A stretch of DNA of 64,000 nucleotides, taken from Methylophaga sp. OBS3. GTDB lineage: Bacteria > Pseudomonadota > Gammaproteobacteria > Nitrosococcales > Methylophagaceae. The position numbers were made by a program, and so were the translations under genes. The stretch is from assembly GCF_026319325.1 (NCBI RefSeq), contig NZ_JAPDMU010000001.1:496001-560000 (forward strand), written 5' to 3'. Shown piece by piece: positions 1-64,000 of the stretch. The notes beneath the pieces were generated by a model that was not told the DNA's origin, did no database searches, and saw only the letters and a list, made by a program, of their open reading frames with translations. How positions within the stretch are numbered: position 1 is the stretch's first letter; each line of letters opens with the position of its first letter.

Positions 1-2
1 TT

Positions 3-743
3 GGTGATGAAATTACGGCAGAGGTTACTTTGCCTGAATCATTATCAATCAACCCAGATAGCTTGCCGCAACGAAATAAGCGTCATGGTGCTTGGTTGTA
101 CTTGCGGGATAGTGAGTTAAGCGACAATAAAATTTTGATGCACTATCAGGTGTTTAATGTGCCTGCTGAAAATCGAGAAGTGGCAACGCCTGTTTTTGAA
201 ATCAGAACAACTGATGGCGGATTTGTCAGCATTCCAGCCACACCTATTAAGTTGGGTTCTTTTTTAGCTTCTGAAAATGCGGATGCCAATGGTCGTTTTG
301 TGCCTCGTGGTGACATGATTTTGCAGCCATTTAATGATGCCAAGTTATACCAACAACTTAAGTTAGCGTTGTTATTACTCATCATCAGTACGACTATTTG
401 GTTAGCTTGGCACTTTGGTTTTCGTCCACGTAAACGTTTGCCATTTGCACATGCGGTGTTTGAGCTGAATAAAATGCGTTGGTTAGGTCGTAAAGATACT
501 GATGCCGCCAGTCGTAGTTTGCATCATGCTTTCAATCAAAGTGCCGGAACAGTGCTGGTTGCCAGTCGCTTGGAAAAATTATGGCAACAATGTCCTTGGC
601 TAACACCGGTAAAAGCCGATATTGAAAGTTTTTATCGGCAATCTGCTGCCCATTATTTCAGTGCAACAGGTGGTGAAGCCAAAAACTTTGGCCAACTCTT
701 GAGCCTGGCACGTGCCTGTCGTGCACAGGAGAAAATGGCATGA
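3..743 (+). CDS. mxaA: MxaA, methanol dehydrogenase maturation protein (5' truncated by window)
   Basis: The reading frame is open from base 3 and the start codon lies outside the window, so only about 246 C-terminal residues are visible. The visible part has an extracytoplasmic-looking region, one strong transmembrane segment (translated from about 354-420, LALLLLIIS then WLAWHFGF) and a cytoplasmic tail of about 110 residues. MxaA belongs to the MxaACKL group needed for calcium insertion into, or activation of, the PQQ methanol dehydrogenase. The assignment rests mainly on context, because the next three genes are mxaC, mxaK and mxaL in the canonical order. The stop overlaps the mxaC start as ATGA, indicating translational coupling. 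The sequence itself has no motif I can call diagnostic, so the name depends on synteny. Confidence 0.8.
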   Translation, partial: GDEITAEVTLPESLSINPDSLPQRNKRHGAWLYLRDSELSDNKILMHYQVFNVPAENREVATPVFEIRTTDGGFVSIPATPIKLGSFLASENADANGRFVPRGDMILQPFNDAKLYQQLKLALLLLIISTTIWLAWHFGFRPRKRLPFAHAVFELNKMRWLGRKDTDAASRSLHHAFNQSAGTVLVASRLEKLWQQCPWLTPVKADIESFYRQSAAHYFSATGGEAKNFGQLLSLARACRAQEKMA

Positions 744-1756
744 TGCTATTGGGTATGCTGTGGGATAAGCCATTGTGGTTGCTGATGCTGCCACTGGCCT
801 TATTGCCATGGTTTAACCATAACCTTGATAAAACGGTTGCTTGGGTGCAGTTAGTGCCTGTCGATCCGTTATCAAGAGTTATCAGTAATTTACTGAAATT
901 ATTGGCTTCTTTAGTCATTGTAGGTTTGCTGTTAGCTTTGGCAGATCCTGAAATGCCAGAACAAAAAATTGAGCGTCTTGGTGAAGGTGCTGAGATTGTC
1001 CTATTACTCGACAGAAGCCGAAGCATGGACGATCCGTTTGCTGTCAAAACACAGGCTGCTTCAGTAAGTGTTGGTGGTGACAATTCAAAGCGCAGTGTTG
1101 CAAAAGATTACCTGAGTGAGTTTGTTAAAAAACGTCCAGACGATCGCTTTGGCTTTGTTTTCTTTAGTACCAAAGCGATTAACCTTTTACCGCTTACTTA
1201 CAGCAAAGAGTCAATTTTGGCGACGGTTAAGGCAAATGCACTAGGTAAAGGTTTATCTGATACCAACATGGCTGAGGCATTGTTGAGTTCAGCCAGAATG
1301 TTTGAAGGCGAAACCTATCGAGGTGCTCGTATTGTTTTATTGGTGTCAGATGGCGGCCAGTTACTGAGTAATGATGCAAAAGAACAAATCACTCGTCTCT
1401 ATAATGAGATGAATTTAAGCATCTATTGGATTTATCTCAAATCTCGTGTGGAAATGACGCTTGAACCAAAAGATGGCGAAAGTGCATTGTGGACGGATAT
1501 TCCTGAGCGGAAGTTGCATGACTACTTCAAATCAATTGGCGTTCCATATCGGGCATTTGAAGCCGGTTCACTGCAAGCTTTTGCCGATGCTTTAGACGAA
1601 ATTGATCGTCAGCAATATCAAACATTATTAGTACAAGAAACCTTGCCACATGAACCTAAAGCTGATCTTTTCCTATGGCTGGCATTGTTGGCAATGCTGT
1701 TTTTAGCTGCATCACATTTGTATACCTTCTGGGGAGTGAGAAAAGCCCATGAATAA
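740..1756 (+). CDS. mxaC: MxaC, von Willebrand factor A membrane protein
   Basis: 338 residues. Two N-terminal membrane segments (about 11-25 and 48-68) are followed by a vWA domain whose MIDAS metal site is visible as D91-R-S93-R-S95. The MIDAS threonine lies in the SDTNM stretch and the third loop is LLVSDGGQ. A C-terminal membrane segment lies at about 308-330. This N-TM/vWA/C-TM layout is typical of MxaC and of BatA-like proteins, which partner AAA ATPases (MxaR in the mxa system). It is required for active calcium methanol dehydrogenase in Methylobacterium; the exact role is unknown. The Shine-Dalgarno AGGAG lies at 727-731 and the gene overlaps mxaA by ATGA. A paralogue follows at 3245. 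Confidence 0.88.
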   Translation: MMLLGMLWDKPLWLLMLPLALLPWFNHNLDKTVAWVQLVPVDPLSRVISNLLKLLASLVIVGLLLALADPEMPEQKIERLGEGAEIVLLLDRSRSMDDPFAVKTQAASVSVGGDNSKRSVAKDYLSEFVKKRPDDRFGFVFFSTKAINLLPLTYSKESILATVKANALGKGLSDTNMAEALLSSARMFEGETYRGARIVLLVSDGGQLLSNDAKEQITRLYNEMNLSIYWIYLKSRVEMTLEPKDGESALWTDIPERKLHDYFKSIGVPYRAFEAGSLQAFADALDEIDRQQYQTLLVQETLPHEPKADLFLWLALLAMLFLAASHLYTFWGVRKAHE

Positions 1757-2288
1757 ATTGCTCGTTGCTGCCCATTGGGCGTTGTTGTTAATCATCACGG
1801 TAAGTATTGTCTGGTTGTTCGGCAGTAGTTATCAGCTATGGCAACAGGCGAAAATTAATGACTACATTACCAACCCAGAATCTCATGACTTTATTCCTGA
1901 TGATGCCCGTGGCCACTTTGCCAAAGCGAATCAATTAGTGCAGCAAGATGAACCTGATTTAGCGTTAGAGCAGTTAACTTTAGTTCTAGGTTATGAAGGT
2001 AACTCACTGATGAAAGATGCTTATTTTAATCGTGGTAATGTCAATCTACGAAAAGCACTGGAAATGACAGCATCAGATGCGCGTTTGATTCCATTAGTTG
2101 AATTAGCCAAGCAAGACTATCGAAGTGCCTTGTTACTCGAACCCGAAATGTGGGATGCACGTTACAACTTAGAAGTTGCTCTACGGATTGTTTCTGAAGA
2201 TCCCGATAGCGACAGTGACTTTGATAAAAACGTGATCAGCAGTCAGCGTTCGATTGAAAGTAAAGCATTTAAGGTCGACTTGCCATGA
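1749..2288 (+). CDS. mxaK: MxaK, methanol oxidation accessory protein
   Basis: 179 residues with one N-terminal membrane anchor (about 8-26). The remaining helical extracytoplasmic region has TPR-like character, with an AKANQLV...A..QL pattern followed by NRGNVNLRKALE. It sits between mxaC and mxaL as in Methylobacterium and Paracoccus clusters, where MxaA, C, K and L act together in calcium loading of methanol dehydrogenase. It overlaps mxaC by 8 bases and its TGA overlaps the mxaL ATG, so translation is probably coupled. The family is poorly conserved, so the name rests on position, size and the TM-plus-repeat layout. Confidence 0.8.
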   Translation: MNKLLVAAHWALLLIITVSIVWLFGSSYQLWQQAKINDYITNPESHDFIPDDARGHFAKANQLVQQDEPDLALEQLTLVLGYEGNSLMKDAYFNRGNVNLRKALEMTASDARLIPLVELAKQDYRSALLLEPEMWDARYNLEVALRIVSEDPDSDSDFDKNVISSQRSIESKAFKVDLP

Positions 2289-3226
2289 CACTGAGTTATC
2301 CTCGCCGCATCCTATTAACAGCGATAGCGATGTCAGTGGCCTTGCTGCTGATTATTGCTGCTTTATGGATGCCACCGGTACCACGTGATATCAAGATCAT
2401 GGATAGTCTTTTTGTCATTGATATTACCGATAGTATGAATGTCGAAGATGCTGAGTTTGAAGGTGAAACGATGCGTCGTTTGGCATGGGCTAAAGAATTT
2501 ACCCGTCAGACTTTATTAGAAATGCCTTGTGGGGCGCATGCAGGTCTCGCTATTTTTAGTGAAGCAAGAACATTGGTGTTGATGAATCCGGTTGAGGTTT
2601 GTGCCAATTATCATGATTTGACGCAGATGCTGGCACAAATTAATGCACCAATGGCTTGGGCACGATCAAGTGAAGTATCAAAGGCTATCTACACCTCAAT
2701 TCGCCAAGCTAAAGACATTGAGCCAGAACCTAATATCGTTTTCATTACCGATGGCCATGAGTCGCCACCTATCCATGAAAGTTTATTTCCAAAATTTCAA
2801 GGAACACCGGGTGAAATCAAAGGTTTGATTGTCGGTGTTGGTGGCAATGATTTATTGCCCATACCCAAAACGAATGAGCAGGGTGAAATCGAGGGCTTCT
2901 GGGATGTAAATGAAGTCATGCATGTTGATGTCTACGCCTCAACGCGTGGTGATATGGCTGAGCAAAACCAGCAAAAACCGCGTACCGAGCATTTGTCATC
3001 GCAGCGAAAATCGCATTTAGAAACACTGGCAAACCGAGTTGGTTTCGACTTTGTATCATCACCCAGCTCACCAGCCAAATTGGTTAGCCGGATTCGTGAC
3101 AATGCCGATACACGTGAATTGACCGTCGACTATGATTTATATGGATGGTTATCTGGTATTGCTTTGATTCTAGTGTTGCTAGTGTTCTTACCATATCGTT
3201 GGATTGGTTTGGCAAATGAGAGTTAA
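2285..3226 (+). CDS. mxaL: MxaL, von Willebrand factor A membrane protein
   Basis: 313 residues. An N-terminal transmembrane segment (about 9-29) and a C-terminal one (about 288-306) enclose a vWA domain, a BatB-like layout. The MIDAS motif reads D46-I-T48-D-S50, with threonine in place of the usual middle serine. The later acidic loop is FITDGHES. MxaL acts with MxaA, C and K in methanol dehydrogenase activation. The ATG overlaps the mxaK stop. The gene ends at TAA 3224-3226, and the following mxaC-like frame is in the same reading frame beyond this stop. Confidence 0.85.
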   Translation: MTLSYPRRILLTAIAMSVALLLIIAALWMPPVPRDIKIMDSLFVIDITDSMNVEDAEFEGETMRRLAWAKEFTRQTLLEMPCGAHAGLAIFSEARTLVLMNPVEVCANYHDLTQMLAQINAPMAWARSSEVSKAIYTSIRQAKDIEPEPNIVFITDGHESPPIHESLFPKFQGTPGEIKGLIVGVGGNDLLPIPKTNEQGEIEGFWDVNEVMHVDVYASTRGDMAEQNQQKPRTEHLSSQRKSHLETLANRVGFDFVSSPSSPAKLVSRIRDNADTRELTVDYDLYGWLSGIALILVLLVFLPYRWIGLANES

Positions 3227-3244
3227 TCATCTTATCCTGCCAAA

Positions 3245-4273
3245 TTGTGTCGGGCTGTGTTCGAGCTAAGCTGGACCAAGCCTGAATACTTTTTATTGTT
3301 GCCTTTGGCACTCTTACCTTGGTTTGTGCATAACCAAAGTAAAACGATTGTATGGTCAAAGTTACACCCAGTTGATGCTTTATCAGTTTGGCTAGCTTGG
3401 CTTTATAAATGTCTGGTTGCTGGCGTCATTACATGTTTAATAACGGCGCTTAGTGGCCCTTATCTGCCTGAGCAAAGTGTTCAGCGCTATGGCGAAGGGG
3501 CAGAGTTTGTCGTGTTACTTGACCGTAGTCGTAGCATGGACGAAATTTTTGCCAGACCACCACTTAATACGCTCCGTAATGAACGTCGACGTTTCAAAAG
3601 CAAACGTGTTGTCTCAACGGATTACTTAGTCGAATTTGTAAACGGTAGGCCTAATGACCGTTTTGGTTATGTCTATTTCAGCACGCATGCTGTTGAAATC
3701 TTACCTCTGACTTATAACAAAGAAGCTGTGCTTTCGACCATCCGAGCTGGCGGTTTAGGTAAAGGCATTTCAAAAACTGATATTGTCGAAGCGTTGCAGC
3801 TTGCCGCGAGCATGTATCAAAAAGAAACCTATCGTGGTTCTCGGAATGTATTGTTGATTTCGGATGGCGGGCAGATCTTAACGACCGATCAAAAACAACA
3901 ATTGAAATCCACCTATGAGCAAATGAATCTCAATTTGTATTGGATTTATTTACGTTCAGTCCGAGGGATGACGCTCGATAAAACCTCACAAGACAGTATC
4001 TTGTGGCAGGATTTGCCAGAGCGGAAACTGCATGACTTTTTTAAATCATTGGCAATCCCATATCAAGCTTATGAAGCAGGTTCTTTAGAAGAATATGCTG
4101 ATGCCATTGCAGCCATAGATAAACAGCAATATCTCCCTTTAATTGTTGATGAACGTATTCCAAAAGAAGATAAATCAGCAATATGGCTGTGGCTGGCAAT
4201 GTTTGGTCTTATGATTTTAACGTTAACTGTATGGTACCAATATTACGGTGTTCACCGAGCGTATCGACGTTAG
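3245..4273 (+). CDS. Second MxaC-like vWA membrane protein
   Basis: Up to 342 residues, clearly a paralogue of the MxaC at 740. The two share the N-terminal K-P..LPLALLPWF stretch, an identical LLDRSRSMD MIDAS core, ETYRG.R.VLL.SDGGQ, PERKLHD.FKS and a C-terminal membrane segment. It occupies the place where mxaD follows mxaL in Methylobacterium. The start is uncertain: TTG 3245 is the first possible codon after the in-frame mxaL stop, GTG 3257 would align slightly short of MxaC, and neither has a good Shine-Dalgarno. Translation may depend on coupling to mxaL. It may form a heteromeric vWA pair with MxaC, but this is inference. Confidence 0.8.
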   Translation: MCRAVFELSWTKPEYFLLLPLALLPWFVHNQSKTIVWSKLHPVDALSVWLAWLYKCLVAGVITCLITALSGPYLPEQSVQRYGEGAEFVVLLDRSRSMDEIFARPPLNTLRNERRRFKSKRVVSTDYLVEFVNGRPNDRFGYVYFSTHAVEILPLTYNKEAVLSTIRAGGLGKGISKTDIVEALQLAASMYQKETYRGSRNVLLISDGGQILTTDQKQQLKSTYEQMNLNLYWIYLRSVRGMTLDKTSQDSILWQDLPERKLHDFFKSLAIPYQAYEAGSLEEYADAIAAIDKQQYLPLIVDERIPKEDKSAIWLWLAMFGLMILTLTVWYQYYGVHRAYRR

Positions 4274-4339
4274 TCAGGATCGCTTTATTGACGGTGCTTT
4301 GCTATGGTAGCCGCCATTGATTCGACAACTGGTTAAGCC

Positions 4340-4837
4340 ATGATGGACTTTCAACCTAAACAGTTTTTACAGATCCGTATTGATGAACAAAAATGTTATC
4401 TGTGGTCAGATGGCAAATGTTTGTTTACGGCACCTGTTTCAACAGCCTTGAACGGTGTTGGTGAGCAAAATGGTTCAGGTAAAACACCATTAGGCTGGCA
4501 TCAAGTACGCGCTTGTATTGGCGAAGGACAACCTATCAATACTGTATTCCGAGGCCGGCGACCAACTGGCGAAATCTATTCTGAGCAATTAGCTGCATTG
4601 CATCCCGATAGAGACTGGATATTAACCAGAATCATGTGGCTGAGCGGACTAGAACTCGGAAAAAATCGTCTGGGCAACGTAGACTCCATGCGTCGATATA
4701 TCTATATTCATGGCACGCCAGATACCGAGCCAATGGGAAAACCGCTTTCTCATGGCTGTATCAGAATGCGTAATGATGCTGTTATTCAGTTATTTTCAAT
4801 GGTGAAGCCGGGACTGCCGGTGTTAATTGAAGCATAA
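4340..4837 (+). CDS. L,D-transpeptidase (YkuD domain) family protein
   Basis: 165 residues covering essentially a single YkuD domain. The catalytic signature is present as H124 (YIHGTP) and S-H138-G-C140-I-R, with C140 the expected nucleophile. The family forms 3-3 peptidoglycan cross-links or attaches proteins to murein. No signal peptide is visible at the N-terminus, as in ErfK/YbiS-like proteins of cytoplasmic or murein-recycling type, so a periplasmic role is not assured. Start ATG 4340 is followed by a second ATG at 4343. nagZ follows 9 bases downstream, which suggests co-expression in cell-wall turnover. Confidence 0.85.
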   Translation: MMDFQPKQFLQIRIDEQKCYLWSDGKCLFTAPVSTALNGVGEQNGSGKTPLGWHQVRACIGEGQPINTVFRGRRPTGEIYSEQLAALHPDRDWILTRIMWLSGLELGKNRLGNVDSMRRYIYIHGTPDTEPMGKPLSHGCIRMRNDAVIQLFSMVKPGLPVLIEA

Positions 4838-4846
4838 GGAAACAAT

Positions 4847-5893
4847 ATGACCCTCGGGCCTTTAATGATTGATGTGGCGGGATATTCGCTGACAGAGGTT
4901 GAAAAAGAACGTCTTCAGCACCCGTTGGTCGGTGGTGTGATTTTGTTTAGTCGCAATTACGAGTCGCCAGAACAAATTGCTGAATTAACATCCTCAATTC
5001 GCCGTTTACGTGATCCACATTTACTCATCGCTGTTGACCATGAAGGCGGCAGAGTGCAGCGTTTCCGGAAAGGGTTTACGCATATTCCACCAGCTGGGGC
5101 CTTAGGTAAGCACTTTCATAGTCATCCAAGTCACGCCTTAAAACTTGCTGAAACAGCAGGTTGGTTAATGGCGGCAGAACTACGTGCAGTAGGTGTTGAT
5201 TTTAGTTTTGCACCGGTACTCGACTTAGACTATGGCGTTAGTGAAGTGATTGGTGATCGTAGTTTTCATCGCGATCCCGATAGCGTCAGTAAATTAGCTG
5301 CGGCTTATATTCAAGGGATGAAATCAGCATGGATGTCTGCAGTTGGAAAACATTTCCCAGGTCATGGCGCGGTGACCGTTGATTCGCATAAAGGTTTACC
5401 GATTGATGAACGTCATTTTGAAGATATCTGGGCAGAAGATATGGTGCCATTCAGACGTTTGAGTAGTGTCTTAGCGGGCGTTATGCCAGCCCACATCGTG
5501 TTTACGCAAAGTGATGATAAGCCAGCAGGCTTTTCACCTTTTTGGGTGCAAAAAGTACTACGGCAAAAGATTGGTTTCCAAGGTGCCGTATTTAGCGACG
5601 ATTTAAGTATGGCGGGCGCTGCTGTTGCAGGTAATGCCGCAGATAGAGCAGAGGCGGCATTAGCTGCTGGCTGTGATATGGCTTTGGTTTGTAATGATCC
5701 AGATGCCGTTGATTTAGTGTTAGATAACTTGAAATGTGAAGCGCAGCCCTTACGTCATATGCGTTTATTACGTTTACATGGTCGACACCCTATGACTTTG
5801 GGGGAGTTGCATCAACAGCCTCAGTGGAAGCAGTCGGTTAATTTATTGGCAGACTTGCAACCACCGTCAGAACCACAATTAACACTGGTCTGA
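4847..5893 (+). CDS. nagZ: Beta-N-acetylhexosaminidase NagZ (GH3)
   Basis: 348 residues, a single TIM-barrel GH3 domain without a signal peptide, as expected for the cytosolic murein-recycling enzyme. It removes GlcNAc from GlcNAc-anhydroMurNAc peptides. Visible motifs are VDHEGGRVQR (63-72), the mobile catalytic loop KHFPGHG...DSH (168-181) and the nucleophile FSDDLSM with D251. Length matches the family. AAGGA at 4836-4840 is a good ribosome site for ATG 4847. It acts in the same pathway as ampD in this window at 25.6 kb. Confidence 0.95.
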   Translation: MTLGPLMIDVAGYSLTEVEKERLQHPLVGGVILFSRNYESPEQIAELTSSIRRLRDPHLLIAVDHEGGRVQRFRKGFTHIPPAGALGKHFHSHPSHALKLAETAGWLMAAELRAVGVDFSFAPVLDLDYGVSEVIGDRSFHRDPDSVSKLAAAYIQGMKSAWMSAVGKHFPGHGAVTVDSHKGLPIDERHFEDIWAEDMVPFRRLSSVLAGVMPAHIVFTQSDDKPAGFSPFWVQKVLRQKIGFQGAVFSDDLSMAGAAVAGNAADRAEAALAAGCDMALVCNDPDAVDLVLDNLKCEAQPLRHMRLLRLHGRHPMTLGELHQQPQWKQSVNLLADLQPPSEPQLTLV

Positions 5894-5929
5894 AATTTTT
5901 AACATTAGTTCACCGTTTATAGGGTGCGG

Positions 5930-5951
5930 CAAGTGCTATGATTTGCACTTG
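5930..5951 (+). promoter_or_regulatory. Inverted repeat with TATGAT core upstream of dnaE
   Basis: A perfect 7-bp inverted repeat, CAAGTGC-N8-GCACTTG, lies 26 bases before the dnaE start. The spacer contains TATGAT, a possible -10 element, so the repeat could be an operator over a promoter. No convincing -35 was found at the right distance. It could alternatively be a small RNA hairpin in the leader. Confidence 0.35.
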
Positions 5952-5977
5952 TTCACCTGCAGGTTTTAGCTTCATTC

Positions 5978-8900
5978 ATGTCTTCATTTGTTCATCTGCA
6001 TCTGCATACCGATTATTCACTAATTGATGGATTGGTACGTGTAAAACCGCTTATCTCTGCAGTCGCTGCTGCGGGTATGCCGGCGGTCGCCATTACTGAT
6101 CAACATAATCTATTTGCTGCCGTAAAAATGTACTCAGCAGCGATGCAGGCGGGTGTGAAGCCAATTATCGGCGCGGATTTACGTTTGCGTGATCCTCAGG
6201 ATAGTAAAAATAGTCTGCGCTTTGTGCTGCTTTGCATGAATATGACCGGTTATCACAACTTGTCACGGTTACTGTCAAAGGCCTATATGGAAGGCCAACA
6301 CCTTGGTGTGCCGATGCTTGAGGCTGACTGGTTGGAGGGACAAACCGAGGGGCTTATTTGTATTAGTGGCCGTGAGGGTTTTACCGGACAAGCCATTCTT
6401 AACGGTAGAGAAAATGATGCTTTAGATATTGCGAAACAATGGGCAGATATCTTTACCGATAGATTTTATCTTGAGCTTACACGAACTGGCCGAAACGACG
6501 AAGAGCGCTTCAATCAAGGCGCATTAGCCATTGCTGCGCAATTAGACCTGCCGGTTGTCGCCAGTAATGATGTGCGGTTTATCACGCCAGACCAGTTTGA
6601 AGCCCATGAAGCTAAGGTTTGTATTCACGATGGTCGTTTATTAGACGATCCACGTAGACCGCGTGATTATTCAGAACAGCAGTATTTACGAAGTGCTGAA
6701 GAGATGGCACAGCTGTTTTCTGATATTCCTGAAGCACTGGAAAATACGGTTGAAATTGCTAAGCGTTGTAATTTACAACTCACTTTAGGTGAGCATTACC
6801 TGCCAGATTTTCCAGTCCCTGAAGGCATGACCATTGAACAGTTCTTCTCACAAGAATCTGCCAAAGGTTTGGATAAACGTCTACAAGTTTTATTTCCAGA
6901 TCCTGAAGACCTCAAAGCGCAGCGTGATCGGTATGATCAACGACTGCAAGTTGAGCTCGATGTTATCAATGAAATGGGCTTTCCGGGTTACTTCCTAATC
7001 GTTGCTGACTTCATTCGCTGGGCAAAAAATAATGCTGTTCCAGTAGGTCCTGGGCGCGGCTCTGGTGCGGGTTCACTGGTTGCTTACGCTTTAGAAATTA
7101 CTGATCTTGATCCACTTGCGTACGATCTGCTGTTTGAACGTTTCTTAAATCCGGAGCGGGTATCGTTACCTGACTTTGACGTCGACTTTTGTATGGATGG
7201 TCGTGACCGGGTTATCGAATATGTATCCCAACATTATGGACGTGATCACGTTTCTCAGATCATCACCTTCGGTACCATGGCCGCCAAGGCCGTATTAAGA
7301 GATGTGGGACGTGTGTTGGGTCATCCTTATGGGTTTGTTGATCAATTAGCGAAGTTAGTGCCGTTTGAATTAAAAATGACACTGACCAAAGCTCTTGAAC
7401 AAGAGCCACAACTTAAAGATCGCTACGATAAAGAAGAAGAGGTTAAAACCCTCATTGACCTAGCCTTACAGCTTGAAGGCTTAACACGTAATGTCGGTAA
7501 ACACGCCGGTGGTGTTGTTATTGCACCTAAAGAACTGACGCATTACACGCCGATTTATTGTGAGCAAAATGGCGCTGGCTTGGTATCGCAGTACGATAAA
7601 GATGACGTCGAAAGTGTCGGTCTGGTTAAGTTTGACTTCTTGGGTCTAAAAACACTGACAGTTATCGATTGGGCTGTTAACAATCTGAAGACCTTATTGC
7701 CACCAGATGACTTTGCCAAAATTGATATTGCCAATTTACCGCTCGATGACAAACCGACTTACGACTTATTAAAACGTTGTGAGACAACAGCGGTTTTTCA
7801 GCTCGAATCGCGCGGTATGAAAGAGCTTATCAAGCGCCTTCAACCAGATAATTTCGAAGATATCATCGCCTTGGTTGCCTTGTTCCGACCGGGTCCATTG
7901 CAATCAGGTATGGTTGATGACTTTGTTAACCGAAAACACGGTCGCGCCAAAGTCGATTACCCTCATCCTGACTTGGAGCCAGTGTTAAAACCGACTTACG
8001 GGGTTATTGTTTACCAAGAGCAAGTTATGCAGATTGCTCAGGTACTGGCTGGATATAGTCTTGGTGGCGCGGATATGTTGCGTCGCGCCATGGGTAAGAA
8101 AAAGCCCGAAGAAATGGCCAAGCAACGTCAAATCTTCTTGGAAGGTGCCCAAAATCGACAAATCGAAGAGACTCAGGCAGGGCCTATTTTTGATTTGATG
8201 GAAAAGTTTGCCGAGTACGGTTTTAACAAATCTCACTCGGCAGCTTATGCTTTAGTTGCCTATCAAACGGCTTGGTTAAAAGCCCATTATCCAGCGGCAT
8301 TTATGGCTGCTGTGTTGTCTGCTGATATGGACAATACCGATAAAATCGTTGGTCTTATCGATGAATGTCGCGATATGAAACTAAACGTGCTGCCACCTGA
8401 TGTGAATCACAGCAAAATTCAATTTACGGTCGAAGATGCCAATACGATTCGCTACGGTATGGGTGCCATTAAAGGTGTTGGTGAGTCTGCGTTAGTTGGC
8501 ATTGTTGCAGAGCGCGCTGCAGGTGAACCTTTCTCATCTTTATTTGATTTTTGTCGTCGTGTTGAGTTGAAAAAAATCAATCGCCGCGTCATGGAATCGT
8601 TGGTCAAAGCAGGGGCTTTTGATTCACTTGGTGGTCATCGCGCCAGTATCGAAGCAAGCCTTGGCAGAGCCATGCAAATTGCCGAACAACATCGTCGGGA
8701 TGTAGATAGCGGCCAAAACGACTTGTTTGGCTTGTCAGCACCTGATCCACAGCAAAATAACAACACCAATGTTTTGGATGATGTGCCAACTTGGTCTGAA
8801 GAGCACTTATTACAGGCTGAAAAAGAAACATTAGGATTATATTTAAGCGGCCATCCTATTGATCGTTTTGTTGAAGAGCTGAGTTTGTTTATTCCAAAAC

Positions 8901-9454
8901 GAATTGCTGATTTGGATGCACCCGAATCAAAAGGTTATCAGCGAAATGAAAAACCGGTATTAACGGCTGGCCTCATTGTTGCTATTCGTACCATGAAATC
9001 CAAAAATGGCAGCCGAATGGCATTTATTACCTTGGATGATCAAACTGCGCGCTTGGAAGTACGCGTCTTTGCTGATGTCTATGAGCAATATCAAAGTGTG
9101 ATTCAACCAGACAAACTTGTCGTTATTCAGGGCAAGATAGGCCAAGATAACTTTACTGGCGGGCTTGCGGCGACAGCTGAGTCTGTTTATGACATGCAAA
9201 AAGCTAGAGAGCTGTTTGGTAAGGCACTACAGTTAAAAATTAGTCCGCCAGAGGACCCGCAATGGGTGACGAAATTGCAGGGGTTAATTGCACCATTTGC
9301 CGGCGGCGTGATGCCGCTTGAATTGCAATACCGTAACCATGATGCAGAAGTTGTTATTCAGTTAGGCAGTGACTGGCAGGTAACACCAACGGATACTTTG
9401 TTAAAGGCCATGACAGACTTGGCTGATAACGCTATGGTATCAATCAGGTATTAA
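5978..9454 (+). CDS. dnaE: DNA polymerase III alpha subunit
   Basis: 1158 residues, the normal length for DnaE1. An N-terminal PHP domain begins HLHTDYSLIDG (8-18). The polymerase core contains GPGRGSGAGSLVAYA (358-371) and catalytic D401 and D403 in LPDFDVDF. The C-terminal part has the HhH region and an OB-fold (VLTAGLIVAI onward). It is the replicative polymerase subunit. The start ATG 5978 matches family N-termini. The downstream dnaE-accA-tilS order is classical for gammaproteobacteria, except that pilU is inserted. Confidence 0.97.
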   Translation: MSSFVHLHLHTDYSLIDGLVRVKPLISAVAAAGMPAVAITDQHNLFAAVKMYSAAMQAGVKPIIGADLRLRDPQDSKNSLRFVLLCMNMTGYHNLSRLLSKAYMEGQHLGVPMLEADWLEGQTEGLICISGREGFTGQAILNGRENDALDIAKQWADIFTDRFYLELTRTGRNDEERFNQGALAIAAQLDLPVVASNDVRFITPDQFEAHEAKVCIHDGRLLDDPRRPRDYSEQQYLRSAEEMAQLFSDIPEALENTVEIAKRCNLQLTLGEHYLPDFPVPEGMTIEQFFSQESAKGLDKRLQVLFPDPEDLKAQRDRYDQRLQVELDVINEMGFPGYFLIVADFIRWAKNNAVPVGPGRGSGAGSLVAYALEITDLDPLAYDLLFERFLNPERVSLPDFDVDFCMDGRDRVIEYVSQHYGRDHVSQIITFGTMAAKAVLRDVGRVLGHPYGFVDQLAKLVPFELKMTLTKALEQEPQLKDRYDKEEEVKTLIDLALQLEGLTRNVGKHAGGVVIAPKELTHYTPIYCEQNGAGLVSQYDKDDVESVGLVKFDFLGLKTLTVIDWAVNNLKTLLPPDDFAKIDIANLPLDDKPTYDLLKRCETTAVFQLESRGMKELIKRLQPDNFEDIIALVALFRPGPLQSGMVDDFVNRKHGRAKVDYPHPDLEPVLKPTYGVIVYQEQVMQIAQVLAGYSLGGADMLRRAMGKKKPEEMAKQRQIFLEGAQNRQIEETQAGPIFDLMEKFAEYGFNKSHSAAYALVAYQTAWLKAHYPAAFMAAVLSADMDNTDKIVGLIDECRDMKLNVLPPDVNHSKIQFTVEDANTIRYGMGAIKGVGESALVGIVAERAAGEPFSSLFDFCRRVELKKINRRVMESLVKAGAFDSLGGHRASIEASLGRAMQIAEQHRRDVDSGQNDLFGLSAPDPQQNNNTNVLDDVPTWSEEHLLQAEKETLGLYLSGHPIDRFVEELSLFIPKRIADLDAPESKGYQRNEKPVLTAGLIVAIRTMKSKNGSRMAFITLDDQTARLEVRVFADVYEQYQSVIQPDKLVVIQGKIGQDNFTGGLAATAESVYDMQKARELFGKALQLKISPPEDPQWVTKLQGLIAPFAGGVMPLELQYRNHDAEVVIQLGSDWQVTPTDTLLKAMTDLADNAMVSIRY

Positions 9455-9512
9455 TGATTTTCTGGGAAGATCGGGTTAATAAAAATAATCGTGATACATG
9501 GGAGTAAATAGC

Positions 9513-10616
9513 GTGGACATGACCCCTTACCTCAAATTGATGGCAGAAAAACAAGCGTCGGATATGTTTTTCTGTACCGGCACGGAGCCACAAATAAAAA
9601 TCCAAAAAGTGATTCGTCCAGTCGGTAACAAAAAGCTTGGACCTGGCGAAGTGAAAGACATGGCCTATTCACTGATGAATAGTGAACAGGCTGAAGAGTT
9701 TGAAGAAACACTTGAGATGAACTTTGCCGTGCCCTTATCGGGTGTGGGTCGTTTCCGGGTAAACATCTTCCGTCAGCGTGGTGAAGTGTCGATGGTTATT
9801 CGCTTTATCCGCACCCATATTCCAAACTTTGATGAAATGAACCTACCTGATGTTTTGGGTAGCGTCATTATGGAACACCGTGGCTTAATCTTGGTTGTTG
9901 GTGCCACAGGTAGTGGTAAGTCAACAACGCTGGCTGCCATGATTGGTCATCGCAACCGTAATTCCAGTTCTCATATTTTGACCATCGAAGATCCATTGGA
10001 GTTTGTGCACACTCACGATCGTTCAATCGTGCAACAACGTGAAGTCGGTATTGATACGTTGTCTTACGAAAATGCATTGAAAAATGCATTACGTGAAGCG
10101 CCTGATGTCATTTTGATTGGTGAGATCCGTGATATGGACACCATGAAACATGCAATTCAGTATTCTGAAACGGGTCACCTATGCTTAGCAACATTACATG
10201 CCAATAATGCTAACCAAGCATTAGATCGCATTTTGAATTTCTTCCCTGAAGTGATGCACCGTCAATTACTGATGGATCTGTCGCTAAATTTGCGCGCCGT
10301 CGTATCACAACGTTTATTACCTACTAAAGATACGGGAACACTAGTCCCAGCAGTAGAGGTAATGATGTCATCGCCATTTATCAGCGAGCTGATTAGCAAA
10401 GGTGATATTGGTGGCATCAAAGCGGCAATGAAAGAGAGTAGTGAGCCTGGTACGATAACCTTTGATCAGGCTTTGTTGAAACTTTATAGTGACGGCAAAA
10501 TTACCGAAGAAGAGGCATTACGAAACGCCGATTCACGTAATGATTTGAGTTTAGAAATCCGGTTGAATAGCAGTCATGATGATGATGGAAACGAGAGTGA
10601 GTTAATTCTCAGCTAA
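9513..10616 (+). CDS. pilU: PilU-type type IV pilus retraction ATPase
   Basis: About 367 residues. It is a PilT/PilU-family hexameric ATPase with Walker A GATGSGKST, the Asp-box IEDPLEF, Walker B VILIGEIRD and the His-box ATLHANNA. The extended acidic C-terminus and the N-terminal MTPYLKLM favour PilU over PilT. GTG 9513 is preferred over ATG 9498 because GGGAG at 9500-9504 lies 8 bases before it and the N-terminus then matches PilU proteins; ATG 9519 is also possible. PilU normally lies next to pilT, but here it is alone between dnaE and accA. It may serve a pilus encoded elsewhere or the machine at 35.9-47 kb. Confidence 0.88.
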   Translation: MDMTPYLKLMAEKQASDMFFCTGTEPQIKIQKVIRPVGNKKLGPGEVKDMAYSLMNSEQAEEFEETLEMNFAVPLSGVGRFRVNIFRQRGEVSMVIRFIRTHIPNFDEMNLPDVLGSVIMEHRGLILVVGATGSGKSTTLAAMIGHRNRNSSSHILTIEDPLEFVHTHDRSIVQQREVGIDTLSYENALKNALREAPDVILIGEIRDMDTMKHAIQYSETGHLCLATLHANNANQALDRILNFFPEVMHRQLLMDLSLNLRAVVSQRLLPTKDTGTLVPAVEVMMSSPFISELISKGDIGGIKAAMKESSEPGTITFDQALLKLYSDGKITEEEALRNADSRNDLSLEIRLNSSHDDDGNESELILS

Positions 10617-10677
10617 AAGTCCATCGCAATGAGTGTGTATAATTCGCCTTATCCCAAAAATAATAGGTCCTTTTGTA

Positions 10678-11634
10678 ATGCAGTTAAATTTCCTTGACTA
10701 CGAGCAACCGATTGCAGAATTAGAAGCAAAAATCGAAGAGCTTCGCTACATGAGCAATGACACGGATCTCAATATCACGGAAGAAATCCAGAAGCTGAAA
10801 GCTAAAAGCGAGTCGCTGACCAAGTCGATTTTTTCCTCATTAACGCCTTGGCAAGTGACACAAATGGCGCGTCATCCACAGCGTCCTTACACTCTGGATT
10901 ACATCAAGCATCTCATCACCGACTTTGAAGAGTTACATGGTGACCGTACTTATGCTGATGATGCGGCTTTAGTTACCGGTATGGGCCGTTTTAACGGTCA
11001 ACCAGTGATTGTGATTGGCCATCAAAAAGGCCGTGATACCAAAGAGAAAGTTGCGCGTAATTTTGGTATGCCGCGTCCAGAAGGTTACCGTAAAGCCTTA
11101 CGTGTGATGAAACTGGCTGAACGCTTTAACTTACCCGTATTAACATTTATTGATACGCCAGGTGCTTATCCGGGTATCGGCGCCGAAGAGCGGGGTCAAA
11201 GTGAAGCGATTGCCCGCAACCTATTTGAAATGGCACAACTGAAAACACCAATCCTGAGTACCGTTATCGGTGAAGGTGGCTCAGGTGGCGCTTTAGCCGT
11301 TGGTGTTGCTGATCACTTGATGATGCTGCAATACAGTATTTATTCAGTTATTTCTCCAGAAGGTTGTGCATCAATTTTGTGGAAAAGTGCTGAAAAAGCA
11401 TCTGACGCCGCAGCGACTTTGGGCGTAACTTCTGAACGACTCAAATCACTTAAATTAATTGATGAAGTGATTAATGAGCCATTGGGTGGCGCACACCGTG
11501 ATGTTGACTTGATGGTCAGCAACATGAAAAAAGCCATCAGCACTAAGTTAAAACAACTTCAAGCAATGCCTGTTGAAGAACTCATTAAACGCCGTCAAGC
11601 GCGCCTGATGGAATACGGTGCATTTGAGGGATAG
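10678..11634 (+). CDS. accA: Acetyl-CoA carboxylase carboxyltransferase subunit alpha
   Basis: 318 residues, the usual AccA length, beginning [22 protein letters not shown] as in gammaproteobacterial homologues. With AccD it forms the carboxyltransferase that makes malonyl-CoA for fatty-acid synthesis. The crotonase-like core is visible ([32 protein letters not shown]). The start at ATG 10678 is chosen over an upstream in-frame codon at 10633 because the N-terminus then matches the family. tilS follows after 9 bases. Confidence 0.96.
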
Positions 11635-11643
11635 TTTTACTGC

Positions 11644-12963
11644 GTGATGATTAACACGCAGCAGCTTGTTGCTAAATTACAGCCCTACCTGAATGGCCAG
11701 CCTTTATGGCTGGCTTTCAGTGGCGGTTTAGATTCCACTGTTTTAACGCACCTTCTGGCAAATTCTTTTGACGATTTGCCATTACGACTGGTTCACGTCA
11801 ATCACCAACTAAATCCCAACTCTGGCCAATGGGCAAATCAGTGTCAGCAGTTTGCAGATACACTTGGTTTACCCATTACAACACTTACTGTTAACGTCGA
11901 TTTATCATCCGGTGCGAGTCTTGAAGCTGCGGCTAGACAAGCGCGTTATGACGCTATTGCTAGGCATATTGGCGATGATGGCATTTTAGTAACGGGGCAG
12001 CATTTACAAGATCAAGCTGAAACCTTGATGCTGCAATTACTGAGAGGGGCGGGTAATCGTGGATTATCGGCGATGTCATTTGCCAGTAAATGGCACAAGA
12101 TGACGATTCTTCGACCATTGCTACAAATCGAACAGTCCGAATTGGTGGCTTATGCCACTCATCATCAATTGCCTTATGTTGATGACCCAAGTAATGATGA
12201 TGACTCGATTCAGCGTAATTTTTTACGTCATAAAATTTGGCCATTACTAAAAACACGTTGGCCAGCCGTTAATCAATTGCTATCTCGTAGTGCCGATCAT
12301 TTACGTGAAGCGCAAAGCTTGCTCGATGAAATGGCTGAGTCAGACTTAAAACTGATTAGTGCTAATTTTGTAGAGAAAACCTTATCGTGTTCAGCTTTGT
12401 TAGCATTATCACCAGCAAGACAACGCAACGTATTACGTTATTTTTTACATCTAACTACCAGCCCATTACCGACAACCGTAATTTTGCAGAAAATTATTGA
12501 TGAAGTTTGCGCTGCAAAACTTGATGCACAGCCATTAGTGCAATGGTCTGGTAATGAAGCTAGACGTTTTGGTGACAAATTGTATGTTCAAAAGTCATTG
12601 CCTGAAGTACCCCCAGATTGGTTTACAAACATTAATAAACCCTCGTCAGTAGGCTTGCCAGACGGTCGTTACCTTGATTGGAAAAAGGTGAGTTCAGGGA
12701 TTAAGCAAGGGTGTTTTGATGCGGGACTGACTGTCCGATTTCGTCAGGGGGGCGAGAAAATTCAGTTAGCAGGGCACTTGCATAGACATGATTTAAAAAA
12801 CTGTTTGCAGCAATGGCAAATTCCGCCTTGGCAACGCGTGCGCTTACCTTTGCTATTTGCGGGGGAAGAGTTACTCGCTGTTGCAGATCATGCAATCAGC
12901 GCAAAAGCTCTGACAGCAGAGGGTGAACAAGGCTGGTGGCCTTTCGTGCGAGATGCAGATTAG
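11644..12963 (+). CDS. tilS: tRNA(Ile)-lysidine synthetase
   Basis: 439 residues. It is an N-type ATP pyrophosphatase with the PP-loop SGGLDST near residue 26, followed by LVHVNHQLNP and GQHLQDQAETLMLQLLRG. A substrate-specificity domain and a C-terminal TilS domain follow. It converts cytidine 34 of the CAU tRNA-Ile to lysidine. The start is either GTG 11644 or the adjacent ATG 11647. The position directly after accA is the common gammaproteobacterial arrangement. Confidence 0.94.
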   Translation: MMINTQQLVAKLQPYLNGQPLWLAFSGGLDSTVLTHLLANSFDDLPLRLVHVNHQLNPNSGQWANQCQQFADTLGLPITTLTVNVDLSSGASLEAAARQARYDAIARHIGDDGILVTGQHLQDQAETLMLQLLRGAGNRGLSAMSFASKWHKMTILRPLLQIEQSELVAYATHHQLPYVDDPSNDDDSIQRNFLRHKIWPLLKTRWPAVNQLLSRSADHLREAQSLLDEMAESDLKLISANFVEKTLSCSALLALSPARQRNVLRYFLHLTTSPLPTTVILQKIIDEVCAAKLDAQPLVQWSGNEARRFGDKLYVQKSLPEVPPDWFTNINKPSSVGLPDGRYLDWKKVSSGIKQGCFDAGLTVRFRQGGEKIQLAGHLHRHDLKNCLQQWQIPPWQRVRLPLLFAGEELLAVADHAISAKALTAEGEQGWWPFVRDAD

Positions 12964-13051
12964 ACAGATTTTTAATTGAGCGAAAAGGGCAATTCTGATA
13001 CTTTATGTGCTTATTTGCGCGCTGCCATTCCGGCCTGCCTAGAAAAGTTGA

Positions 13052-14700
<1,649 letters not shown>

Positions 14701-14701
<1 letters not shown>

Positions 14702-15537
14702 TGAATTTATGTGGTTTTGAAGTTGGCGAAAAGCAGCCACTGTTTTTGATTGCCGGTACCTGTGTCATTGAAAGTGAACAAATGACACTTGATGTTGCAG
14801 GTCAACTAAAAGAAATCTGTGACAATCTCGGTATTTCGCTTATTTATAAGTCATCTTTTGATAAAGCAAACCGTACTTCGACCAAAACCTATCGTGGTCC
14901 TGGTTTAGAAGCCGGTTTAAAAGTACTTGAAGAAGTCAAAAAACAATACGGCCTGCCAGTATTAACAGACGTTCATGAAGACACGCCTTTAGCAGAAGTC
15001 GCTAGTGTTGTAGACGTATTACAGACACCAGCTTTTCTGTGTCGTCAAACAAACTTCATCGTTAATGTTGCTAGCCAAGGCCTACCGGTTAATATCAAAA
15101 AAGGTCAGTTCCTTGCGCCATGGGACATGATTCATGTCGCCGAAAAAGCAAAATCAACTGGCAACGAACAAATTATGTTGTGTGACCGAGGCACCTCTTT
15201 TGGTTACAACACGTTAATTTCTGATATGCGTGGTTTGGCGACCATGCGTCAAATGGACTGTCCTGTTGTTTTTGATGCAACGCACTCAGTTCAACAACCG
15301 GGTGGTCAAGGCGGTAAAAGCGGTGGGCAACGTCAGTTTGTACCTGTTATAGCGAGAGCCGCAGTTGCTAGTGGTGTAGCAGGGGTATTTATGGAAACTC
15401 ACCCTGATCCTGAAAAAGCCTTAAGTGATGGACCGAATTCATGGCCGCTAGGCCAAATGCAGGCTTTGCTAGAAACGCTGATCGCCATCGACAAAACAGT
15501 CAAACAACAAGATTTTATTGAAGATCAGTTTTTATAA
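14701..15537 (+). CDS. kdsA: 3-deoxy-8-phosphooctulonate synthase (KDO-8-P synthase), Cys/metal type
   Basis: 278 residues. It condenses arabinose-5-phosphate and PEP in the Kdo branch of lipopolysaccharide synthesis. Family motifs [32 protein letters not shown] and FDATHSVQ are visible. The active-site position that is Asn in the E. coli metal-free enzyme is Cys here (C21 in GTCVIES), as in the metal-dependent Aquifex enzyme. The more usual GPC is GTC. The start codon shares a base with the pyrG stop, so the two are translationally coupled. Confidence 0.95.
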
Positions 15538-15547
15538 TCGAGCAAAA

Positions 15548-15561
15548 CCGGCTTTGGCCGG
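15548..15561 (+). other. Short hairpin between kdsA and eno
   Basis: CCGGC-TTTG-GCCGG forms a 5-bp GC-only stem with a 4-base loop, 20 bases before the eno start. There is no T-run, so it is not a typical terminator. It may stabilise or separate the mRNA ends of kdsA and the highly expressed eno. Confidence 0.4.
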
Positions 15562-15568
15562 CAATTGA

Positions 15569-16858
<1,290 letters not shown>

Positions 16859-16871
16859 TGCAGGTTAGGCT

Positions 16872-17156
16872 ATGAAGCCAGTGATGATCTTGCTGATCGC
16901 TATTATGGTGGTTCTGCAGTATCGTCTCTGGCTAAGCCATGACGGTCTGCCGTCATTACTCCGTTTGCATTATGCTGTTGAAAAACAGCGCCAAGATAAT
17001 GAAAAACTGGAAGAGCGAAATGCTGTTTTAGCAGCAGAAGTAGCCGATTTAAAGAGTGGTCTTGATGCGCTTGAAGAACGTGCTCGTAGTGAGCTCGGTA
17101 TGATCAAGCCGGATGAAACCTTCTTTCATGTAATCGAACCGCAAACGAATGACTGA
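16872..17156 (+). CDS. ftsB: Cell division protein FtsB
   Basis: 94 residues. A single N-terminal transmembrane segment (about 3-19) is followed by a coiled coil (about 35-75) with heptad-spaced L, E and K. The C-terminus has the ARSELGMIKPDE motif typical of FtsB. The protein forms the FtsQBL complex in the divisome. Its location between eno and ispD is conserved. It overlaps ispD by 8 bases. Confidence 0.95.
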   Translation: MKPVMILLIAIMVVLQYRLWLSHDGLPSLLRLHYAVEKQRQDNEKLEERNAVLAAEVADLKSGLDALEERARSELGMIKPDETFFHVIEPQTND

Positions 17157-17856
17157 ACAAGTCTGGGCAATCGTTCCGGCTGCCGGCAATGGCAGCCGAA
17201 TGCGGGCAAATCGACCAAAGCAATATCTCCAACTGCATGATAGACCCGTTATTATGCATACGCTTGAGCGTCTGGCGAGCCACCCCAAAATTTCAGGTGT
17301 GGTAGTGTCCATTGCTGATGACGATCCTTACTGGCAATCACTGCCAATTCCACAAGAATGGCCAATCCATTGTGCGACTGGTGGTGCCGAGCGCTCAGAC
17401 TCGGTATTAAGCGCACTGAATCTTCTCAATACCATAACTCATGATGATCCTTGGGTATTGGTGCACGATGCTGCACGCCCATGTCTAAGACATGAAGATA
17501 TTGATTTGATGTTGAGTACACTGTCACATGATGCTGTTGGCGGCATATTGGGTATACCCGTTACTGAAACTGTTAAACGGGTAGATAGTCAAAATCGCAT
17601 TATCGAAACCGTTAGTCGTGATAATCTCTGGCGAGCTGCAACGCCACAGATGTTTAGGCTAGATAATTTGCGAAATGCCCTTGAACATACACGTCAGGCG
17701 CAATGTAAAGTCACGGATGAAGCAAGTGCGATTGAATATGCAGGTTATCAACCTAAGATGGTAGAGGGACATGCCGATAATTTAAAAATTACTCTGCCAC
17801 AAGACTTAGCGTTGGCAGCATTATATTTGCAACAGCAACGTGGAGAGTGTGAATGA
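17149..17856 (+). CDS. ispD: 2-C-methyl-D-erythritol 4-phosphate cytidylyltransferase
   Basis: 235 residues of the GT-A-like nucleotidyltransferase fold. The CTP-binding signature is [17 protein letters not shown] at the N-terminus, and [10 protein letters not shown] and VTDEAS are conserved. It makes CDP-methylerythritol in the MEP isoprenoid pathway. It overlaps both ftsB (8 bases) and ispF (4 bases). Confidence 0.96.
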
Positions 17857-18335
17857 GAGTCGGTCATGGTTACGATGTACATCGTTTTAAGGAAGGCCCA
17901 AAGCTAATTATTGGTGGCGTTAACATTCCACATCCTATGGGGCTTGAAGCTCACTCGGATGGTGATGTGCTGATCCATGCTATTTGTGATGCTATTTTAG
18001 GTGCCGCTGGTCTATGGGACGTCGGTCATCATTTTCCGGATACAGACCATGCTTATGCTGGTATTGATAGCCGAATTTTATTACGTCGTGTTGTTGCCGA
18101 TATTCATCATTTGGGCTGGCAAATTGTCAATATTGACAGTACTGTCGTTGCGCAAAACCCAAAACTATCGCCGTATATTCCACAAATGCGTGAATTGCTT
18201 GCAGAAGATATTCGTACCGAAGTAAGTGCAATTAACATTAAAGCAACGACTACTGAAAAACTTGGTTTTACCGGGCGTGAAGAGGGTATTGCTGCGCATG
18301 CCGTTGTGTTATTGGAACGGGATCGTAGTTATTAA
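17853..18335 (+). CDS. ispF: 2-C-methyl-D-erythritol 2,4-cyclodiphosphate synthase
   Basis: 160 residues, full length for IspF. The zinc ligands D8, H10 (GYDVHRF) and H42 ([13 protein letters not shown]) are visible, along with [15 protein letters not shown] near the C-terminus. It works two steps after IspD in the MEP pathway. The stop overlaps the truD start as TAATG. Confidence 0.96.
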
Positions 18336-19390
18336 TGATGGATTTTAGCCAGCTCCACCGAGTTGCCGATATTGCTGGTTGTCAGGCAACCATTCGTGCA
18401 ACTGAAGCCGATTTTCATGTTGCTGAGCAATTGCCATTTACACCAGAAGGTGTGGGCAGTCATGTCTGGTTGTATGTACAAAAAATTGGTACCAACACTG
18501 ACTGGTTATCCCAGCAAATCGCAAGATTTGCTAACGTTTCGCCAGTTGCCGTTGGGTATGCCGGGTTAAAAGACCGTCATGCCGTTACCTGCCAATGGTT
18601 TAGCGTTAACTTGCAAGGCTTACCTGAGCCAGACTGGTCTCAGATTGAAGGTCCAGAACTCACTATCCTCAAGAAAGTTCGCCATAGTAAAAAGTTAAAA
18701 CGAGGTGCCTTGGGCGGTAATCAATTTAAATTACGTCTGACGCAGATTCAGGGTGATAAAGCCCTTTGGCAAGCCAATCTTGAGCGGGTCGCAAAGTATG
18801 GTGTGCCAAATTACTTTGCGGAGCAGCGCTTTGGTAGACAAGGATTAAACCTTGTTAAAGCTAACGATTGGTTTAATGGTGGTCCTGCACCGCAGAAGAA
18901 AAATCAGCGTAGTATGATTATTTCGGCAGCGCGAAGTTGGCTTTATAACTTGGTGTTATCTGAGCGTATCAAACAGCAAAATTGGAATCAGGCATTGGCT
19001 GGCGATATCATGCTGTTAAGTGGTACTCGTGCGAGTTACTTCTTAGCTGAAGCGGCAGATGATGTTATTGAAAAACGACTGTTAGAAATGGATATTCACC
19101 CAACAGGCCCTCTTTGGGGTAAAGGTGAAGCGCCGAATAAATTGCAAAGTTTAGCTCTAGAAAATGAAGTTCTAGCTGACTGGTCTCAATGGCAAACATC
19201 ACTCGAAGGACTTGGTTTAAGCCATGAACGACGTGCATTAAGATTATTTCCAGAAAATTTCACTTGGGAGTTTTCGGATGATGATAGCTTGACCATTGCT
19301 TTTGATTTACCTCCGGGGAGTTATGCAACGGCGGTATTAAGAGAGTTGGCGTTGATAACTGACGCTAGTGGCAGTAAAACTGATATTTAA
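18335..19390 (+). CDS. truD: tRNA pseudouridine(13) synthase TruD
   Basis: 351 residues. The catalytic aspartate is D80 in GLKDRHAVTCQ, and the TruD-specific NYFAEQRFG motif is present. It isomerises U13 in tRNA-Glu. It follows ispF directly, as in E. coli, but the usual downstream surE is missing here and a DUF1223 gene comes next. Start is ATG 18335 or ATG 18338. Confidence 0.95.
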   Translation: MMDFSQLHRVADIAGCQATIRATEADFHVAEQLPFTPEGVGSHVWLYVQKIGTNTDWLSQQIARFANVSPVAVGYAGLKDRHAVTCQWFSVNLQGLPEPDWSQIEGPELTILKKVRHSKKLKRGALGGNQFKLRLTQIQGDKALWQANLERVAKYGVPNYFAEQRFGRQGLNLVKANDWFNGGPAPQKKNQRSMIISAARSWLYNLVLSERIKQQNWNQALAGDIMLLSGTRASYFLAEAADDVIEKRLLEMDIHPTGPLWGKGEAPNKLQSLALENEVLADWSQWQTSLEGLGLSHERRALRLFPENFTWEFSDDDSLTIAFDLPPGSYATAVLRELALITDASGSKTDI

Positions 19391-19430
19391 TATTGTCGAA
19401 CGTATCAGTTAAGGTTTTGGGAGCAATGCA

Positions 19431-20210
19431 ATGCAAATTCTACAAAACACAATACTGATTCTATTACTTGCTTCACCATTGGGTGCTATTGCTCAAGAGT
19501 GGCAAGCAAAATCGACCGACCATCATACGGCGTTACTTGAAATGTTTGTTTCTGAAGGGTGTGGCTTATGTCCTGCTGCGGAACATTACGTTAATCATTT
19601 GCCGGAAAAAGGTATTACAGATGATGAACTTATTGTTCTAACGTTTCATATTGATTACCTCAATAGCAAAAAAGGCTGGGTTGATAAATTTGCAAAGCCA
19701 ACGTTCAGTGAAAGACAAATTCAGTTAGCGCATCTAAACCGTTATGAAAATATCTTTACCCCTGAACTCGTAGTGAGTGGGGAGACAGTTCATAGCTGGG
19801 AAGAGCAATTAATTGATGTGGTTGGCTTTTTAAATCATTACAAATCTGAAGCAGATATTTCACTGAATATTGAACAAAAAACATCTGATAATTTAATAGT
19901 CGATGTCTCATTGCAGCTTCGAGGCGAAGAGAACCGTGAGTTCAGTAAACTTTATTTAGCTGTGACCGAAGATGATGTGTTTAGTGAAGTCCGAGGTGGT
20001 GATAATGCAGGGCGGGACTTTAATCATCAGAACTTAGTTCGCACATGGCTAGGGCCATTCGATTTAGCAACTGATGGCAGTACAAATATTCAACAAGAGA
20101 TTAGTTTGGCAGATGATTGGCAACAAACGTCATTAACGGTGGTGGCAGTTGTACAAAATCTATCTGATGGTTATGTATTACAAGCACTTGCGGTGCCTTT
20201 AGAGAGATAG
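19431..20210 (+). CDS. Secreted DUF1223 thioredoxin-like protein
   Basis: 259 residues. A signal peptide is likely (about 1-21, ending AIAQ). The mature part starts with a thioredoxin-like segment, ALLEMFVSEGCGLCPAAEHY, with a C-x2-C pair (CGLC) where the family usually has CSSCPPAD. This agrees with DUF1223 proteins, whose function is not established. Ribosome site GGGAG lies at 19419-19423. cysG follows 7 bases later, so co-transcription is likely. A periplasmic thiol or metal role would be a guess. Confidence 0.75.
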   Translation: MQILQNTILILLLASPLGAIAQEWQAKSTDHHTALLEMFVSEGCGLCPAAEHYVNHLPEKGITDDELIVLTFHIDYLNSKKGWVDKFAKPTFSERQIQLAHLNRYENIFTPELVVSGETVHSWEEQLIDVVGFLNHYKSEADISLNIEQKTSDNLIVDVSLQLRGEENREFSKLYLAVTEDDVFSEVRGGDNAGRDFNHQNLVRTWLGPFDLATDGSTNIQQEISLADDWQQTSLTVVAVVQNLSDGYVLQALAVPLER

Positions 20211-20217
20211 TTCCATA

Positions 20218-21612
20218 ATGGAGTTTTTACCAATTTTTATCGACCTCAAACGAGGCAGTTGTTTGGTGGTTGGTGGCGGTGATATCGCGGCTAGAAAAGC
20301 AGCTTTATTGCTTAAAGCGCAAGCAAAAGTAACCATTATTTCGCCAGAAATATCTCTTATGACACAACAACTGTTGGGTGCCCCAGAAAACTCTGGTCGG
20401 GTTCAATGGTTAAAAGCCAATTTTGGTCCTGATTATCTATATGCACAGGTGTTAGTCATTGCTGCAACCGATGATAATTCGGTTAATCATGCTGTATATC
20501 AGGCTGCGAAAAAACGTCGTATTCCAGTTAATGTCGCTGATGAGCCGACAATGTGTGACTTTATCTTAGCCTCAATCTTAGATCGTTCACCTATCGTCGT
20601 TGCGGTATCTAGCGGTGGTCAGTCACCGATATTGGCTAGACAACTACGCGCACGTTTAGAAACGCTTATTCCACCAAGTTATAGCCGTCTGGGTAATTTA
20701 ATGGGGGAATATCGTCAGGCGGTAAAAGATAAATTTAAAAAATTAAGCCAGCGTCGTCGTTTTTGGGAGTCTGTCCTTCAAGGCCCAGTTGCTGATCATG
20801 TTCTAGCAGGCCGTGATGCCTTAGCAGAAGAAACGTTAAAAAAACTTATTGAGATTGATAACCCTGACGAATTTTCACAAGGCGAAGTTTATTTAGTAGG
20901 TGCTGGTCCCGGTGATCCTGATCTGCTGACATTTAAAGCTTTGCGTCTAATGCAACAAGCTGACGTTGTCTTTTATGATCGATTGGTCAGTAAAGAAGTA
21001 TTGGATTTAGTAAGAAAAGAAGCCGACTTAGTTTATGTGGGTAAACAACGTAGCTGGCACTTTAAACGTCAGGATGAAATTAATCAGCTTTTACTTGAAC
21101 ATGCCCAGCAAGGTAAACGGGTATTACGTCTAAAAGGCGGTGATCCATTTATCTTTGGTCGTGGTGGTGAAGAAATTGCCACATTAGCTGATCACAATAT
21201 TCCTTTTCAGGTGGTGCCAGGTATTACGGCTGCCTCGGGGTGCGCATGTTATGCGGGTATTCCATTAACTCATCGTGACTATTCGCAAAGTTGTATTTTT
21301 GTAACGGGACAGCTCAAAGAAGGTGAGTTGGTCTTGAACTGGCCTGCCTTAGTACAACCAAGACAAACTGTGGTTGTTTATATGGGCTTAGCCGGTCTCC
21401 CTGAACTTAGTAAACAATTACAGGCACATGGCATGTCGCCTGATATGCCTGCAGCTTTAGTTCAACAGGGGACAACCGAACATCAAAAAGTATGGGTTTC
21501 AACTATCGCCGATTTACCTGAACTCGCAGAGCGTGAACAGCCCGTCGCACCGACATTATTGATCATTGGTGAGGTGGTGCAACTTCATGGTCAGTTAGCT
21601 TGGTTTAATTAA
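20218..21612 (+). CDS. cysG: Siroheme synthase CysG (trifunctional)
   Basis: 464 residues, the complete CysG architecture. The N-terminal precorrin-2 dehydrogenase/ferrochelatase has the NAD motif VVGGGDIAARKA (residues about 17-28). From about residue 222 an SAM uroporphyrinogen-III methyltransferase follows, with VYLVGAGPGDPDLLT, GDPFIFGRGGEE and VVPGITAASG. It makes siroheme for sulfite and nitrite reductases. The product of a single fused gene matches gammaproteobacterial CysG. Confidence 0.95.
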   Translation: MEFLPIFIDLKRGSCLVVGGGDIAARKAALLLKAQAKVTIISPEISLMTQQLLGAPENSGRVQWLKANFGPDYLYAQVLVIAATDDNSVNHAVYQAAKKRRIPVNVADEPTMCDFILASILDRSPIVVAVSSGGQSPILARQLRARLETLIPPSYSRLGNLMGEYRQAVKDKFKKLSQRRRFWESVLQGPVADHVLAGRDALAEETLKKLIEIDNPDEFSQGEVYLVGAGPGDPDLLTFKALRLMQQADVVFYDRLVSKEVLDLVRKEADLVYVGKQRSWHFKRQDEINQLLLEHAQQGKRVLRLKGGDPFIFGRGGEEIATLADHNIPFQVVPGITAASGCACYAGIPLTHRDYSQSCIFVTGQLKEGELVLNWPALVQPRQTVVVYMGLAGLPELSKQLQAHGMSPDMPAALVQQGTTEHQKVWVSTIADLPELAEREQPVAPTLLIIGEVVQLHGQLAWFN

Positions 21613-21645
21613 TAAAATCAATAGTTAAGGAGCGTTACTTCAAAA

Positions 21646-21690
21646 TAGGAATTTTTCCTAATCCCTTGGCATATAAGGCCATGCTAGCAT
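21646..21690 (+). promoter_or_regulatory. Two palindromes upstream of the TonB-dependent receptor
   Basis: TAGGAATTTTTCCTA at 21646-21660 is an inverted repeat (TAGGAA-N3-TTCCTA) of the same form as those near 33.3-35.5 kb. ATGCTAGCAT at 21681-21690 is a perfect 10-bp palindrome. A possible -10 (TATAAG, 21672-21677) lies between them. They are likely operator or promoter elements of the receptor gene. No cobalamin riboswitch or obvious Fur box was seen in this 136-base gap. Confidence 0.4.
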
Positions 21691-21748
21691 CCCAACAGCT
21701 TATTTTTAAAAGCTAAAGATAACAAAACAATTATAACTGGGAGAGAGT

Positions 21749-24082
21749 ATGGCTATTCCGTTTCGGCGTAGGGTTTTGCCTGCGTTATTGATGTCGGCGT
21801 TGAGTGCATCTATGGCTGCACACGCTGAAGAAAGTGTTGAACTGTCTAACATTGAAGTTATCAGCACTACACCAATTGGTGGCGTTGGCTTAGAAGCAGA
21901 TAAAATTCCAACCAAAACACAATCTGCAAGTGCCGATGATATTGAGCGTATTCAGAGCTTAGATATTTCTGACTTAATGAATCGCACCATGGGCAGCGTA
22001 AATATTAGTGCTGCACAAAATAATCCGTTCCAACCTAATTTAAATTACCGTGGTTTTACTGCTTCACCATTGGTGGGTAGTGCCCAAGGTTTATCTGTTT
22101 ACATGGATGGCGTTCGTGTTAACGAACCTTTTGGTGATGCAATTAACTTTGAATTGTTGCCAGAATCAGCCATTGCCAGTATGGACTTAGTTTCAGGCTC
22201 AAACCCAGTGTTTGGTTTAAACACCCTAGGTGGTGCGCTGTCTATTAAAACCAAAAATGGTTTTACCAATCCTGGCCATAGTTTAGAAGCCTACACTGGC
22301 TCATTTGGTCGTGATTCAGGCACGATCGAAAGTGGCGGTAGTGATGGTAACTTTGCTTACTTTGTGACAGGTTCGATTACCAAAGAGGATGGCTGGCGTG
22401 ACTACTCTCCATCACGTGTTGAGCAATTCTTTACAAACTTAAGCTATGCAAACGAAGATACCACTTTAGATTTTGGTATCACTGCAGTTGATAGTGATTT
22501 GAATGGTAACGGTGCAGCCCCCGTTGAGTTGATTGCACAAGACAGAAATTCAGTCTTTACCCATCCAGATAACACACAAAACGAAATGCGTATGTTTACC
22601 TTAAATGGTACACATTGGCTTAATGAATCTACCTTATTAGCAGCGAACACTTATTACCGTAAGAGTGACCGTAGCTCATTTAATGGTGACGGCGGCGAAT
22701 TTGAAGCCGATGGCGGAGGTTTCTTTGTTGACGATGATGGTTTCGTTCGCACCAGCGTCGGCAATATAAACGTTGCTGATTTCAATAATCCTAACTTTGA
22801 TGTAGAAGTTGAAGATGATGAAATCGAAGGTTTAGGTCTTAACAATCAAAGCCAAACTGATCAGGATAGCTTTGGTTTCGGTTTACAAACAACATCATTC
22901 AACGACTTATTTGGCAAACCAAACCAGTTAACGGTTGGCGTCTCGTATGACAAATCAAAAGTTGATTACACCGCTAGTTCAGAAATTGCATATTTAACAG
23001 AAAGTCGTGGCACTCAAGGTACTGGCGTATTTCTTTTAGATGAACAGGTTAATGGTAAAGTTGATACCGATACTTACAGCATTTTCTTCACCAATACTCA
23101 TAGCTTAACTGACCGTTTGGACTTAACAGTTGGTGGTCGCTATAACTGGATCGCCATCGATATTTCAGGCACCAGTAAAGCTGGAACACAAGATCTTAAT
23201 GAAAGCGGCAATACACACGATTTCAAACGCTTTAACCCAAGTGTTGGTTTGACATATGCTTTAGCAGAAAACCTCACTACTTATGCAAGTTATAGTGAAT
23301 CTAACCGTGCACCAACACCATCAGAACTCACTTGTGCTGAAGGTGGTGAAAATGCCTGTGCATATCCTAATGCTTTCTTAGCTGATCCACCGCTTGATGA
23401 TGTTGTTGCCAAGACAATTGAAACAGGTTTACGTGGTTTCCATAACGGTATTAACTGGTCTGCGGGTGTTTTCTATACAGAATTGGAAGACGATTTATTC
23501 TTCTTTAACGATGCAGATGAAGATTCTCCAGTCTTAAACAAAGGTGTTTTCGATAACATTGATAAAACCTCACGTACCGGTTTGGAATTGAGTGCAAATG
23601 GTCTGGTTAATAAGTTTAGCTGGTTTGCACATTACGCCTACATTCGTGCTGCATTTGAAGATGATTTCTCATATAGCCGTGAAGTAGACGAAGAAGATGT
23701 GATCTTCAATGTTAGCAAAGGTGATCGTTTACCTAACTTGCCAGAGCACAACATCAATATCGGCTTTGATTATGCCTTTAATGAAAAAGTGTCTTTAGGT
23801 ACGACAGCTAGCTATCGCTCAAGCCAATATTTCCGTGGTGATGAAGCGAATGTTGATAAGAAAATCGAAGGTTACACTGTGTTTAACTTGCATGGTCGTT
23901 ACAAAATCACTAAGAACTTCGAATTGTTTGGTCGCGTAGACAATGTATTTGACCATGAATATGAGTCATTTGGTCTATACGGTGAACCAGGCGAAGCAGG
24001 TTTGGAAGATCTTGAAAACCCACGCTTTGTTGGTCCAGGTGCACCTCGTGCAGGTTGGATTGGCTTCAAGCTAACACTGTAA
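21749..24082 (+). CDS. TonB-dependent outer-membrane receptor
   Basis: 777 residues. Signal peptide about 1-26 (ends AAHA-EE). A TonB-box-like stretch, NIEVIST, lies near residue 33. The plug domain includes NYRGF, GLSVYMDGVRVNEPFGD and NTLGGALSI, followed by a 22-strand-type barrel ending GWIGFKLTL. Such receptors import chelated metals or cofactors; the ligand is not shown by sequence. Several acidic clusters are present (for example EVEDDEIEG, EVDEEDV). The only close gene is the PepSY protein downstream, an arrangement that resembles lanthanide uptake loci of methylotrophs. No tonB/exbBD is nearby. Confidence 0.9.
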   Translation: MAIPFRRRVLPALLMSALSASMAAHAEESVELSNIEVISTTPIGGVGLEADKIPTKTQSASADDIERIQSLDISDLMNRTMGSVNISAAQNNPFQPNLNYRGFTASPLVGSAQGLSVYMDGVRVNEPFGDAINFELLPESAIASMDLVSGSNPVFGLNTLGGALSIKTKNGFTNPGHSLEAYTGSFGRDSGTIESGGSDGNFAYFVTGSITKEDGWRDYSPSRVEQFFTNLSYANEDTTLDFGITAVDSDLNGNGAAPVELIAQDRNSVFTHPDNTQNEMRMFTLNGTHWLNESTLLAANTYYRKSDRSSFNGDGGEFEADGGGFFVDDDGFVRTSVGNINVADFNNPNFDVEVEDDEIEGLGLNNQSQTDQDSFGFGLQTTSFNDLFGKPNQLTVGVSYDKSKVDYTASSEIAYLTESRGTQGTGVFLLDEQVNGKVDTDTYSIFFTNTHSLTDRLDLTVGGRYNWIAIDISGTSKAGTQDLNESGNTHDFKRFNPSVGLTYALAENLTTYASYSESNRAPTPSELTCAEGGENACAYPNAFLADPPLDDVVAKTIETGLRGFHNGINWSAGVFYTELEDDLFFFNDADEDSPVLNKGVFDNIDKTSRTGLELSANGLVNKFSWFAHYAYIRAAFEDDFSYSREVDEEDVIFNVSKGDRLPNLPEHNINIGFDYAFNEKVSLGTTASYRSSQYFRGDEANVDKKIEGYTVFNLHGRYKITKNFELFGRVDNVFDHEYESFGLYGEPGEAGLEDLENPRFVGPGAPRAGWIGFKLTL

Positions 24083-24093
24083 AGTAACTCTAA

Positions 24094-24119
24094 GAGGCCG
24101 CGAAAGCGGCCTCTTTTTT
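24094..24119 (+). terminator. Rho-independent terminator after TonB receptor
   Basis: An 8-bp stem GAGGCCGC / GCGGCCTC with a GAAA tetraloop is followed by six T. It separates the receptor from the PepSY gene 33 bases further on, so the latter has its own promoter or depends on read-through. Confidence 0.92.
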
Positions 24120-24151
24120 ATGTAACAAACTAGATTAAGACAGGGATTAAA

Positions 24152-24655
24152 ATGCAGGCAGTGATATTGGCTTTACTGGCTACGACATCAGTTCAGGCTG
24201 AAGCGTTTGATAAAACTAAGGATAGTTTTGAGATTTGTATGCAGGGTGTATTACTAGAAAAGCCCGGACAAATCGTCAAAGTTGAAAAGAAACTCGAAGA
24301 TGGTATGTACGTTTATGAGTTTGATGTAAGAGGTGACGGTGGTTTGGATTGGGATATCGAGTGTGTGCAAGCCACTGGCGAAGTATGGGAAGTCGAACAA
24401 AAAGTTCAAAACCCTAACGCACCAATTTTTAAATCTAAAGTAAAAATCGGTGAAAAAGCTGCCGGGAAAATCGCATTAAAAACGTATCCCGGGATTATTC
24501 GTGAAGTGGACTATGAAATCGAGTCAGATGGTACTGCAGTTTACGAGTTCGATATCGACACGACTGATGGCCGAGAAATGAATGTTGAAATTAATGCCAC
24601 AACAGGTGAAATCGTTGAGGCAAATGAAGAAATTTGGCAAATCGGTTTTGATTAA
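24152..24655 (+). CDS. Small secreted acidic protein with two PepSY-like repeats (LanPepSY-like candidate)
   Basis: 167 residues. Signal peptide about 1-16 (SVQA-EAF). The mature protein contains two tandem units of similar pattern: VYEFDV...DIECVQATGEVWEVE and VYEFDI...NVEINATTGEIVEAN, each with the PepSY-like strand-turn pattern. It is rich in Asp and Glu. The published LanPepSY of Methylobacillus flagellatus is a similarly sized periplasmic two-PepSY protein that binds lanthanides. The resemblance here is by architecture, charge and proximity to a TonB receptor, not by alignment. Its stop overlaps the convergent nadC end by 4 bases. Alternatively it is a protease-inhibitor-type PepSY protein. 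Confidence 0.7.
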   Translation: MQAVILALLATTSVQAEAFDKTKDSFEICMQGVLLEKPGQIVKVEKKLEDGMYVYEFDVRGDGGLDWDIECVQATGEVWEVEQKVQNPNAPIFKSKVKIGEKAAGKIALKTYPGIIREVDYEIESDGTAVYEFDIDTTDGREMNVEINATTGEIVEANEEIWQIGFD

Positions 24656-25494
24656 ATAAATCGTAACGACAAATCCAGCGCACGAATGTCTTTTGTTAAT
24701 GCGCCAACAGAAATGCGATCGACACCAGTCTCGGCAATAGTTCGAATATTGTCCAGACTGATCCCGCCTGATGCTTCAAGTAAAGCCTGAGATTGATTGG
24801 TGGATACGGCTTGACGAAGCATTTCAATTGAAAAATTATCCAACAAAATAATATCTGCTTGGGCAGCTAATGCTTGCGCTAATTCATCAAGGCTTTCAAC
24901 CTCAACCTCAATAGAAATGCCCGGATGAAGATTACGGGCCATTAACACTGCTGCGCCAATATTGCCTGCCGCTTGGATATGATTTTCTTTAATCAAAATA
25001 GCATCAAATAAACCAAAACGATGGTTTACGCCGCCGCCACAACGAACAGCGTATTTTTGCGCCATACGGTAGCCTGGAAGTGTTTTTCTGGTATCTAATA
25101 ACGCAACGGGTAGGTCACTCAATGCATCTGCATATTGACGGGTTATGCTTGCTGTCGCGGATAGGGTTTGCAAGAAATTTAATGCCGTGCGTTCACCTGT
25201 CAAAATATGCCGAGCACTCCCTTTGATTTCACAGATTGTATCGTTGGCGGCTAAAACATCACCGTCTTGTTTGAACCAAGTTATTTCAATGCTTTGATCT
25301 AATGATTTAAACACAGTAGTTAACCAATCACTGCCACATAGAACCCCGGCCTCGCGACTAATTAATTTGGCATGTGCAACGCTATCTAGCGGTATTAAAT
25401 CTGCAGTGAGATCTTGCTGGCCGACATCTTCTAATAGCGCCAGTCTGACTTGTGATTGAATAAACTCTGCTGGGATTGGGTTGATCATTGGCAT
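24652..25494 (-). CDS. nadC: Nicotinate-nucleotide pyrophosphorylase (quinolinate phosphoribosyltransferase)
   Basis: 280 residues. It converts quinolinate and PRPP to nicotinate mononucleotide in NAD synthesis. Typical motifs are EDVGQQDLTADL near the N-terminus, LNFLQTLSATAS, LLDTRKTLPGYR, KYAVRCGGGVNHR, LIKENH and LLDNFS. Start is ATG 25494, with an alternative ATG at 25488. The gene is divergent from ampD with about 84 bases between them, an arrangement common in gammaproteobacteria, and convergent with the PepSY gene. Confidence 0.95.
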   Translation of the reverse strand: MPMINPIPAEFIQSQVRLALLEDVGQQDLTADLIPLDSVAHAKLISREAGVLCGSDWLTTVFKSLDQSIEITWFKQDGDVLAANDTICEIKGSARHILTGERTALNFLQTLSATASITRQYADALSDLPVALLDTRKTLPGYRMAQKYAVRCGGGVNHRFGLFDAILIKENHIQAAGNIGAAVLMARNLHPGISIEVEVESLDELAQALAAQADIILLDNFSIEMLRQAVSTNQSQALLEASGGISLDNIRTIAETGVDRISVGALTKDIRALDLSLRFI

Positions 25495-25578
25495 GACAAA
25501 TTCTTTTGTAAATCAGCATAGGGTAACTGCTTGGCGTTTGATAATCTATTCACAAAGGTTTTAACAAGTGGAGATAGG

Positions 25579-26130
25579 GTGAATATTAATCGTCAAAATG
25601 GTTTGTTGAGTCACGCTGAACAATTGCCATCACCAAACTTTGATGAGCGACCGAATGCTTATGATATTAGCGGTATCGTTATTCATAATATTTCTTTGCC
25701 ACCGCAACAATATGGTGGAAGCTGGATCGCCGACTTATTTTTAAATCGTCTTGATCGTAACGCTCATCCTTATTTTGCAGAGATTGCGGATTTAAAAGTG
25801 TCGTCACACCTATTGATTCGTCGTGATGGCCATATTCAGCAGTTTGTACCATTTCATCAACGGGCATGGCATGCGGGCCAATCTTCATGGGATGGTCGTG
25901 AACGATGTAATGACTTTACTGTTGGTATTGAGATGGAAGGGGATGACTTTAGTCCATTTACCGAAGCGCAGTATCAACAGTTAAGCCAAGTTATTTTGGC
26001 TCTTCTAGAAACGTATCCGCATTTGAGTGTTGAACGTATTACGGGTCATGAGCACATCGCGCCGGGTAGAAAAACGGATCCCGGTCCGCATTTTGACTGG
26101 TTATATCTACAGGCGCTTTTGCAGGCATAA
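25579..26130 (+). CDS. ampD: 1,6-anhydro-N-acetylmuramyl-L-alanine amidase AmpD
   Basis: 183 residues from GTG 25579, identical in length to E. coli AmpD. GGAG at 25570-25573 lies 5 bases upstream, which favours this start over the in-frame TTG 25531. The zinc ligands are visible as H36 in VIHNISLPP, the GHEHIAPGRKTDPGP histidine and its aspartate. The enzyme cleaves stem peptides from anhydro-muropeptides in the cytosol and works with NagZ in murein recycling. Its substrate levels control AmpR in species that have it; no ampR is seen here. Confidence 0.94.
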   Translation: MNINRQNGLLSHAEQLPSPNFDERPNAYDISGIVIHNISLPPQQYGGSWIADLFLNRLDRNAHPYFAEIADLKVSSHLLIRRDGHIQQFVPFHQRAWHAGQSSWDGRERCNDFTVGIEMEGDDFSPFTEAQYQQLSQVILALLETYPHLSVERITGHEHIAPGRKTDPGPHFDWLYLQALLQA

Positions 26131-26162
26131 AAAAACCGCCCAGCTTGCACGGGGCGGCTTTA
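26128..26162. terminator. Bidirectional terminator between ampD and FKBP gene
   Basis: An A-run (26128-26135), a CCGCCC/GGGCGG stem (26136-26157, 10-base loop) and a CTTTATT tail. The stem lies between convergent genes. The A-run gives a good U-tract for the minus strand (FKBP gene), and the plus-strand tail is weaker. Confidence 0.8.
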
Positions 26163-26184
26163 TTCAAATATTGACGAGATTTAA

Positions 26185-26856
26185 TTACTTAGTAATCGCA
26201 ACTAACTCAATATCGAATACCAATGTTTCGTTTGGACCGATTTTGTCGCCAGCGCCTTGTGGGCCGTATGCCAGGTTACCTGGAATAACGACGCGCCATT
26301 TAGCACCTTCTTTCATCATTTGTAACACTTCTTGCCAACCACGAATAACACCGCCAACTGGGAAGGTTGCTGGTTCACCACGGTCATATGAACTGTCAAA
26401 TTTTGTACCGTCAATCAAAGTACCTTCGTAGTGGGCAATAACAGTATCCTCAGCTGTTGGTGTTGCACCATCACCGGCTTCGATGATTTCGTATTGGATA
26501 CCGCTTTCAGTTGTTTTAACATTAGGGTTTTTAGCGTTAGCTTCCATGAAAGCTTTAGACTCAGACTGCTTTTTGTTCATGATTTCAGCCAGTTCTTGAG
26601 ATTTCTTTTGTTGAAACTCACTGATGACTTTTTCAGCAGTTGCTTGATCCAGCTGTGGCTGTTTTCCATCAAGCATGTCTTGTACACCGGCAGCAAACGC
26701 ATCGATATCTAATTCAACACCTTCAGACTTCATATTTTGTCCGACTTGAATACCAAAAATGTAGCTGAGTTTTTGCTGATCTGAATCGAGTTTGGCTTGT
26801 GCCATTACATTTGCTCCGAATAACAAGGGTAAAAAAGCGATAAGTTTCAATTTCAT
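26185..26856 (-). CDS. FKBP-type peptidyl-prolyl isomerase, FkpA/Mip type
   Basis: 223 residues. A signal peptide (about 1-19, ending VMAQA) indicates a periplasmic or outer-membrane location. Residues about 20-110 form the helical dimerisation domain (KLSYIFGIQVGQNMK...). The C-terminal FKBP domain contains VIAHYEGTLIDGTKFDSSYDRG-type residues, PVGGVIRGWQEVL, and IPGNLAYGPQGAG. It assists folding of envelope proteins. It is monocistronic with a terminator immediately downstream. Confidence 0.92.
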   Translation of the reverse strand: MKLKLIAFLPLLFGANVMAQAKLDSDQQKLSYIFGIQVGQNMKSEGVELDIDAFAAGVQDMLDGKQPQLDQATAEKVISEFQQKKSQELAEIMNKKQSESKAFMEANAKNPNVKTTESGIQYEIIEAGDGATPTAEDTVIAHYEGTLIDGTKFDSSYDRGEPATFPVGGVIRGWQEVLQMMKEGAKWRVVIPGNLAYGPQGAGDKIGPNETLVFDIELVAITK

Positions 26857-26998
26857 TGTCTGATAACTCTCAGTAATTATAAGAATAAAGTTTGCATCAG
26901 TTAGTAATCGTAAAGACTACGAAGTTCACGACGCAAGATTGTCGCATATTTTTTACTGCTTTACAGGCTGCTTCTGTCTGAATAACTGACTATTACAC

Positions 26999-27043
26999 TT
27001 GGTTATTCAGTCAATTGATACTATAATGGTACCAATTGGAGGG
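26999..27043 (+). promoter_or_regulatory. Promoter, overlapping operator and ribosome site of the suf operon
   Basis: A -35 TTGGTT (26999-27004), a 17-base spacer and a perfect -10 TATAAT (27022-27027). An inverted repeat ATTGATAC-N7-GTACCAAT (27014-27021 and 27029-27036, 7 of 8 bases paired) straddles the -10. GGAGGG (27038-27043) is the ribosome site for ATG 27050. An operator over the -10 predicts repression, probably by the first gene's own Rrf2 product. Confidence 0.8.
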
Positions 27044-27049
27044 CAACAT

Positions 27050-27538
27050 ATGCTGCGCATGGGAAAACTAACAGATTACGGCATCGTGCTGATGAGTTAT
27101 CTCTCTGCCAATCAACAATTGCAGCACAGTGCACATACCTTGGCTGATGCTGTGCAAATGCCATTACCAACAGTACGTAAAGTCTTAAAAGCTTTATCAG
27201 CTGGTGGTTTATTAAATTCAGAACGTGGCGCACAGGGTGGTTATAGCCTGAGTCGCGATCCACAAAAAATTTCGGTAGCCGAGATCATCACAGCGATTGA
27301 AGGGCCTATCGCGTTGACAGAGTGTGTTAGTGATCATAGTCACTGTGAGCAAGAAACACACTGTGCGGTGCAGACAAACTGGACGCAAATTAATAATGCC
27401 GTTTTTCACGCATTAGATGAGGTCAAGTTGTCTGATATGACCGTGCCTCAAGCGCTAAGTGATGTGCGACCGATACAGTTTTATCCGTCTTTTAAGACGA
27501 CACAAGTTACGTTACAGGATGGTGGTCATCATGACTGA
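27050..27538 (+). CDS. Rrf2-family SUF operon regulator (IscR-like)
   Basis: 162 residues from ATG 27050, chosen for the GGAGGG site and the [15 protein letters not shown] start common to SUF-associated Rrf2 regulators. An N-terminal winged HTH ([19 protein letters not shown]) is followed by three cysteines, C92, C99 and C105, spaced like the Fe-S ligands of IscR though with x6 in place of x5 in the first gap. It probably senses Fe-S status and controls the operon. It overlaps sufB by 8 bases. Confidence 0.9.
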
Positions 27539-28985
27539 ACAAACCCAAACACAACAACTAGAAGCGATCACTGGTCGTGAATATAAAGCGGGCTTTTTCA
27601 CGGATATTGAAGCAGAAAGTTTGCCACCCGGTTTAAACGAAGATGTGATTCGCCAGATCTCAGCAATCAAAAACGAGCCAGAATTTATGCTGGAATTTCG
27701 TTTAAAAGCTTATGAATACTGGCTAACACTTGAAACGCCAGAGTGGGCACACGTCAATTATCCTGAAATCGACTATCAAGCGGTTAGCTATTACAGTGCA
27801 CCGAAGAAAAAAACGGATGGTCCTAAAAGCCTAGATGAAGTAGATCCAGAACTGCTGAAAACCTATGAAAAATTAGGTGTGCCACTGGATGAGCGTGCAC
27901 GTTTGGCGGGTGTTGCCGTTGATGCTGTTTTTGACAGTGTATCGGTATCAAATACTTTCAAAGATACTTTAGCCAAAGAAGGCATTTTATTTATGCCGAT
28001 TTCTGAAGCGGTTCATGAACATCCAGAACTGGTTAAGAAATACCTAGGCAGTGTGGTGCCATACAAAGATAACTACTACGCGGCATTAAACTGTGCAGTA
28101 TTTACTGATGGTTCGTTTGTATATATTCCAAAAGGCGTTCGTTGCCCAATGGAATTATCAACATATTTCCGAATTAATGCGGCAAATACCGGGCAGTTTG
28201 AACGTACCTTAATTATTGCTGATGACGACAGCTATGTTAGCTACTTGGAGGGCTGTACTGCACCAATGCGTGATGAAAATCAATTACACGCTGCGGTAGT
28301 TGAGTTGGTCGCTATGGATCGTGCTGAGATTAAGTACTCAACCGTACAAAACTGGTATCCAGGTGATGAAAACGGTAAAGGTGGTATCTACAACTTTGTA
28401 ACCAAACGTGCCGCATGCCGTGGTGAAAGTTCAAAAGTGTCATGGACGCAGGTTGAAACTGGTTCAGCGATCACTTGGAAATACCCAAGTGTTGTTTTAC
28501 AAGGCGACAACTCGGTTGGTGAGTTTTATTCAGTTGCTGTGACTAACAACATGCAGCAGGCTGATACGGGTACCAAGATGATTCATCTGGGTAAAAACAC
28601 CAGTTCAACCATCATCTCTAAAGGTATTTCTGCAGGTCGCTCATCAAATGCCTATCGTGGTTTGGTTCGTGTTGGCCCTAACGCAGAGAATGCGCGTAAC
28701 TATACAGAGTGTGACTCATTGTTGATGGGCGATAAGTGTGCAGCACATACATTCCCTTATATCGAGGTGAAAAACCCAACGGCACAAGTTGAGCATGAGG
28801 CTTCAACATCGAAAATTAGTGAAGACCAATTGTTCTACTGCAAACAACGTGGTTTGGACGTTGAAGATGCGGTTTCGATGATTGTTAATGGTTTTTGTAA
28901 ACAGGTTATTCGTGAATTGCCGATGGAATTTGCCGTCGAAGCACAAAACCTGCTTGGCCTGTCATTAGAAGGCTCTGTTGGTTAA
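27531..28985 (+). CDS. sufB: Fe-S assembly scaffold SufB
   Basis: 484 residues from ATG 27531 ([22 protein letters not shown]); the frame extends further upstream, but that part lies inside the regulator gene. SufB is the scaffold subunit of the SufBC2D complex on which Fe-S clusters are built. The conserved C-terminal region [23 protein letters not shown] and [17 protein letters not shown] is present, including the glutamate-plus-cysteine cluster region. Confidence 0.97.
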
Positions 28986-29028
28986 CCACACCACGCACAC
29001 ACAAATACGAATTTAAGAGTTAAAGAAT

Positions 29029-29793
29029 ATGAAAATGCTGGAAATCAAAAACTTACACGCGAATGTTGATGGCAAAGAAATTCTGCGTGGTATTAACCTG
29101 ACGGTCAATGCTGGTGAAGTTCACGCCATTATGGGACCAAATGGTGCTGGTAAAAGTACTTTATCTAACGTTTTAGCTGGCCGTGAAGGTTATGAAATCA
29201 CCGAAGGTGAAATCATCTACAAAGGTGAAAACCTGTTAGAGCTGGAACCAGAAGAACGTGCCCAGCGTGGCGTGTTTTTGGCATTCCAATATCCTGTTGA
29301 GATCCCAGGTGTTAGCAATATTTACTTATTGAAAGCGGCATTAAACGCTGTTCGTAAATACCAAGGTCTGGATGAAGTAGATGCTATCGACTTTTTGACA
29401 TTGGTTCGTAGCAAGATGGAACTGGTCAAAATGGATGAGCAATTCCTGCACCGCAGTGTTAACGAAGGCTTCTCAGGTGGTGAGAAAAAACGAAACGAGA
29501 TTTTACAAATGGCGTTACTTGAGCCATCACTCGCTATTTTGGATGAAACCGACTCAGGTCTAGATATTGATGCGCTTCGTATAGTCTCTGAAGGGGTTAA
29601 TGCTCTGCGTGCAGAAGATCGTTCTATTGTCATGATCACGCATTATCAGCGTTTACTGGATTACATCGTGCCTGATGTTGTTCATGTATTGTCTGAAGGT
29701 CGAATCGTTAAGTCTGGCGACAAAAACTTAGCTAAAGAACTCGAAAAATCAGGTTATAGCTGGGTTAAAGATGAAGCAGGTCAGCCAGCATGA
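29029..29793 (+). CDS. sufC: Fe-S assembly ATPase SufC
   Basis: 254 residues. It is an ABC-type ATPase with Walker [10 protein letters not shown] (36-44), the Q-loop [10 protein letters not shown], the signature FSGGEKKR and Walker [13 protein letters not shown]. It powers SufBC2D. It lies 43 bases after sufB and overlaps sufD by 4 bases. Confidence 0.97.
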
Positions 29794-31082
29794 AGCAGTT
29801 AACCGAATTTCATACAGACTTTTCTTCAGTTGCAGAAATGCGCTGGGAAAATGGTCTGACAGACGAAACTTGGCGGCGCCTACGTAAACAAGGACAACAA
29901 CAGTTTGCCTTGAAAGGTTTGCCGAGCAAGAAAGATGAAGACTGGAAATACACTAGCCTTTGGCAACTGACCCAGCAATCGTTTAATCACGATGTTACTC
30001 AGCCTGGTCAGGTTGTGGTGAGTGATTGGCAGTTGTTAACCGATGCTTATCAATTAGTGATTGTTGATGGCCATGTCGATTTTACGGCTTCAAGTTTAAA
30101 TGGCTTGCCTGAAGGCGTGACAGTTAAACCATTGTCACAGTCTTTGGAAACTTCAGCTAAATACTTGAATCAGCAAATTGATATTGAAAAAACCGGCTTT
30201 AACGCGCTCAACACCATGTTGATGAGTGAAGGTGTTTTCATACATGTTGCTGCCGGCGTCAAATTGAAAAAGCCAATTGAATTGTTGGTAATGAATTCTG
30301 GTGCAACCAAAGATTTAGCGGTTCATTTACGTAATGTTGTCGTACTTGAAGAATCTGCCCAAGCTAGCTTTATTGAGATTTATGCGAGTAAAGAGGGCGA
30401 TGCTGGTTTAACCAATGTTGTCACTGAAATTGATTTGGCAGACTCAGCAGAACTGTTTCATTACAAATTACAGCGTGAATCTTTAAATCATTTTCATGTG
30501 GCGACCATGGCGGCTAACCAAGCTGCATCAAGCCAATGGCATAACCATAATGTGTCATTAGGGGCACAATTGGCACGCAATGATGTTCACAGCAAGATTT
30601 CAGGTGAGCAAGCCCATGTCACCATGAATGGTTTATATCTGGTTGATGGCGAACAGCATGTAGATAACCACACGCGTATCGATCACAGTGTGCCAAATAC
30701 CACCAGTGAAGAGCTATATAAAGGTGTTATGGATGGTAGAAGCCATGCGGTCTTTAACGGTAAAGTTATCGTTTATAAAGATGCACAAAAAACAGACGCC
30801 AACCAAGCGAATCAAAATCTGTTGCTGTCACGTGGGTGCGAAATTGACACCAAACCAGAAATGGAAATCTATGCCGATGACGTCAAATGCGGCCATGGTA
30901 GTGCGGTAGGTCAGATTGATGAAGCAGCATTATTTTTCTTACGTTCACGTGGTTTAACTGAAACCAGTGCACGTAGTTTGCTGACTTTTGCATTTGCAGC
31001 TGATGTTATTCAACGCATCGAAGATAAAACTATCCGGGATGCGATTACCAAAGTTATTGAACAGCGTTTACCAAGAAGTTGA
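29790..31082 (+). CDS. sufD: Fe-S assembly protein SufD
   Basis: 430 residues with the SufB/SufD beta-helix core. Motifs include [11 protein letters not shown] near the N-terminus and [29 protein letters not shown] near the C-terminus, which contains the histidine that contributes to cluster assembly. It forms the heterodimer partner of SufB and is needed for iron acquisition by the complex. The start overlaps the sufC stop. Confidence 0.97.
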
Positions 31083-31087
31083 GGTTT

Positions 31088-32311
31088 ATGTCTGCATTGA
31101 ATTTACAAGCGATACGCGCTGACTTTCCTATCTTGCATCAGGAAGTTAACGGTCATCCGTTGGTTTATCTTGATAATGCGGCGAGCAGTCAAAAGCCACT
31201 GCAAGTGATTGATAAAATTAATGAATATTATCATCATGATAACGCCAATATTCATCGCGGTGTTCACAAGTTAAGCCAGCGGGCTACAGATGCTTATGAA
31301 CTGGCACGCAGTAAAGTTCGTCAGTTTTTACACGCACATTCCGATAAAGAAATTATCTTTACTCGTGGTGCCACAGAAGCTGTTAACTTAGTGGCTCAGA
31401 GTTATTTGCGACCGATTTTAAGTGCTGGGGATGAAATCCTGATTTCTCACTTAGAGCACCACGCGAATATTGTGCCTTGGCAAATGCTATGTGAACAAAC
31501 GGGCGCTAAACTCAAAGTCATCCCAATGACACAATCGGGTGAGTTGGATTTAACTAACTTTGATGAGTTACTAACCAATAAAACCAAATTGTTGGCAGTA
31601 GGACAGGTATCAAACGCTTTAGGTACGGTAAACCCTGTTAAAGACATGGTTGCTAAAGCCCGTGCGAAAGGTATTGCTAGCCTTATTGACGGTGCTCAGG
31701 CTGTGCCGCATATGCATGTTGATGTGCAAGATTTAGATTGTGACTTTTATGTTTTTTCCGGTCATAAAATGTTTGCACCAACTGGTATTGGTGCTCTGTA
31801 TGGTCGTGAAGAGTTATTAAATGCCATGCCGCCTTACCAAGGTGGTGGCGATATGATCTTATCGGTCAGCTTTGAAAACACTATCTACAACGAATTGCCA
31901 TACAAATTTGAAGCGGGTACACCGCATATTGCTGGTGCGATTGGTTTAGGTGCGGCGATTGATTATATGTGGGCAATCGGTATCGATAATATCGCTGCCC
32001 AAGAACATCACTTATTGGCTTTAGCCACTGAGAAAGTAAATGCCTTATCCGGTGTTGAAATCATTGGTACCGCTAAAGATAAAGCCTCGGTATTGTCATT
32101 CATGATTGATGGCGTACATCCTCATGATGTCGGCACTATCTTTGACCAACGCGGAGTGGCAATTAGAACGGGTCATCATTGTGCACAGCCTGTTATGGAG
32201 TTTTACGATATTCCTGCTACGGCTCGCGCCTCATTTGCGTTTTATAACAACGATGAAGATGTCGATGCCCTGATTAAAGCCATTATCAAAACACAGGAGC
32301 TATTTGCCTGA
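31088..32311 (+). CDS. sufS: Cysteine desulfurase SufS
   Basis: 407 residues from ATG 31088 (MSALNLQAIRADFPIL); TTG 31079 would add three residues and overlap sufD. It is a class V aminotransferase-fold PLP enzyme with Schiff-base K227 in FSGHKMFAPTG and persulfide C365 in RTGHHCAQP. It supplies sulfur to the scaffold, here probably through the downstream SufU, since no sufE is present in the operon. It overlaps sufU by one base. Confidence 0.96.
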   Translation: MSALNLQAIRADFPILHQEVNGHPLVYLDNAASSQKPLQVIDKINEYYHHDNANIHRGVHKLSQRATDAYELARSKVRQFLHAHSDKEIIFTRGATEAVNLVAQSYLRPILSAGDEILISHLEHHANIVPWQMLCEQTGAKLKVIPMTQSGELDLTNFDELLTNKTKLLAVGQVSNALGTVNPVKDMVAKARAKGIASLIDGAQAVPHMHVDVQDLDCDFYVFSGHKMFAPTGIGALYGREELLNAMPPYQGGGDMILSVSFENTIYNELPYKFEAGTPHIAGAIGLGAAIDYMWAIGIDNIAAQEHHLLALATEKVNALSGVEIIGTAKDKASVLSFMIDGVHPHDVGTIFDQRGVAIRTGHHCAQPVMEFYDIPATARASFAFYNNDEDVDALIKAIIKTQELFA

Positions 32312-32757
32312 TGAGCGATTTACGCGACCTTTATCAACAAGTGATCATGGATCACAACAAAAATCCGCGTAATTTCCGTGAGATTGATGACGCCAATCAT
32401 TTTGCACATGGAAATAACCCATTATGCGGTGACAAGCTTGTGGTCTACCTCAAGTTGGAAGATGACAAAATTGCTGATGTCAGCTTTACCGGCAGTGGTT
32501 GTGCAATCTCTAAAGCGTCTGCCTCATTAATGACCGAAGCCTTAAAAGGTAAAACAGTTGCTGAAGCTGATGCCATTTATGAGCAAGTACATAAAGTCAT
32601 GACGGGTGAACCAACAGAACGTAATTTGCTGGGCAAACTTGAAGTACTGAGCGGTGTCAAAGAATTTCCGGCACGCGTAAAATGCGCCACCTTGTCTTGG
32701 CATACTGCCCATGCTGCTATGGACAGTGATCACGATATTTCGATCACCACAGAGTAA
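32311..32757 (+). CDS. sufU: SufU-type sulfur acceptor/scaffold
   Basis: 148 residues. The three cysteines C39, C64 and C125 and D41 match the zinc site of SufU. The extra segment before C125 (GEPTERNLLGKLEVLSGVKEFPARVK) distinguishes SufU from IscU. In Bacillus, SufU takes persulfide sulfur from SufS. Its presence in place of SufE, together with a SufT, follows the pattern seen in some non-enteric gammaproteobacteria such as Xanthomonas-type operons. Confidence 0.93.
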   Translation: MSDLRDLYQQVIMDHNKNPRNFREIDDANHFAHGNNPLCGDKLVVYLKLEDDKIADVSFTGSGCAISKASASLMTEALKGKTVAEADAIYEQVHKVMTGEPTERNLLGKLEVLSGVKEFPARVKCATLSWHTAHAAMDSDHDISITTE

Positions 32758-32761
32758 GTAT

Positions 32762-33097
32762 ATGAACGAAAATGCTGTACAACCGATAACTGCGGATGAG
32801 TTGAAGGATGATGTGATCGAGATGCTTAAAACCATCTACGATCCTGAGATTCCAGTAAATATTTATGAGTTGGGTCTGATCTACAACATTGATGTCAGTG
32901 ATTCAGGCAACGTTGTAATCAAAATGACCTTAACAGCGCCTGGCTGCCCAGTTGCCCAATCGTTTCCTGGTGATATTGAAGGGAAAGTAGGGACTGTCGC
33001 TGGCGTCAACAAAGTCCATGTTGAACTTGTTTGGGATCCACCTTGGACACGAGATATGATGTCAGAAGCTGCCCAATTGCAGCTCGGCATGTTTTAA
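32762..33097 (+). CDS. sufT: SufT, DUF59/MIP18-family Fe-S maturation factor
   Basis: 111 residues from ATG 32762. It is a single DUF59 domain with DPEIPVNIYELGLIY and the conserved TAPGCPVAQSFPG cysteine motif, ending in VELVWDPPW. SufT proteins help mature Fe-S proteins, often under high demand for clusters. It is the last gene of the suf operon, with a terminator 23 bases downstream. The frame is open further upstream, but that part overlaps sufU. Confidence 0.94.
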   Translation: MNENAVQPITADELKDDVIEMLKTIYDPEIPVNIYELGLIYNIDVSDSGNVVIKMTLTAPGCPVAQSFPGDIEGKVGTVAGVNKVHVELVWDPPWTRDMMSEAAQLQLGMF

Positions 33098-33119
33098 GTC
33101 TAACGACCTGAACTTAAGA

Positions 33120-33142
33120 GACCCGCTTCGGCGGGTTTTTTT
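33120..33142 (+). terminator. Rho-independent terminator of the suf operon
   Basis: The stem ACCCGC/GCGGGT with a TTCG tetraloop (33121-33136) is followed by a run of T (33137-33142). It is a strong intrinsic terminator after sufT. Confidence 0.95.
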
Positions 33143-33147
33143 ATGGC

Positions 33148-33179
33148 AAAAAAAAGCTGCGAGTAAAACACCCGCAGCT
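33148..33179 (-). terminator. Minus-strand terminator-like hairpin
   Basis: AGCTGCG (33155-33161) pairs with CGCAGCT (33173-33179). The hairpin is preceded on the plus strand by eight A, which become a U-tract for transcripts moving leftward. No minus-strand gene is recognised to its right, so it could end an unrecognised short transcript from 33180-33490 or block antisense transcription into the suf operon. Confidence 0.6.
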
Positions 33180-33492
33180 ATCAAAAATGGCCATCGCTGA
33201 CCACTGGGATAACTTCTAATCTATGTAAAAGACTAAGCTGAATTGAAGTTAAGGCTGATGATAAGCCGCTGATTCGTACTTACCTATAGGAATAATTCAT
33301 TTTTATTAGCAAGTAAGATATTTGTTTCTTTTTATAACTATTTAAGCTATTGATTAAATAAAACTTCTTAACCATTTAGCATTGAATGTAGTTTATGTCA
33401 GACTGAAAAATCAGGATTATTTCCTAGTGTTTCATGGGTAAGAGTTCACTTATCATCCCTAGCTCTTTTAAAAGCTTAAAGTGTTCTAACCC
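33180..33492. other. AT-rich 313-base intergenic region with two partial GGAA-N3-TTCC sites
   Basis: No convincing gene is seen on either strand. It holds TAGGAATAATTCA (33288-33299 region) and CAGGATTATTTCCTA (33412-33426), degenerate versions of the palindrome found four times before the pilin operon. It is presumably the control region of the transferase gene at 33493. Confidence 0.5.
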
Positions 33493-35253
33493 ATGTCAAT
33501 TCAATCAGCGGATCGCTCTGAACTTTCAGTTATACAAAAATTAACTACCGTATTTCTTGGAGCAATGGTTTTTGTACCATTTTTGGTTTGGCATCATAGA
33601 CAGCCGTTATCTACGTTTTACCCCGAAGTGATAACAATTGCGTTTGGCAGTCTTGCATTGGTGTGGTTTCTTTCGTCTAAAAGTTGGCAAGCTTTAAAGC
33701 TTCCCCTAAGTGTATTACTCCCAGTCGTATTAATTTTAATTTTACTAACGCAGTTTAGTGTTGGTATGCATACCTATTGGCAAGACTACTTCTTAACGGG
33801 TGCTGTTTTGTTATGGGCTGCTTTCATGATGATATTAGGCAGAAATATCAATCAAACTATTGTGATACCAGCTCTAAGTTGGGCCATATTTATTGGTGGT
33901 TTGCTCACCACCTTTTTAATGCTTATACAGCTTAATGAATGGGTTAGCGTCAGTTGGATTTCACCTCATGTGCGTGGTGGTTATGCAGCGAACATTGGTC
34001 AAGTTAATCATGCAGCAACTTATCTAGCGATGGCGGTAGGCTCTCTAATCTTCTTGTTACAAACTGACCGCATAAAACTCCCTGTTTATCTAATTTCGAT
34101 AATTATCTTGTTAATAGGACTGGTTCTGACAGGGCAAAGAATGGCATTACTGTATGTGATCACGTTTGCTTTGTTTGGACCGTTGTTATTACGCCATCTA
34201 ACAAACAAACCATATAGTAATTGGTGGATATTTTTGATCCTGCCAGTATTTTTAATACTCAATTACCTCATTCCAAATATCCTTTCTGAGGTAAATAGTT
34301 CGCCGATACAACGTGTCGTAAATGCTGCGACTGGAGAGTCCACACGCATACTATTATTGCAACAAGCATGGCAAATGTTTACTGCAAACCCTCTGTTAGG
34401 CGTTGGTAGTGGTGGTTTTGGCTGGCACAACTTTCAACTGACAGAACAATATCCGGGGCTAACCGGATATGCCGATAACGCTCACAATATTATTTTTCAG
34501 TTATTAGCTGAATATGGTGTCTTTGCTGGTATTGCTTTGCTCTTACTTGCTGGGTTTTGGATTGTGGGCCAATTCAAAGTCAAACTCACAGCTGAAGGGG
34601 GCTGGATTTTATTTACGCTCGCTGTTTTAACACTACACAGCCTGCTTGAGTATCCTCTCTGGTATAGCTATTTCCTGGGTATTGCCGCTTTAGTTATTGG
34701 TATGGGGGATAACCGAAGTTATCAACTTCCCACAATAAAGTTGGGCAGACCACTGGCGGCGGGTGTTTTGGTTTTTTCGATATTTATCATTGGTGGTGTC
34801 ATTAAGCAGTATCACGAGTTAGAAGGGTGGTATACCGATCGTAGAAACGGTGAAATGACAAATGAAGAAGCCATTGATTTTCTTTATATGTTGGCAGAAA
34901 GACGAGATAGCTCACTTTTTGCCCCATTCTTTGACGTCATTATTGTCCGTGCATTACCTAATAACGAGGATGTTGCCCAAGATAAGCTCGCGATGAACAC
35001 AAAATTCATGCATTTTTTGCCTGGTGAAATTGAGGTTTATGCCCAAGTCGACTTGCTGGTAAAAACAGATCAACACAATGCTGCAAGTGAACAGTTAGGA
35101 AAGGCAATAAGACAATTCCCTGAATTGATGGACTGGTATTGGAAACATATGACGCGTGCATTATTAGTTGATCGTGATACACGCTACTTTCCGCTAATCC
35201 AGCAACTGCAAGTCTATCAAGATGAATATTTGGGTATTAAGGACTATCAATAG
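33493..35253 (+). CDS. PglL/Wzy-family membrane O-oligosaccharyltransferase or ligase
   Basis: 586 residues with about ten or more transmembrane segments, then a soluble C-terminal region from about 440. The NIGQVNHAATYL stretch on the first long periplasmic loop and LTLHSLLEYPLWYSYFLG near the end of the membrane part correspond to signatures of Wzy_C-type, PglL-like O-oligosaccharyltransferases. These transfer lipid-linked glycans to pilins or other proteins, while related WaaL proteins ligate O-antigen to lipid A. The gene lies just upstream of a prepilin operon, which favours a pilin-glycosylating role. The substrate glycan is unknown and no glycan-synthesis genes are nearby. Confidence 0.8.
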   Translation: MSIQSADRSELSVIQKLTTVFLGAMVFVPFLVWHHRQPLSTFYPEVITIAFGSLALVWFLSSKSWQALKLPLSVLLPVVLILILLTQFSVGMHTYWQDYFLTGAVLLWAAFMMILGRNINQTIVIPALSWAIFIGGLLTTFLMLIQLNEWVSVSWISPHVRGGYAANIGQVNHAATYLAMAVGSLIFLLQTDRIKLPVYLISIIILLIGLVLTGQRMALLYVITFALFGPLLLRHLTNKPYSNWWIFLILPVFLILNYLIPNILSEVNSSPIQRVVNAATGESTRILLLQQAWQMFTANPLLGVGSGGFGWHNFQLTEQYPGLTGYADNAHNIIFQLLAEYGVFAGIALLLLAGFWIVGQFKVKLTAEGGWILFTLAVLTLHSLLEYPLWYSYFLGIAALVIGMGDNRSYQLPTIKLGRPLAAGVLVFSIFIIGGVIKQYHELEGWYTDRRNGEMTNEEAIDFLYMLAERRDSSLFAPFFDVIIVRALPNNEDVAQDKLAMNTKFMHFLPGEIEVYAQVDLLVKTDQHNAASEQLGKAIRQFPELMDWYWKHMTRALLVDRDTRYFPLIQQLQVYQDEYLGIKDYQ

Positions 35254-35268
35254 CGATATTTGGCAAAT

Positions 35269-35476
35269 AAGTCATGGATGACTTCAAATAGGTATTTCTT
35301 TTCTTTATCGGGAATAAATTCCCATTTTCTCTATTGTTTTCGCTTATTTAGAAAACACATCTAAAAAATCTCCTTAGTTTTAATCCCCGCAATATATTTG
35401 GCTTTAGTTAGGAATAATTCCTGTTTTGTGATTTGGGACACATTTTGGGAATTCTTCCTATAGGGAAAGTTTTCCC
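35269..35476 (+). promoter_or_regulatory. Array of palindromes upstream of the pilin operon
   Basis: Four sites of form GGAA-N3/4-TTCC: GGGAATAAATTCCC (35310-35323), AGGAATAATTCCT (35410-35422), GGGAATTCTTCCT (35447-35459) and GGGAAAGTTTTCCC (35463-35476). A further perfect repeat, AAGTCAT-GG-ATGACTT, lies at 35269-35284. Centres of the last three sites are about 37 and 17 bases apart. The array fills the 270-base gap between the transferase gene and the small frame at 35524. I see no clear sigma-70 or sigma-54 promoter. Confidence 0.75.
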
Positions 35477-35523
35477 GGTTTGGTTAAATCTGTTTCACCG
35501 AAACCAAGGGAGTTATCTGCAAC

Positions 35524-35718
35524 ATGTCATCAATTAACCAAGCTGAACAACAGCCGATCAAATCCAAGCTGCTGGAACTGGTGGATGATGTCCTTGCACA
35601 TGACGGTTATGGGGATATTCGGGTTGAGGTACGGATCCTCAAACGTCATCAAAAAGAAGTCATTTTGCATTGTGGTAAGCAGTACCGGTATGTCATTGAT
35701 ACGCCACAAACGGCGTAA
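35524..35718 (+). CDS. Small hypothetical protein
   Basis: 64 residues (MSSINQAEQQPIKSKLLELV...). It is a soluble, alternating helix/strand-like sequence with one cysteine. The second half (DIRVEVRILKRHQKEVILHCGKQYRYVI) looks like a beta hairpin or meander. GGGAG at 35508-35512 lies 11 bases before the ATG, a little far but plausible. It is the first frame after the palindrome array and precedes the main prepilin gene by 165 bases. No family recognised. It could be a regulator or accessory of the pilus-like system, or not a gene. Confidence 0.5.
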   Translation: MSSINQAEQQPIKSKLLELVDDVLAHDGYGDIRVEVRILKRHQKEVILHCGKQYRYVIDTPQTA

Positions 35719-35883
35719 TTCATCGATGCCATCGCTGCGTAAAAAGCACTGATTACCGCACAACAAAAAACTGTGATGACGAATTGAGTGTGTTGGGGAC
35801 ACATCAAATTTAATAAAACCTAAATAAACGAGTGACCAACAAGCTGTTTGGGGCGGCTGCGGCATCAACCAGAGAGAAATAAT

Positions 35884-36987
35884 ATGAACATCCAACAAAT
35901 AAAATCGGCGATTGCCAAATTCCGTAAAGCGGATATGTCGATGATTAAAGATGAAAAACTTCGCGCTAAAGGTCAAAAACTGCAAGCAAAAGAAAAAGGT
36001 TTCACCTTACTTGAGCTTTTAGTTGTTATTACCTTATTAGCGATTCTGGCGACTGGTGCATTGGTTGCTTATGACGGCACTGGCGACAAAGCTCAATCAG
36101 CTAAAGCTGCTCATACTGTTGCTGTTATGGATCAAGGGGTTCGTGCGTTTAAAGCAGTGACGCAGGCCTACCCAGATCAGTGGGATAACCTTGCTGATCC
36201 TGTTGATGCAGATACTCCTGCCGGCGGAACGGATTATATACCTGAGGGATTACAAAATATTTTAGGTAGTTTCAATCTTGCAACTGCAATGAGCGACACT
36301 CTGAATTATGACCTTGAAGAATATTTTGATGACGCTTTTGGTATGGAAGAGATTCAACATGTCTTTGGTGGTGCTGATGGGTTAAATGGGGTTGCACCAA
36401 ACCGTGCCCATAATGAAGGATCTAACCCTCCAACAACAACAGGTGGTGCGGTTGAAACCGAATATGGTGATTTTGCTGCAACGGGCATTCAAGGAACAAA
36501 TACAGTTGAGGGTGTTCCAGCATATATTTCCATTTTGGCTTCTCAAGCTGAAGCAAGAGATGGGGCGGCAATGGATTGTTCTGTTGGTGATGTAGCAAAT
36601 AGCATTAATACAACATGGGCTGGAACAACAGCTGATCCTTTAGTCATCAACTCTATTAATGATGCGTTAAGCACACAGCGTTGTAATTTGGTTCTTGCAT
36701 TAGGGTTTGGTGGTGACGCTGCACAAAACACGGTTGACTCAGCGGCTGGCGTTGTTCAGTCACCAACATACAGTAGTGTAAATGTTAACCCTGCAGAAAA
36801 TTATGCCCGATACGTTGGCTTATTCCTTCTTGCACGTGGCGAAAAGGCTGACAACGCAACTGGTTTTGGTAATGGTACCAGTGTTTTAGTACGAGATAAT
36901 TTCCTGCCACGTCCACGACTGCTGGGCTTCATTGACACCGAAGGTAACACTATCGATGCCAATATCGCGGCAGCAACTCAGAACTAA
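35884..36987 (+). CDS. Large prepilin with unusually long leader (putative major pilin)
   Basis: 367 residues from ATG 35884, with an AGAGAG site 5-10 bases upstream. The type III signal is KG-FTLLELLVVITLLAILATGALVAY: cleavage after G39, F at +1 and E at +5. The charged 39-residue leader is longer than in type IVa (under 10) and longer than most type IVb prepilins. The mature protein is about 328 residues, twice a typical pilin, and contains cysteine-bearing loops (MDCSVGD, QRCNLVL). A hairpin follows the gene, so it is probably expressed above the rest of the operon. The name major pilin is inference. Confidence 0.85.
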   Translation: MNIQQIKSAIAKFRKADMSMIKDEKLRAKGQKLQAKEKGFTLLELLVVITLLAILATGALVAYDGTGDKAQSAKAAHTVAVMDQGVRAFKAVTQAYPDQWDNLADPVDADTPAGGTDYIPEGLQNILGSFNLATAMSDTLNYDLEEYFDDAFGMEEIQHVFGGADGLNGVAPNRAHNEGSNPPTTTGGAVETEYGDFAATGIQGTNTVEGVPAYISILASQAEARDGAAMDCSVGDVANSINTTWAGTTADPLVINSINDALSTQRCNLVLALGFGGDAAQNTVDSAAGVVQSPTYSSVNVNPAENYARYVGLFLLARGEKADNATGFGNGTSVLVRDNFLPRPRLLGFIDTEGNTIDANIAAATQN

Positions 36988-37022
36988 TTTACAAACTTTG
37001 TAGATTTAAACTGAAAAATGAG

Positions 37023-37048
37023 GGGCGGGTTATGCCCGCCCTTTATTT
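37023..37048 (+). terminator. Attenuator-like hairpin after first prepilin gene
   Basis: GGGCGGG-TTATG-CCCGCCC, a 7-bp GC-rich stem with 5-base loop (37023-37041), is followed by TTTATTT. It is an intrinsic terminator, probably partial. It would allow high expression of the first prepilin and lower expression of the remaining operon. Confidence 0.85.
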
Positions 37049-37166
37049 CTTAAGAGCTTGTTGTGCTAAGTGCTCCCCATTTATCAGAACCAGTTTTTAA
37101 CCATTGATCGCGACAAAACACAGGACGTGATTGGCAACATCAATATACGCAGACGGGAACAAGTAA

Positions 37167-38021
37167 ATGCGGTTTTTATTGTTTATCCGGTATCGTGAAA
37201 CGAATCATCTGGCTTGCCAACGTTCGTCGGGCTTTACCTTAATCGAGTTATTACTCGTCATCAGTTTATTAGCTGTATTGGCTATCGCGGCCATTAATGC
37301 TTTTGATGGTAATGAAGAACAAGCGCGTTACAACATCACTCGTCTAGAAATGGTGGAATTGCAAAAAGCGTTACTGCAATTTCGTCGTGATACAGGTGAG
37401 TTTCCTTGTAGAAGTTTCCGAACCGGTGTGTATTCACTTAATACGATTATTGATCCGGATGATGGCCCCGCTAAATATTATCTCGCTTACCAAGATCAGC
37501 CTAATTTGCCTGAAAACCCTGATACGGTTAATGGCAGCGACTGGGAAAAATGGTGCCAGGAAGCATTTAGGAATTCTGCTGGCCGTGATATCGCCAGTAA
37601 TGCGCTTTATATGCTGAATGATTTCCCCTATTTTGCTGCTGACTTCCCAAACTTGTTATGGAATCGTGATACACAAAAAGGCTGGAATGGCTCCTATATA
37701 AGTCTGGAAGGCTTAACTGATGGCTGGGGGAACCCTTACTTATTGCTCGATCCTGAACTTGATTACAGTCAACACTTTGCTTGCCTAAATAATAGTGGCG
37801 CCTATGCGGTCATTGACGATGATTTATATGATTGCCAATCACTTACCAATGAATCTGTTCCTGCCAATTACAATCTACCCGCTAATGTTGTACGCATTGT
37901 CAGTACCGGTCCTAATGGTGATCCAGACAGTCTACGTGGTGACTATTCAGATCTTGCTAATGATGATCTTTGTGCGCCAGCCGAGGGCAGCGATGATTTA
38001 GTGCTGTGTTTATTGCGGTGA
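37167..38021 (+). CDS. Prepilin-like protein, GspG-like
   Basis: 284 residues. Prepilin cleavage is after G22 (SSG-FTLIELLLVISLLAVLAIAAI), E at +5. The globular part contains GWNGSYISLEGLTDGWGNPYLL, similar to the GP.Y....DPWG.PY element of type II secretion major pseudopilins, and several cysteines (about six in the mature part). It starts the run of closely packed genes that continues to 46985, separated from the previous prepilin by a hairpin. It may be a minor pilin or tip component. Confidence 0.82.
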   Translation: MRFLLFIRYRETNHLACQRSSGFTLIELLLVISLLAVLAIAAINAFDGNEEQARYNITRLEMVELQKALLQFRRDTGEFPCRSFRTGVYSLNTIIDPDDGPAKYYLAYQDQPNLPENPDTVNGSDWEKWCQEAFRNSAGRDIASNALYMLNDFPYFAADFPNLLWNRDTQKGWNGSYISLEGLTDGWGNPYLLLDPELDYSQHFACLNNSGAYAVIDDDLYDCQSLTNESVPANYNLPANVVRIVSTGPNGDPDSLRGDYSDLANDDLCAPAEGSDDLVLCLLR

Positions 38022-38024
38022 TTA

Positions 38025-39047
38025 GTGATGCCTGAAACACGCCCAAGCCACTCAAAAAAATGCTTGATGCAGCAAGGTTTTACCTTATTGGAACTTGTAC
38101 TGGTTTTGTTTCTCATCGGGTTATTGGCCTCAGCTGGGCTTTTATTTACTGAAAATTTAGAAAGTCAGGCGAAATACGAAGAAACGCAAAAACGTATTGA
38201 ATTAATTCGGCGCGCCATCGTTGGAGATCTGACCCGAACTGTGAACGGTGGTCCCGAACTCAGTGGCTTTGTGGCCGATGTGGGGCGGTTGCCACTGTGT
38301 ATTAAAGAGTTGATTGAACTAGGAGATCCTGATGATGATCCAGATCAGTTTAAGTCACCTTGTGCCTCGGATGATGCATTTAATTTAAGAGTTTGGCAGA
38401 TAGATTCAGATACAGGTGTTGGTGCTGGCTGGCGTGGGCCCTATATTTCATTAAATGCAGACAAAGATGGTGTGAAACGTTTCCGTGATGGTTATGGTAA
38501 TGGCGAAGATGCGGATATTAATTTTGGCTGGAACTGGCAATTAGCCACTGGCATAAGTGAAGTTGACACCATCGGCCTGACGCCGCCGTTAAGTGCTGTT
38601 CAAGCGACAAATATCCATTTGAAAAGCGATGGCTTTGATATTGATGCAGGTAATGATGAAGTGCCTATTGATGGCAGTGATTTTCTTACAGGGAACGATT
38701 GGTTATATCCAAGTGGTGAAACCAATCAGTCAGAAATTGATTTGAGATTCGCCATTACGGAAGCGTTGTCAGCTGAAATTACTGTAAAAACTTTCCTTGA
38801 AAGAACTCTGGTTAACCCCGCCTTTTTAGCGGAGTCCTTATCTAATTCACCGGATACTGATATTACATTTCCAGTTTCGAGCGTTGGTGTTGGTATACCC
38901 AGGAAAGTTATTTTTGATAGAAATTTACCAATGGGCCGTTATTTATTTCGATTAGATTGCCCTGTTTCATGTGTACCTGACAGCTATGTAATTACCATCT
39001 TACCCCGTCAAACCATCGCTCCGCTTGAGTTTCGGATAATCCCATGA
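38025..39047 (+). CDS. Prepilin-like protein
   Basis: 340 residues from GTG 38025 (or ATG 38028, three bases later). The signal is QQG-FTLLELVLVLFLIGLLASAGLLF with cleavage after G18 and E at +5. The globular part has GWRGPYISLNADKDGVKRFRDGYGN, related to the pseudopilin motif of the preceding gene, and two pairs of cysteines. The spacing to the previous gene is 3 bases and the next gene overlaps by 4. It is probably a minor pilin; it does not match a named GspH-K family by eye. Confidence 0.82.
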   Translation: MMPETRPSHSKKCLMQQGFTLLELVLVLFLIGLLASAGLLFTENLESQAKYEETQKRIELIRRAIVGDLTRTVNGGPELSGFVADVGRLPLCIKELIELGDPDDDPDQFKSPCASDDAFNLRVWQIDSDTGVGAGWRGPYISLNADKDGVKRFRDGYGNGEDADINFGWNWQLATGISEVDTIGLTPPLSAVQATNIHLKSDGFDIDAGNDEVPIDGSDFLTGNDWLYPSGETNQSEIDLRFAITEALSAEITVKTFLERTLVNPAFLAESLSNSPDTDITFPVSSVGVGIPRKVIFDRNLPMGRYLFRLDCPVSCVPDSYVITILPRQTIAPLEFRIIP

Positions 39048-40810
39048 ATATCATCGAATTAGTCAAAACGCGTTTATCTGCGATTAGAAATAAACAACTT
39101 ATGGTTTGTGAGTGGGACACACATCGTATATCTGGGACTGTCTTTAATCGTAAAGGAAAAACCATTGGGGTTGTTGCTAGTGCAGAGTCAGACCTGATTG
39201 ATCCAAGTGATGCATTTGCCGATGTCGTTCACAACTTAAGACAAAATGGTTGGGAAGGGCGACAAGTTGTTGTGTTGACACCGTCAGCAATGAGCACGGT
39301 TGTTGAACTACCTGTTAGTCCTAAAAAACCAAAACCTATTCCACAAATGCATGAGCTTGTTCGGTGGGAGGTTGAGCCATTATTAATGCAACACCAGTCT
39401 CAGTGGACGTTAGGCCAATTAATGGAAGCCAGAGGTTTACTGACATCTGAACAAGTAAGTGAAATACAAAACGCACAAAAAAAAGCAGCCCAAGCAATTG
39501 GTGGTGTGAGACCTGATCGTAATTCTTTGAAACGGTTTGGCGATTTGGCTTTTGATATGGGCTATGTAACTCAAGAGCAAGTCCAATCATTATTTGTACT
39601 ACAGGAATGGTTGCGTGGCGAAGAAGATGTTGTCCAGTGTGGCTGGTCTGCACAAGGCGAAGTCGATGATGCGCCGGGTGTTTGGAATTGGTTGGTAACA
39701 GCGACTTATGCCTCATCAATTCAACGTTGGGAGTCCTTATTAGCATCCCATCATTTATCACTTATCGGTCTGATGCCTTTGACGGGCAATAGTGTTGGCC
39801 TGATGAGAAATAATGATAAAGCTAGCTTATTAATTGATGTAACGGCGCCAATTACAAGCGTTACTAAAATTAATAAGCAACACAAAGTTGAGTCAGTTAG
39901 GTACTTCATTAACCGAAGTGCTTCGATGCTAGAAGCTTGTCTTGAGGTTTATCACGCTGAAAACACGCATCAGCATCCAGCTATTAATCTAGCTGCATCT
40001 GCAAGTCAATCAAGTGAGCTTGCAACAACATTCTCAGCCGCGATTGGTCATGATGTGAATTTAGTGCCAGATCAGAATATTGAGCAAATTTCTCCCGGTG
40101 CATTAGCTGCTGCACATCATGTTTTTAAATTAAAACACGGTGGACGAGTTTCTCTCATTCGTCCAAATGGTCCACTCCCACCTACATGGCACCGTCAAGA
40201 AGTGCAATTTGCCAGTGTTTTGGCAGGATTTTTATTAATCGTGTTCGTGGCCGAAACAGTCATGTTCATCGACCATCGGCAGGTTTCTATACAAAAAGCG
40301 GAGATAGATGCTCGGGCGAAAGTTCTCGATGAAGCAATTGCACGTATAAAAGCACAACGTGCGGCTATTGATGTACGAAAAGCAAAGTTAGCTGCAACGC
40401 AAGAAAGTCAGACACGTATGGAAGCACGCTTACGCTTTTTTGGTGAGCAATTACCCGATAGGAGATTGATTGTTCAGGCTATTTTGGGCGTTTTGCAAAA
40501 TACGGTTAATGAACAAATTATCGTTAATCGTATTGATGAAATGGGGCGTCGAGTTGGCATTCAACCTGCAGCGCCACAGCCAAACAGACCGGGGATGGTT
40601 GAGCTTGATAATTTTAATGTTGATGCTTGGGCTGTCACGGAAAGTGCTGCTCAAGAGTTTGTACAAAACATGAAGTTAGCCGTAGCGCAGTGGAGTATGG
40701 ATGTTCGCGATATTCAGGTCATGGAAAAAATTGGCCCGATGAATATGGCTGGGTTTTCAGTTTCTATGAGCCTTATCCATGTTTCCGCTAAACCTAAGGA
40801 AGCGCTATGA
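39044..40810 (+). CDS. PilM-PilN (GspL-like) fusion with inserted MshEN-like repeats
   Basis: 588 residues. N-terminal part about 18-375 resembles the actin-like PilM/GspL cytoplasmic domain (LMVCEWDTHRISGTVF at the start). A transmembrane segment (about 389-407), a coiled coil (about 410-460) and a ferredoxin-like periplasmic part of PilN type follow. Residues about 121-150 and 163-190 form two repeats of pattern LGQLM..RGLLTSEQV...Q and FGDLA.DMGYVTQEQV..L, characteristic of the MshEN/GspE-N domain and normally found in the ATPase. It probably forms the inner-membrane platform that couples the ATPase to the pilus base. It overlaps genes on both sides by 4 bases. Confidence 0.8.
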   Translation: MNIIELVKTRLSAIRNKQLMVCEWDTHRISGTVFNRKGKTIGVVASAESDLIDPSDAFADVVHNLRQNGWEGRQVVVLTPSAMSTVVELPVSPKKPKPIPQMHELVRWEVEPLLMQHQSQWTLGQLMEARGLLTSEQVSEIQNAQKKAAQAIGGVRPDRNSLKRFGDLAFDMGYVTQEQVQSLFVLQEWLRGEEDVVQCGWSAQGEVDDAPGVWNWLVTATYASSIQRWESLLASHHLSLIGLMPLTGNSVGLMRNNDKASLLIDVTAPITSVTKINKQHKVESVRYFINRSASMLEACLEVYHAENTHQHPAINLAASASQSSELATTFSAAIGHDVNLVPDQNIEQISPGALAAAHHVFKLKHGGRVSLIRPNGPLPPTWHRQEVQFASVLAGFLLIVFVAETVMFIDHRQVSIQKAEIDARAKVLDEAIARIKAQRAAIDVRKAKLAATQESQTRMEARLRFFGEQLPDRRLIVQAILGVLQNTVNEQIIVNRIDEMGRRVGIQPAAPQPNRPGMVELDNFNVDAWAVTESAAQEFVQNMKLAVAQWSMDVRDIQVMEKIGPMNMAGFSVSMSLIHVSAKPKEAL

Positions 40811-41478
40811 CTATCAAACAGCTGAATCAGCGTGAAAAAATCTTGGCCATTGTGATTCTAATTGTCTTGTTAATCGGTGGTTATGTGTCTTTACGATTTG
40901 AGCCAAGGCTCACCGAAATAGAAAAACTTAATAATCAAAAAGATGCCACGCTGACACGAATTTCTAAACTCGAAATTCCTGAGGAGCCCAGAGAAAGTAT
41001 CGCCGAAATTAATGCCGAACTAGATGACTTGGAAAAGGCATTAATCGCTATCAAAGAAAATGCTAAACAAATTGAAGAGCAGTTGGCGCCAATTGATTCA
41101 CAAGAGTTGAGGGTTCGTATATCTGAGTTAGCGCGTGACAGTGGTATTCGTATTCGTGTCAATCAAGTCTTTAAAGCTGAACCAATCAGTATTGTTGAGA
41201 AAAATGGCCGACCGAAAGAGCCCGTAACTAAGCAAGAACTTATTCCGCCTTATGAATTTAGTTGGATTAACAAATTAGCACCTAATTCAATGTTTCATCG
41301 CCCAATGCAACGCCTCGAAATTGATGCTGATTATCCGTCTTTAAGACGCTTTATCCATGGACTAGATAACCTCCCATATCAGGTTACGGTCGTTCGGATG
41401 AATATTGAAAAGCTTGAGGTGGCGCCATTACGGGGCATGTCACAACTTCTTAAATCTGAACTTGTGCTGGCGCTTTGA
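40807..41478 (+). CDS. PilO/GspM-like inner-membrane platform protein
   Basis: 223 residues. One N-terminal membrane segment (about 10-29) is followed by a coiled coil (about 35-95) and a ferredoxin-like periplasmic domain (LEIDADYPSLRRFIHGLDNLPYQVTVVRMNI). This is the PilO layout, and PilO pairs with PilN, which is encoded just upstream as part of the fusion. It overlaps that gene by 4 bases; the ATPase gene follows after 11 bases. Confidence 0.8.
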   Translation: MTIKQLNQREKILAIVILIVLLIGGYVSLRFEPRLTEIEKLNNQKDATLTRISKLEIPEEPRESIAEINAELDDLEKALIAIKENAKQIEEQLAPIDSQELRVRISELARDSGIRIRVNQVFKAEPISIVEKNGRPKEPVTKQELIPPYEFSWINKLAPNSMFHRPMQRLEIDADYPSLRRFIHGLDNLPYQVTVVRMNIEKLEVAPLRGMSQLLKSELVLAL

Positions 41479-41489
41479 GTTAATTCGCT

Positions 41490-43133
41490 ATGGCAGTAAC
41501 TGACGAACAACTCATCAAAGCTGGTTTGGATACCGGTCTATTAGAACAAAGCACAATTGATGCTTTACGTGCTGTTTCACGCCGTCAGCGACAACCAATA
41601 CTGGCTAGCGTGTTGGCAAAATACCGTATTCCATTATCTGCTTTATATAGAGCTGTAGCTGAACAGGCTGGATTGGTGTTTATGGATGTCACTCAGGGGC
41701 AAGTTAATGTACCTCTGAGTAAAAAAATGCCGGCCAGTTTGATTAATCGTAAACAACAACTTGTTCTGACACAGGCAAATGAAGATTACTTAGTTATCAC
41801 TGATCCATTCGACCGCGCAGGGCTAGATGCTGCTGAGCGACTCATTGGTCAACATGTAAAAGTGGTAATGAGTGATCCGGAATCATTACGGCTGCTTATC
41901 AAAAAATACTTGTCAAATACGGCAGTAGCTCAAGTGACAGATGCCAACAGTCCTGATACAGACTTGATTAGCCTCTTGGACAATATTTTTCGAGATGCCT
42001 ATTTAAATCGCAGCTCTGATATTCATATGCAAACAGAAGAGGATGGATTAAGAGTACGTTTACGCGTTGATGGTCGTTTGGTGGATTACCCTATTGAAGC
42101 AGATCAATCTGCAGCCGCCGGTTTAATTTCACGCGTTAAGGTACTGGCAGGATTAGATATTGCTGAACAGCGTATGCCACAGGATGGTGGCTTTTCGTAT
42201 TATCTAGCACCACCTGTGGACTTGGAATTCAATATACGTGTGGCGACAGCGCCAACTCGATTAGGTGAGCGGATCACCATGCGATTGCTAGGTCAGGAAA
42301 GCGTGGCGTTAACACTCACAGATCTCGGTTTTCTGGATAGTGATTTGCAGGAGTTTCGTAAGGCAATTCACCAGCCTTACGGGATGATTTTGCTTACGGG
42401 GCCAACGGGAAGTGGTAAATCGACAACCTTATTTGCTGCATTACAAGAAATTAATGCCCCCGACATTAATATCATGACGGTTGAAAACCCCATTGAGTAT
42501 GTCATTGATGGTGTTTCACAAATCCAAACCGGCCCCAAAATTACTTTTGCTGATGCATTGAGATCATTGCTTCGACACGATCCTGACGTGTTGATGGTTG
42601 GTGAGATCCGTGATACCGAAACTGCTGATGTTGCTGTAAAAGCGGCAATGACTGGCCATATGGTTTTTTCAACATTACACACCAATAATGCGATTAGTGC
42701 TGTCACACGTTTGGTCGATATTGGTTGTGAACCGTTCTTGATTGGTTCAACCATGACCGCTGTTATTGGCCAACGTTTAGTGCGTCGTTTGTGTCAGAAC
42801 TGTGCAAAGCCTCGTCAAGCGACTAAACACGAGTTAGCGTTATTAGGACAAGCCGATGATGTTGAAGTGTTTGATGCAATCGGCTGTGCGGTTTGTCAGG
42901 GTAAAGGTTTTAGCGGTCGCCTAGGTTTATTTGAAACCTTATGGTTTGACGAAAAGTTAGCGCGGCTAGTTGCTAAAGGTGCTGATGAAGAAACATTAGA
43001 GAATCAAGCAGGTAATAAGCTTAAGTTTATGTGGCAAGACGGGTGCGAGAAAGTCTTGCGAGGACTAACAACCCTGGAAGAAGTACAAAACGTTGCCCCC
43101 GTAAAATCCTTAGCAGTGATAGAGGCCAACTAA
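41490..43133 (+). CDS. PilB/GspE-type assembly ATPase
   Basis: 547 residues. An N-terminal MshEN-like domain (1-145) precedes the ATPase core with Walker A GPTGSGKST (304-312), the Asp-box VENPIEY, Walker B DVLMVGEIRD and the His-box STLHTNNA. A zinc-type tetracysteine CQNC...CAVC lies near the C-terminus, as in GspE and PilB. It powers pilus or pseudopilus extension. It is followed one base later by the platform gene. Confidence 0.93.
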   Translation: MAVTDEQLIKAGLDTGLLEQSTIDALRAVSRRQRQPILASVLAKYRIPLSALYRAVAEQAGLVFMDVTQGQVNVPLSKKMPASLINRKQQLVLTQANEDYLVITDPFDRAGLDAAERLIGQHVKVVMSDPESLRLLIKKYLSNTAVAQVTDANSPDTDLISLLDNIFRDAYLNRSSDIHMQTEEDGLRVRLRVDGRLVDYPIEADQSAAAGLISRVKVLAGLDIAEQRMPQDGGFSYYLAPPVDLEFNIRVATAPTRLGERITMRLLGQESVALTLTDLGFLDSDLQEFRKAIHQPYGMILLTGPTGSGKSTTLFAALQEINAPDINIMTVENPIEYVIDGVSQIQTGPKITFADALRSLLRHDPDVLMVGEIRDTETADVAVKAAMTGHMVFSTLHTNNAISAVTRLVDIGCEPFLIGSTMTAVIGQRLVRRLCQNCAKPRQATKHELALLGQADDVEVFDAIGCAVCQGKGFSGRLGLFETLWFDEKLARLVAKGADEETLENQAGNKLKFMWQDGCEKVLRGLTTLEEVQNVAPVKSLAVIEAN

Positions 43134-43134
43134 G

Positions 43135-44352
43135 ATGCCTTTATTTGCCTATCAAGTGTTAACTGCAACTGGGGATGAGCGCTCGGGTCAATTACAAGCC
43201 GATAACGTTAATCAAGTTGCTCAAAAACTTCGGGATCAAGGGCTTCGTGTACTAAATATCGCTGAACGTCGACAACGCGGATTTCTTGGAGAAGAGAGCT
43301 TTGCTGATTGGTACGCGACACAACGCTCCGTATCTAATGACGCCTTAATATTCTTTTATCGACAAATGGCTTTTATGTTACGTGCGGGTTTGCCATTAGC
43401 CGAATGCTTGGATCTATCCAAAAACCAAATTGAAAACCCACGACTAAATTACGTTGTGCGAAAAATGCATCGTGATATTCAAGCTGGTAAATCACTCTCA
43501 GATGCACTCAGAAAGCACGAAGATATCTTTACCAATATTGCGATTAACCTCGTCGTCGCTGGTGAAAATACCGGTGAGTTAGATGCCATCATGGAGCGTT
43601 TGGCTGTCCACCTTGAGAAAAAATCCCAGCTTCGCAAACAGATGATAAATGCCATGATTTATCCAGTCATTGTTGTGTTGGCTGCGATCGGCGTTGCTAC
43701 TTTTATGGTGGTGGCTATCATTCCGAAATTTGCGGATTTCCTTCAAGGGCAAGGAAAACCTTTGCCCGAGTCTACGCAGACATTAATCGATACTGCTGCA
43801 TTTTTGCGTGAAAACGGCTTAGTCATTATTGGCATCGCTATAGCCACAATTATTCTCATGCTGATTAGTAATCGGACATACAAGGGACGTCGCGTTTTTG
43901 ATCGACTTCTGCTTGAAGTACCGGTATTTGGCAGGATGAACATCTTTGGTTCAATGGCGCAATTTACCTGGGCGATGTCTATTTTGTTGCGAAGTGGTAT
44001 CACGATTTTCGATGCTTTGAAGATCACCTCAGAGTTGATTGTGAATAAAACCTATGCAGACAAAATGCTTAAAGCTTCCGAGAGTGTTTTCGCAGGTAAA
44101 GATCTGTCGGGGAGTGTCGCCCACCCCAAAATGCCACCACTTGTTATTCAAATGATTGCCATTGGCGAGCGAACAGGTTCTTTAGACCAAATTCTCCAAG
44201 AAATGGGTATTTACTACCAAAGCTTATTGGAGATCGCCATTAAAAGGCTTACCGCGATGATTGAACCCGTGATGATTTTGGTCATTGGCGGCATGGTCGG
44301 CTTTGTTTACTACGCCTTTTTTCAGGCCCTATTTGCATTGGCTGGAGGATAA
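43135..44352 (+). CDS. PilC/GspF-type inner-membrane platform protein
   Basis: 405 residues with two GspF domains (about 65-190 and 270-395). Motifs FFYRQMAFMLRAGLPLAECLDL and FTWAMSILLRSGITIFDAL begin each, and membrane segments lie at about 170-190, 220-240 and 375-400. It anchors the ATPase under the assembling pilus. It is the canonical partner of the preceding gene. Confidence 0.94.
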   Translation: MPLFAYQVLTATGDERSGQLQADNVNQVAQKLRDQGLRVLNIAERRQRGFLGEESFADWYATQRSVSNDALIFFYRQMAFMLRAGLPLAECLDLSKNQIENPRLNYVVRKMHRDIQAGKSLSDALRKHEDIFTNIAINLVVAGENTGELDAIMERLAVHLEKKSQLRKQMINAMIYPVIVVLAAIGVATFMVVAIIPKFADFLQGQGKPLPESTQTLIDTAAFLRENGLVIIGIAIATIILMLISNRTYKGRRVFDRLLLEVPVFGRMNIFGSMAQFTWAMSILLRSGITIFDALKITSELIVNKTYADKMLKASESVFAGKDLSGSVAHPKMPPLVIQMIAIGERTGSLDQILQEMGIYYQSLLEIAIKRLTAMIEPVMILVIGGMVGFVYYAFFQALFALAGG

Positions 44353-44355
44353 GCC

Positions 44356-44787
44356 GTGTTTGCCAAAAAGTACTTAATTTTGATGATGATCATCATCACC
44401 TTTCCCACGTTTGCTTATGACCCAATGGGGCTAGGTGAGTCTTCTCAAGTTTCAATTCGAGATCCATTTACCCCTAGCGCGTTGATGTATGAGCAGGCTG
44501 GGACATTATCAAACATTGGCAGTGATGCATTTGGCTTTATGCCTGGGGATGTTCCAGATACAAAAGTCCCAACAATGCGACTAAAAGGCTTAATTAAAGA
44601 AAAAGACACTGGTGAACAAATCGCTTTGCTTGAGGTGACTGGGCGAGGGGTATACATGGTGAGGGAGGGCGATGAAATCAACATCGACCCAAGTAAACCA
44701 GCGAGCGCTATTCGTATCTCAGATATAACGCGCTTAAGCGTCACCATTGAGACCGGCACCTTAGGTCGGATCCGCGTTTTAAGATAG
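44356..44787 (+). CDS. PilP/GspC-like periplasmic linker protein
   Basis: 143 residues from GTG 44356. A signal peptide (about 1-20, ending TFA) without a lipobox is followed by a short linker with the RDPFTPS motif seen in PilP- and MshK-like proteins. A small beta domain follows (MRLKGLIKEKDTGEQIALLEVTGRGVYMVREGDEI), the HR/PilP fold that bridges inner-membrane platform and secretin. The stop overlaps the secretin start codon. PilP proper is usually a lipoprotein, so MshK-like may be the better comparison. Confidence 0.72.
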   Translation: MFAKKYLILMMIIITFPTFAYDPMGLGESSQVSIRDPFTPSALMYEQAGTLSNIGSDAFGFMPGDVPDTKVPTMRLKGLIKEKDTGEQIALLEVTGRGVYMVREGDEINIDPSKPASAIRISDITRLSVTIETGTLGRIRVLR

Positions 44788-46985
44788 TGATAAAAATGAA
44801 TTTAAATAAAAAACTAATCAGTGCATTGATTATTGCCGGACTAAGCGCAAGCTCTCCTCAGCTTTATGCGGAACCATCAAATGCTTTTGCTGAAAACAGT
44901 GCTGTAAATATAGAAAGCACGGATGTTTGGATTTCGGAAGTAGAGTTTAATGATGCGAGTATGTATGACGTCATTCGCACGCTCTCTGAAATGAGTAATA
45001 GCAACATCATTGCAACACCTGCTGCGGCAAATCGAAAAGTAACCATACACCTAAAGAATGTAACGATTTTAAATGCCGTTAAATCAATAAGCCGAATCAG
45101 CGATCTTTGGTATCGCTATGATGAAGACACCAATACGTATCGATTATTAACGCGTGAAGAATATAGTCAGGATCTCATTGTTAGAGAAAGCGAAAATATA
45201 GAGATATTTCGTTTACTGAATGCAAATGTCTTAGTAATTGCCCAAGCAATTGAGGATTTATTTGGTCAACGGGTGCGTTTGTCATATGGCTTACCGCCAG
45301 CTTCAAATGCATCTAATGGCAGTGGTTCTTCTGGCGGTATTGGCTCACGAGGTGGAAATGTCAGAAGTGGTAATTCTTCGGTAAGAAATAGTCGTTCGTT
45401 TAATAGCGGCGGATTCGGTAATAGCCGGGGAAGTAGTCGCGGTGGTATTGGCAATACACTGGAACAGTCGGGTTCAACAATTGATTCTGCAGACCTAACG
45501 GTAGATCAAATTGAGCAAATAGCGCAGTCCTTGGAAATGAGCGGTGAAAGAAATGTCACTCAATCAGCACTCCAGCAAGCGACGATTCAATCTCAGCCTA
45601 TCTTTGTCACCGTCAATAACGAACACAATATGATTATCGTTCGTTCTGATGATAAATCGGTCTTAACGGGTATCCAAAAATTAATTGATCGGATGGATAT
45701 TCCCGTCCCTCAAGTGATGTTAGAAATGCGAATTTTAAATGTAATTCTAGGAGAAGACTTTAACTCAATTTTTAACTTTGAAATTGAACGTAAAGATGAT
45801 GGTGAATTCATTAACTCAAATATTTTGGGTAATAACTCAATTAGTAATGCTGGCACGTTTGTTTATGAGATTCTCAACGGTCGTTTACGCGCCAATATTG
45901 AGTTTTTAGAGGAAAACAACCGAATTCGGGTCTTATCTAACCCAATGGTGGTTGCATCAAATCATCGTCCTGCCGAGTTATTTATTGGTGAAGAAACCTT
46001 GTTAACACAAGGATTTAGTTTCTTTCCTGCTTTGACTGGACCTAATGGCAACATTATTCAACCAGCATACGTGCAAGCTGATGTTTCAAGGGAAGATATT
46101 GGTATTACTCTCAGAATTACACCGAGAATAAATGGTGATGGCACAGTTGAGCTGGATATTGAGCAAGAAAACTCATTGGTAAACCCCGGTGGTGGCACAA
46201 TTCCTGTTGGTGATGGTGATGGAAATGTTCGTAATTTACCTGTCGATACAGTGGATACCGCAAGGCTAACTGGAACGGTTATGGCCATGGACGAATTAAC
46301 TGTGGCAGTTGGTGGTTTGATTCGTACAAGTAAAAATCGTAGTGAACGTAAAGTGCCGCTGTTGGCAGAAATTCCATTATTGGGACGTGTTTTCACATCA
46401 AGTATTGAGTCCGAACAAGATACCGAGACTGTTTTATTGATTACCCCAAGAATTATGAATGTGCCCACTGATAGTGAAAATATTCGTACCAGTGAAAATC
46501 GCTTCTATCGTAATTTCAACCGCGATTTTCCCGAACCGTTACCATTTGATAATCGTTTTATCTATAAAGATACAGCTGCAGAGCAAAGTGACTACATTCC
46601 TGATGCGCAGCAATCAGCAGTATTTCAAGATATGACTAACTATGCCGCGCAAATCGTTAGAACGCCAGATATTCAGCGTCCTGATAGCCATCAATATAAG
46701 GTGTTAGATGTCATCCCTATTGCTGCCGGGTTATTTAACAACCCAGCAATCAAAACGGTGCCAATGAATAGCTGGCAAAAAGGCAATTTATATGTGACGG
46801 CGGTACAATTGTTCAACCGTTCTGACCGCCCGCAAGATATTGATGCATCACAAGTCAATGGTGGTTGGTTAGCCGCGACAATTGAGAATAGTCGTTTAGA
46901 TGCCAATGGTGAGGTGAAATCCGTCTCAATGATGTATTTGGTATCGCAACAACCATTTGAAGACATGTTGCCCTTGTTACATTAA
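44787..46985 (+). CDS. Secretin (PilQ/GspD/MshL-like) with C-terminal extension
   Basis: 732 residues; start GTG 44787 or ATG 44796. A signal peptide ends near A28. An N0-type domain (about 45-125) is followed by a Gly/Ser/Arg/Asn-rich linker (about 172-223), an N1-like domain (about 270-305) and the secretin core with the signature VPLLAEIPLLGRVFTSS (523-539) and TETVLLITPRI (546-556). About 160 residues follow the core. The last part (NLYVTAVQLFNRSDRPQDID, then YLVSQQPFEDML) recalls the C-terminus of integrative-conjugative-element proteins such as the TIGR03749/DUF3438 family. That resemblance is from memory. It forms the outer-membrane pore. Confidence 0.85.
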   Translation: MIKMNLNKKLISALIIAGLSASSPQLYAEPSNAFAENSAVNIESTDVWISEVEFNDASMYDVIRTLSEMSNSNIIATPAAANRKVTIHLKNVTILNAVKSISRISDLWYRYDEDTNTYRLLTREEYSQDLIVRESENIEIFRLLNANVLVIAQAIEDLFGQRVRLSYGLPPASNASNGSGSSGGIGSRGGNVRSGNSSVRNSRSFNSGGFGNSRGSSRGGIGNTLEQSGSTIDSADLTVDQIEQIAQSLEMSGERNVTQSALQQATIQSQPIFVTVNNEHNMIIVRSDDKSVLTGIQKLIDRMDIPVPQVMLEMRILNVILGEDFNSIFNFEIERKDDGEFINSNILGNNSISNAGTFVYEILNGRLRANIEFLEENNRIRVLSNPMVVASNHRPAELFIGEETLLTQGFSFFPALTGPNGNIIQPAYVQADVSREDIGITLRITPRINGDGTVELDIEQENSLVNPGGGTIPVGDGDGNVRNLPVDTVDTARLTGTVMAMDELTVAVGGLIRTSKNRSERKVPLLAEIPLLGRVFTSSIESEQDTETVLLITPRIMNVPTDSENIRTSENRFYRNFNRDFPEPLPFDNRFIYKDTAAEQSDYIPDAQQSAVFQDMTNYAAQIVRTPDIQRPDSHQYKVLDVIPIAAGLFNNPAIKTVPMNSWQKGNLYVTAVQLFNRSDRPQDIDASQVNGGWLAATIENSRLDANGEVKSVSMMYLVSQQPFEDMLPLLH

Positions 46986-47007
46986 TGCTTAAAAGGCGGA
47001 TGATTCT

Positions 47008-48351
47008 GTGAGTTTAAGAGGCTTAATTAATGTCAGGATTTTGATCATTGTTTTTTTGATCCTGATGGCCGGTGGTTTGTTAACAATCTGGCAGGCCAGG
47101 CAAGCTGTTGAAAGGGAAGTTAACTCATCTTTTAACTTGGCTTTGCAAATGATTGACTTAGGCTTTAGTCATTTGTCTCGAACGCCACTTTCTGAATATG
47201 AGTGGTTACAGCAAATTAGTGCCATCCAACAAACTCGCCATATTCATATTTCAATTATTAATGATGATGGGGAAGAAGTGGAGTGGTTCGTCAATGATGT
47301 GCCATTTGACGATGAGATCCCACCGCAATGGTTTATTAATATCGTTAGTACCGATTACCCGGAAGCTCGTTATCAAATCAAACTAGCAGACGGCAGAACT
47401 AAAGAAGTCGTGGTGAGAGCTGAACCTATTGATGAAATCGCGGAAGCGTGGGGTGAGTCTCAAGCGTATTTCTGGTCGGTTGTGGCGATGATGGGGGTCA
47501 TTTTTCTCGCTATTAACGTTGTCTTTAACTCGATGTTAAGAACCGTGCACAGCATCGTTGTCGGTTTACGACGTGTGGAGTCTGGTCAATATGGTAAAAA
47601 ACTACCTAATTTTTCCATTCGTGAATTTGATGTTATTGCCAATGAAATTAATAACTTAACGGATGCGCTTAAATCTGCTCGAGATAGTAATCAAGCGTTG
47701 GCTCGTCACACAATGCAAATACAGGAAACTGAGCGGCGAACATTATCTCGCGAGTTACATGATGAGATGGGGCAGTCACTTACCGCCATTAAAGCGATGG
47801 CTGTGACGAATAAAAGTGAAAATGCCGACAATAAACAAATTTCAGATTCAATTATCGAAATTTGTACGCACTTATCAGGTGTTGTTCGTTCAATGATGCG
47901 AACATTACACCCATTGAGTCTTGCCGATCTCGGCCTTGGTGCAACATTGACTGATCTGGTTAATGAATGGCGTCGTCGTTATCCGGAGCTTCAGATCGAG
48001 TTGCAATATGACGAGCGTTTAGATGATGTCTCACATGAGCTGGCAATTCATGTTTATCGAATTGTTCAAGAATCTATTACCAACGTTATTCGACATGCTA
48101 ATGCCAGTAAGGCTTCGATCAAGGTGATGAAAGAGGGCGGTACAACATCACCGCGCGTCGTGATTCGAATTAAAGATAATGGCCAAGGCGGTGAGACTAA
48201 TGTTGGCGGATTTGGCGTTTTAGCGATGCGTGAACGTGTTGAAAATATGGGGGGGCGGTTTCGTTTTGAATCGGCTCCGGATCAGGGCGTAAGTGTCCAG
48301 GCATGGATGCCAATCATAGAGAACAAAGTGAATGAATCAGAACCAGAATAA
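47008..48351 (+). CDS. Sensor histidine kinase, HisKA_3 (NarX/MoxY-like)
   Basis: 447 residues from GTG 47008 with AAGGCGGA at 46993-47000. Membrane segments at about 9-28 and 153-174 enclose an approximately 125-residue periplasmic sensor domain whose start (ARQAVEREVNSSFNLALQMI) resembles the LapD/MoxY N-terminal domain. A HAMP-like linker follows (175-228), then the phosphoacceptor H251 in SRELHDEMGQSL, and the HATPase part with N-box ESITNVIRHA and GQGG...GGFGVLAMRERV. It overlaps its response regulator by 20 bases. The family includes MoxY/MxaY, which control methanol oxidation genes, but the sequence alone does not show its target. Confidence 0.88.
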   Translation: MSLRGLINVRILIIVFLILMAGGLLTIWQARQAVEREVNSSFNLALQMIDLGFSHLSRTPLSEYEWLQQISAIQQTRHIHISIINDDGEEVEWFVNDVPFDDEIPPQWFINIVSTDYPEARYQIKLADGRTKEVVVRAEPIDEIAEAWGESQAYFWSVVAMMGVIFLAINVVFNSMLRTVHSIVVGLRRVESGQYGKKLPNFSIREFDVIANEINNLTDALKSARDSNQALARHTMQIQETERRTLSRELHDEMGQSLTAIKAMAVTNKSENADNKQISDSIIEICTHLSGVVRSMMRTLHPLSLADLGLGATLTDLVNEWRRRYPELQIELQYDERLDDVSHELAIHVYRIVQESITNVIRHANASKASIKVMKEGGTTSPRVVIRIKDNGQGGETNVGGFGVLAMRERVENMGGRFRFESAPDQGVSVQAWMPIIENKVNESEPE

Positions 48352-48994
48352 AATTGATGTACTTTTAGTTGATGACCATGCTGTCGTGCGAGCAGGGTTT
48401 CGTATGCTGCTGTCATCACAACCTTTTATCGGCAACATTGTTGATGTAGATCGCGGTGAACTTGTTTGTCACGAATATGAGCGCAGCCATCCTGATGTGG
48501 TCGTAATGGATCTCTCTATGCCAGGAATAGGTGGTTTAGAGACCATTCGTCGCCTTAAAAGACAAGATCCACAAGCAATCATTTTGGTTTACAGCATCCA
48601 TGATGAGTCTGTATATGTGGAACGTGCAATTCAAGCCGGTGCAAAAGGTTATGTGACCAAAAATAGCGCTGCTGAAGTTTTGGCTGAAGCGGTATCAACA
48701 GTTATGCAGGGACGTCGTTACATTGATCCAGAAATTTTGCCGAGCCTTGATGATTTCAAGCAACCGGCCGATACACTGCATTACGGCCAAGTGATTGAGT
48801 CTTTATCACCACGAGAATTTGATGTCTTTTGTCGTACTGCACGTGGTATGACTGCTCACGAAGTCGCCGCAGAATTACACCTTGGTTACAAGACGGTAGC
48901 CAATTACAACACCACCATTAAGAATAAATTGAATGTAAATACCACAGCAGATCTTGCCAATATTGCTGTGGTGCTAGGCATTATCAAACCCTAA
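48332..48994 (+). CDS. Response regulator, NarL/FixJ type
   Basis: 220 residues. A receiver domain (about 8-125) has the acidic pair LLVDDH and phosphoacceptor D60 in VVVMDLSMPG, with the conserved K in GYVTKNS. The C-terminal LuxR-type HTH (about 155-215) contains LSPREFDVFCRTARGMTAHEVAAELHLGYKTVANY. It is the partner of the preceding kinase. A bidirectional terminator follows. It may regulate the pilus operon or methanol oxidation genes. Confidence 0.92.
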   Translation: MNQNQNKIDVLLVDDHAVVRAGFRMLLSSQPFIGNIVDVDRGELVCHEYERSHPDVVVMDLSMPGIGGLETIRRLKRQDPQAIILVYSIHDESVYVERAIQAGAKGYVTKNSAAEVLAEAVSTVMQGRRYIDPEILPSLDDFKQPADTLHYGQVIESLSPREFDVFCRTARGMTAHEVAAELHLGYKTVANYNTTIKNKLNVNTTADLANIAVVLGIIKP

Positions 48995-49067
48995 AACCTA
49001 TCTATATACATTAAGTTTAAAATATATCCATATGTAAAATAAGTATTTATATGTGAACTTATTAGCC

Positions 49068-49098
49068 AAAAAAGCCAGCAATAAATGCTGGCTTTTTT
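49068..49098. terminator. Bidirectional terminator after response regulator
   Basis: AAAAAAGCCAGCA and TGCTGGCTTTTTT form a symmetrical stem with a 5-base ATAAA loop. A-run and T-run on either side give a U-tract in both directions. Confidence 0.93.
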
Positions 49099-49179
49099 GT
49101 ATTAAGCTCCTCACTAAACACATAAAAATAAAGCTTGATTCGCTGCAGTTTATTCTATAAATTTTCTAATTATCTAAGT

Positions 49180-49195
49180 TTGTTCTAAATAACAA
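49180..49195 (+). promoter_or_regulatory. Candidate LexA operator
   Basis: TTGTT-CTAAAT-AACAA is an inverted repeat with 5-bp arms, 21 bases upstream of lexA. LexA genes are usually autoregulated and no CTGT-N8-ACAG box is present. The repeat could be a lineage-specific SOS box; this is inference. Confidence 0.4.
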
Positions 49196-49216
49196 GTTGT
49201 GATTGGAGAAACCACT

Positions 49217-49819
49217 ATGATTACCCAGCGTGGCAGAGACACACTGAAATTTATAGAAAATTACATGCGTGAAAATGGCTATGCACCAACGATGGAAGAA
49301 ATAGCAGAAGGACTTGGTATCAAATCTGTTGGTAGTGCACATCACTATGTAGATCAATTACTCAAGGCTGGTGAATTAGAACGTATGGACAAACGTAGTC
49401 GAGGACTACGACTTAAAAACATCACTGATGATGAAGAGCGAACGATTTTGCCAGTGATGGGAAAAATAGCCGCTGGTCGTTTAATCGAGGCAGTACCTGA
49501 TGAGTCTGAAATTGATGTTGGGGCGATGTTTGCCGGCAGTGGACGATATGTACTCAAAATCTCTGGTGAGTCGATGATAGGTAAAGGAATCATGCCCGGT
49601 GATTACGTTGTTATCGATGGTAAGAAACAAGCCAAAGATGGTGATGTTATTGTGGCATTAGTTGATGGGTATGATGCGACACTCAAAACCATGCTTTTAA
49701 ATAATGATGGCACGATGACATTAATGCCGGCCAACCCTGATTTTGAACCTGTAACGCTAGCGGGTGAGCGGGTGAGTATTCAAGGTGTTGTTGTCGGACA
49801 AATGCGTACATATCCATAA
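49217..49819 (+). CDS. lexA: LexA repressor
   Basis: 200 residues from ATG 49217, with GGAG at 49205-49208. An N-terminal winged helix (about 1-68) with [26 protein letters not shown] precedes the S24 self-cleavage domain. The cleavage site is A86-G87, catalytic S119 lies in [15 protein letters not shown], and the lysine is K157 in ATLKTML. The recognition helix differs from that of E. coli LexA (LGFRSPNAAEEHL), so the operator may differ. No downstream SOS gene (sulA-like or recA) is visible. Confidence 0.9.
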
Positions 49820-49853
49820 GATTTATCTATTAAAATTTGTTAGAGGAAGTTTC

Positions 49854-50438
49854 ATGTCGAAGATATTGATTATTAATGCTCATCATTATTATCCATTCTC
49901 AGAAGGACGGTTGAATGAGACCTTGGTCAATAAAGCTGAGCAAATACTGTCAGCAAACGGACATGAAATTAGAACTGTCAAAACAGAGCATGACTATGAC
50001 ATCAGTGAGCAGGTAGAGAATCATCAATGGGCGGATGTCATATTGCTGCAATCACCGGTTAATTGGATGGGTGTACCGTGGTCATGTAAAAAGTATATGG
50101 ATGATGTATACAGTGCTGGGCTTGAGGGACAGCTTTGTAATGGTGATGGTCGTACTTCAGAAGCGCCTAAGGCCAATTACGGTGGTGGTGGTACGCTAGT
50201 TGATAGCAAATATATGCTGTCTCTGACATTCAATGCGCCTGAAGAAGCGTTTAATAATACGTCGGAATACCTTTTCCAAGGCAAAAGTGTCGATGACCTA
50301 TTTTTTCCTGTACATATGAACTTCAGGTTTTTTGGTATGCAGTCTTTACCGACATTTGTTTGCTTCGATGTGATGAAGAACCCACAAATCGAAAATGATT
50401 TAATGCGTTTTGAACAGCATCTAAATGAATTTATCTAA
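49854..50438 (+). CDS. mdaB: MdaB-family NAD(P)H quinone oxidoreductase
   Basis: 194 residues from ATG 49854, chosen for the GAGGAAG site at 49843-49849. It is a flavodoxin-like fold protein with [18 protein letters not shown] near the N-terminus, [22 protein letters not shown] and [20 protein letters not shown], matching MdaB. The enzyme reduces quinones by two electrons and protects against oxidative stress. It follows lexA after 34 bases, so co-transcription is possible. Confidence 0.92.
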
Positions 50439-50544
50439 GATTTTGGCCCATATGCGAGTTTGGTTACGTTCTTGCAGAAACGAAGTTTCGTAAAACTTCT
50501 GGGCAGTCTCGCTGAACTGCTAAGGAGATAAGGAAGGCAAGATC

Positions 50545-50600
50545 AAAAAAGGGCGTATTCACTATGTCTTTGTTTAGACAAGAAAACACACCCTTTAAAG
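50545..50600 (-). terminator. Terminator of the tRNA-Ser transcript
   Basis: On the minus strand AAAGGG...CCCTTTTTT forms an outer stem around an inner hairpin TGTCT-TTGTTT-AGACA (50565-50580), followed by a run of six U. It lies just past the 3' end of the tRNA. The 100 bases between mdaB and this hairpin include two short stems (ACGAA-GT-TTCGT and GCAGT-N8-ACTGC) with no recognised gene. Confidence 0.75.
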
Positions 50601-50606
50601 ATTATT

Positions 50607-50696
50607 TGGCGGAGGGTCAGGGATTCGAACCCTGGATGGTCGTTAAACCATGCCGGTTTTCAAGACCGGTGCATTCAACCGCTCTGCCAACCCTCC
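50607..50696 (-). tRNA. tRNA-Ser (anticodon UGA)
   Basis: On the minus strand a 90-base type II tRNA with acceptor stem GGAGGG/CCCTCC, encoded CCA end, anticodon stem ACCGG with loop CTTGAAA giving anticodon TGA, T-arm GGTTCGAATCC, and a long variable arm. The long variable arm and anticodon give serine. 5' end at 50696. Confidence 0.97.
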
Positions 50697-50854
50697 AAGC
50701 TGCGAAATGATACAAGGATTGATTGCAGGTGACAACCGCTAAAGTGAAATTTATCAATGCTTCGCGAAGACTTGTTATTTAGAACTTATCCGGTAGGATA
50801 CTGTCTGAATTATTTACAAAACGTCAACCCTCGAAAAGGAATGGAGACAAACTG

Positions 50855-51526
50855 ATGAATTATGATTCGCAAACCACGGTTGTTCGCTCGCAGCAATCGG
50901 TTCTGCAAACCAATAAGCTGCTTCGTAACACCTATGCTTTATTAGCAATGACGCTTGGCTTTAGTGCCGCTGTAGCTGGTGTATCAATGGCGCTTAATCT
51001 GCCGCATCCAGGCATCATCATTACTTTATTAGGTTATTTTGGTCTGTTGTTTTTAACCGCTAAGCTTCGTAATAGCGTTTGGGGATTGGCGGCAGTATTT
51101 GGTTTAACAGGCTTTATGGGTCTTACTTTAGGTCCAATCATTAGCGCATATATGAGTTTGCCGAATGGTGATCAAATCGTCATGCAAGCATTAGGCGGCA
51201 CCGGCATCATCTTCTTAGCGCTGTCAGCCTATGCGATTAAGTCTGAAAAAGACTTTAGCTTTATGGGCGGCTTCCTGATGGTTGGTATTCTGGTTGCGTT
51301 TTTGGCTGGCCTAGCGGCAATCTTCTTTGAAATGCCAGGTCTGTCATTGGCTGTATCTGCGATGTTTGTTTTATTGATGTCAGGTTTGATTCTGTATGAA
51401 ACCAGCAACATCATTCATGGTGGTGAAACCAACTACATCATGGCGACAGTAACGCTTTATGTCAGTATCTATAACTTGTTCACTAGCTTGTTACACCTTT
51501 TAGGTGCTTTCTCTAGTAGTGATTAA
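50855..51526 (+). CDS. yccA: Bax inhibitor-1/YccA family membrane protein
   Basis: 223 residues with seven predicted membrane segments and a short hydrophilic N-terminus (first about 25 residues). The family pattern is visible in LLRNTYALLAMTLGFSA near the start, the GLTGFMGLTLGPI region and ILYETSNIIHGGETNYI near the end. The homologue YccA modulates the FtsH protease. Ribosome site AAGGAATGGAG precedes the ATG and a terminator follows. Confidence 0.92.
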   Translation: MNYDSQTTVVRSQQSVLQTNKLLRNTYALLAMTLGFSAAVAGVSMALNLPHPGIIITLLGYFGLLFLTAKLRNSVWGLAAVFGLTGFMGLTLGPIISAYMSLPNGDQIVMQALGGTGIIFLALSAYAIKSEKDFSFMGGFLMVGILVAFLAGLAAIFFEMPGLSLAVSAMFVLLMSGLILYETSNIIHGGETNYIMATVTLYVSIYNLFTSLLHLLGAFSSSD

Positions 51527-51553
51527 TCTGACTAATAACGATTAGTTACTTAT

Positions 51554-51574
51554 GAGCCCCGCTAGTCGGGGCTC
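51554..51574 (+). terminator. Terminator after yccA
   Basis: GAGCCCC-GCTAGTC-GGGGCTC, a 7-bp stem, followed by GTTTGTATTT. The U-tract is imperfect, but the stem is strong. Confidence 0.75.
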
Positions 51575-51595
51575 GTTTGTATTTGGGAAATCATC

Positions 51596-51808
51596 ATGCA
51601 GAAAAATCTTGGTAAGTGGGATAGTCGAATAAGAATTGTTGTTGGTAGCGTTATAATAGCCCTAAGCGTGTATCATCAAAGCTTATGGGGTTTATTAGGC
51701 ATAGCTTTGTTATTGAATGGTTTGACCCAGCGCTGTGGTGGTTATGCTTTATTAGGGATTTCTACCGCAAAAAAATGTCCAATTCGAGAGAATCCAAAAG
51801 ATACTTGA
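51596..51808 (+). CDS. DUF2892 small membrane protein
   Basis: 70 residues. The start MQKNLGKWDSRIRIVVGSV is the usual YgaP-type DUF2892 beginning. Two hydrophobic segments (about 14-26 and 29-45) and RCGGYALLGIST..KCP with two cysteines follow. Such domains are membrane anchors, often beside or fused to rhodanese domains. It lies 4 bases before moaA, so it is probably co-transcribed. Function unknown. Confidence 0.85.
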   Translation: MQKNLGKWDSRIRIVVGSVIIALSVYHQSLWGLLGIALLLNGLTQRCGGYALLGISTAKKCPIRENPKDT

Positions 51809-51812
51809 GTTA

Positions 51813-52823
51813 ATGAGCGAGCAATTACCAACACAATTAGTGGATCGATTCGGCCGGAGGGTGACATATGTTCGTATGTCTATCACTGACCGTTGTGATT
51901 TTCGTTGTGTTTACTGCATGGATGAAGAAATGCAGTTTATGCCGCGCGAACAGTTATTAACGTTGGAAGAGATTGTTCGATTACTCAAAGCTTTTTGTGA
52001 ATTAGGTGTCGAGAAAATCAGAATTACCGGTGGTGAGCCACTAGTGCGCCGAAATGTTGATTGGTTAATAAATCAAATTGGTGCGCTTAAATCTTCTACA
52101 TCACTTAAAGAACTGAATCTCACGACTAATGGTTCACAGCTTCCCAAATATGCCGAATCTCTAGCCAAGTCTGGCATGGACCGCATTAATATTAGTCTCG
52201 ATTCATTAAACCCTGAACGCTTTAAAGCGTTGACTCGGACAGGAGATCTTGCAGATGTGCTAGCAGGTATCGAATCTGCTAAAAAAGCGGGTTTTAAACG
52301 TATCAAACTGAATGCGGTCATTATGAAAGGGCGTAATGATGACGAGATCTGTGATCTTGCTCAGTTTGCCATAGATAATGACTTAGATATTTCATTCATT
52401 GAAGAAATGCCGCTGGGCGAGGTAATTCATCAGCGCAGTGAAAGCTTTTGTAGCAGTGATGAGGTTTTAGCAGCGTTACAAGCGCGTTTTAATTTACAAC
52501 CGAGCATAGAATCAACCGGCGGACCATCTCGGTATTATCAACTACCTGACAAACGCAGCAAAATTGGTTTTATCTCACCGCATAGCCACAACTTCTGTAG
52601 TAGCTGTAATCGTGTTCGTGTCACTACTGAAGGCCGGTTATTGCTATGTTTAGGGCAAGAGCACTCAGTTGATTTGCGACAAGTGATGCGTGCGCATCCT
52701 GAGGATGATTTGCGTCTTAAACAAGCTATTATCAAAAGTATGGATATTAAACCTGAAGGCCATGAATTTGATATCAAGGCGCAGCCTATTATTTTCCGTC
52801 ACATGAGTGTCACGGGTGGCTGA
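51813..52823 (+). CDS. moaA: GTP 3',8-cyclase MoaA
   Basis: 336 residues, radical SAM enzyme with the CX3CX2C motif (CDFRCVYC), TGGEPLVR, and the C-terminal second cluster C-x2-C-x13-C (CSSCNRVRVTTEGRLLLC). It ends in the GG that takes part in catalysis. It carries out the first step of molybdenum cofactor synthesis. It overlaps fdhD by 17 bases, and both serve formate dehydrogenase, a key enzyme for energy in methylotrophs. Other moa genes are not in the window. Confidence 0.95.
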   Translation: MSEQLPTQLVDRFGRRVTYVRMSITDRCDFRCVYCMDEEMQFMPREQLLTLEEIVRLLKAFCELGVEKIRITGGEPLVRRNVDWLINQIGALKSSTSLKELNLTTNGSQLPKYAESLAKSGMDRINISLDSLNPERFKALTRTGDLADVLAGIESAKKAGFKRIKLNAVIMKGRNDDEICDLAQFAIDNDLDISFIEEMPLGEVIHQRSESFCSSDEVLAALQARFNLQPSIESTGGPSRYYQLPDKRSKIGFISPHSHNFCSSCNRVRVTTEGRLLLCLGQEHSVDLRQVMRAHPEDDLRLKQAIIKSMDIKPEGHEFDIKAQPIIFRHMSVTGG

Positions 52824-53634
52824 TAGCAAACTTCTCCGTCCCACTCTAAGTCAGGCTGGCATTCATCAATTACATCAAACCACGGTGTTAGATGAATCGG
52901 GCGAATCTCGGGAAGTATCGGTTACTGGCGAACGACCGTTAACAATTTATCTGGATAAACGTGAAATAGTTACTTTGATGACGCTTGGCGCCGCGCCAGA
53001 ATGGCTGACATTAGGTTATCTGCGTAACCAGGGGTTAGTCGATAACATCGAAGATATAGAAAGTGTCCAAGTCGACTGGGATGTTGAAGCTGTTGCGGTG
53101 ACAACCCGGCGTGCCAAAGATAACCTTGATGATTTGATGTCCAAACGCACAGTCACCAGTGGTTGCGGGCAAGGCACCATGTTTGGCCATGTGATGACGT
53201 CGCTTTCGAAATTAAAATTGGACTGTCCGAGCTTTACTGCTGATCGTATTTATCAAGTTCTGGAAAACCTTAGAGAACACAATGAGGTCTACAAGCAGGC
53301 TGGTGCTGTTCATGGCTGTGCACTCTGCAGTGATCAACAAATAGACATTTTTATTGAGGATGTTGGCCGCCACAATGCCGTGGATGCCATATCTGGCTGG
53401 ATGTGGTTAAACAATGTCAAAGGTGCCGACAAAGTTTTTTATACCACCGGCCGACTCACATCGGAAATGGTGATTAAAGTCGCCCAAATGCAGGTTCCAC
53501 TTTTGTTATCACGTAGTGGTGTAACAGAAATGGGGCTTCAAATCGCTGAGCAAATTGGTATTGGCATGGTAGCCAGAGCGAAAGGAAGACACTTTTTAGT
53601 ATATACAGGGAAAGCCAAATTTAAGCCCGAATAG
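52807..53634 (+). CDS. fdhD: FdhD, formate dehydrogenase sulfurtransferase
   Basis: 275 residues; start GTG 52807 inside the end of moaA, with GTG 52816 also possible. FdhD moves sulfur from IscS to the Moco of formate dehydrogenase. The conserved C-terminal part is intact (EDVGRHNAVDAISGWMW, TTGRLTSEMVIKVAQM). At the position of the E. coli C121-x2-C124 pair only one cysteine is present (C120 in SGCGQG). A separate CALC pair (C171-C174) lies just before the EDVGRHN motif. It follows a separate variant group or has shifted thiol chemistry. Confidence 0.9.
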   Translation: MSRVADSKLLRPTLSQAGIHQLHQTTVLDESGESREVSVTGERPLTIYLDKREIVTLMTLGAAPEWLTLGYLRNQGLVDNIEDIESVQVDWDVEAVAVTTRRAKDNLDDLMSKRTVTSGCGQGTMFGHVMTSLSKLKLDCPSFTADRIYQVLENLREHNEVYKQAGAVHGCALCSDQQIDIFIEDVGRHNAVDAISGWMWLNNVKGADKVFYTTGRLTSEMVIKVAQMQVPLLLSRSGVTEMGLQIAEQIGIGMVARAKGRHFLVYTGKAKFKPE

Positions 53635-53642
53635 GAGACTAT

Positions 53643-55799
53643 ATGGCTTTACAAACACCACCAACACAAGTTGAGTCGAGTGATAATGGTGGAAAACTAG
53701 CACTTCGTTTTAGTCTGATGATTGGCATAGGCACAACCGTGTTATTGGCAATTTTTGCAGGTCTCAGCTTGCAATTTTCGCCTCTAAATATTGTGACAAT
53801 TGGCGTTTCCCTTGTATTAGCCATTGGCTTTGGCTTTTTTTGTGGTTCAAGCATTAAAGCGCAACTTCAAAAACAACGTGCTGATTTCACAGCACAGGTT
53901 CAGATAATCAATGAAACGCTGCCGTTGATTGCAGCAAAGCGTTATGAAAAAGTCTCCGAGCAGTTATCTTCATTAGATGATGGACTGTTAATCCTTGAAA
54001 TAGCCTCAATTCGCGAACACTTAATCCATATTGCATCGACAGCCACAAAAGTCGATGAGCAAGCTGCGAAACGCGTTCGAGAGAGCTTTACTGAAAGTGA
54101 TGAGCTCCGTCATCAGCTGGCTCACCTAAACGAACTGATTAACAACGCACAAATGTTGATCATGACGGTGAATGCTAAGCATGAAGTTAGATTTTTTAAC
54201 AAATATGCCAGCGATGTGACTGGGACAAAACCTGAAGACATTACGGGTATTGGAGTAGGTAACTTATTGTCATCTACTGACTGGAATGAAACGAAACATT
54301 ATTACGATTCATTGTTGGCCGGTAATATCAAAATGGCCAATCAAGAAACAGAAATCATTGATGGTGATGGCCATTTACGTAATATCTGGTGGTTACATTC
54401 GATGCTTGATGGTGACCCCGAAAATCCTATTATTCTCTCTGTAGGCCATGATGTTTCTGAGGATAAAGACGTTGAAAAACGCGTCGTTTGGTTATCAACT
54501 CATGATGCATTAACTGGGCTAATGAGTGCTGCAAAATTCCAAGAAATTTTTGTTGAAAGTCTCAATCAAGCTCAGCGTTATGACAAACATAACACCTTGT
54601 TATATTTGCATATTGACTTCCCGCTGTATCAAAAAATAGACAACCATCTCACTCAGCAAATGACGGATGAAATGCGTGTCAGTGTTGCTGATGCATTAAA
54701 TCAGCTCATTCGTCAGACCGACACATTAGCCAGAATTAATGAGCATGATTTTGCCATTTTGCAATTTGAAACGACAGATGAAGGGCGGCAACGTTTCACA
54801 GAGAAAATCCTGCATAGAATTGATGAGCTGAAATTAATCACACCTAAGAAACATTTGCCTATTTCAGCTCATATCGGCGTTATTGATTATCCATATGAAT
54901 CATCAGATGCCAGTGAGTTATTCGCATTTGCTGAGCTTGCCGCTGTGCGAGCCAAACACCATAACTCTAAGTCCAGTGGTTACCATGTGTTTGAACCAAG
55001 CGAAGAGACCGCAAGTGATTTAAAACAGCGTGTTTTCTGGAAAAAACGTATTCAAAAAGCAATTGAAGACGAAAAATTTGTGGTCCATTACCAACCCATT
55101 GTTGCCTTGGGTACGACAAAAACGGTGGGGTATGAAGGCTTTTTGCGACTATTGGATGAGGCGACTGGTGAAGCCATTCCTGCTGGCAAGTTTATTGAGA
55201 TTGCTGAAAAACAGGAGCTTATTGAGCAGATCGATAAGCTGGTGTTAAAGCAGGTTTTCTCATCAGCGGCGGCCAATCGAGATACAGCAAGACAACAGTA
55301 TTTTGCGATAAATCTTTCACGTTCATCGCTGGAGCCGAATAAGTTATTACCAATGCTGAAAAAACTTCTAACGCATTACAAGTTGTCGGGTAGACAAATT
55401 GTCTTGGAAGTTAGTGAGGATATGGCGGTAAATGAGACAGATACACTGAAGTTATTAATGACAGCCGTGAAACAGCTGGAAGTAAGATTCGCTATTGATG
55501 ACTTTGGATTTGACGGTACTTTATCGAAATATGGCTTTTCATCATTCTCGCTGTTACAACAATTACCAGTTGATTATGTGAAGATTAATGCGCGTTTTAT
55601 TCGCGACTTAATCAATAACAGCCATGATCAACTTTTTGTAAAAGCTTTGGCTGAGGAAGCTAGATTACGTGGTGTTAAAACGATAGCCGCTGGTGTCGAG
55701 AGTGATGAGGTCATGACATTGCTGCAAAGCTACGGCATTGACTATGCTCAGGGTTATTTTATTGGTCACCCATCAGCAAGTTTGGAAAGTAATCACTAA
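53643..55799 (+). CDS. Membrane PAS-GGDEF-EAL protein with degenerate motifs
   Basis: 718 residues. Two membrane segments (about 20-44 and 48-68) are followed by a coiled region, a PAS domain (about 155-275), a GGDEF domain (about 280-450) and an EAL domain (about 460-715). The GGDEF signature is degenerate (INEHDF at 365-370), so cyclase activity is unlikely. The EAL motif is EGF (498-500), but IDDFGFDG, INLSRSSL, LEVSED and YVKIN are kept, so the phosphodiesterase may be active or serve as a c-di-GMP receptor. It is 8 bases downstream of fdhD and converges with mazG. Confidence 0.88.
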   Translation: MALQTPPTQVESSDNGGKLALRFSLMIGIGTTVLLAIFAGLSLQFSPLNIVTIGVSLVLAIGFGFFCGSSIKAQLQKQRADFTAQVQIINETLPLIAAKRYEKVSEQLSSLDDGLLILEIASIREHLIHIASTATKVDEQAAKRVRESFTESDELRHQLAHLNELINNAQMLIMTVNAKHEVRFFNKYASDVTGTKPEDITGIGVGNLLSSTDWNETKHYYDSLLAGNIKMANQETEIIDGDGHLRNIWWLHSMLDGDPENPIILSVGHDVSEDKDVEKRVVWLSTHDALTGLMSAAKFQEIFVESLNQAQRYDKHNTLLYLHIDFPLYQKIDNHLTQQMTDEMRVSVADALNQLIRQTDTLARINEHDFAILQFETTDEGRQRFTEKILHRIDELKLITPKKHLPISAHIGVIDYPYESSDASELFAFAELAAVRAKHHNSKSSGYHVFEPSEETASDLKQRVFWKKRIQKAIEDEKFVVHYQPIVALGTTKTVGYEGFLRLLDEATGEAIPAGKFIEIAEKQELIEQIDKLVLKQVFSSAAANRDTARQQYFAINLSRSSLEPNKLLPMLKKLLTHYKLSGRQIVLEVSEDMAVNETDTLKLLMTAVKQLEVRFAIDDFGFDGTLSKYGFSSFSLLQQLPVDYVKINARFIRDLINNSHDQLFVKALAEEARLRGVKTIAAGVESDEVMTLLQSYGIDYAQGYFIGHPSASLESNH

Positions 55800-56203
55800 G
55801 TACGCGTTTTGGCTTGTTCCCAGAGTTTATCCATTTCAATGAGCGGAAGCTCAGCTAAGCTTTGGCCGAGAATATTTGCCTGCGTTTCGATGTAGTAAAA
55901 ACGCCTGTAAAACTTCTGATTTGTTTGTTGCAAGGCGAGTATGGGATCGACATTCAAGTGTCGCGCTAAATTGGTGATAGCAAAAAGTAAGTCGCCAATC
56001 TCACCTTGTAGTTTATGGTGATCTGATTCAGCAATCTCAGCAGCTACTTCATCAGTTTCTTCATGTATTTTGCTGATAATGCCACTGACATCAGGCCAAT
56101 CAAAGCCAACCGATGACGCGGCTTTTTGTAAGGCTACAGCGTAATGCAAAGGAGACTGTACGGTCTCAACACCATCTAATAAAAATGTTGGTTTGTCTGT
56201 CAT
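55796..56203 (-). CDS. mazG: MazG-like nucleotide pyrophosphohydrolase, single domain
   Basis: 135 residues, half the length of E. coli MazG and corresponding to its C-terminal half. The metal-binding pattern is present as HEETDEVAAE and EIGDLLFAITNLARHL. MazG hydrolyses nucleoside triphosphates and affects ppGpp levels and stress survival. The short form may be an entire functional protein or a shortened gene. It overlaps hslR by one base and the diguanylate gene tail by 4 bases. Confidence 0.85.
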   Translation of the reverse strand: MTDKPTFLLDGVETVQSPLHYAVALQKAASSVGFDWPDVSGIISKIHEETDEVAAEIAESDHHKLQGEIGDLLFAITNLARHLNVDPILALQQTNQKFYRRFYYIETQANILGQSLAELPLIEMDKLWEQAKTRT

Positions 56204-56607
56204 TAACCGCGTGTGAATTTAATGATGTGACGACGATCCCGTTTGCTAGGGCGACCTTTTTGTTCACGAAAACCTAAAGGCTCATTTTTGAGTTGCTCAC
56301 GCAGTATTTCACGTTTTGCAGCACTTTCAGGCGTTTCTTGGTACATATTTTGGGCTTCTGAAGCAGGGCGACGTTGTTTTTCAAGTCCGGCTACTTCAAT
56401 CACAAAACTATAAGGTGGTTTAGAGATTTCTAAGGTATCGCCAAGATGGACATTACGGCTGGGTTTTACACGGTTACCGTTGATATGGACTTTACCACCA
56501 TTGATTGCTTCCACCGCTAAGGCACGTGTTTTAAAAAATCGCGCAGCCCAAAGCCATTTATCAATTCGTTGTCCGGCAGTTTCGTTATCTGATTTGTCTT
56601 GTTTCAT
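56203..56607 (-). CDS. hslR: Hsp15, S4-domain ribosome-associated protein
   Basis: 134 residues. The S4 RNA-binding domain (about 14-75) has QRIDKWLWAARFFKTRALAVEAI and GKVHINGNRVKPSRNVHLGD. The basic C-terminal tail KGRPSKRDRRHI is typical of Hsp15, which rescues stalled 50S subunits with attached nascent chains. Length matches E. coli HslR (133). It is upstream of and coupled to mazG. Confidence 0.93.
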   Translation of the reverse strand: MKQDKSDNETAGQRIDKWLWAARFFKTRALAVEAINGGKVHINGNRVKPSRNVHLGDTLEISKPPYSFVIEVAGLEKQRRPASEAQNMYQETPESAAKREILREQLKNEPLGFREQKGRPSKRDRRHIIKFTRG

Positions 56608-56623
56608 ATTAAGTCAGTGTAAA

Positions 56624-56655
56624 GCCGCTTATCACTGTCAAAGCCGATAAGCGGC
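56624..56655 (-). terminator. Hairpin between acs and hslR
   Basis: A perfect 10-bp stem, GCCGCTTATC/GATAAGCGGC, with a 12-base loop. The stem is strong but only TTT follows in the leftward direction. It may be a weak acs terminator or an mRNA-stabilising element. Confidence 0.55.
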
Positions 56656-56663
56656 GACACCGA

Positions 56664-58628
56664 TTAAGCTTTGCCTTGCAGTTGTAGCAGGATAGATTCG
56701 TTCTCTAATGTCGACGTATCCTGAGTGATTTCTTCACCTTTGGCAATGGCGCGAAGCAAACGACGCATGATTTTGCCCGAGCGTGTTTTCGGCAAGTTAT
56801 CTGAATAACGAATTTCGTCAGGTTTTGCGATAGGACCGATTTGATCTGATACCCAGGCACGAAGCTCATTGGTCATTTGCTCGTCGACACCACCTTCAGG
56901 ACGATCGCCTTTTAATACGACATAGGCAAATACCGACTCACCTTTAACATCATGTGGTTTACCAACAACGGCAGCCTCAGCAACGGCTTTGTGAGCGACT
57001 AATGCTGACTCGATTTCCATTGTGCCAAGACGATGACCTGAGACGTTTAATACGTCATCAATACGTCCCATGATCCAGAAATAACCATCTTCATCACGGC
57101 GAGCACTATCACCGGCAAGGTAATATTTACCGTCAAAGTAAGGCCAGTAAGTGTCTTTATAACGTTGGTCATCACCCCAAATGGTTTGAATCATTGAAGG
57201 CCATGGTTTACGAACAACAAGGAACCCACCTTGGTTTGCTTGGGTGATTTCTTCACCATCGTCGTTGACGACAGCGGCATCGATACCAGGAAGTGGGCGT
57301 GTGCATGAGCCAGGTTTGGTCACAGTCACACCCGGCACTGGGGCAATCATGTGAGCACCTGTTTCAGTTTGCCACCATGTATCAACGATTGGGCAGCGAG
57401 ACTGACCAATAACTTCGTAATACCACATCCATGCTTCTGGATTAATTGGCTCGCCAACGGTGCCCAATAAACGCAGTTTTGATAAATCGTAGGATTTTGG
57501 TAATTCATCACCCACTTTCATTAAAGCTCTAATGGCTGTTGGTGCTGTGTAGAAGATTGTGACGCCATGACGCGCACAGACATCCCAGAAACGGCCAGCA
57601 TCAGGAACAGTCGGTACACCTTCATAAATAATCATGGTGGCGCCCGTTGCCAGTGGGCCATAGGCAACATAGGTATGACCGGTGATCCAGCCTACGTCAG
57701 CAGTACACCAAAAGACATCTGACGATTGAATATCAAAAACCCAACGCATAGTGGTGATCGCATTCAGTAAGTAACCAGCAGTTGAGTGTTGGATCCCTTT
57801 CGGCTTACCAGTTGAACCTGAAGTGTAGAGTAAAAACAATGGATCAGCGGCATTCATTGGTACAGGAGGGCAGTTGTCTGACTGACCATCTTCTGCATCA
57901 TGCCACCAAATATCACGACCTTGTTGCATCGACACGTCATTACTACAGCGTTTGAATACAATGACCGTTTCTACGCTTTCACAACCTTTGCTTAAAGCTT
58001 GATCAGTGGTGTTTTTCAATTCAACAATTTTACCGCCGCGATGACCACCATCTGCAGTAATAACTACTTTTGCAGCGGTATCTTCAATACGATCTTTTAA
58101 TGCCTCAGATGAAAAGCCACCAAATACCACTGAGTGGATAGCACCAATACGGGCACACGCCTGCATTGCGACAACTGCTTCGCTAATCATTGGCATGTAA
58201 ATAATGACCCGATCGCTTTTATTAACGCCTTGGGCTTTTAAAGCATTGGCAAAAATACAGACTTTTTGGTGAAGCTCTTTATAGCTGATGTGACTAACAT
58301 CGCCAGGCTCACCTTCAAAAATGATCGCTGTTTTATCGCCATTTTCAGCCAACTGACGATCTAAACAGTTATACGACACATTTAATTCACCATCGGCGAA
58401 CCAACGGAAAAATGGAGCATTACTGCTCTCAACGGTTTGTGTGAATGGCTTGAACCAATCAATTTCCTGTTTTGCAATCTCAGCCCAGAAGCCCTCATGA
58501 TCAGCATTCGCTTTTTCATACAAACTGGCTAATTTATCTTCTTGTAGTGCACAGCGACGTACAAAAGATTCACTGGGTGGAAAACGACGGTTTTCCAGTA
58601 AGGTTGATTCAATATTTTCCTGAGCCAT
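56664..58628 (-). CDS. acs: Acetyl-CoA synthetase
   Basis: 654 residues, usual length for AcsA. Motifs include the P-loop-like [22 protein letters not shown], and the C-terminal [12 protein letters not shown] with the acetylatable lysine (K about 610). It converts acetate, CoA and ATP into acetyl-CoA through acetyl-AMP. In an obligate or near-obligate methylotroph it may scavenge acetate, and the nearby aldehyde dehydrogenase could supply acetate. Confidence 0.97.
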
Positions 58629-58694
58629 CAGTCTTACCTTTAATTATTATCTAATGGAAGTGTACTGTTGTGGGCAGAAGGCCACAAATATAAA

Positions 58695-58731
58695 AAACTC
58701 TCCCGAAAGCATAACTTAGGGGAGAGTTTTC
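58695..58731 (-). terminator. Terminator of the aldehyde dehydrogenase gene
   Basis: On the minus strand AACTCTCCC pairs with GGGAGAGTT and is followed by TTTT. The hairpin lies between the dehydrogenase and acs and separates their transcripts. Confidence 0.88.
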
Positions 58732-58748
58732 AGGTTTACAGCAGTGAT

Positions 58749-60269
58749 TTAGAAGAAACCGAGCGGGCTTGTGCTATAGCTGACCAGCAGGTTTTTCGTT
58801 TGTTGGTAGTGTTCCAAAACCATCTTATGGGTTTCACGGCCAACACCAGATTTTTTGTAACCACCAAATGCAGCATGAGCTGGATAAGCGTGATAGCAGT
58901 TAGTCCATACACGACCAGCTTGAATACCACGACCCATTCTATAAGCAAGGTTCATGTCACGAGTCCACACGCCAGCGCCAAGACCAAACTCGGTATCGTT
59001 TGCAATTTCTAGTGCTTCAGCTTCAGTTTTGAATGTTGTTACAGAAACCACTGGGCCAAAGATTTCTTCTTGGAAGATACGCATTTTGTTATGGCCTTTC
59101 ATCAGCGTAGGTTCGATGTAGAAACCTTTACCAAACTCTTCGCCAACTTGCGCAACACCACCACCCATTAACAGTTGAGCACCTTCAGTTTTACCAATTT
59201 CAACATAACTTAAGATTTTATCGAACTGTTCTTGTGAAGCTTGGGCGCCAACTTGCGTTTCAGTGTCTAACGGATTGCCACGTTTAATCATTTTGGCGCG
59301 TTCCATAACAACTGAAATGAAGTCGTCGTATATACTTTCTTGGATAACGGCACGTGAAGGGCAGGTACAAACTTCACCTTGATTGAAGAACGCCAAGGTC
59401 ATACCTTCAGCACATTTGTTAATGTAATCTTCTTCTTGCTGCATGATGTCTTCAAAGAAGATGTTTGGTGATTTACCACCTAACTCAACGGTTGAAGGGA
59501 TTATGTTATCTGCAGCGTATTTCATGATCATCGAGCCAACTGGTGTTGAACCAGTGAAAGCAATCTTAGCAATACGAGTGCTAGTACCTAACGCTTGACC
59601 AGCTTCACGACCAAAGCCATTAACAATATTTAATGTGCCTGGTGGTAATAAGTCAGCGATGACTTCAATCACTTTGAGGATTGAAACAGGTGTTTGTTCA
59701 GCAGGCTTCATAACGATGCAGTTACCTGCAGCTAATGCTGGAGCCAATTTCCACGCAGCCATCAAAATTGGGAAGTTCCATGGAATGATCTGGCCAACAA
59801 CACCTAATGGCTCATGGAAGTGATAAGCAACGGTGGTTTCGTCGATTTCCCCCATAGTGCCTTCTTGCGCACGAAGACAGCCAGCGAAATAACGGAAATG
59901 ATCCGCAGCTAAAGGAATATCTGCGTTTAGAGTTTCACGAACTGCTTTACCGTTATCCCAAGTTTCTGCAACCGCAAGCATTTCAAGGTTTGCTTCAATG
60001 CGATCAGCAATTTTCAATAGGATGTTGCTACGTTGAGTAACCGAGGTACGACCCCAAGCATCTTTTGCTTTGTGAGCGGCATCTAAGGCTAATTCAACAT
60101 CTTCAGCAGTTGAACGGGCAACTTCACAGATAACTTCACCTGTAACAGGTGTAATGTTTTCAAAATATTGGCCTTTGACTGGGGCTACCCATTCACCACC
60201 AATAAAGTTATCGTAGCGCGACTTAAAGGAAACGACGGCACCATCTGTACCTGGTTTGGCGTAGATCAT
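58749..60269 (-). CDS. NAD-dependent aldehyde dehydrogenase, AldB/ExaC-like
   Basis: 506 residues. Catalytic E263 (VELGGKSPN) and C301 ([12 protein letters not shown]) are visible, with FTGSTPVG and [23 protein letters not shown]. The GEVCTCPSR variant and length resemble AldB and ExaC, acetaldehyde dehydrogenases of alcohol oxidation. It probably oxidises acetaldehyde or another short aldehyde. It is divergent from an AraC-family regulator, and acs lies downstream, so an ethanol-acetaldehyde-acetate-acetyl-CoA route is suggested. Confidence 0.92.
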
Positions 60270-60309
60270 AGTTTCTCTCTCTTAATAGTTATAAGTGTGG
60301 CTTTATAAA

Positions 60310-60332
60310 GACGCCAGCATAAAGCTGACGCC
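60310..60332. promoter_or_regulatory. Repeat pair between aldehyde dehydrogenase and AraC regulator
   Basis: GACGCC occurs twice as direct repeats (60310-60315 and 60327-60332), 17 bases start to start. The longer segment GACGCCAGC-N5-GCTGACGCC is also an imperfect inverted repeat. It is a plausible AraC-family binding site. On the plus strand TATAAT at 60371-60376 is a possible -10 for the regulator, with no good -35 at proper distance. Confidence 0.45.
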
Positions 60333-60426
60333 GAAAACTGCGCTTGACCATTATTCCCAATTACTTGACTTATAATCCAGAACAGCAGCAGAATCAACGT
60401 TAACTCCATGTTGTAGATGCTTTTTT

Positions 60427-61362
60427 ATGCTTAACGACAAAGTGCCATTTATCAATGAACGCCGCGAAAAACGTCAGCTTTTGGTTGAAAACAAGCTGAC
60501 TTTTGCCGGTCCAGAAACTGAGTTGAGTATTTACGATACTTACCGCTCAGCGTCGGGCGTCGGCTTAGATGCAGATCAAATTTTGTATTGCGGTATGGTC
60601 AGTGGCAAAAAAGTGATGCATGACGCATTTCACGCACAAGGTGAATTATTTTTACCGCATGAATCCTATGTGTTACCTCCCGGTGGTTATGTTGAAATTG
60701 ATTTTCCCGAAGCAAGCGAACAGCAGCCAACTACTTGCCTGACAATCGAAATTTCACGTGAGCGTATCGAATCAATCTCAGATCGTATGCGTGGATTAAC
60801 AACATTAGATGTACCAGAGCATAACTGGTCATATGAACCTCGCATCATTCACAAACATCACACCCAAGGCACACAGCAACTATTAGAAAAACTGGTAGGT
60901 TTATTCGTCAGTAATGACCCAGACAAAGAGATCATGGTCGATCTTGGTGTTTCAGAGTTAGTGACTCGCATACTTCGTGAGCAGGGAAGGGAAGTATTAT
61001 TAAGCTATTGTCAGCAAGTCCCTGACAGTAATGGTATTACGGCTGCGATTCATTGCTTAGAGCAAAATATCAGCGCGCCTTTAGATATTGATCAGTTGTG
61101 TCGTAAAGCCTGCATGAGCAGAAGTCGTCTTTATGTCGAGTTTAAGAAACAACTCGGTTGTACACCGGGTGAGTTTCAACAACAAATTCGCTTAAAGTTA
61201 GCAGCAGAAGCGATCCGCAATGGTCAGAGTATTACGGAAGCCTGTTACAGCTTTGGTTTTAATGATCTCAGTCATTTTAGCCGCCGTTTCAGTCATTTTT
61301 TTGGTTGCTCACCAAGTAGTTATCGAAAACAAAAAGACTTGAGCCCAATCTCAATCGACTAA
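60427..61362 (+). CDS. AraC-family transcriptional regulator
   Basis: 311 residues. The C-terminal double HTH (about 205-305) contains ISAPLDIDQLCRKACMSRSRLYVEFKKQLGC and GQSITEACYSFGFNDLSHFSRRFSHFFGCSPSSYR, with the classic S.SYFSR..KK. pattern as LSHFSRRFSHFFG. The N-terminal region (about 1-190) is a cupin-like sensor of the AraC_N/DUF type that recalls activators of acetaldehyde dehydrogenase genes. It is divergent from the aldehyde dehydrogenase and is likely its activator. Confidence 0.88.
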   Translation: MLNDKVPFINERREKRQLLVENKLTFAGPETELSIYDTYRSASGVGLDADQILYCGMVSGKKVMHDAFHAQGELFLPHESYVLPPGGYVEIDFPEASEQQPTTCLTIEISRERIESISDRMRGLTTLDVPEHNWSYEPRIIHKHHTQGTQQLLEKLVGLFVSNDPDKEIMVDLGVSELVTRILREQGREVLLSYCQQVPDSNGITAAIHCLEQNISAPLDIDQLCRKACMSRSRLYVEFKKQLGCTPGEFQQQIRLKLAAEAIRNGQSITEACYSFGFNDLSHFSRRFSHFFGCSPSSYRKQKDLSPISID

Positions 61363-61445
61363 GCCCGCAAACAACCTGCGTTTCAGGCTGTCATAATACG
61401 AACCTAACATGGTTAATGAGGACCATCACCCAAGGTTTGTGTTTA

Positions 61446-63215
61446 ATGCGATTGATTTCTCCCAAAATCTTGTTTGTTTTAATCGCCGGTTTTTTCTGGA
61501 GTGGCTTCATATATGCCGAAGAGAGCAAATACGAGGCAGTCAAAGCAGAAATTGAAATTACGGTTGAAGGGGTTAACGACACCATCAAAAAAAGTATCAT
61601 TGATGGTCTGACGATTCATCGTCAAAGACAGAGTGAACGATTATCTGAGCGGTTAGTCGAGCGTTTGCATCGTGCAGCACAAGCTGAGATAACCCAAACG
61701 CTTAGTGTTTACGGATATTACAACCCTGAGATAAATCCATCGCTTACGCAAACTGAGCCACGTAAATGGCTGGCGAGTTATCAAATTGAAGCCGGCAAAC
61801 CGGTTCGAATCACTACGTTAAATATAAAAATTCACGGCGCGGCAGAACAAGATGTCGCTTTTCAAAACTTCCTGGCTGACTTTCCGTTAAAAATTGATGA
61901 ACGATTTCGTCATAGCCGTTATGAATCAGCGAAAAAAAGTTTACTGAGAATTGCTGCTGAACGGGGATTTTTTGACGGCAAATTAACCTGTAATAAAGTT
62001 GAGGTAGATACAGAGAAAAACTCTGCAACTATATGTTTAGAATACCAATCTGGTGACAGGTATCGCTTTGGTGAAATCCAATATCCCGATACGGTAGTAT
62101 CTGAAGATCTGATGAAGCGGATCACCCCATTTGAAGCTGGAGAACACTATAGAGCAGATAAAGTTTTAGCGCTGCGTAACAACTTAAACAACAGTGGCTA
62201 TTTTTCTGAAACCAATGCCCGAACATTAATTGAGCTGCGTCATGATGGCATCGTACCGGTCACCATCGAAGTCACACCATCAAATAAACACCGTTATAGT
62301 GCAGGCCTTGGTTTTGGTACCGATACCGGCGCAAGGGGAAGCCTTGGTTGGCAAAATCGTTATGTGAATGATCGTGGCCACCAGTTATCAGCCAATATGC
62401 GTTTATCTCAGATTTCCAATCGTATTGGTGCTGATTATCAGATGCCATTTTGGAGCGAAAATATTCAACTGGTTGGTGTAAATACCGAGTTTCTTCAAGA
62501 AGATACTGATACCAGTGAAAAACGCAGTTATACACTTGGTACCTACTACCAACGTGAAAGATGGGGCTGGGAAGAAACTGGCAGTATCAAATTACTACAA
62601 GAGGATTTTGATATTGCTGACGAATCAGAATCAGCGTTATTGCTTATTCCAGGAATAACATTTGCCAAAACGTGGGCTGATGATTCTCTATATACCAGAC
62701 AGGGCGGGCGTCTTAGCATTGCATTGAGCGGCGCCTCAGAATCGCTACTATCCGATATCTCATTTGGTCAGGTAGTATTGACCGGTAAGTACATACAAGG
62801 GTTAACGAAAAATAGTCGTCTAATCACGCGTGCTCAAGTTGGCGCAACAAGTGTTAGCGATTTTGATCAGTTACCTAGTTCACTGCGGTTTTTTGCCGGT
62901 GGTGACAATAGTATTCGTGGCTTTGATTATGAGTCACTCGGGCCTGAAAACGACAAGGATGAAGTAGTGGGGGGACGCTATCTTGCAGTTGGCAGTATCG
63001 AGTATGAACACATGTTCCTCGGGGATTGGGGGGGCGCTGTGTTTACTGATTTCGGTAATGCCTTTAATGATTGGTCAGATCCCATCGAATATAGTGTTGG
63101 TCTCGGTGTTCGTTGGCGTTCTCCGGTAGGACTTATTCGAGTTGATGTTGCACGTGGATTGTCTGACGAAGATAAACCTTTTGCACTTCACATTGTGATA
63201 GGGCCGGACTTATGA
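61446..63215 (+). CDS. tamA: Translocation and assembly module outer-membrane protein TamA
   Basis: 589 residues from ATG 61446 (AAGG at 61432-61435); ATG 61416 is in frame but has no ribosome site. A signal peptide (to about YAEE) is followed by three POTRA-like domains (about 25-255) and a 16-strand Omp85 barrel. The Omp85 motif is FFAGGDNSIRGFDYESLGP. It ends in a typical barrel strand. TamA works with TamB, encoded next, in envelope protein or lipid export. The TGA overlaps the tamB ATG. Confidence 0.93.
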   Translation: MRLISPKILFVLIAGFFWSGFIYAEESKYEAVKAEIEITVEGVNDTIKKSIIDGLTIHRQRQSERLSERLVERLHRAAQAEITQTLSVYGYYNPEINPSLTQTEPRKWLASYQIEAGKPVRITTLNIKIHGAAEQDVAFQNFLADFPLKIDERFRHSRYESAKKSLLRIAAERGFFDGKLTCNKVEVDTEKNSATICLEYQSGDRYRFGEIQYPDTVVSEDLMKRITPFEAGEHYRADKVLALRNNLNNSGYFSETNARTLIELRHDGIVPVTIEVTPSNKHRYSAGLGFGTDTGARGSLGWQNRYVNDRGHQLSANMRLSQISNRIGADYQMPFWSENIQLVGVNTEFLQEDTDTSEKRSYTLGTYYQRERWGWEETGSIKLLQEDFDIADESESALLLIPGITFAKTWADDSLYTRQGGRLSIALSGASESLLSDISFGQVVLTGKYIQGLTKNSRLITRAQVGATSVSDFDQLPSSLRFFAGGDNSIRGFDYESLGPENDKDEVVGGRYLAVGSIEYEHMFLGDWGGAVFTDFGNAFNDWSDPIEYSVGLGVRWRSPVGLIRVDVARGLSDEDKPFALHIVIGPDL

Positions 63216-64000
63216 AACGCCGTCTAATCGCCATCACATTAGTTAGCCTGTTACTGCTATTTATTGCCGCCGCCTATTGGCTGTTAGCAACACAGTCTGG
63301 TCTTCAAACGAGTTTACGTTTTGCCCAACAAGCAGTACCCGGATTACATATCGGTAATGCCCAAGGCCGCCTATATGACGGATTATTACTCGAAAGCATT
63401 CAATATGCACCTGAAGAAGGCCCAAAAGTTGAAATAGCAAAAATTGACGGTCAATGGCAGCTTTGGTCATTACTGAGTAGTCGGTTTATCGTTAATCAAC
63501 TCCATATCACCAAACTTCACGTTACCTTGCCTGAAACTGAGGAAGACCCGAGCCCCGTTGTTGAAGAACAAGGGATGTTTGAATTGGCTTTACCCATTGG
63601 TATCCACATTCGCTCCCTGCGGATATATGACGCTAAGCTAACGCAACCTGACACTGAGATAGTGTTATTTAATCGTCTCGACACCTCAATTCGGTTGAGT
63701 CATGACAGATTAACGATCTCATCATTTAACCTGGTTCGTCCCGATTTAGCCGCAACATTAGTTGGTGATTTACAGCTGAGTGGTCAATATCAGACTAACC
63801 TCAATTATGGTTTGCAAATAAATCATGCTGATTGGGGACCTGTGGACGTCACCGCGACCATTAATGGTGATTTAGATAAATTTACCCTAAGACAACAGGT
63901 CGGCGAGCCATTTGCTTCTGAACAAGTTGTCACGGTCAATAATGTGTTGAATGACCTTAAATGGCAGTTAATGGTCGTTGGTGAATCATGGATGCTAGAG
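63212..64000 (+). CDS. tamB: Translocation and assembly module inner-membrane protein TamB (3' truncated by window)
   Basis: The first 263 residues are visible and the frame is open to the window end. One N-terminal membrane anchor (about 5-24) precedes the start of the long beta-sheet repeat domain with the AsmA-like pattern (LLESIQYAPEEGPKVEIAKIDGQWQLWSLL). TamB proteins are over 1000 residues. The ATG overlaps the tamA stop, so they are coupled. Confidence 0.92.
   Translation, partial: MKRRLIAITLVSLLLLFIAAAYWLLATQSGLQTSLRFAQQAVPGLHIGNAQGRLYDGLLLESIQYAPEEGPKVEIAKIDGQWQLWSLLSSRFIVNQLHITKLHVTLPETEEDPSPVVEEQGMFELALPIGIHIRSLRIYDAKLTQPDTEIVLFNRLDTSIRLSHDRLTISSFNLVRPDLAATLVGDLQLSGQYQTNLNYGLQINHADWGPVDVTATINGDLDKFTLRQQVGEPFASEQVVTVNNVLNDLKWQLMVVGESWMLE

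Follow-up and report, generated by a model that had tools for sequence, protein, structure and literature searches.

Analysis of a stretch of 64,000 nucleotides from a 2.3 Mb Methylophaga genome (in the following, the window) revealed a gene block that very probably represents a separate lineage within the type IV filament superfamily. With some reserve, we read it as a self-contained member of that superfamily which would build a glycosylated, adhesive, MSHA-like pilus of a distinct lineage.

Gene block and its distribution

Nine consecutive open reading frames (35884-46985) were all present and encode three prepilins (X1 to X3), a PilM-PilN fusion (MN), PilO-, PilB-, PilC- and PilP-like proteins (O, B, C and P), and a secretin (Q; Table 1). 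This is the nine-gene machine claimed in the original prediction, and Pfam agreed wherever families exist, with the N_methyl prepilin motif in three products, T2SSE together with MshEN in one, T2SSF in one, and Secretin in one. The tight packing described there from 37167 onward (gaps of at most 11 bases, or overlaps) was found as well, with measured distances of 3, -4, -4, 11, 1, 3, and -1 bases. Regarding the proposed limits (35254-46985), the end was correct but the start was not, since X1 begins at 35884 and 35254 is the first base past a PglL/Wzy_C glycan ligase gene. This ligase gene and a conserved gene for a protein of 64 aa (sm), both missed at that time, were additionally assigned to the block.

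Table 1. Features of the gene block, with positions in the window
Feature	Position	Strand	Basis or remark
PglL/Wzy_C-type glycan ligase (PglL), putative O-oligosaccharyltransferase for X1	33493..35253	+	Wzy_C 5e-19, Wzy_C_2 6e-23
sm, conserved small protein of 64 aa	35524..35718	+	homologues directly 5' of X1 across genera
Prepilin X1, probable major pilin	35884..36987	+	N_methyl 1e-8
GC-rich hairpin resembling a terminator, with U-rich tail, in the X1-X2 gap	37023..37052	+	motif scan and folding
Prepilin X2, GspG-like (T2SSG)	37167..38021	+	T2SSG 1e-7, N_methyl 6e-7
Prepilin X3	38025..39047	+	N_methyl 3.5e-5
MN: actin fold as in PilM, then membrane helix, coiled coil and a PilN-like C-terminus	39044..40810	+	AlphaFold, Foldseek, VIA
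MshEN-like four-helix insert in MN (residues about 119-191), candidate c-di-GMP site	39398..39616	+	hhalign, model
PilO-like protein (O)	40807..41478	+	family HMM matches MshJ and own PilO
PilB/GspE-like assembly ATPase (B)	41490..43133	+	T2SSE 2.5e-119
PilC/GspF-like platform (C)	43135..44352	+	T2SSF 9e-56
PilP-like protein (P), inferred	44356..44787	+	position, size, apparent signal sequence
Secretin Q with C-terminal DUF3438/TIGR03749 domain (residues about 600-727)	44787..46985	+	Secretin 1e-33

The product of sm matched no Pfam family and showed 15 invariant residues among its homologues. Prepilin X1 revealed a leader of 39 residues followed by G^FTLLE, and its AlphaFold model (pLDDT 78) displayed a long N-terminal helix (residues 42-93). 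For the head fold, Foldseek gave nothing with E <1 and VIA only the TCP pilin as a single chain (Z 2.4). The codon usage of X1 is the most biased among the full-length genes of the cluster (Nc 42.8; window mean 47.3), and the hairpin behind it folds with -26.6 kcal/mol (z -4.55); both fit, weakly, with X1 being the probable major pilin. The PilO-like assignment was borne out by the family HMM. The PilP-like protein gave no match in Pfam, and the position of its gene is conserved in nearly all loci. The C-terminal domain of Q was recognized as DUF3438 by Pfam (4e-11) and as TIGR03749 by NCBIfam (1e-14), a family named for proteins of integrating conjugative elements; DUF3438 was present in 16 of 34 family secretins.

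Within Methylophaga, the block is an all-or-none unit located between sufT and a two-component (HK-RR) pair. It is syntenic in eight genomes beside that of the window (inverted in one of the eight), while two more harbor a variant, and its orientation relative to the flanks is reversed in some strains. In five Methylophaga genomes without the block, sufT is directly followed by the same HK-RR pair, indicating that the block occurs as a whole or not at all. The HK-RR pair itself (47008-48994) was ruled out as a part of the system; it is retained directly after sufT in the genomes without the block.

Scanning 84,980 species genomes for the secretin by short peptide patterns, an approach that undercounts, resulted in 42 loci from Methylophaga, Neptuniibacter, Methylomonas, Methylotenera, Nitrospina, Lentisphaera, and others, including MAGs labelled Colwellia and Moritella as well as Chromatiaceae and Ectothiorhodospiraceae MAGs. 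Among 369 genomes sampled evenly across the class, three from outside Methylophaga had the cluster, and a search with MN found no copies on plasmids. In a phylum-wide search with MN, most weak matches were confined to either the MshEN-like or the PilN-like stretch and did not extend over the full protein. The family is thus widespread yet sparse, occurring in scattered aquatic bacteria.

A comparison of synteny, which had been named as a check along with the prediction, revealed the same order, small gene-X1-X2-X3-MN-O-(PilT-like)-B-C-P-Q, in more than 30 loci from several phyla, so that a chance assembly of the cluster is excluded. This order is common to Methylophaga, Neptuniibacter, Colwellia, Methylomonas, Methylotenera, and Nitrospina, with a variant in Methylomonas, where Q is placed upstream and the PglL gene lies between X1 and X2. 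Many loci also possess a gene for a Pom-family outer-membrane barrel just 3' of Q, which does not appear in the window.

The PilT-like ATPase between O and B, carrying the PilT-type motif AVxxLIRE in several members, is restricted to one of the two ATPase branches, and the window belongs to the other. The lack of a retraction ATPase, as originally predicted, therefore holds for the branch of the window but not as a defining trait. Likewise in agreement with the prediction, the cluster has no prepilin peptidase and no PilT or GspH-K, and a single PilD and a single Tad enzyme were all the peptidases that the genome was found to contain; elsewhere it also encodes a Tad cluster and a T4aP set that includes PilT and PilU. 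A third PilT-like gene (9498-10616), considered as the lost PilT of the system, was ruled out, as it groups with PilU. In the part of the literature that was covered, on secretin-bearing pili of Methylophaga or Methylomonas, on DUF3438, and on PilM-PilN fusions, we found no description of this system and no experiments on any family member.

Relationship to known type IV filament systems

Type assignment was judged by the NCBIfam equivalog cut-offs for T2SS, T4aP, and MSHA, and every equivalog for parts of these systems scored under its cut-off in the cluster. In bits, with the cut-off in brackets, we obtained 470 for GspE (630), 459 for PilB (676), 316 for GspF (424), 138 for GspD (351), 109 for PilQ (284), and 101 for MshL (250). 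Prepilin X2 also scored under the cut-off for GspG; GspH, I, J, and K are absent, the cluster having three large prepilins only, none of them above an equivalog cut-off. With respect to the remaining hallmarks, a T4aP would have PilM and a separate PilN, which are fused here, a difference that weighs little alone, as PMC11870540 describes the fusion for Campylobacterota T4P too. The N-terminal c-di-GMP motif of MshE, a hallmark of MSHA, is missing even in relaxed form from the N-termini of all family ATPases B. A Tad system would have a CpaF-type ATPase and an RcpA-type secretin; B is of the GspE/PilB type, and the genome's own Tad secretin is distant in the tree. By contrast, the clustering of genes for an assembly ATPase, a membrane platform, and a major pilin at a single place, which defines a 'generic' member of the superfamily (PMC6668835), was detected via Pfam T2SSE, T2SSF, and N_methyl.

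Trees of B, C, and Q were calculated with FastTree and midpoint-rooted, using references from T2SS, T4aP, and MSHA (T4bP and ComM left out). The family formed its own clade in the ATPase tree (support 1.0) and was separate from the references in the platform tree (support 0.74). In the secretin tree it appeared as one group beside MSHA, with a support of 1.0 for the node uniting MSHA and the family and of only 0.3 for the family node. Two Methylophaga loci (L030 and L031) combine B and C similar to Neptuniibacter with a Methylophaga-like secretin, which indicates that motor and secretin are exchangeable. Altogether, the short NCBIfam scores and the three trees agree with the distinct, unassigned T4P/T2SS-like machine of the original prediction; the secretin phylogeny, also suggested there as a check, sets the family apart from the T2SS, T4aP, and MSHA references, with MSHA as the nearest group.

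Since every main part of the machine has homologues in T4aP and MSHA, the block might instead be a T4aP or MSHA locus that has become aberrant or is in decay, and no separate lineage. We regard this as very unlikely, because the reading frames are intact, the order is kept across phyla, all three trees set the family apart from the references, and the same genome has a T4aP set elsewhere.

The MN protein and the X1-PglL pair

The AlphaFold model of MN (pLDDT 84.8, 27 sequences) combined an actin-like domain with a long helix and terminated in an alpha-beta part. Foldseek identified Pseudomonas aeruginosa PilM as the top match (5eou, E 2e-11). With VIA, PilM (2ych) reached a Z of 17.5 across 265 residues, equal to FtsA, and EpsL one of 13; judged from this model, the fold is nearer to PilM than to EpsL. 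The family HMM of MN additionally matched the genome's own PilN, with the match located at 425-540 in the C-terminal half, so that predicted structure and sequence match both confirm the fusion that had been proposed.

The PilM part contains an insert which in the model consists of four helices with conserved motif residues. The c-di-GMP domain MshEN is characterized by a four-helix bundle with two motifs of 24 residues each. When compared with the N-termini of MshE, the insert aligned motif to motif (hhalign E 9e-9; 0.1-0.7 for other segments of MN). Its motif II, which reads RFGDLAFDMGYVTQEQVQSLFVLQ in the window, agrees with the relaxed consensus published in PMC5013675. In motif I, the glycines and hydrophobic residues are kept and R, K, or L at position 1 is missing; according to PMC11731258, the arginine at the first position of motif I is dispensable, with K or L in its place. 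The insert reached 22 bits against the NCBIfam c-di-GMP motif (cut-off 38). Based on this score and on the deviating first position of motif I, the insert may have lost c-di-GMP binding, and we give the predicted binding an even chance.

A PglL O-oligosaccharyltransferase is expected to have the PglL_A motif in addition to Wzy_C; the ligase reached 21.3 bits for this motif (Pfam cut-off 25), and its gene is adjacent to the block in relatives. Trees of PglL and X1 from eight strains both separated loci L022, L024, and L025 from the window, L023, and L026-L028 with 100% bootstrap. The X1 data accepted the PglL tree (pAU 0.22) and rejected those of MN, O, B, C, and Q, while the machine genes rejected the PglL tree. 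Thus, X1 and PglL are inherited together and apart from the other machine genes; against this, the X3 data also accepted the PglL tree (pAU 0.18). Identities of X1 and PglL were correlated as well (0.63, permutation p 0.016). Plain linkage is a less likely cause, since sm, located between the two genes, rejected both trees, that of X1 strongly; as it rejected the PglL tree only weakly (pAU 0.037), physical linkage could still account for part of the co-inheritance. PglL genes often adjoin pilin genes and are then candidate modifiers of that pilin, as tested for ComP (PMC3643930). X1 is accordingly a likely substrate of PglL, as judged from sequence comparison.

A PglL-modified pilin with an adjacent ligase gene is also known from Acinetobacter ComP (PMC3643930), so the block could be thought of as a competence pilus for DNA uptake, for which the PilT-like gene of the sister branch would permit retraction. 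Such a role is highly improbable given that the usual uptake machine, a T4aP set that includes PilT and PilU, is also encoded in the genome, that the block contains no com genes, and that the branch of the window is without the PilT-like gene.

Proposed working and comparison with known systems

The choice between pilus, uptake machine, and secretion system, left open in the original prediction, is narrowed by these data towards a surface pilus as the more probable option. In a T2SS-like machine, a single exoprotein or a small number of them would leave through Q, pushed by short pseudopili of X1 to X3. Several features would suit it: T2SSG is matched by X2, GspE is the top-scoring equivalog for B and GspF near the top for C, and the block is a single locus with a bitopic M-N protein of GspL-like layout. 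We consider secretion unlikely, however, and favor a pilus because GspH-K are absent, the fold of MN leans to PilM more than to EpsL, the secretin groups with MSHA and not with T2SS, a PilT-like gene occurs in the sister branch, and X1 is co-inherited with a pilin glycan ligase. A location of the filament at the cell surface as a pilus is therefore reasonably likely, and the filament is probably adhesive.

From this, we infer an adhesive filament of X1 outside the cell, which would be glycosylated, controlled by c-di-GMP or another ligand, and dependent on a borrowed PilD and possibly PilT. As major pilin, X1 would be transcribed most strongly owing to the hairpin before the downstream genes, and X2 and X3 would serve as minor or tip pilins. 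PglL would put the glycan on X1, and the housekeeping PilD encoded elsewhere would mature the prepilins. Extension would be driven by B via C, with MN, O, and P forming an alignment complex across the periplasm and Q acting as the outer-membrane gate. The MshEN-like bundle of MN, and not the ATPase as in MshE, would sense c-di-GMP or another ligand, so that piliation would be gated by the platform and not by the motor. Since the branch of the window has no PilT-like gene, the pilus would be non-retracting or would borrow the housekeeping PilT/PilU.

The survey of type IV filaments leaves 884 systems 'generic' (PMC6668835), and a coherent lineage of fixed order defines one such group together with a test bed. 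Only tentatively, it might be raised to an unnamed filament type beside T4aP, MSHA, and T2SS, gated by c-di-GMP through PilM-PilN and possessing its own pilin glycosyltransferase and often a TIGR03749/DUF3438 secretin. Cultured carriers include Methylophaga thiooxydans, Neptuniibacter, and Methylomonas sp. LW13, and the all-or-none presence at one site permits comparison within a genus. If the PilM insert binds c-di-GMP, piliation would be controlled at a different place, and X1-PglL pairs moving between machine backbones would offer naturally matched ligase-pilin sets for specificity studies.

MSHA is a single-locus machine without a peptidase of its own. The family resembles MSHA of the Vibrio cholerae type in this respect and also in the presence of a candidate MshEN-type domain, in its nearest secretin, and in its PilO-like protein, which matches MshJ. 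It differs from MSHA in its own clades in the ATPase and secretin trees, in a score below the MshL cut-off, in the MshEN-like bundle being part of PilM instead of the ATPase, in the lack of mshM and mshN homologues in the block, and in gene order. Homologues of PilB, PilC, PilN, PilO, and the secretin as well as the PilM fold are shared with T4aP (pilMNOPQ, pilBCD, pilTU), in contrast to the fused M and N, the pilins inside the operon, scores below the PilB and PilQ cut-offs, and the missing PilT in the branch of the window, whose host has a separate T4aP set. With T2SS, the family has in common GspE/F/G-like parts, the single locus, and the bitopic M-N protein of GspL-like layout, whereas it lacks GspH-K, is separate in the trees, and differs in order from E. 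coli gspCDEFGHIJKLMO. A PilM-PilN fusion has already been described for Campylobacterota T4P, though with the order pilMNOPQ and, in the accessible part of that paper, without mention of an MshEN insert (PMC11870540). Finally, the ligase gene also adjoins its pilin in the PglL-ComP pair of Acinetobacter (PMC3643930), but there with another pilin and machine, while the pairing of X1 and PglL is suggested here by their co-inheritance.

Further genes around the pilus block

In many relatives, a gene for a Pom-family outer-membrane barrel protein, the N-terminus of which carries short repeats of the LxMHVF/LRVHIY type, adjoins the secretin gene on its downstream side; it is not present in the window. 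Several relatives with the PilT-like gene encode, between the prepilins X2 and X3, a 160–175 aa protein that matches no known Pfam family. In Methylophaga the two-component pair constantly adjoins the suf genes, both in genomes with the pilus block and in those that lack it. The third PilT/PilU-like ATPase gene precedes the cluster by about 25 kb and is distant from the pilT-pilU pair.

Features in the window and in loci of relatives (L numbers; coordinates within each locus)
Feature	Position	Remark
Pom-family outer-membrane barrel gene	L022:3268-4398, L026:2030-3148, L050:18072-19142, L063:11982-13214	immediately 3' of secretin
X1 prepilin leader region	window 35884-36000	39 residues, unusually long
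Gene for apparently exported protein (160–175 aa)	L048:12390-12917, L072:1162-1665, L095:1301-1792	between X2 and X3
Third PilT/PilU-like ATPase gene	window 9498-10616	groups with the genome's own PilU
Gene for 278-aa protein	L052:8816-9652	several MshEN-like repeats at protein start; found via the PilM-PilN fusion insert
Two-component pair	window 47008-48994	LapD_MoxY_N-domain sensor, LuxR-type regulator

X1 leader and MshEN-like repeats

The leader of X1 is long and conserved in Methylophaga, Colwellia, and Neptuniibacter and short in Methylomonas and Methylotenera. The MshEN-repeat protein is possibly a stand-alone c-di-GMP receptor.

Chimeric loci in Methylophaga

Two Methylophaga loci, L030 and L031, combine a Neptuniibacter-like motor, PilT-like gene included, with a Methylophaga-like secretin at the same genomic site: natural chimeras.
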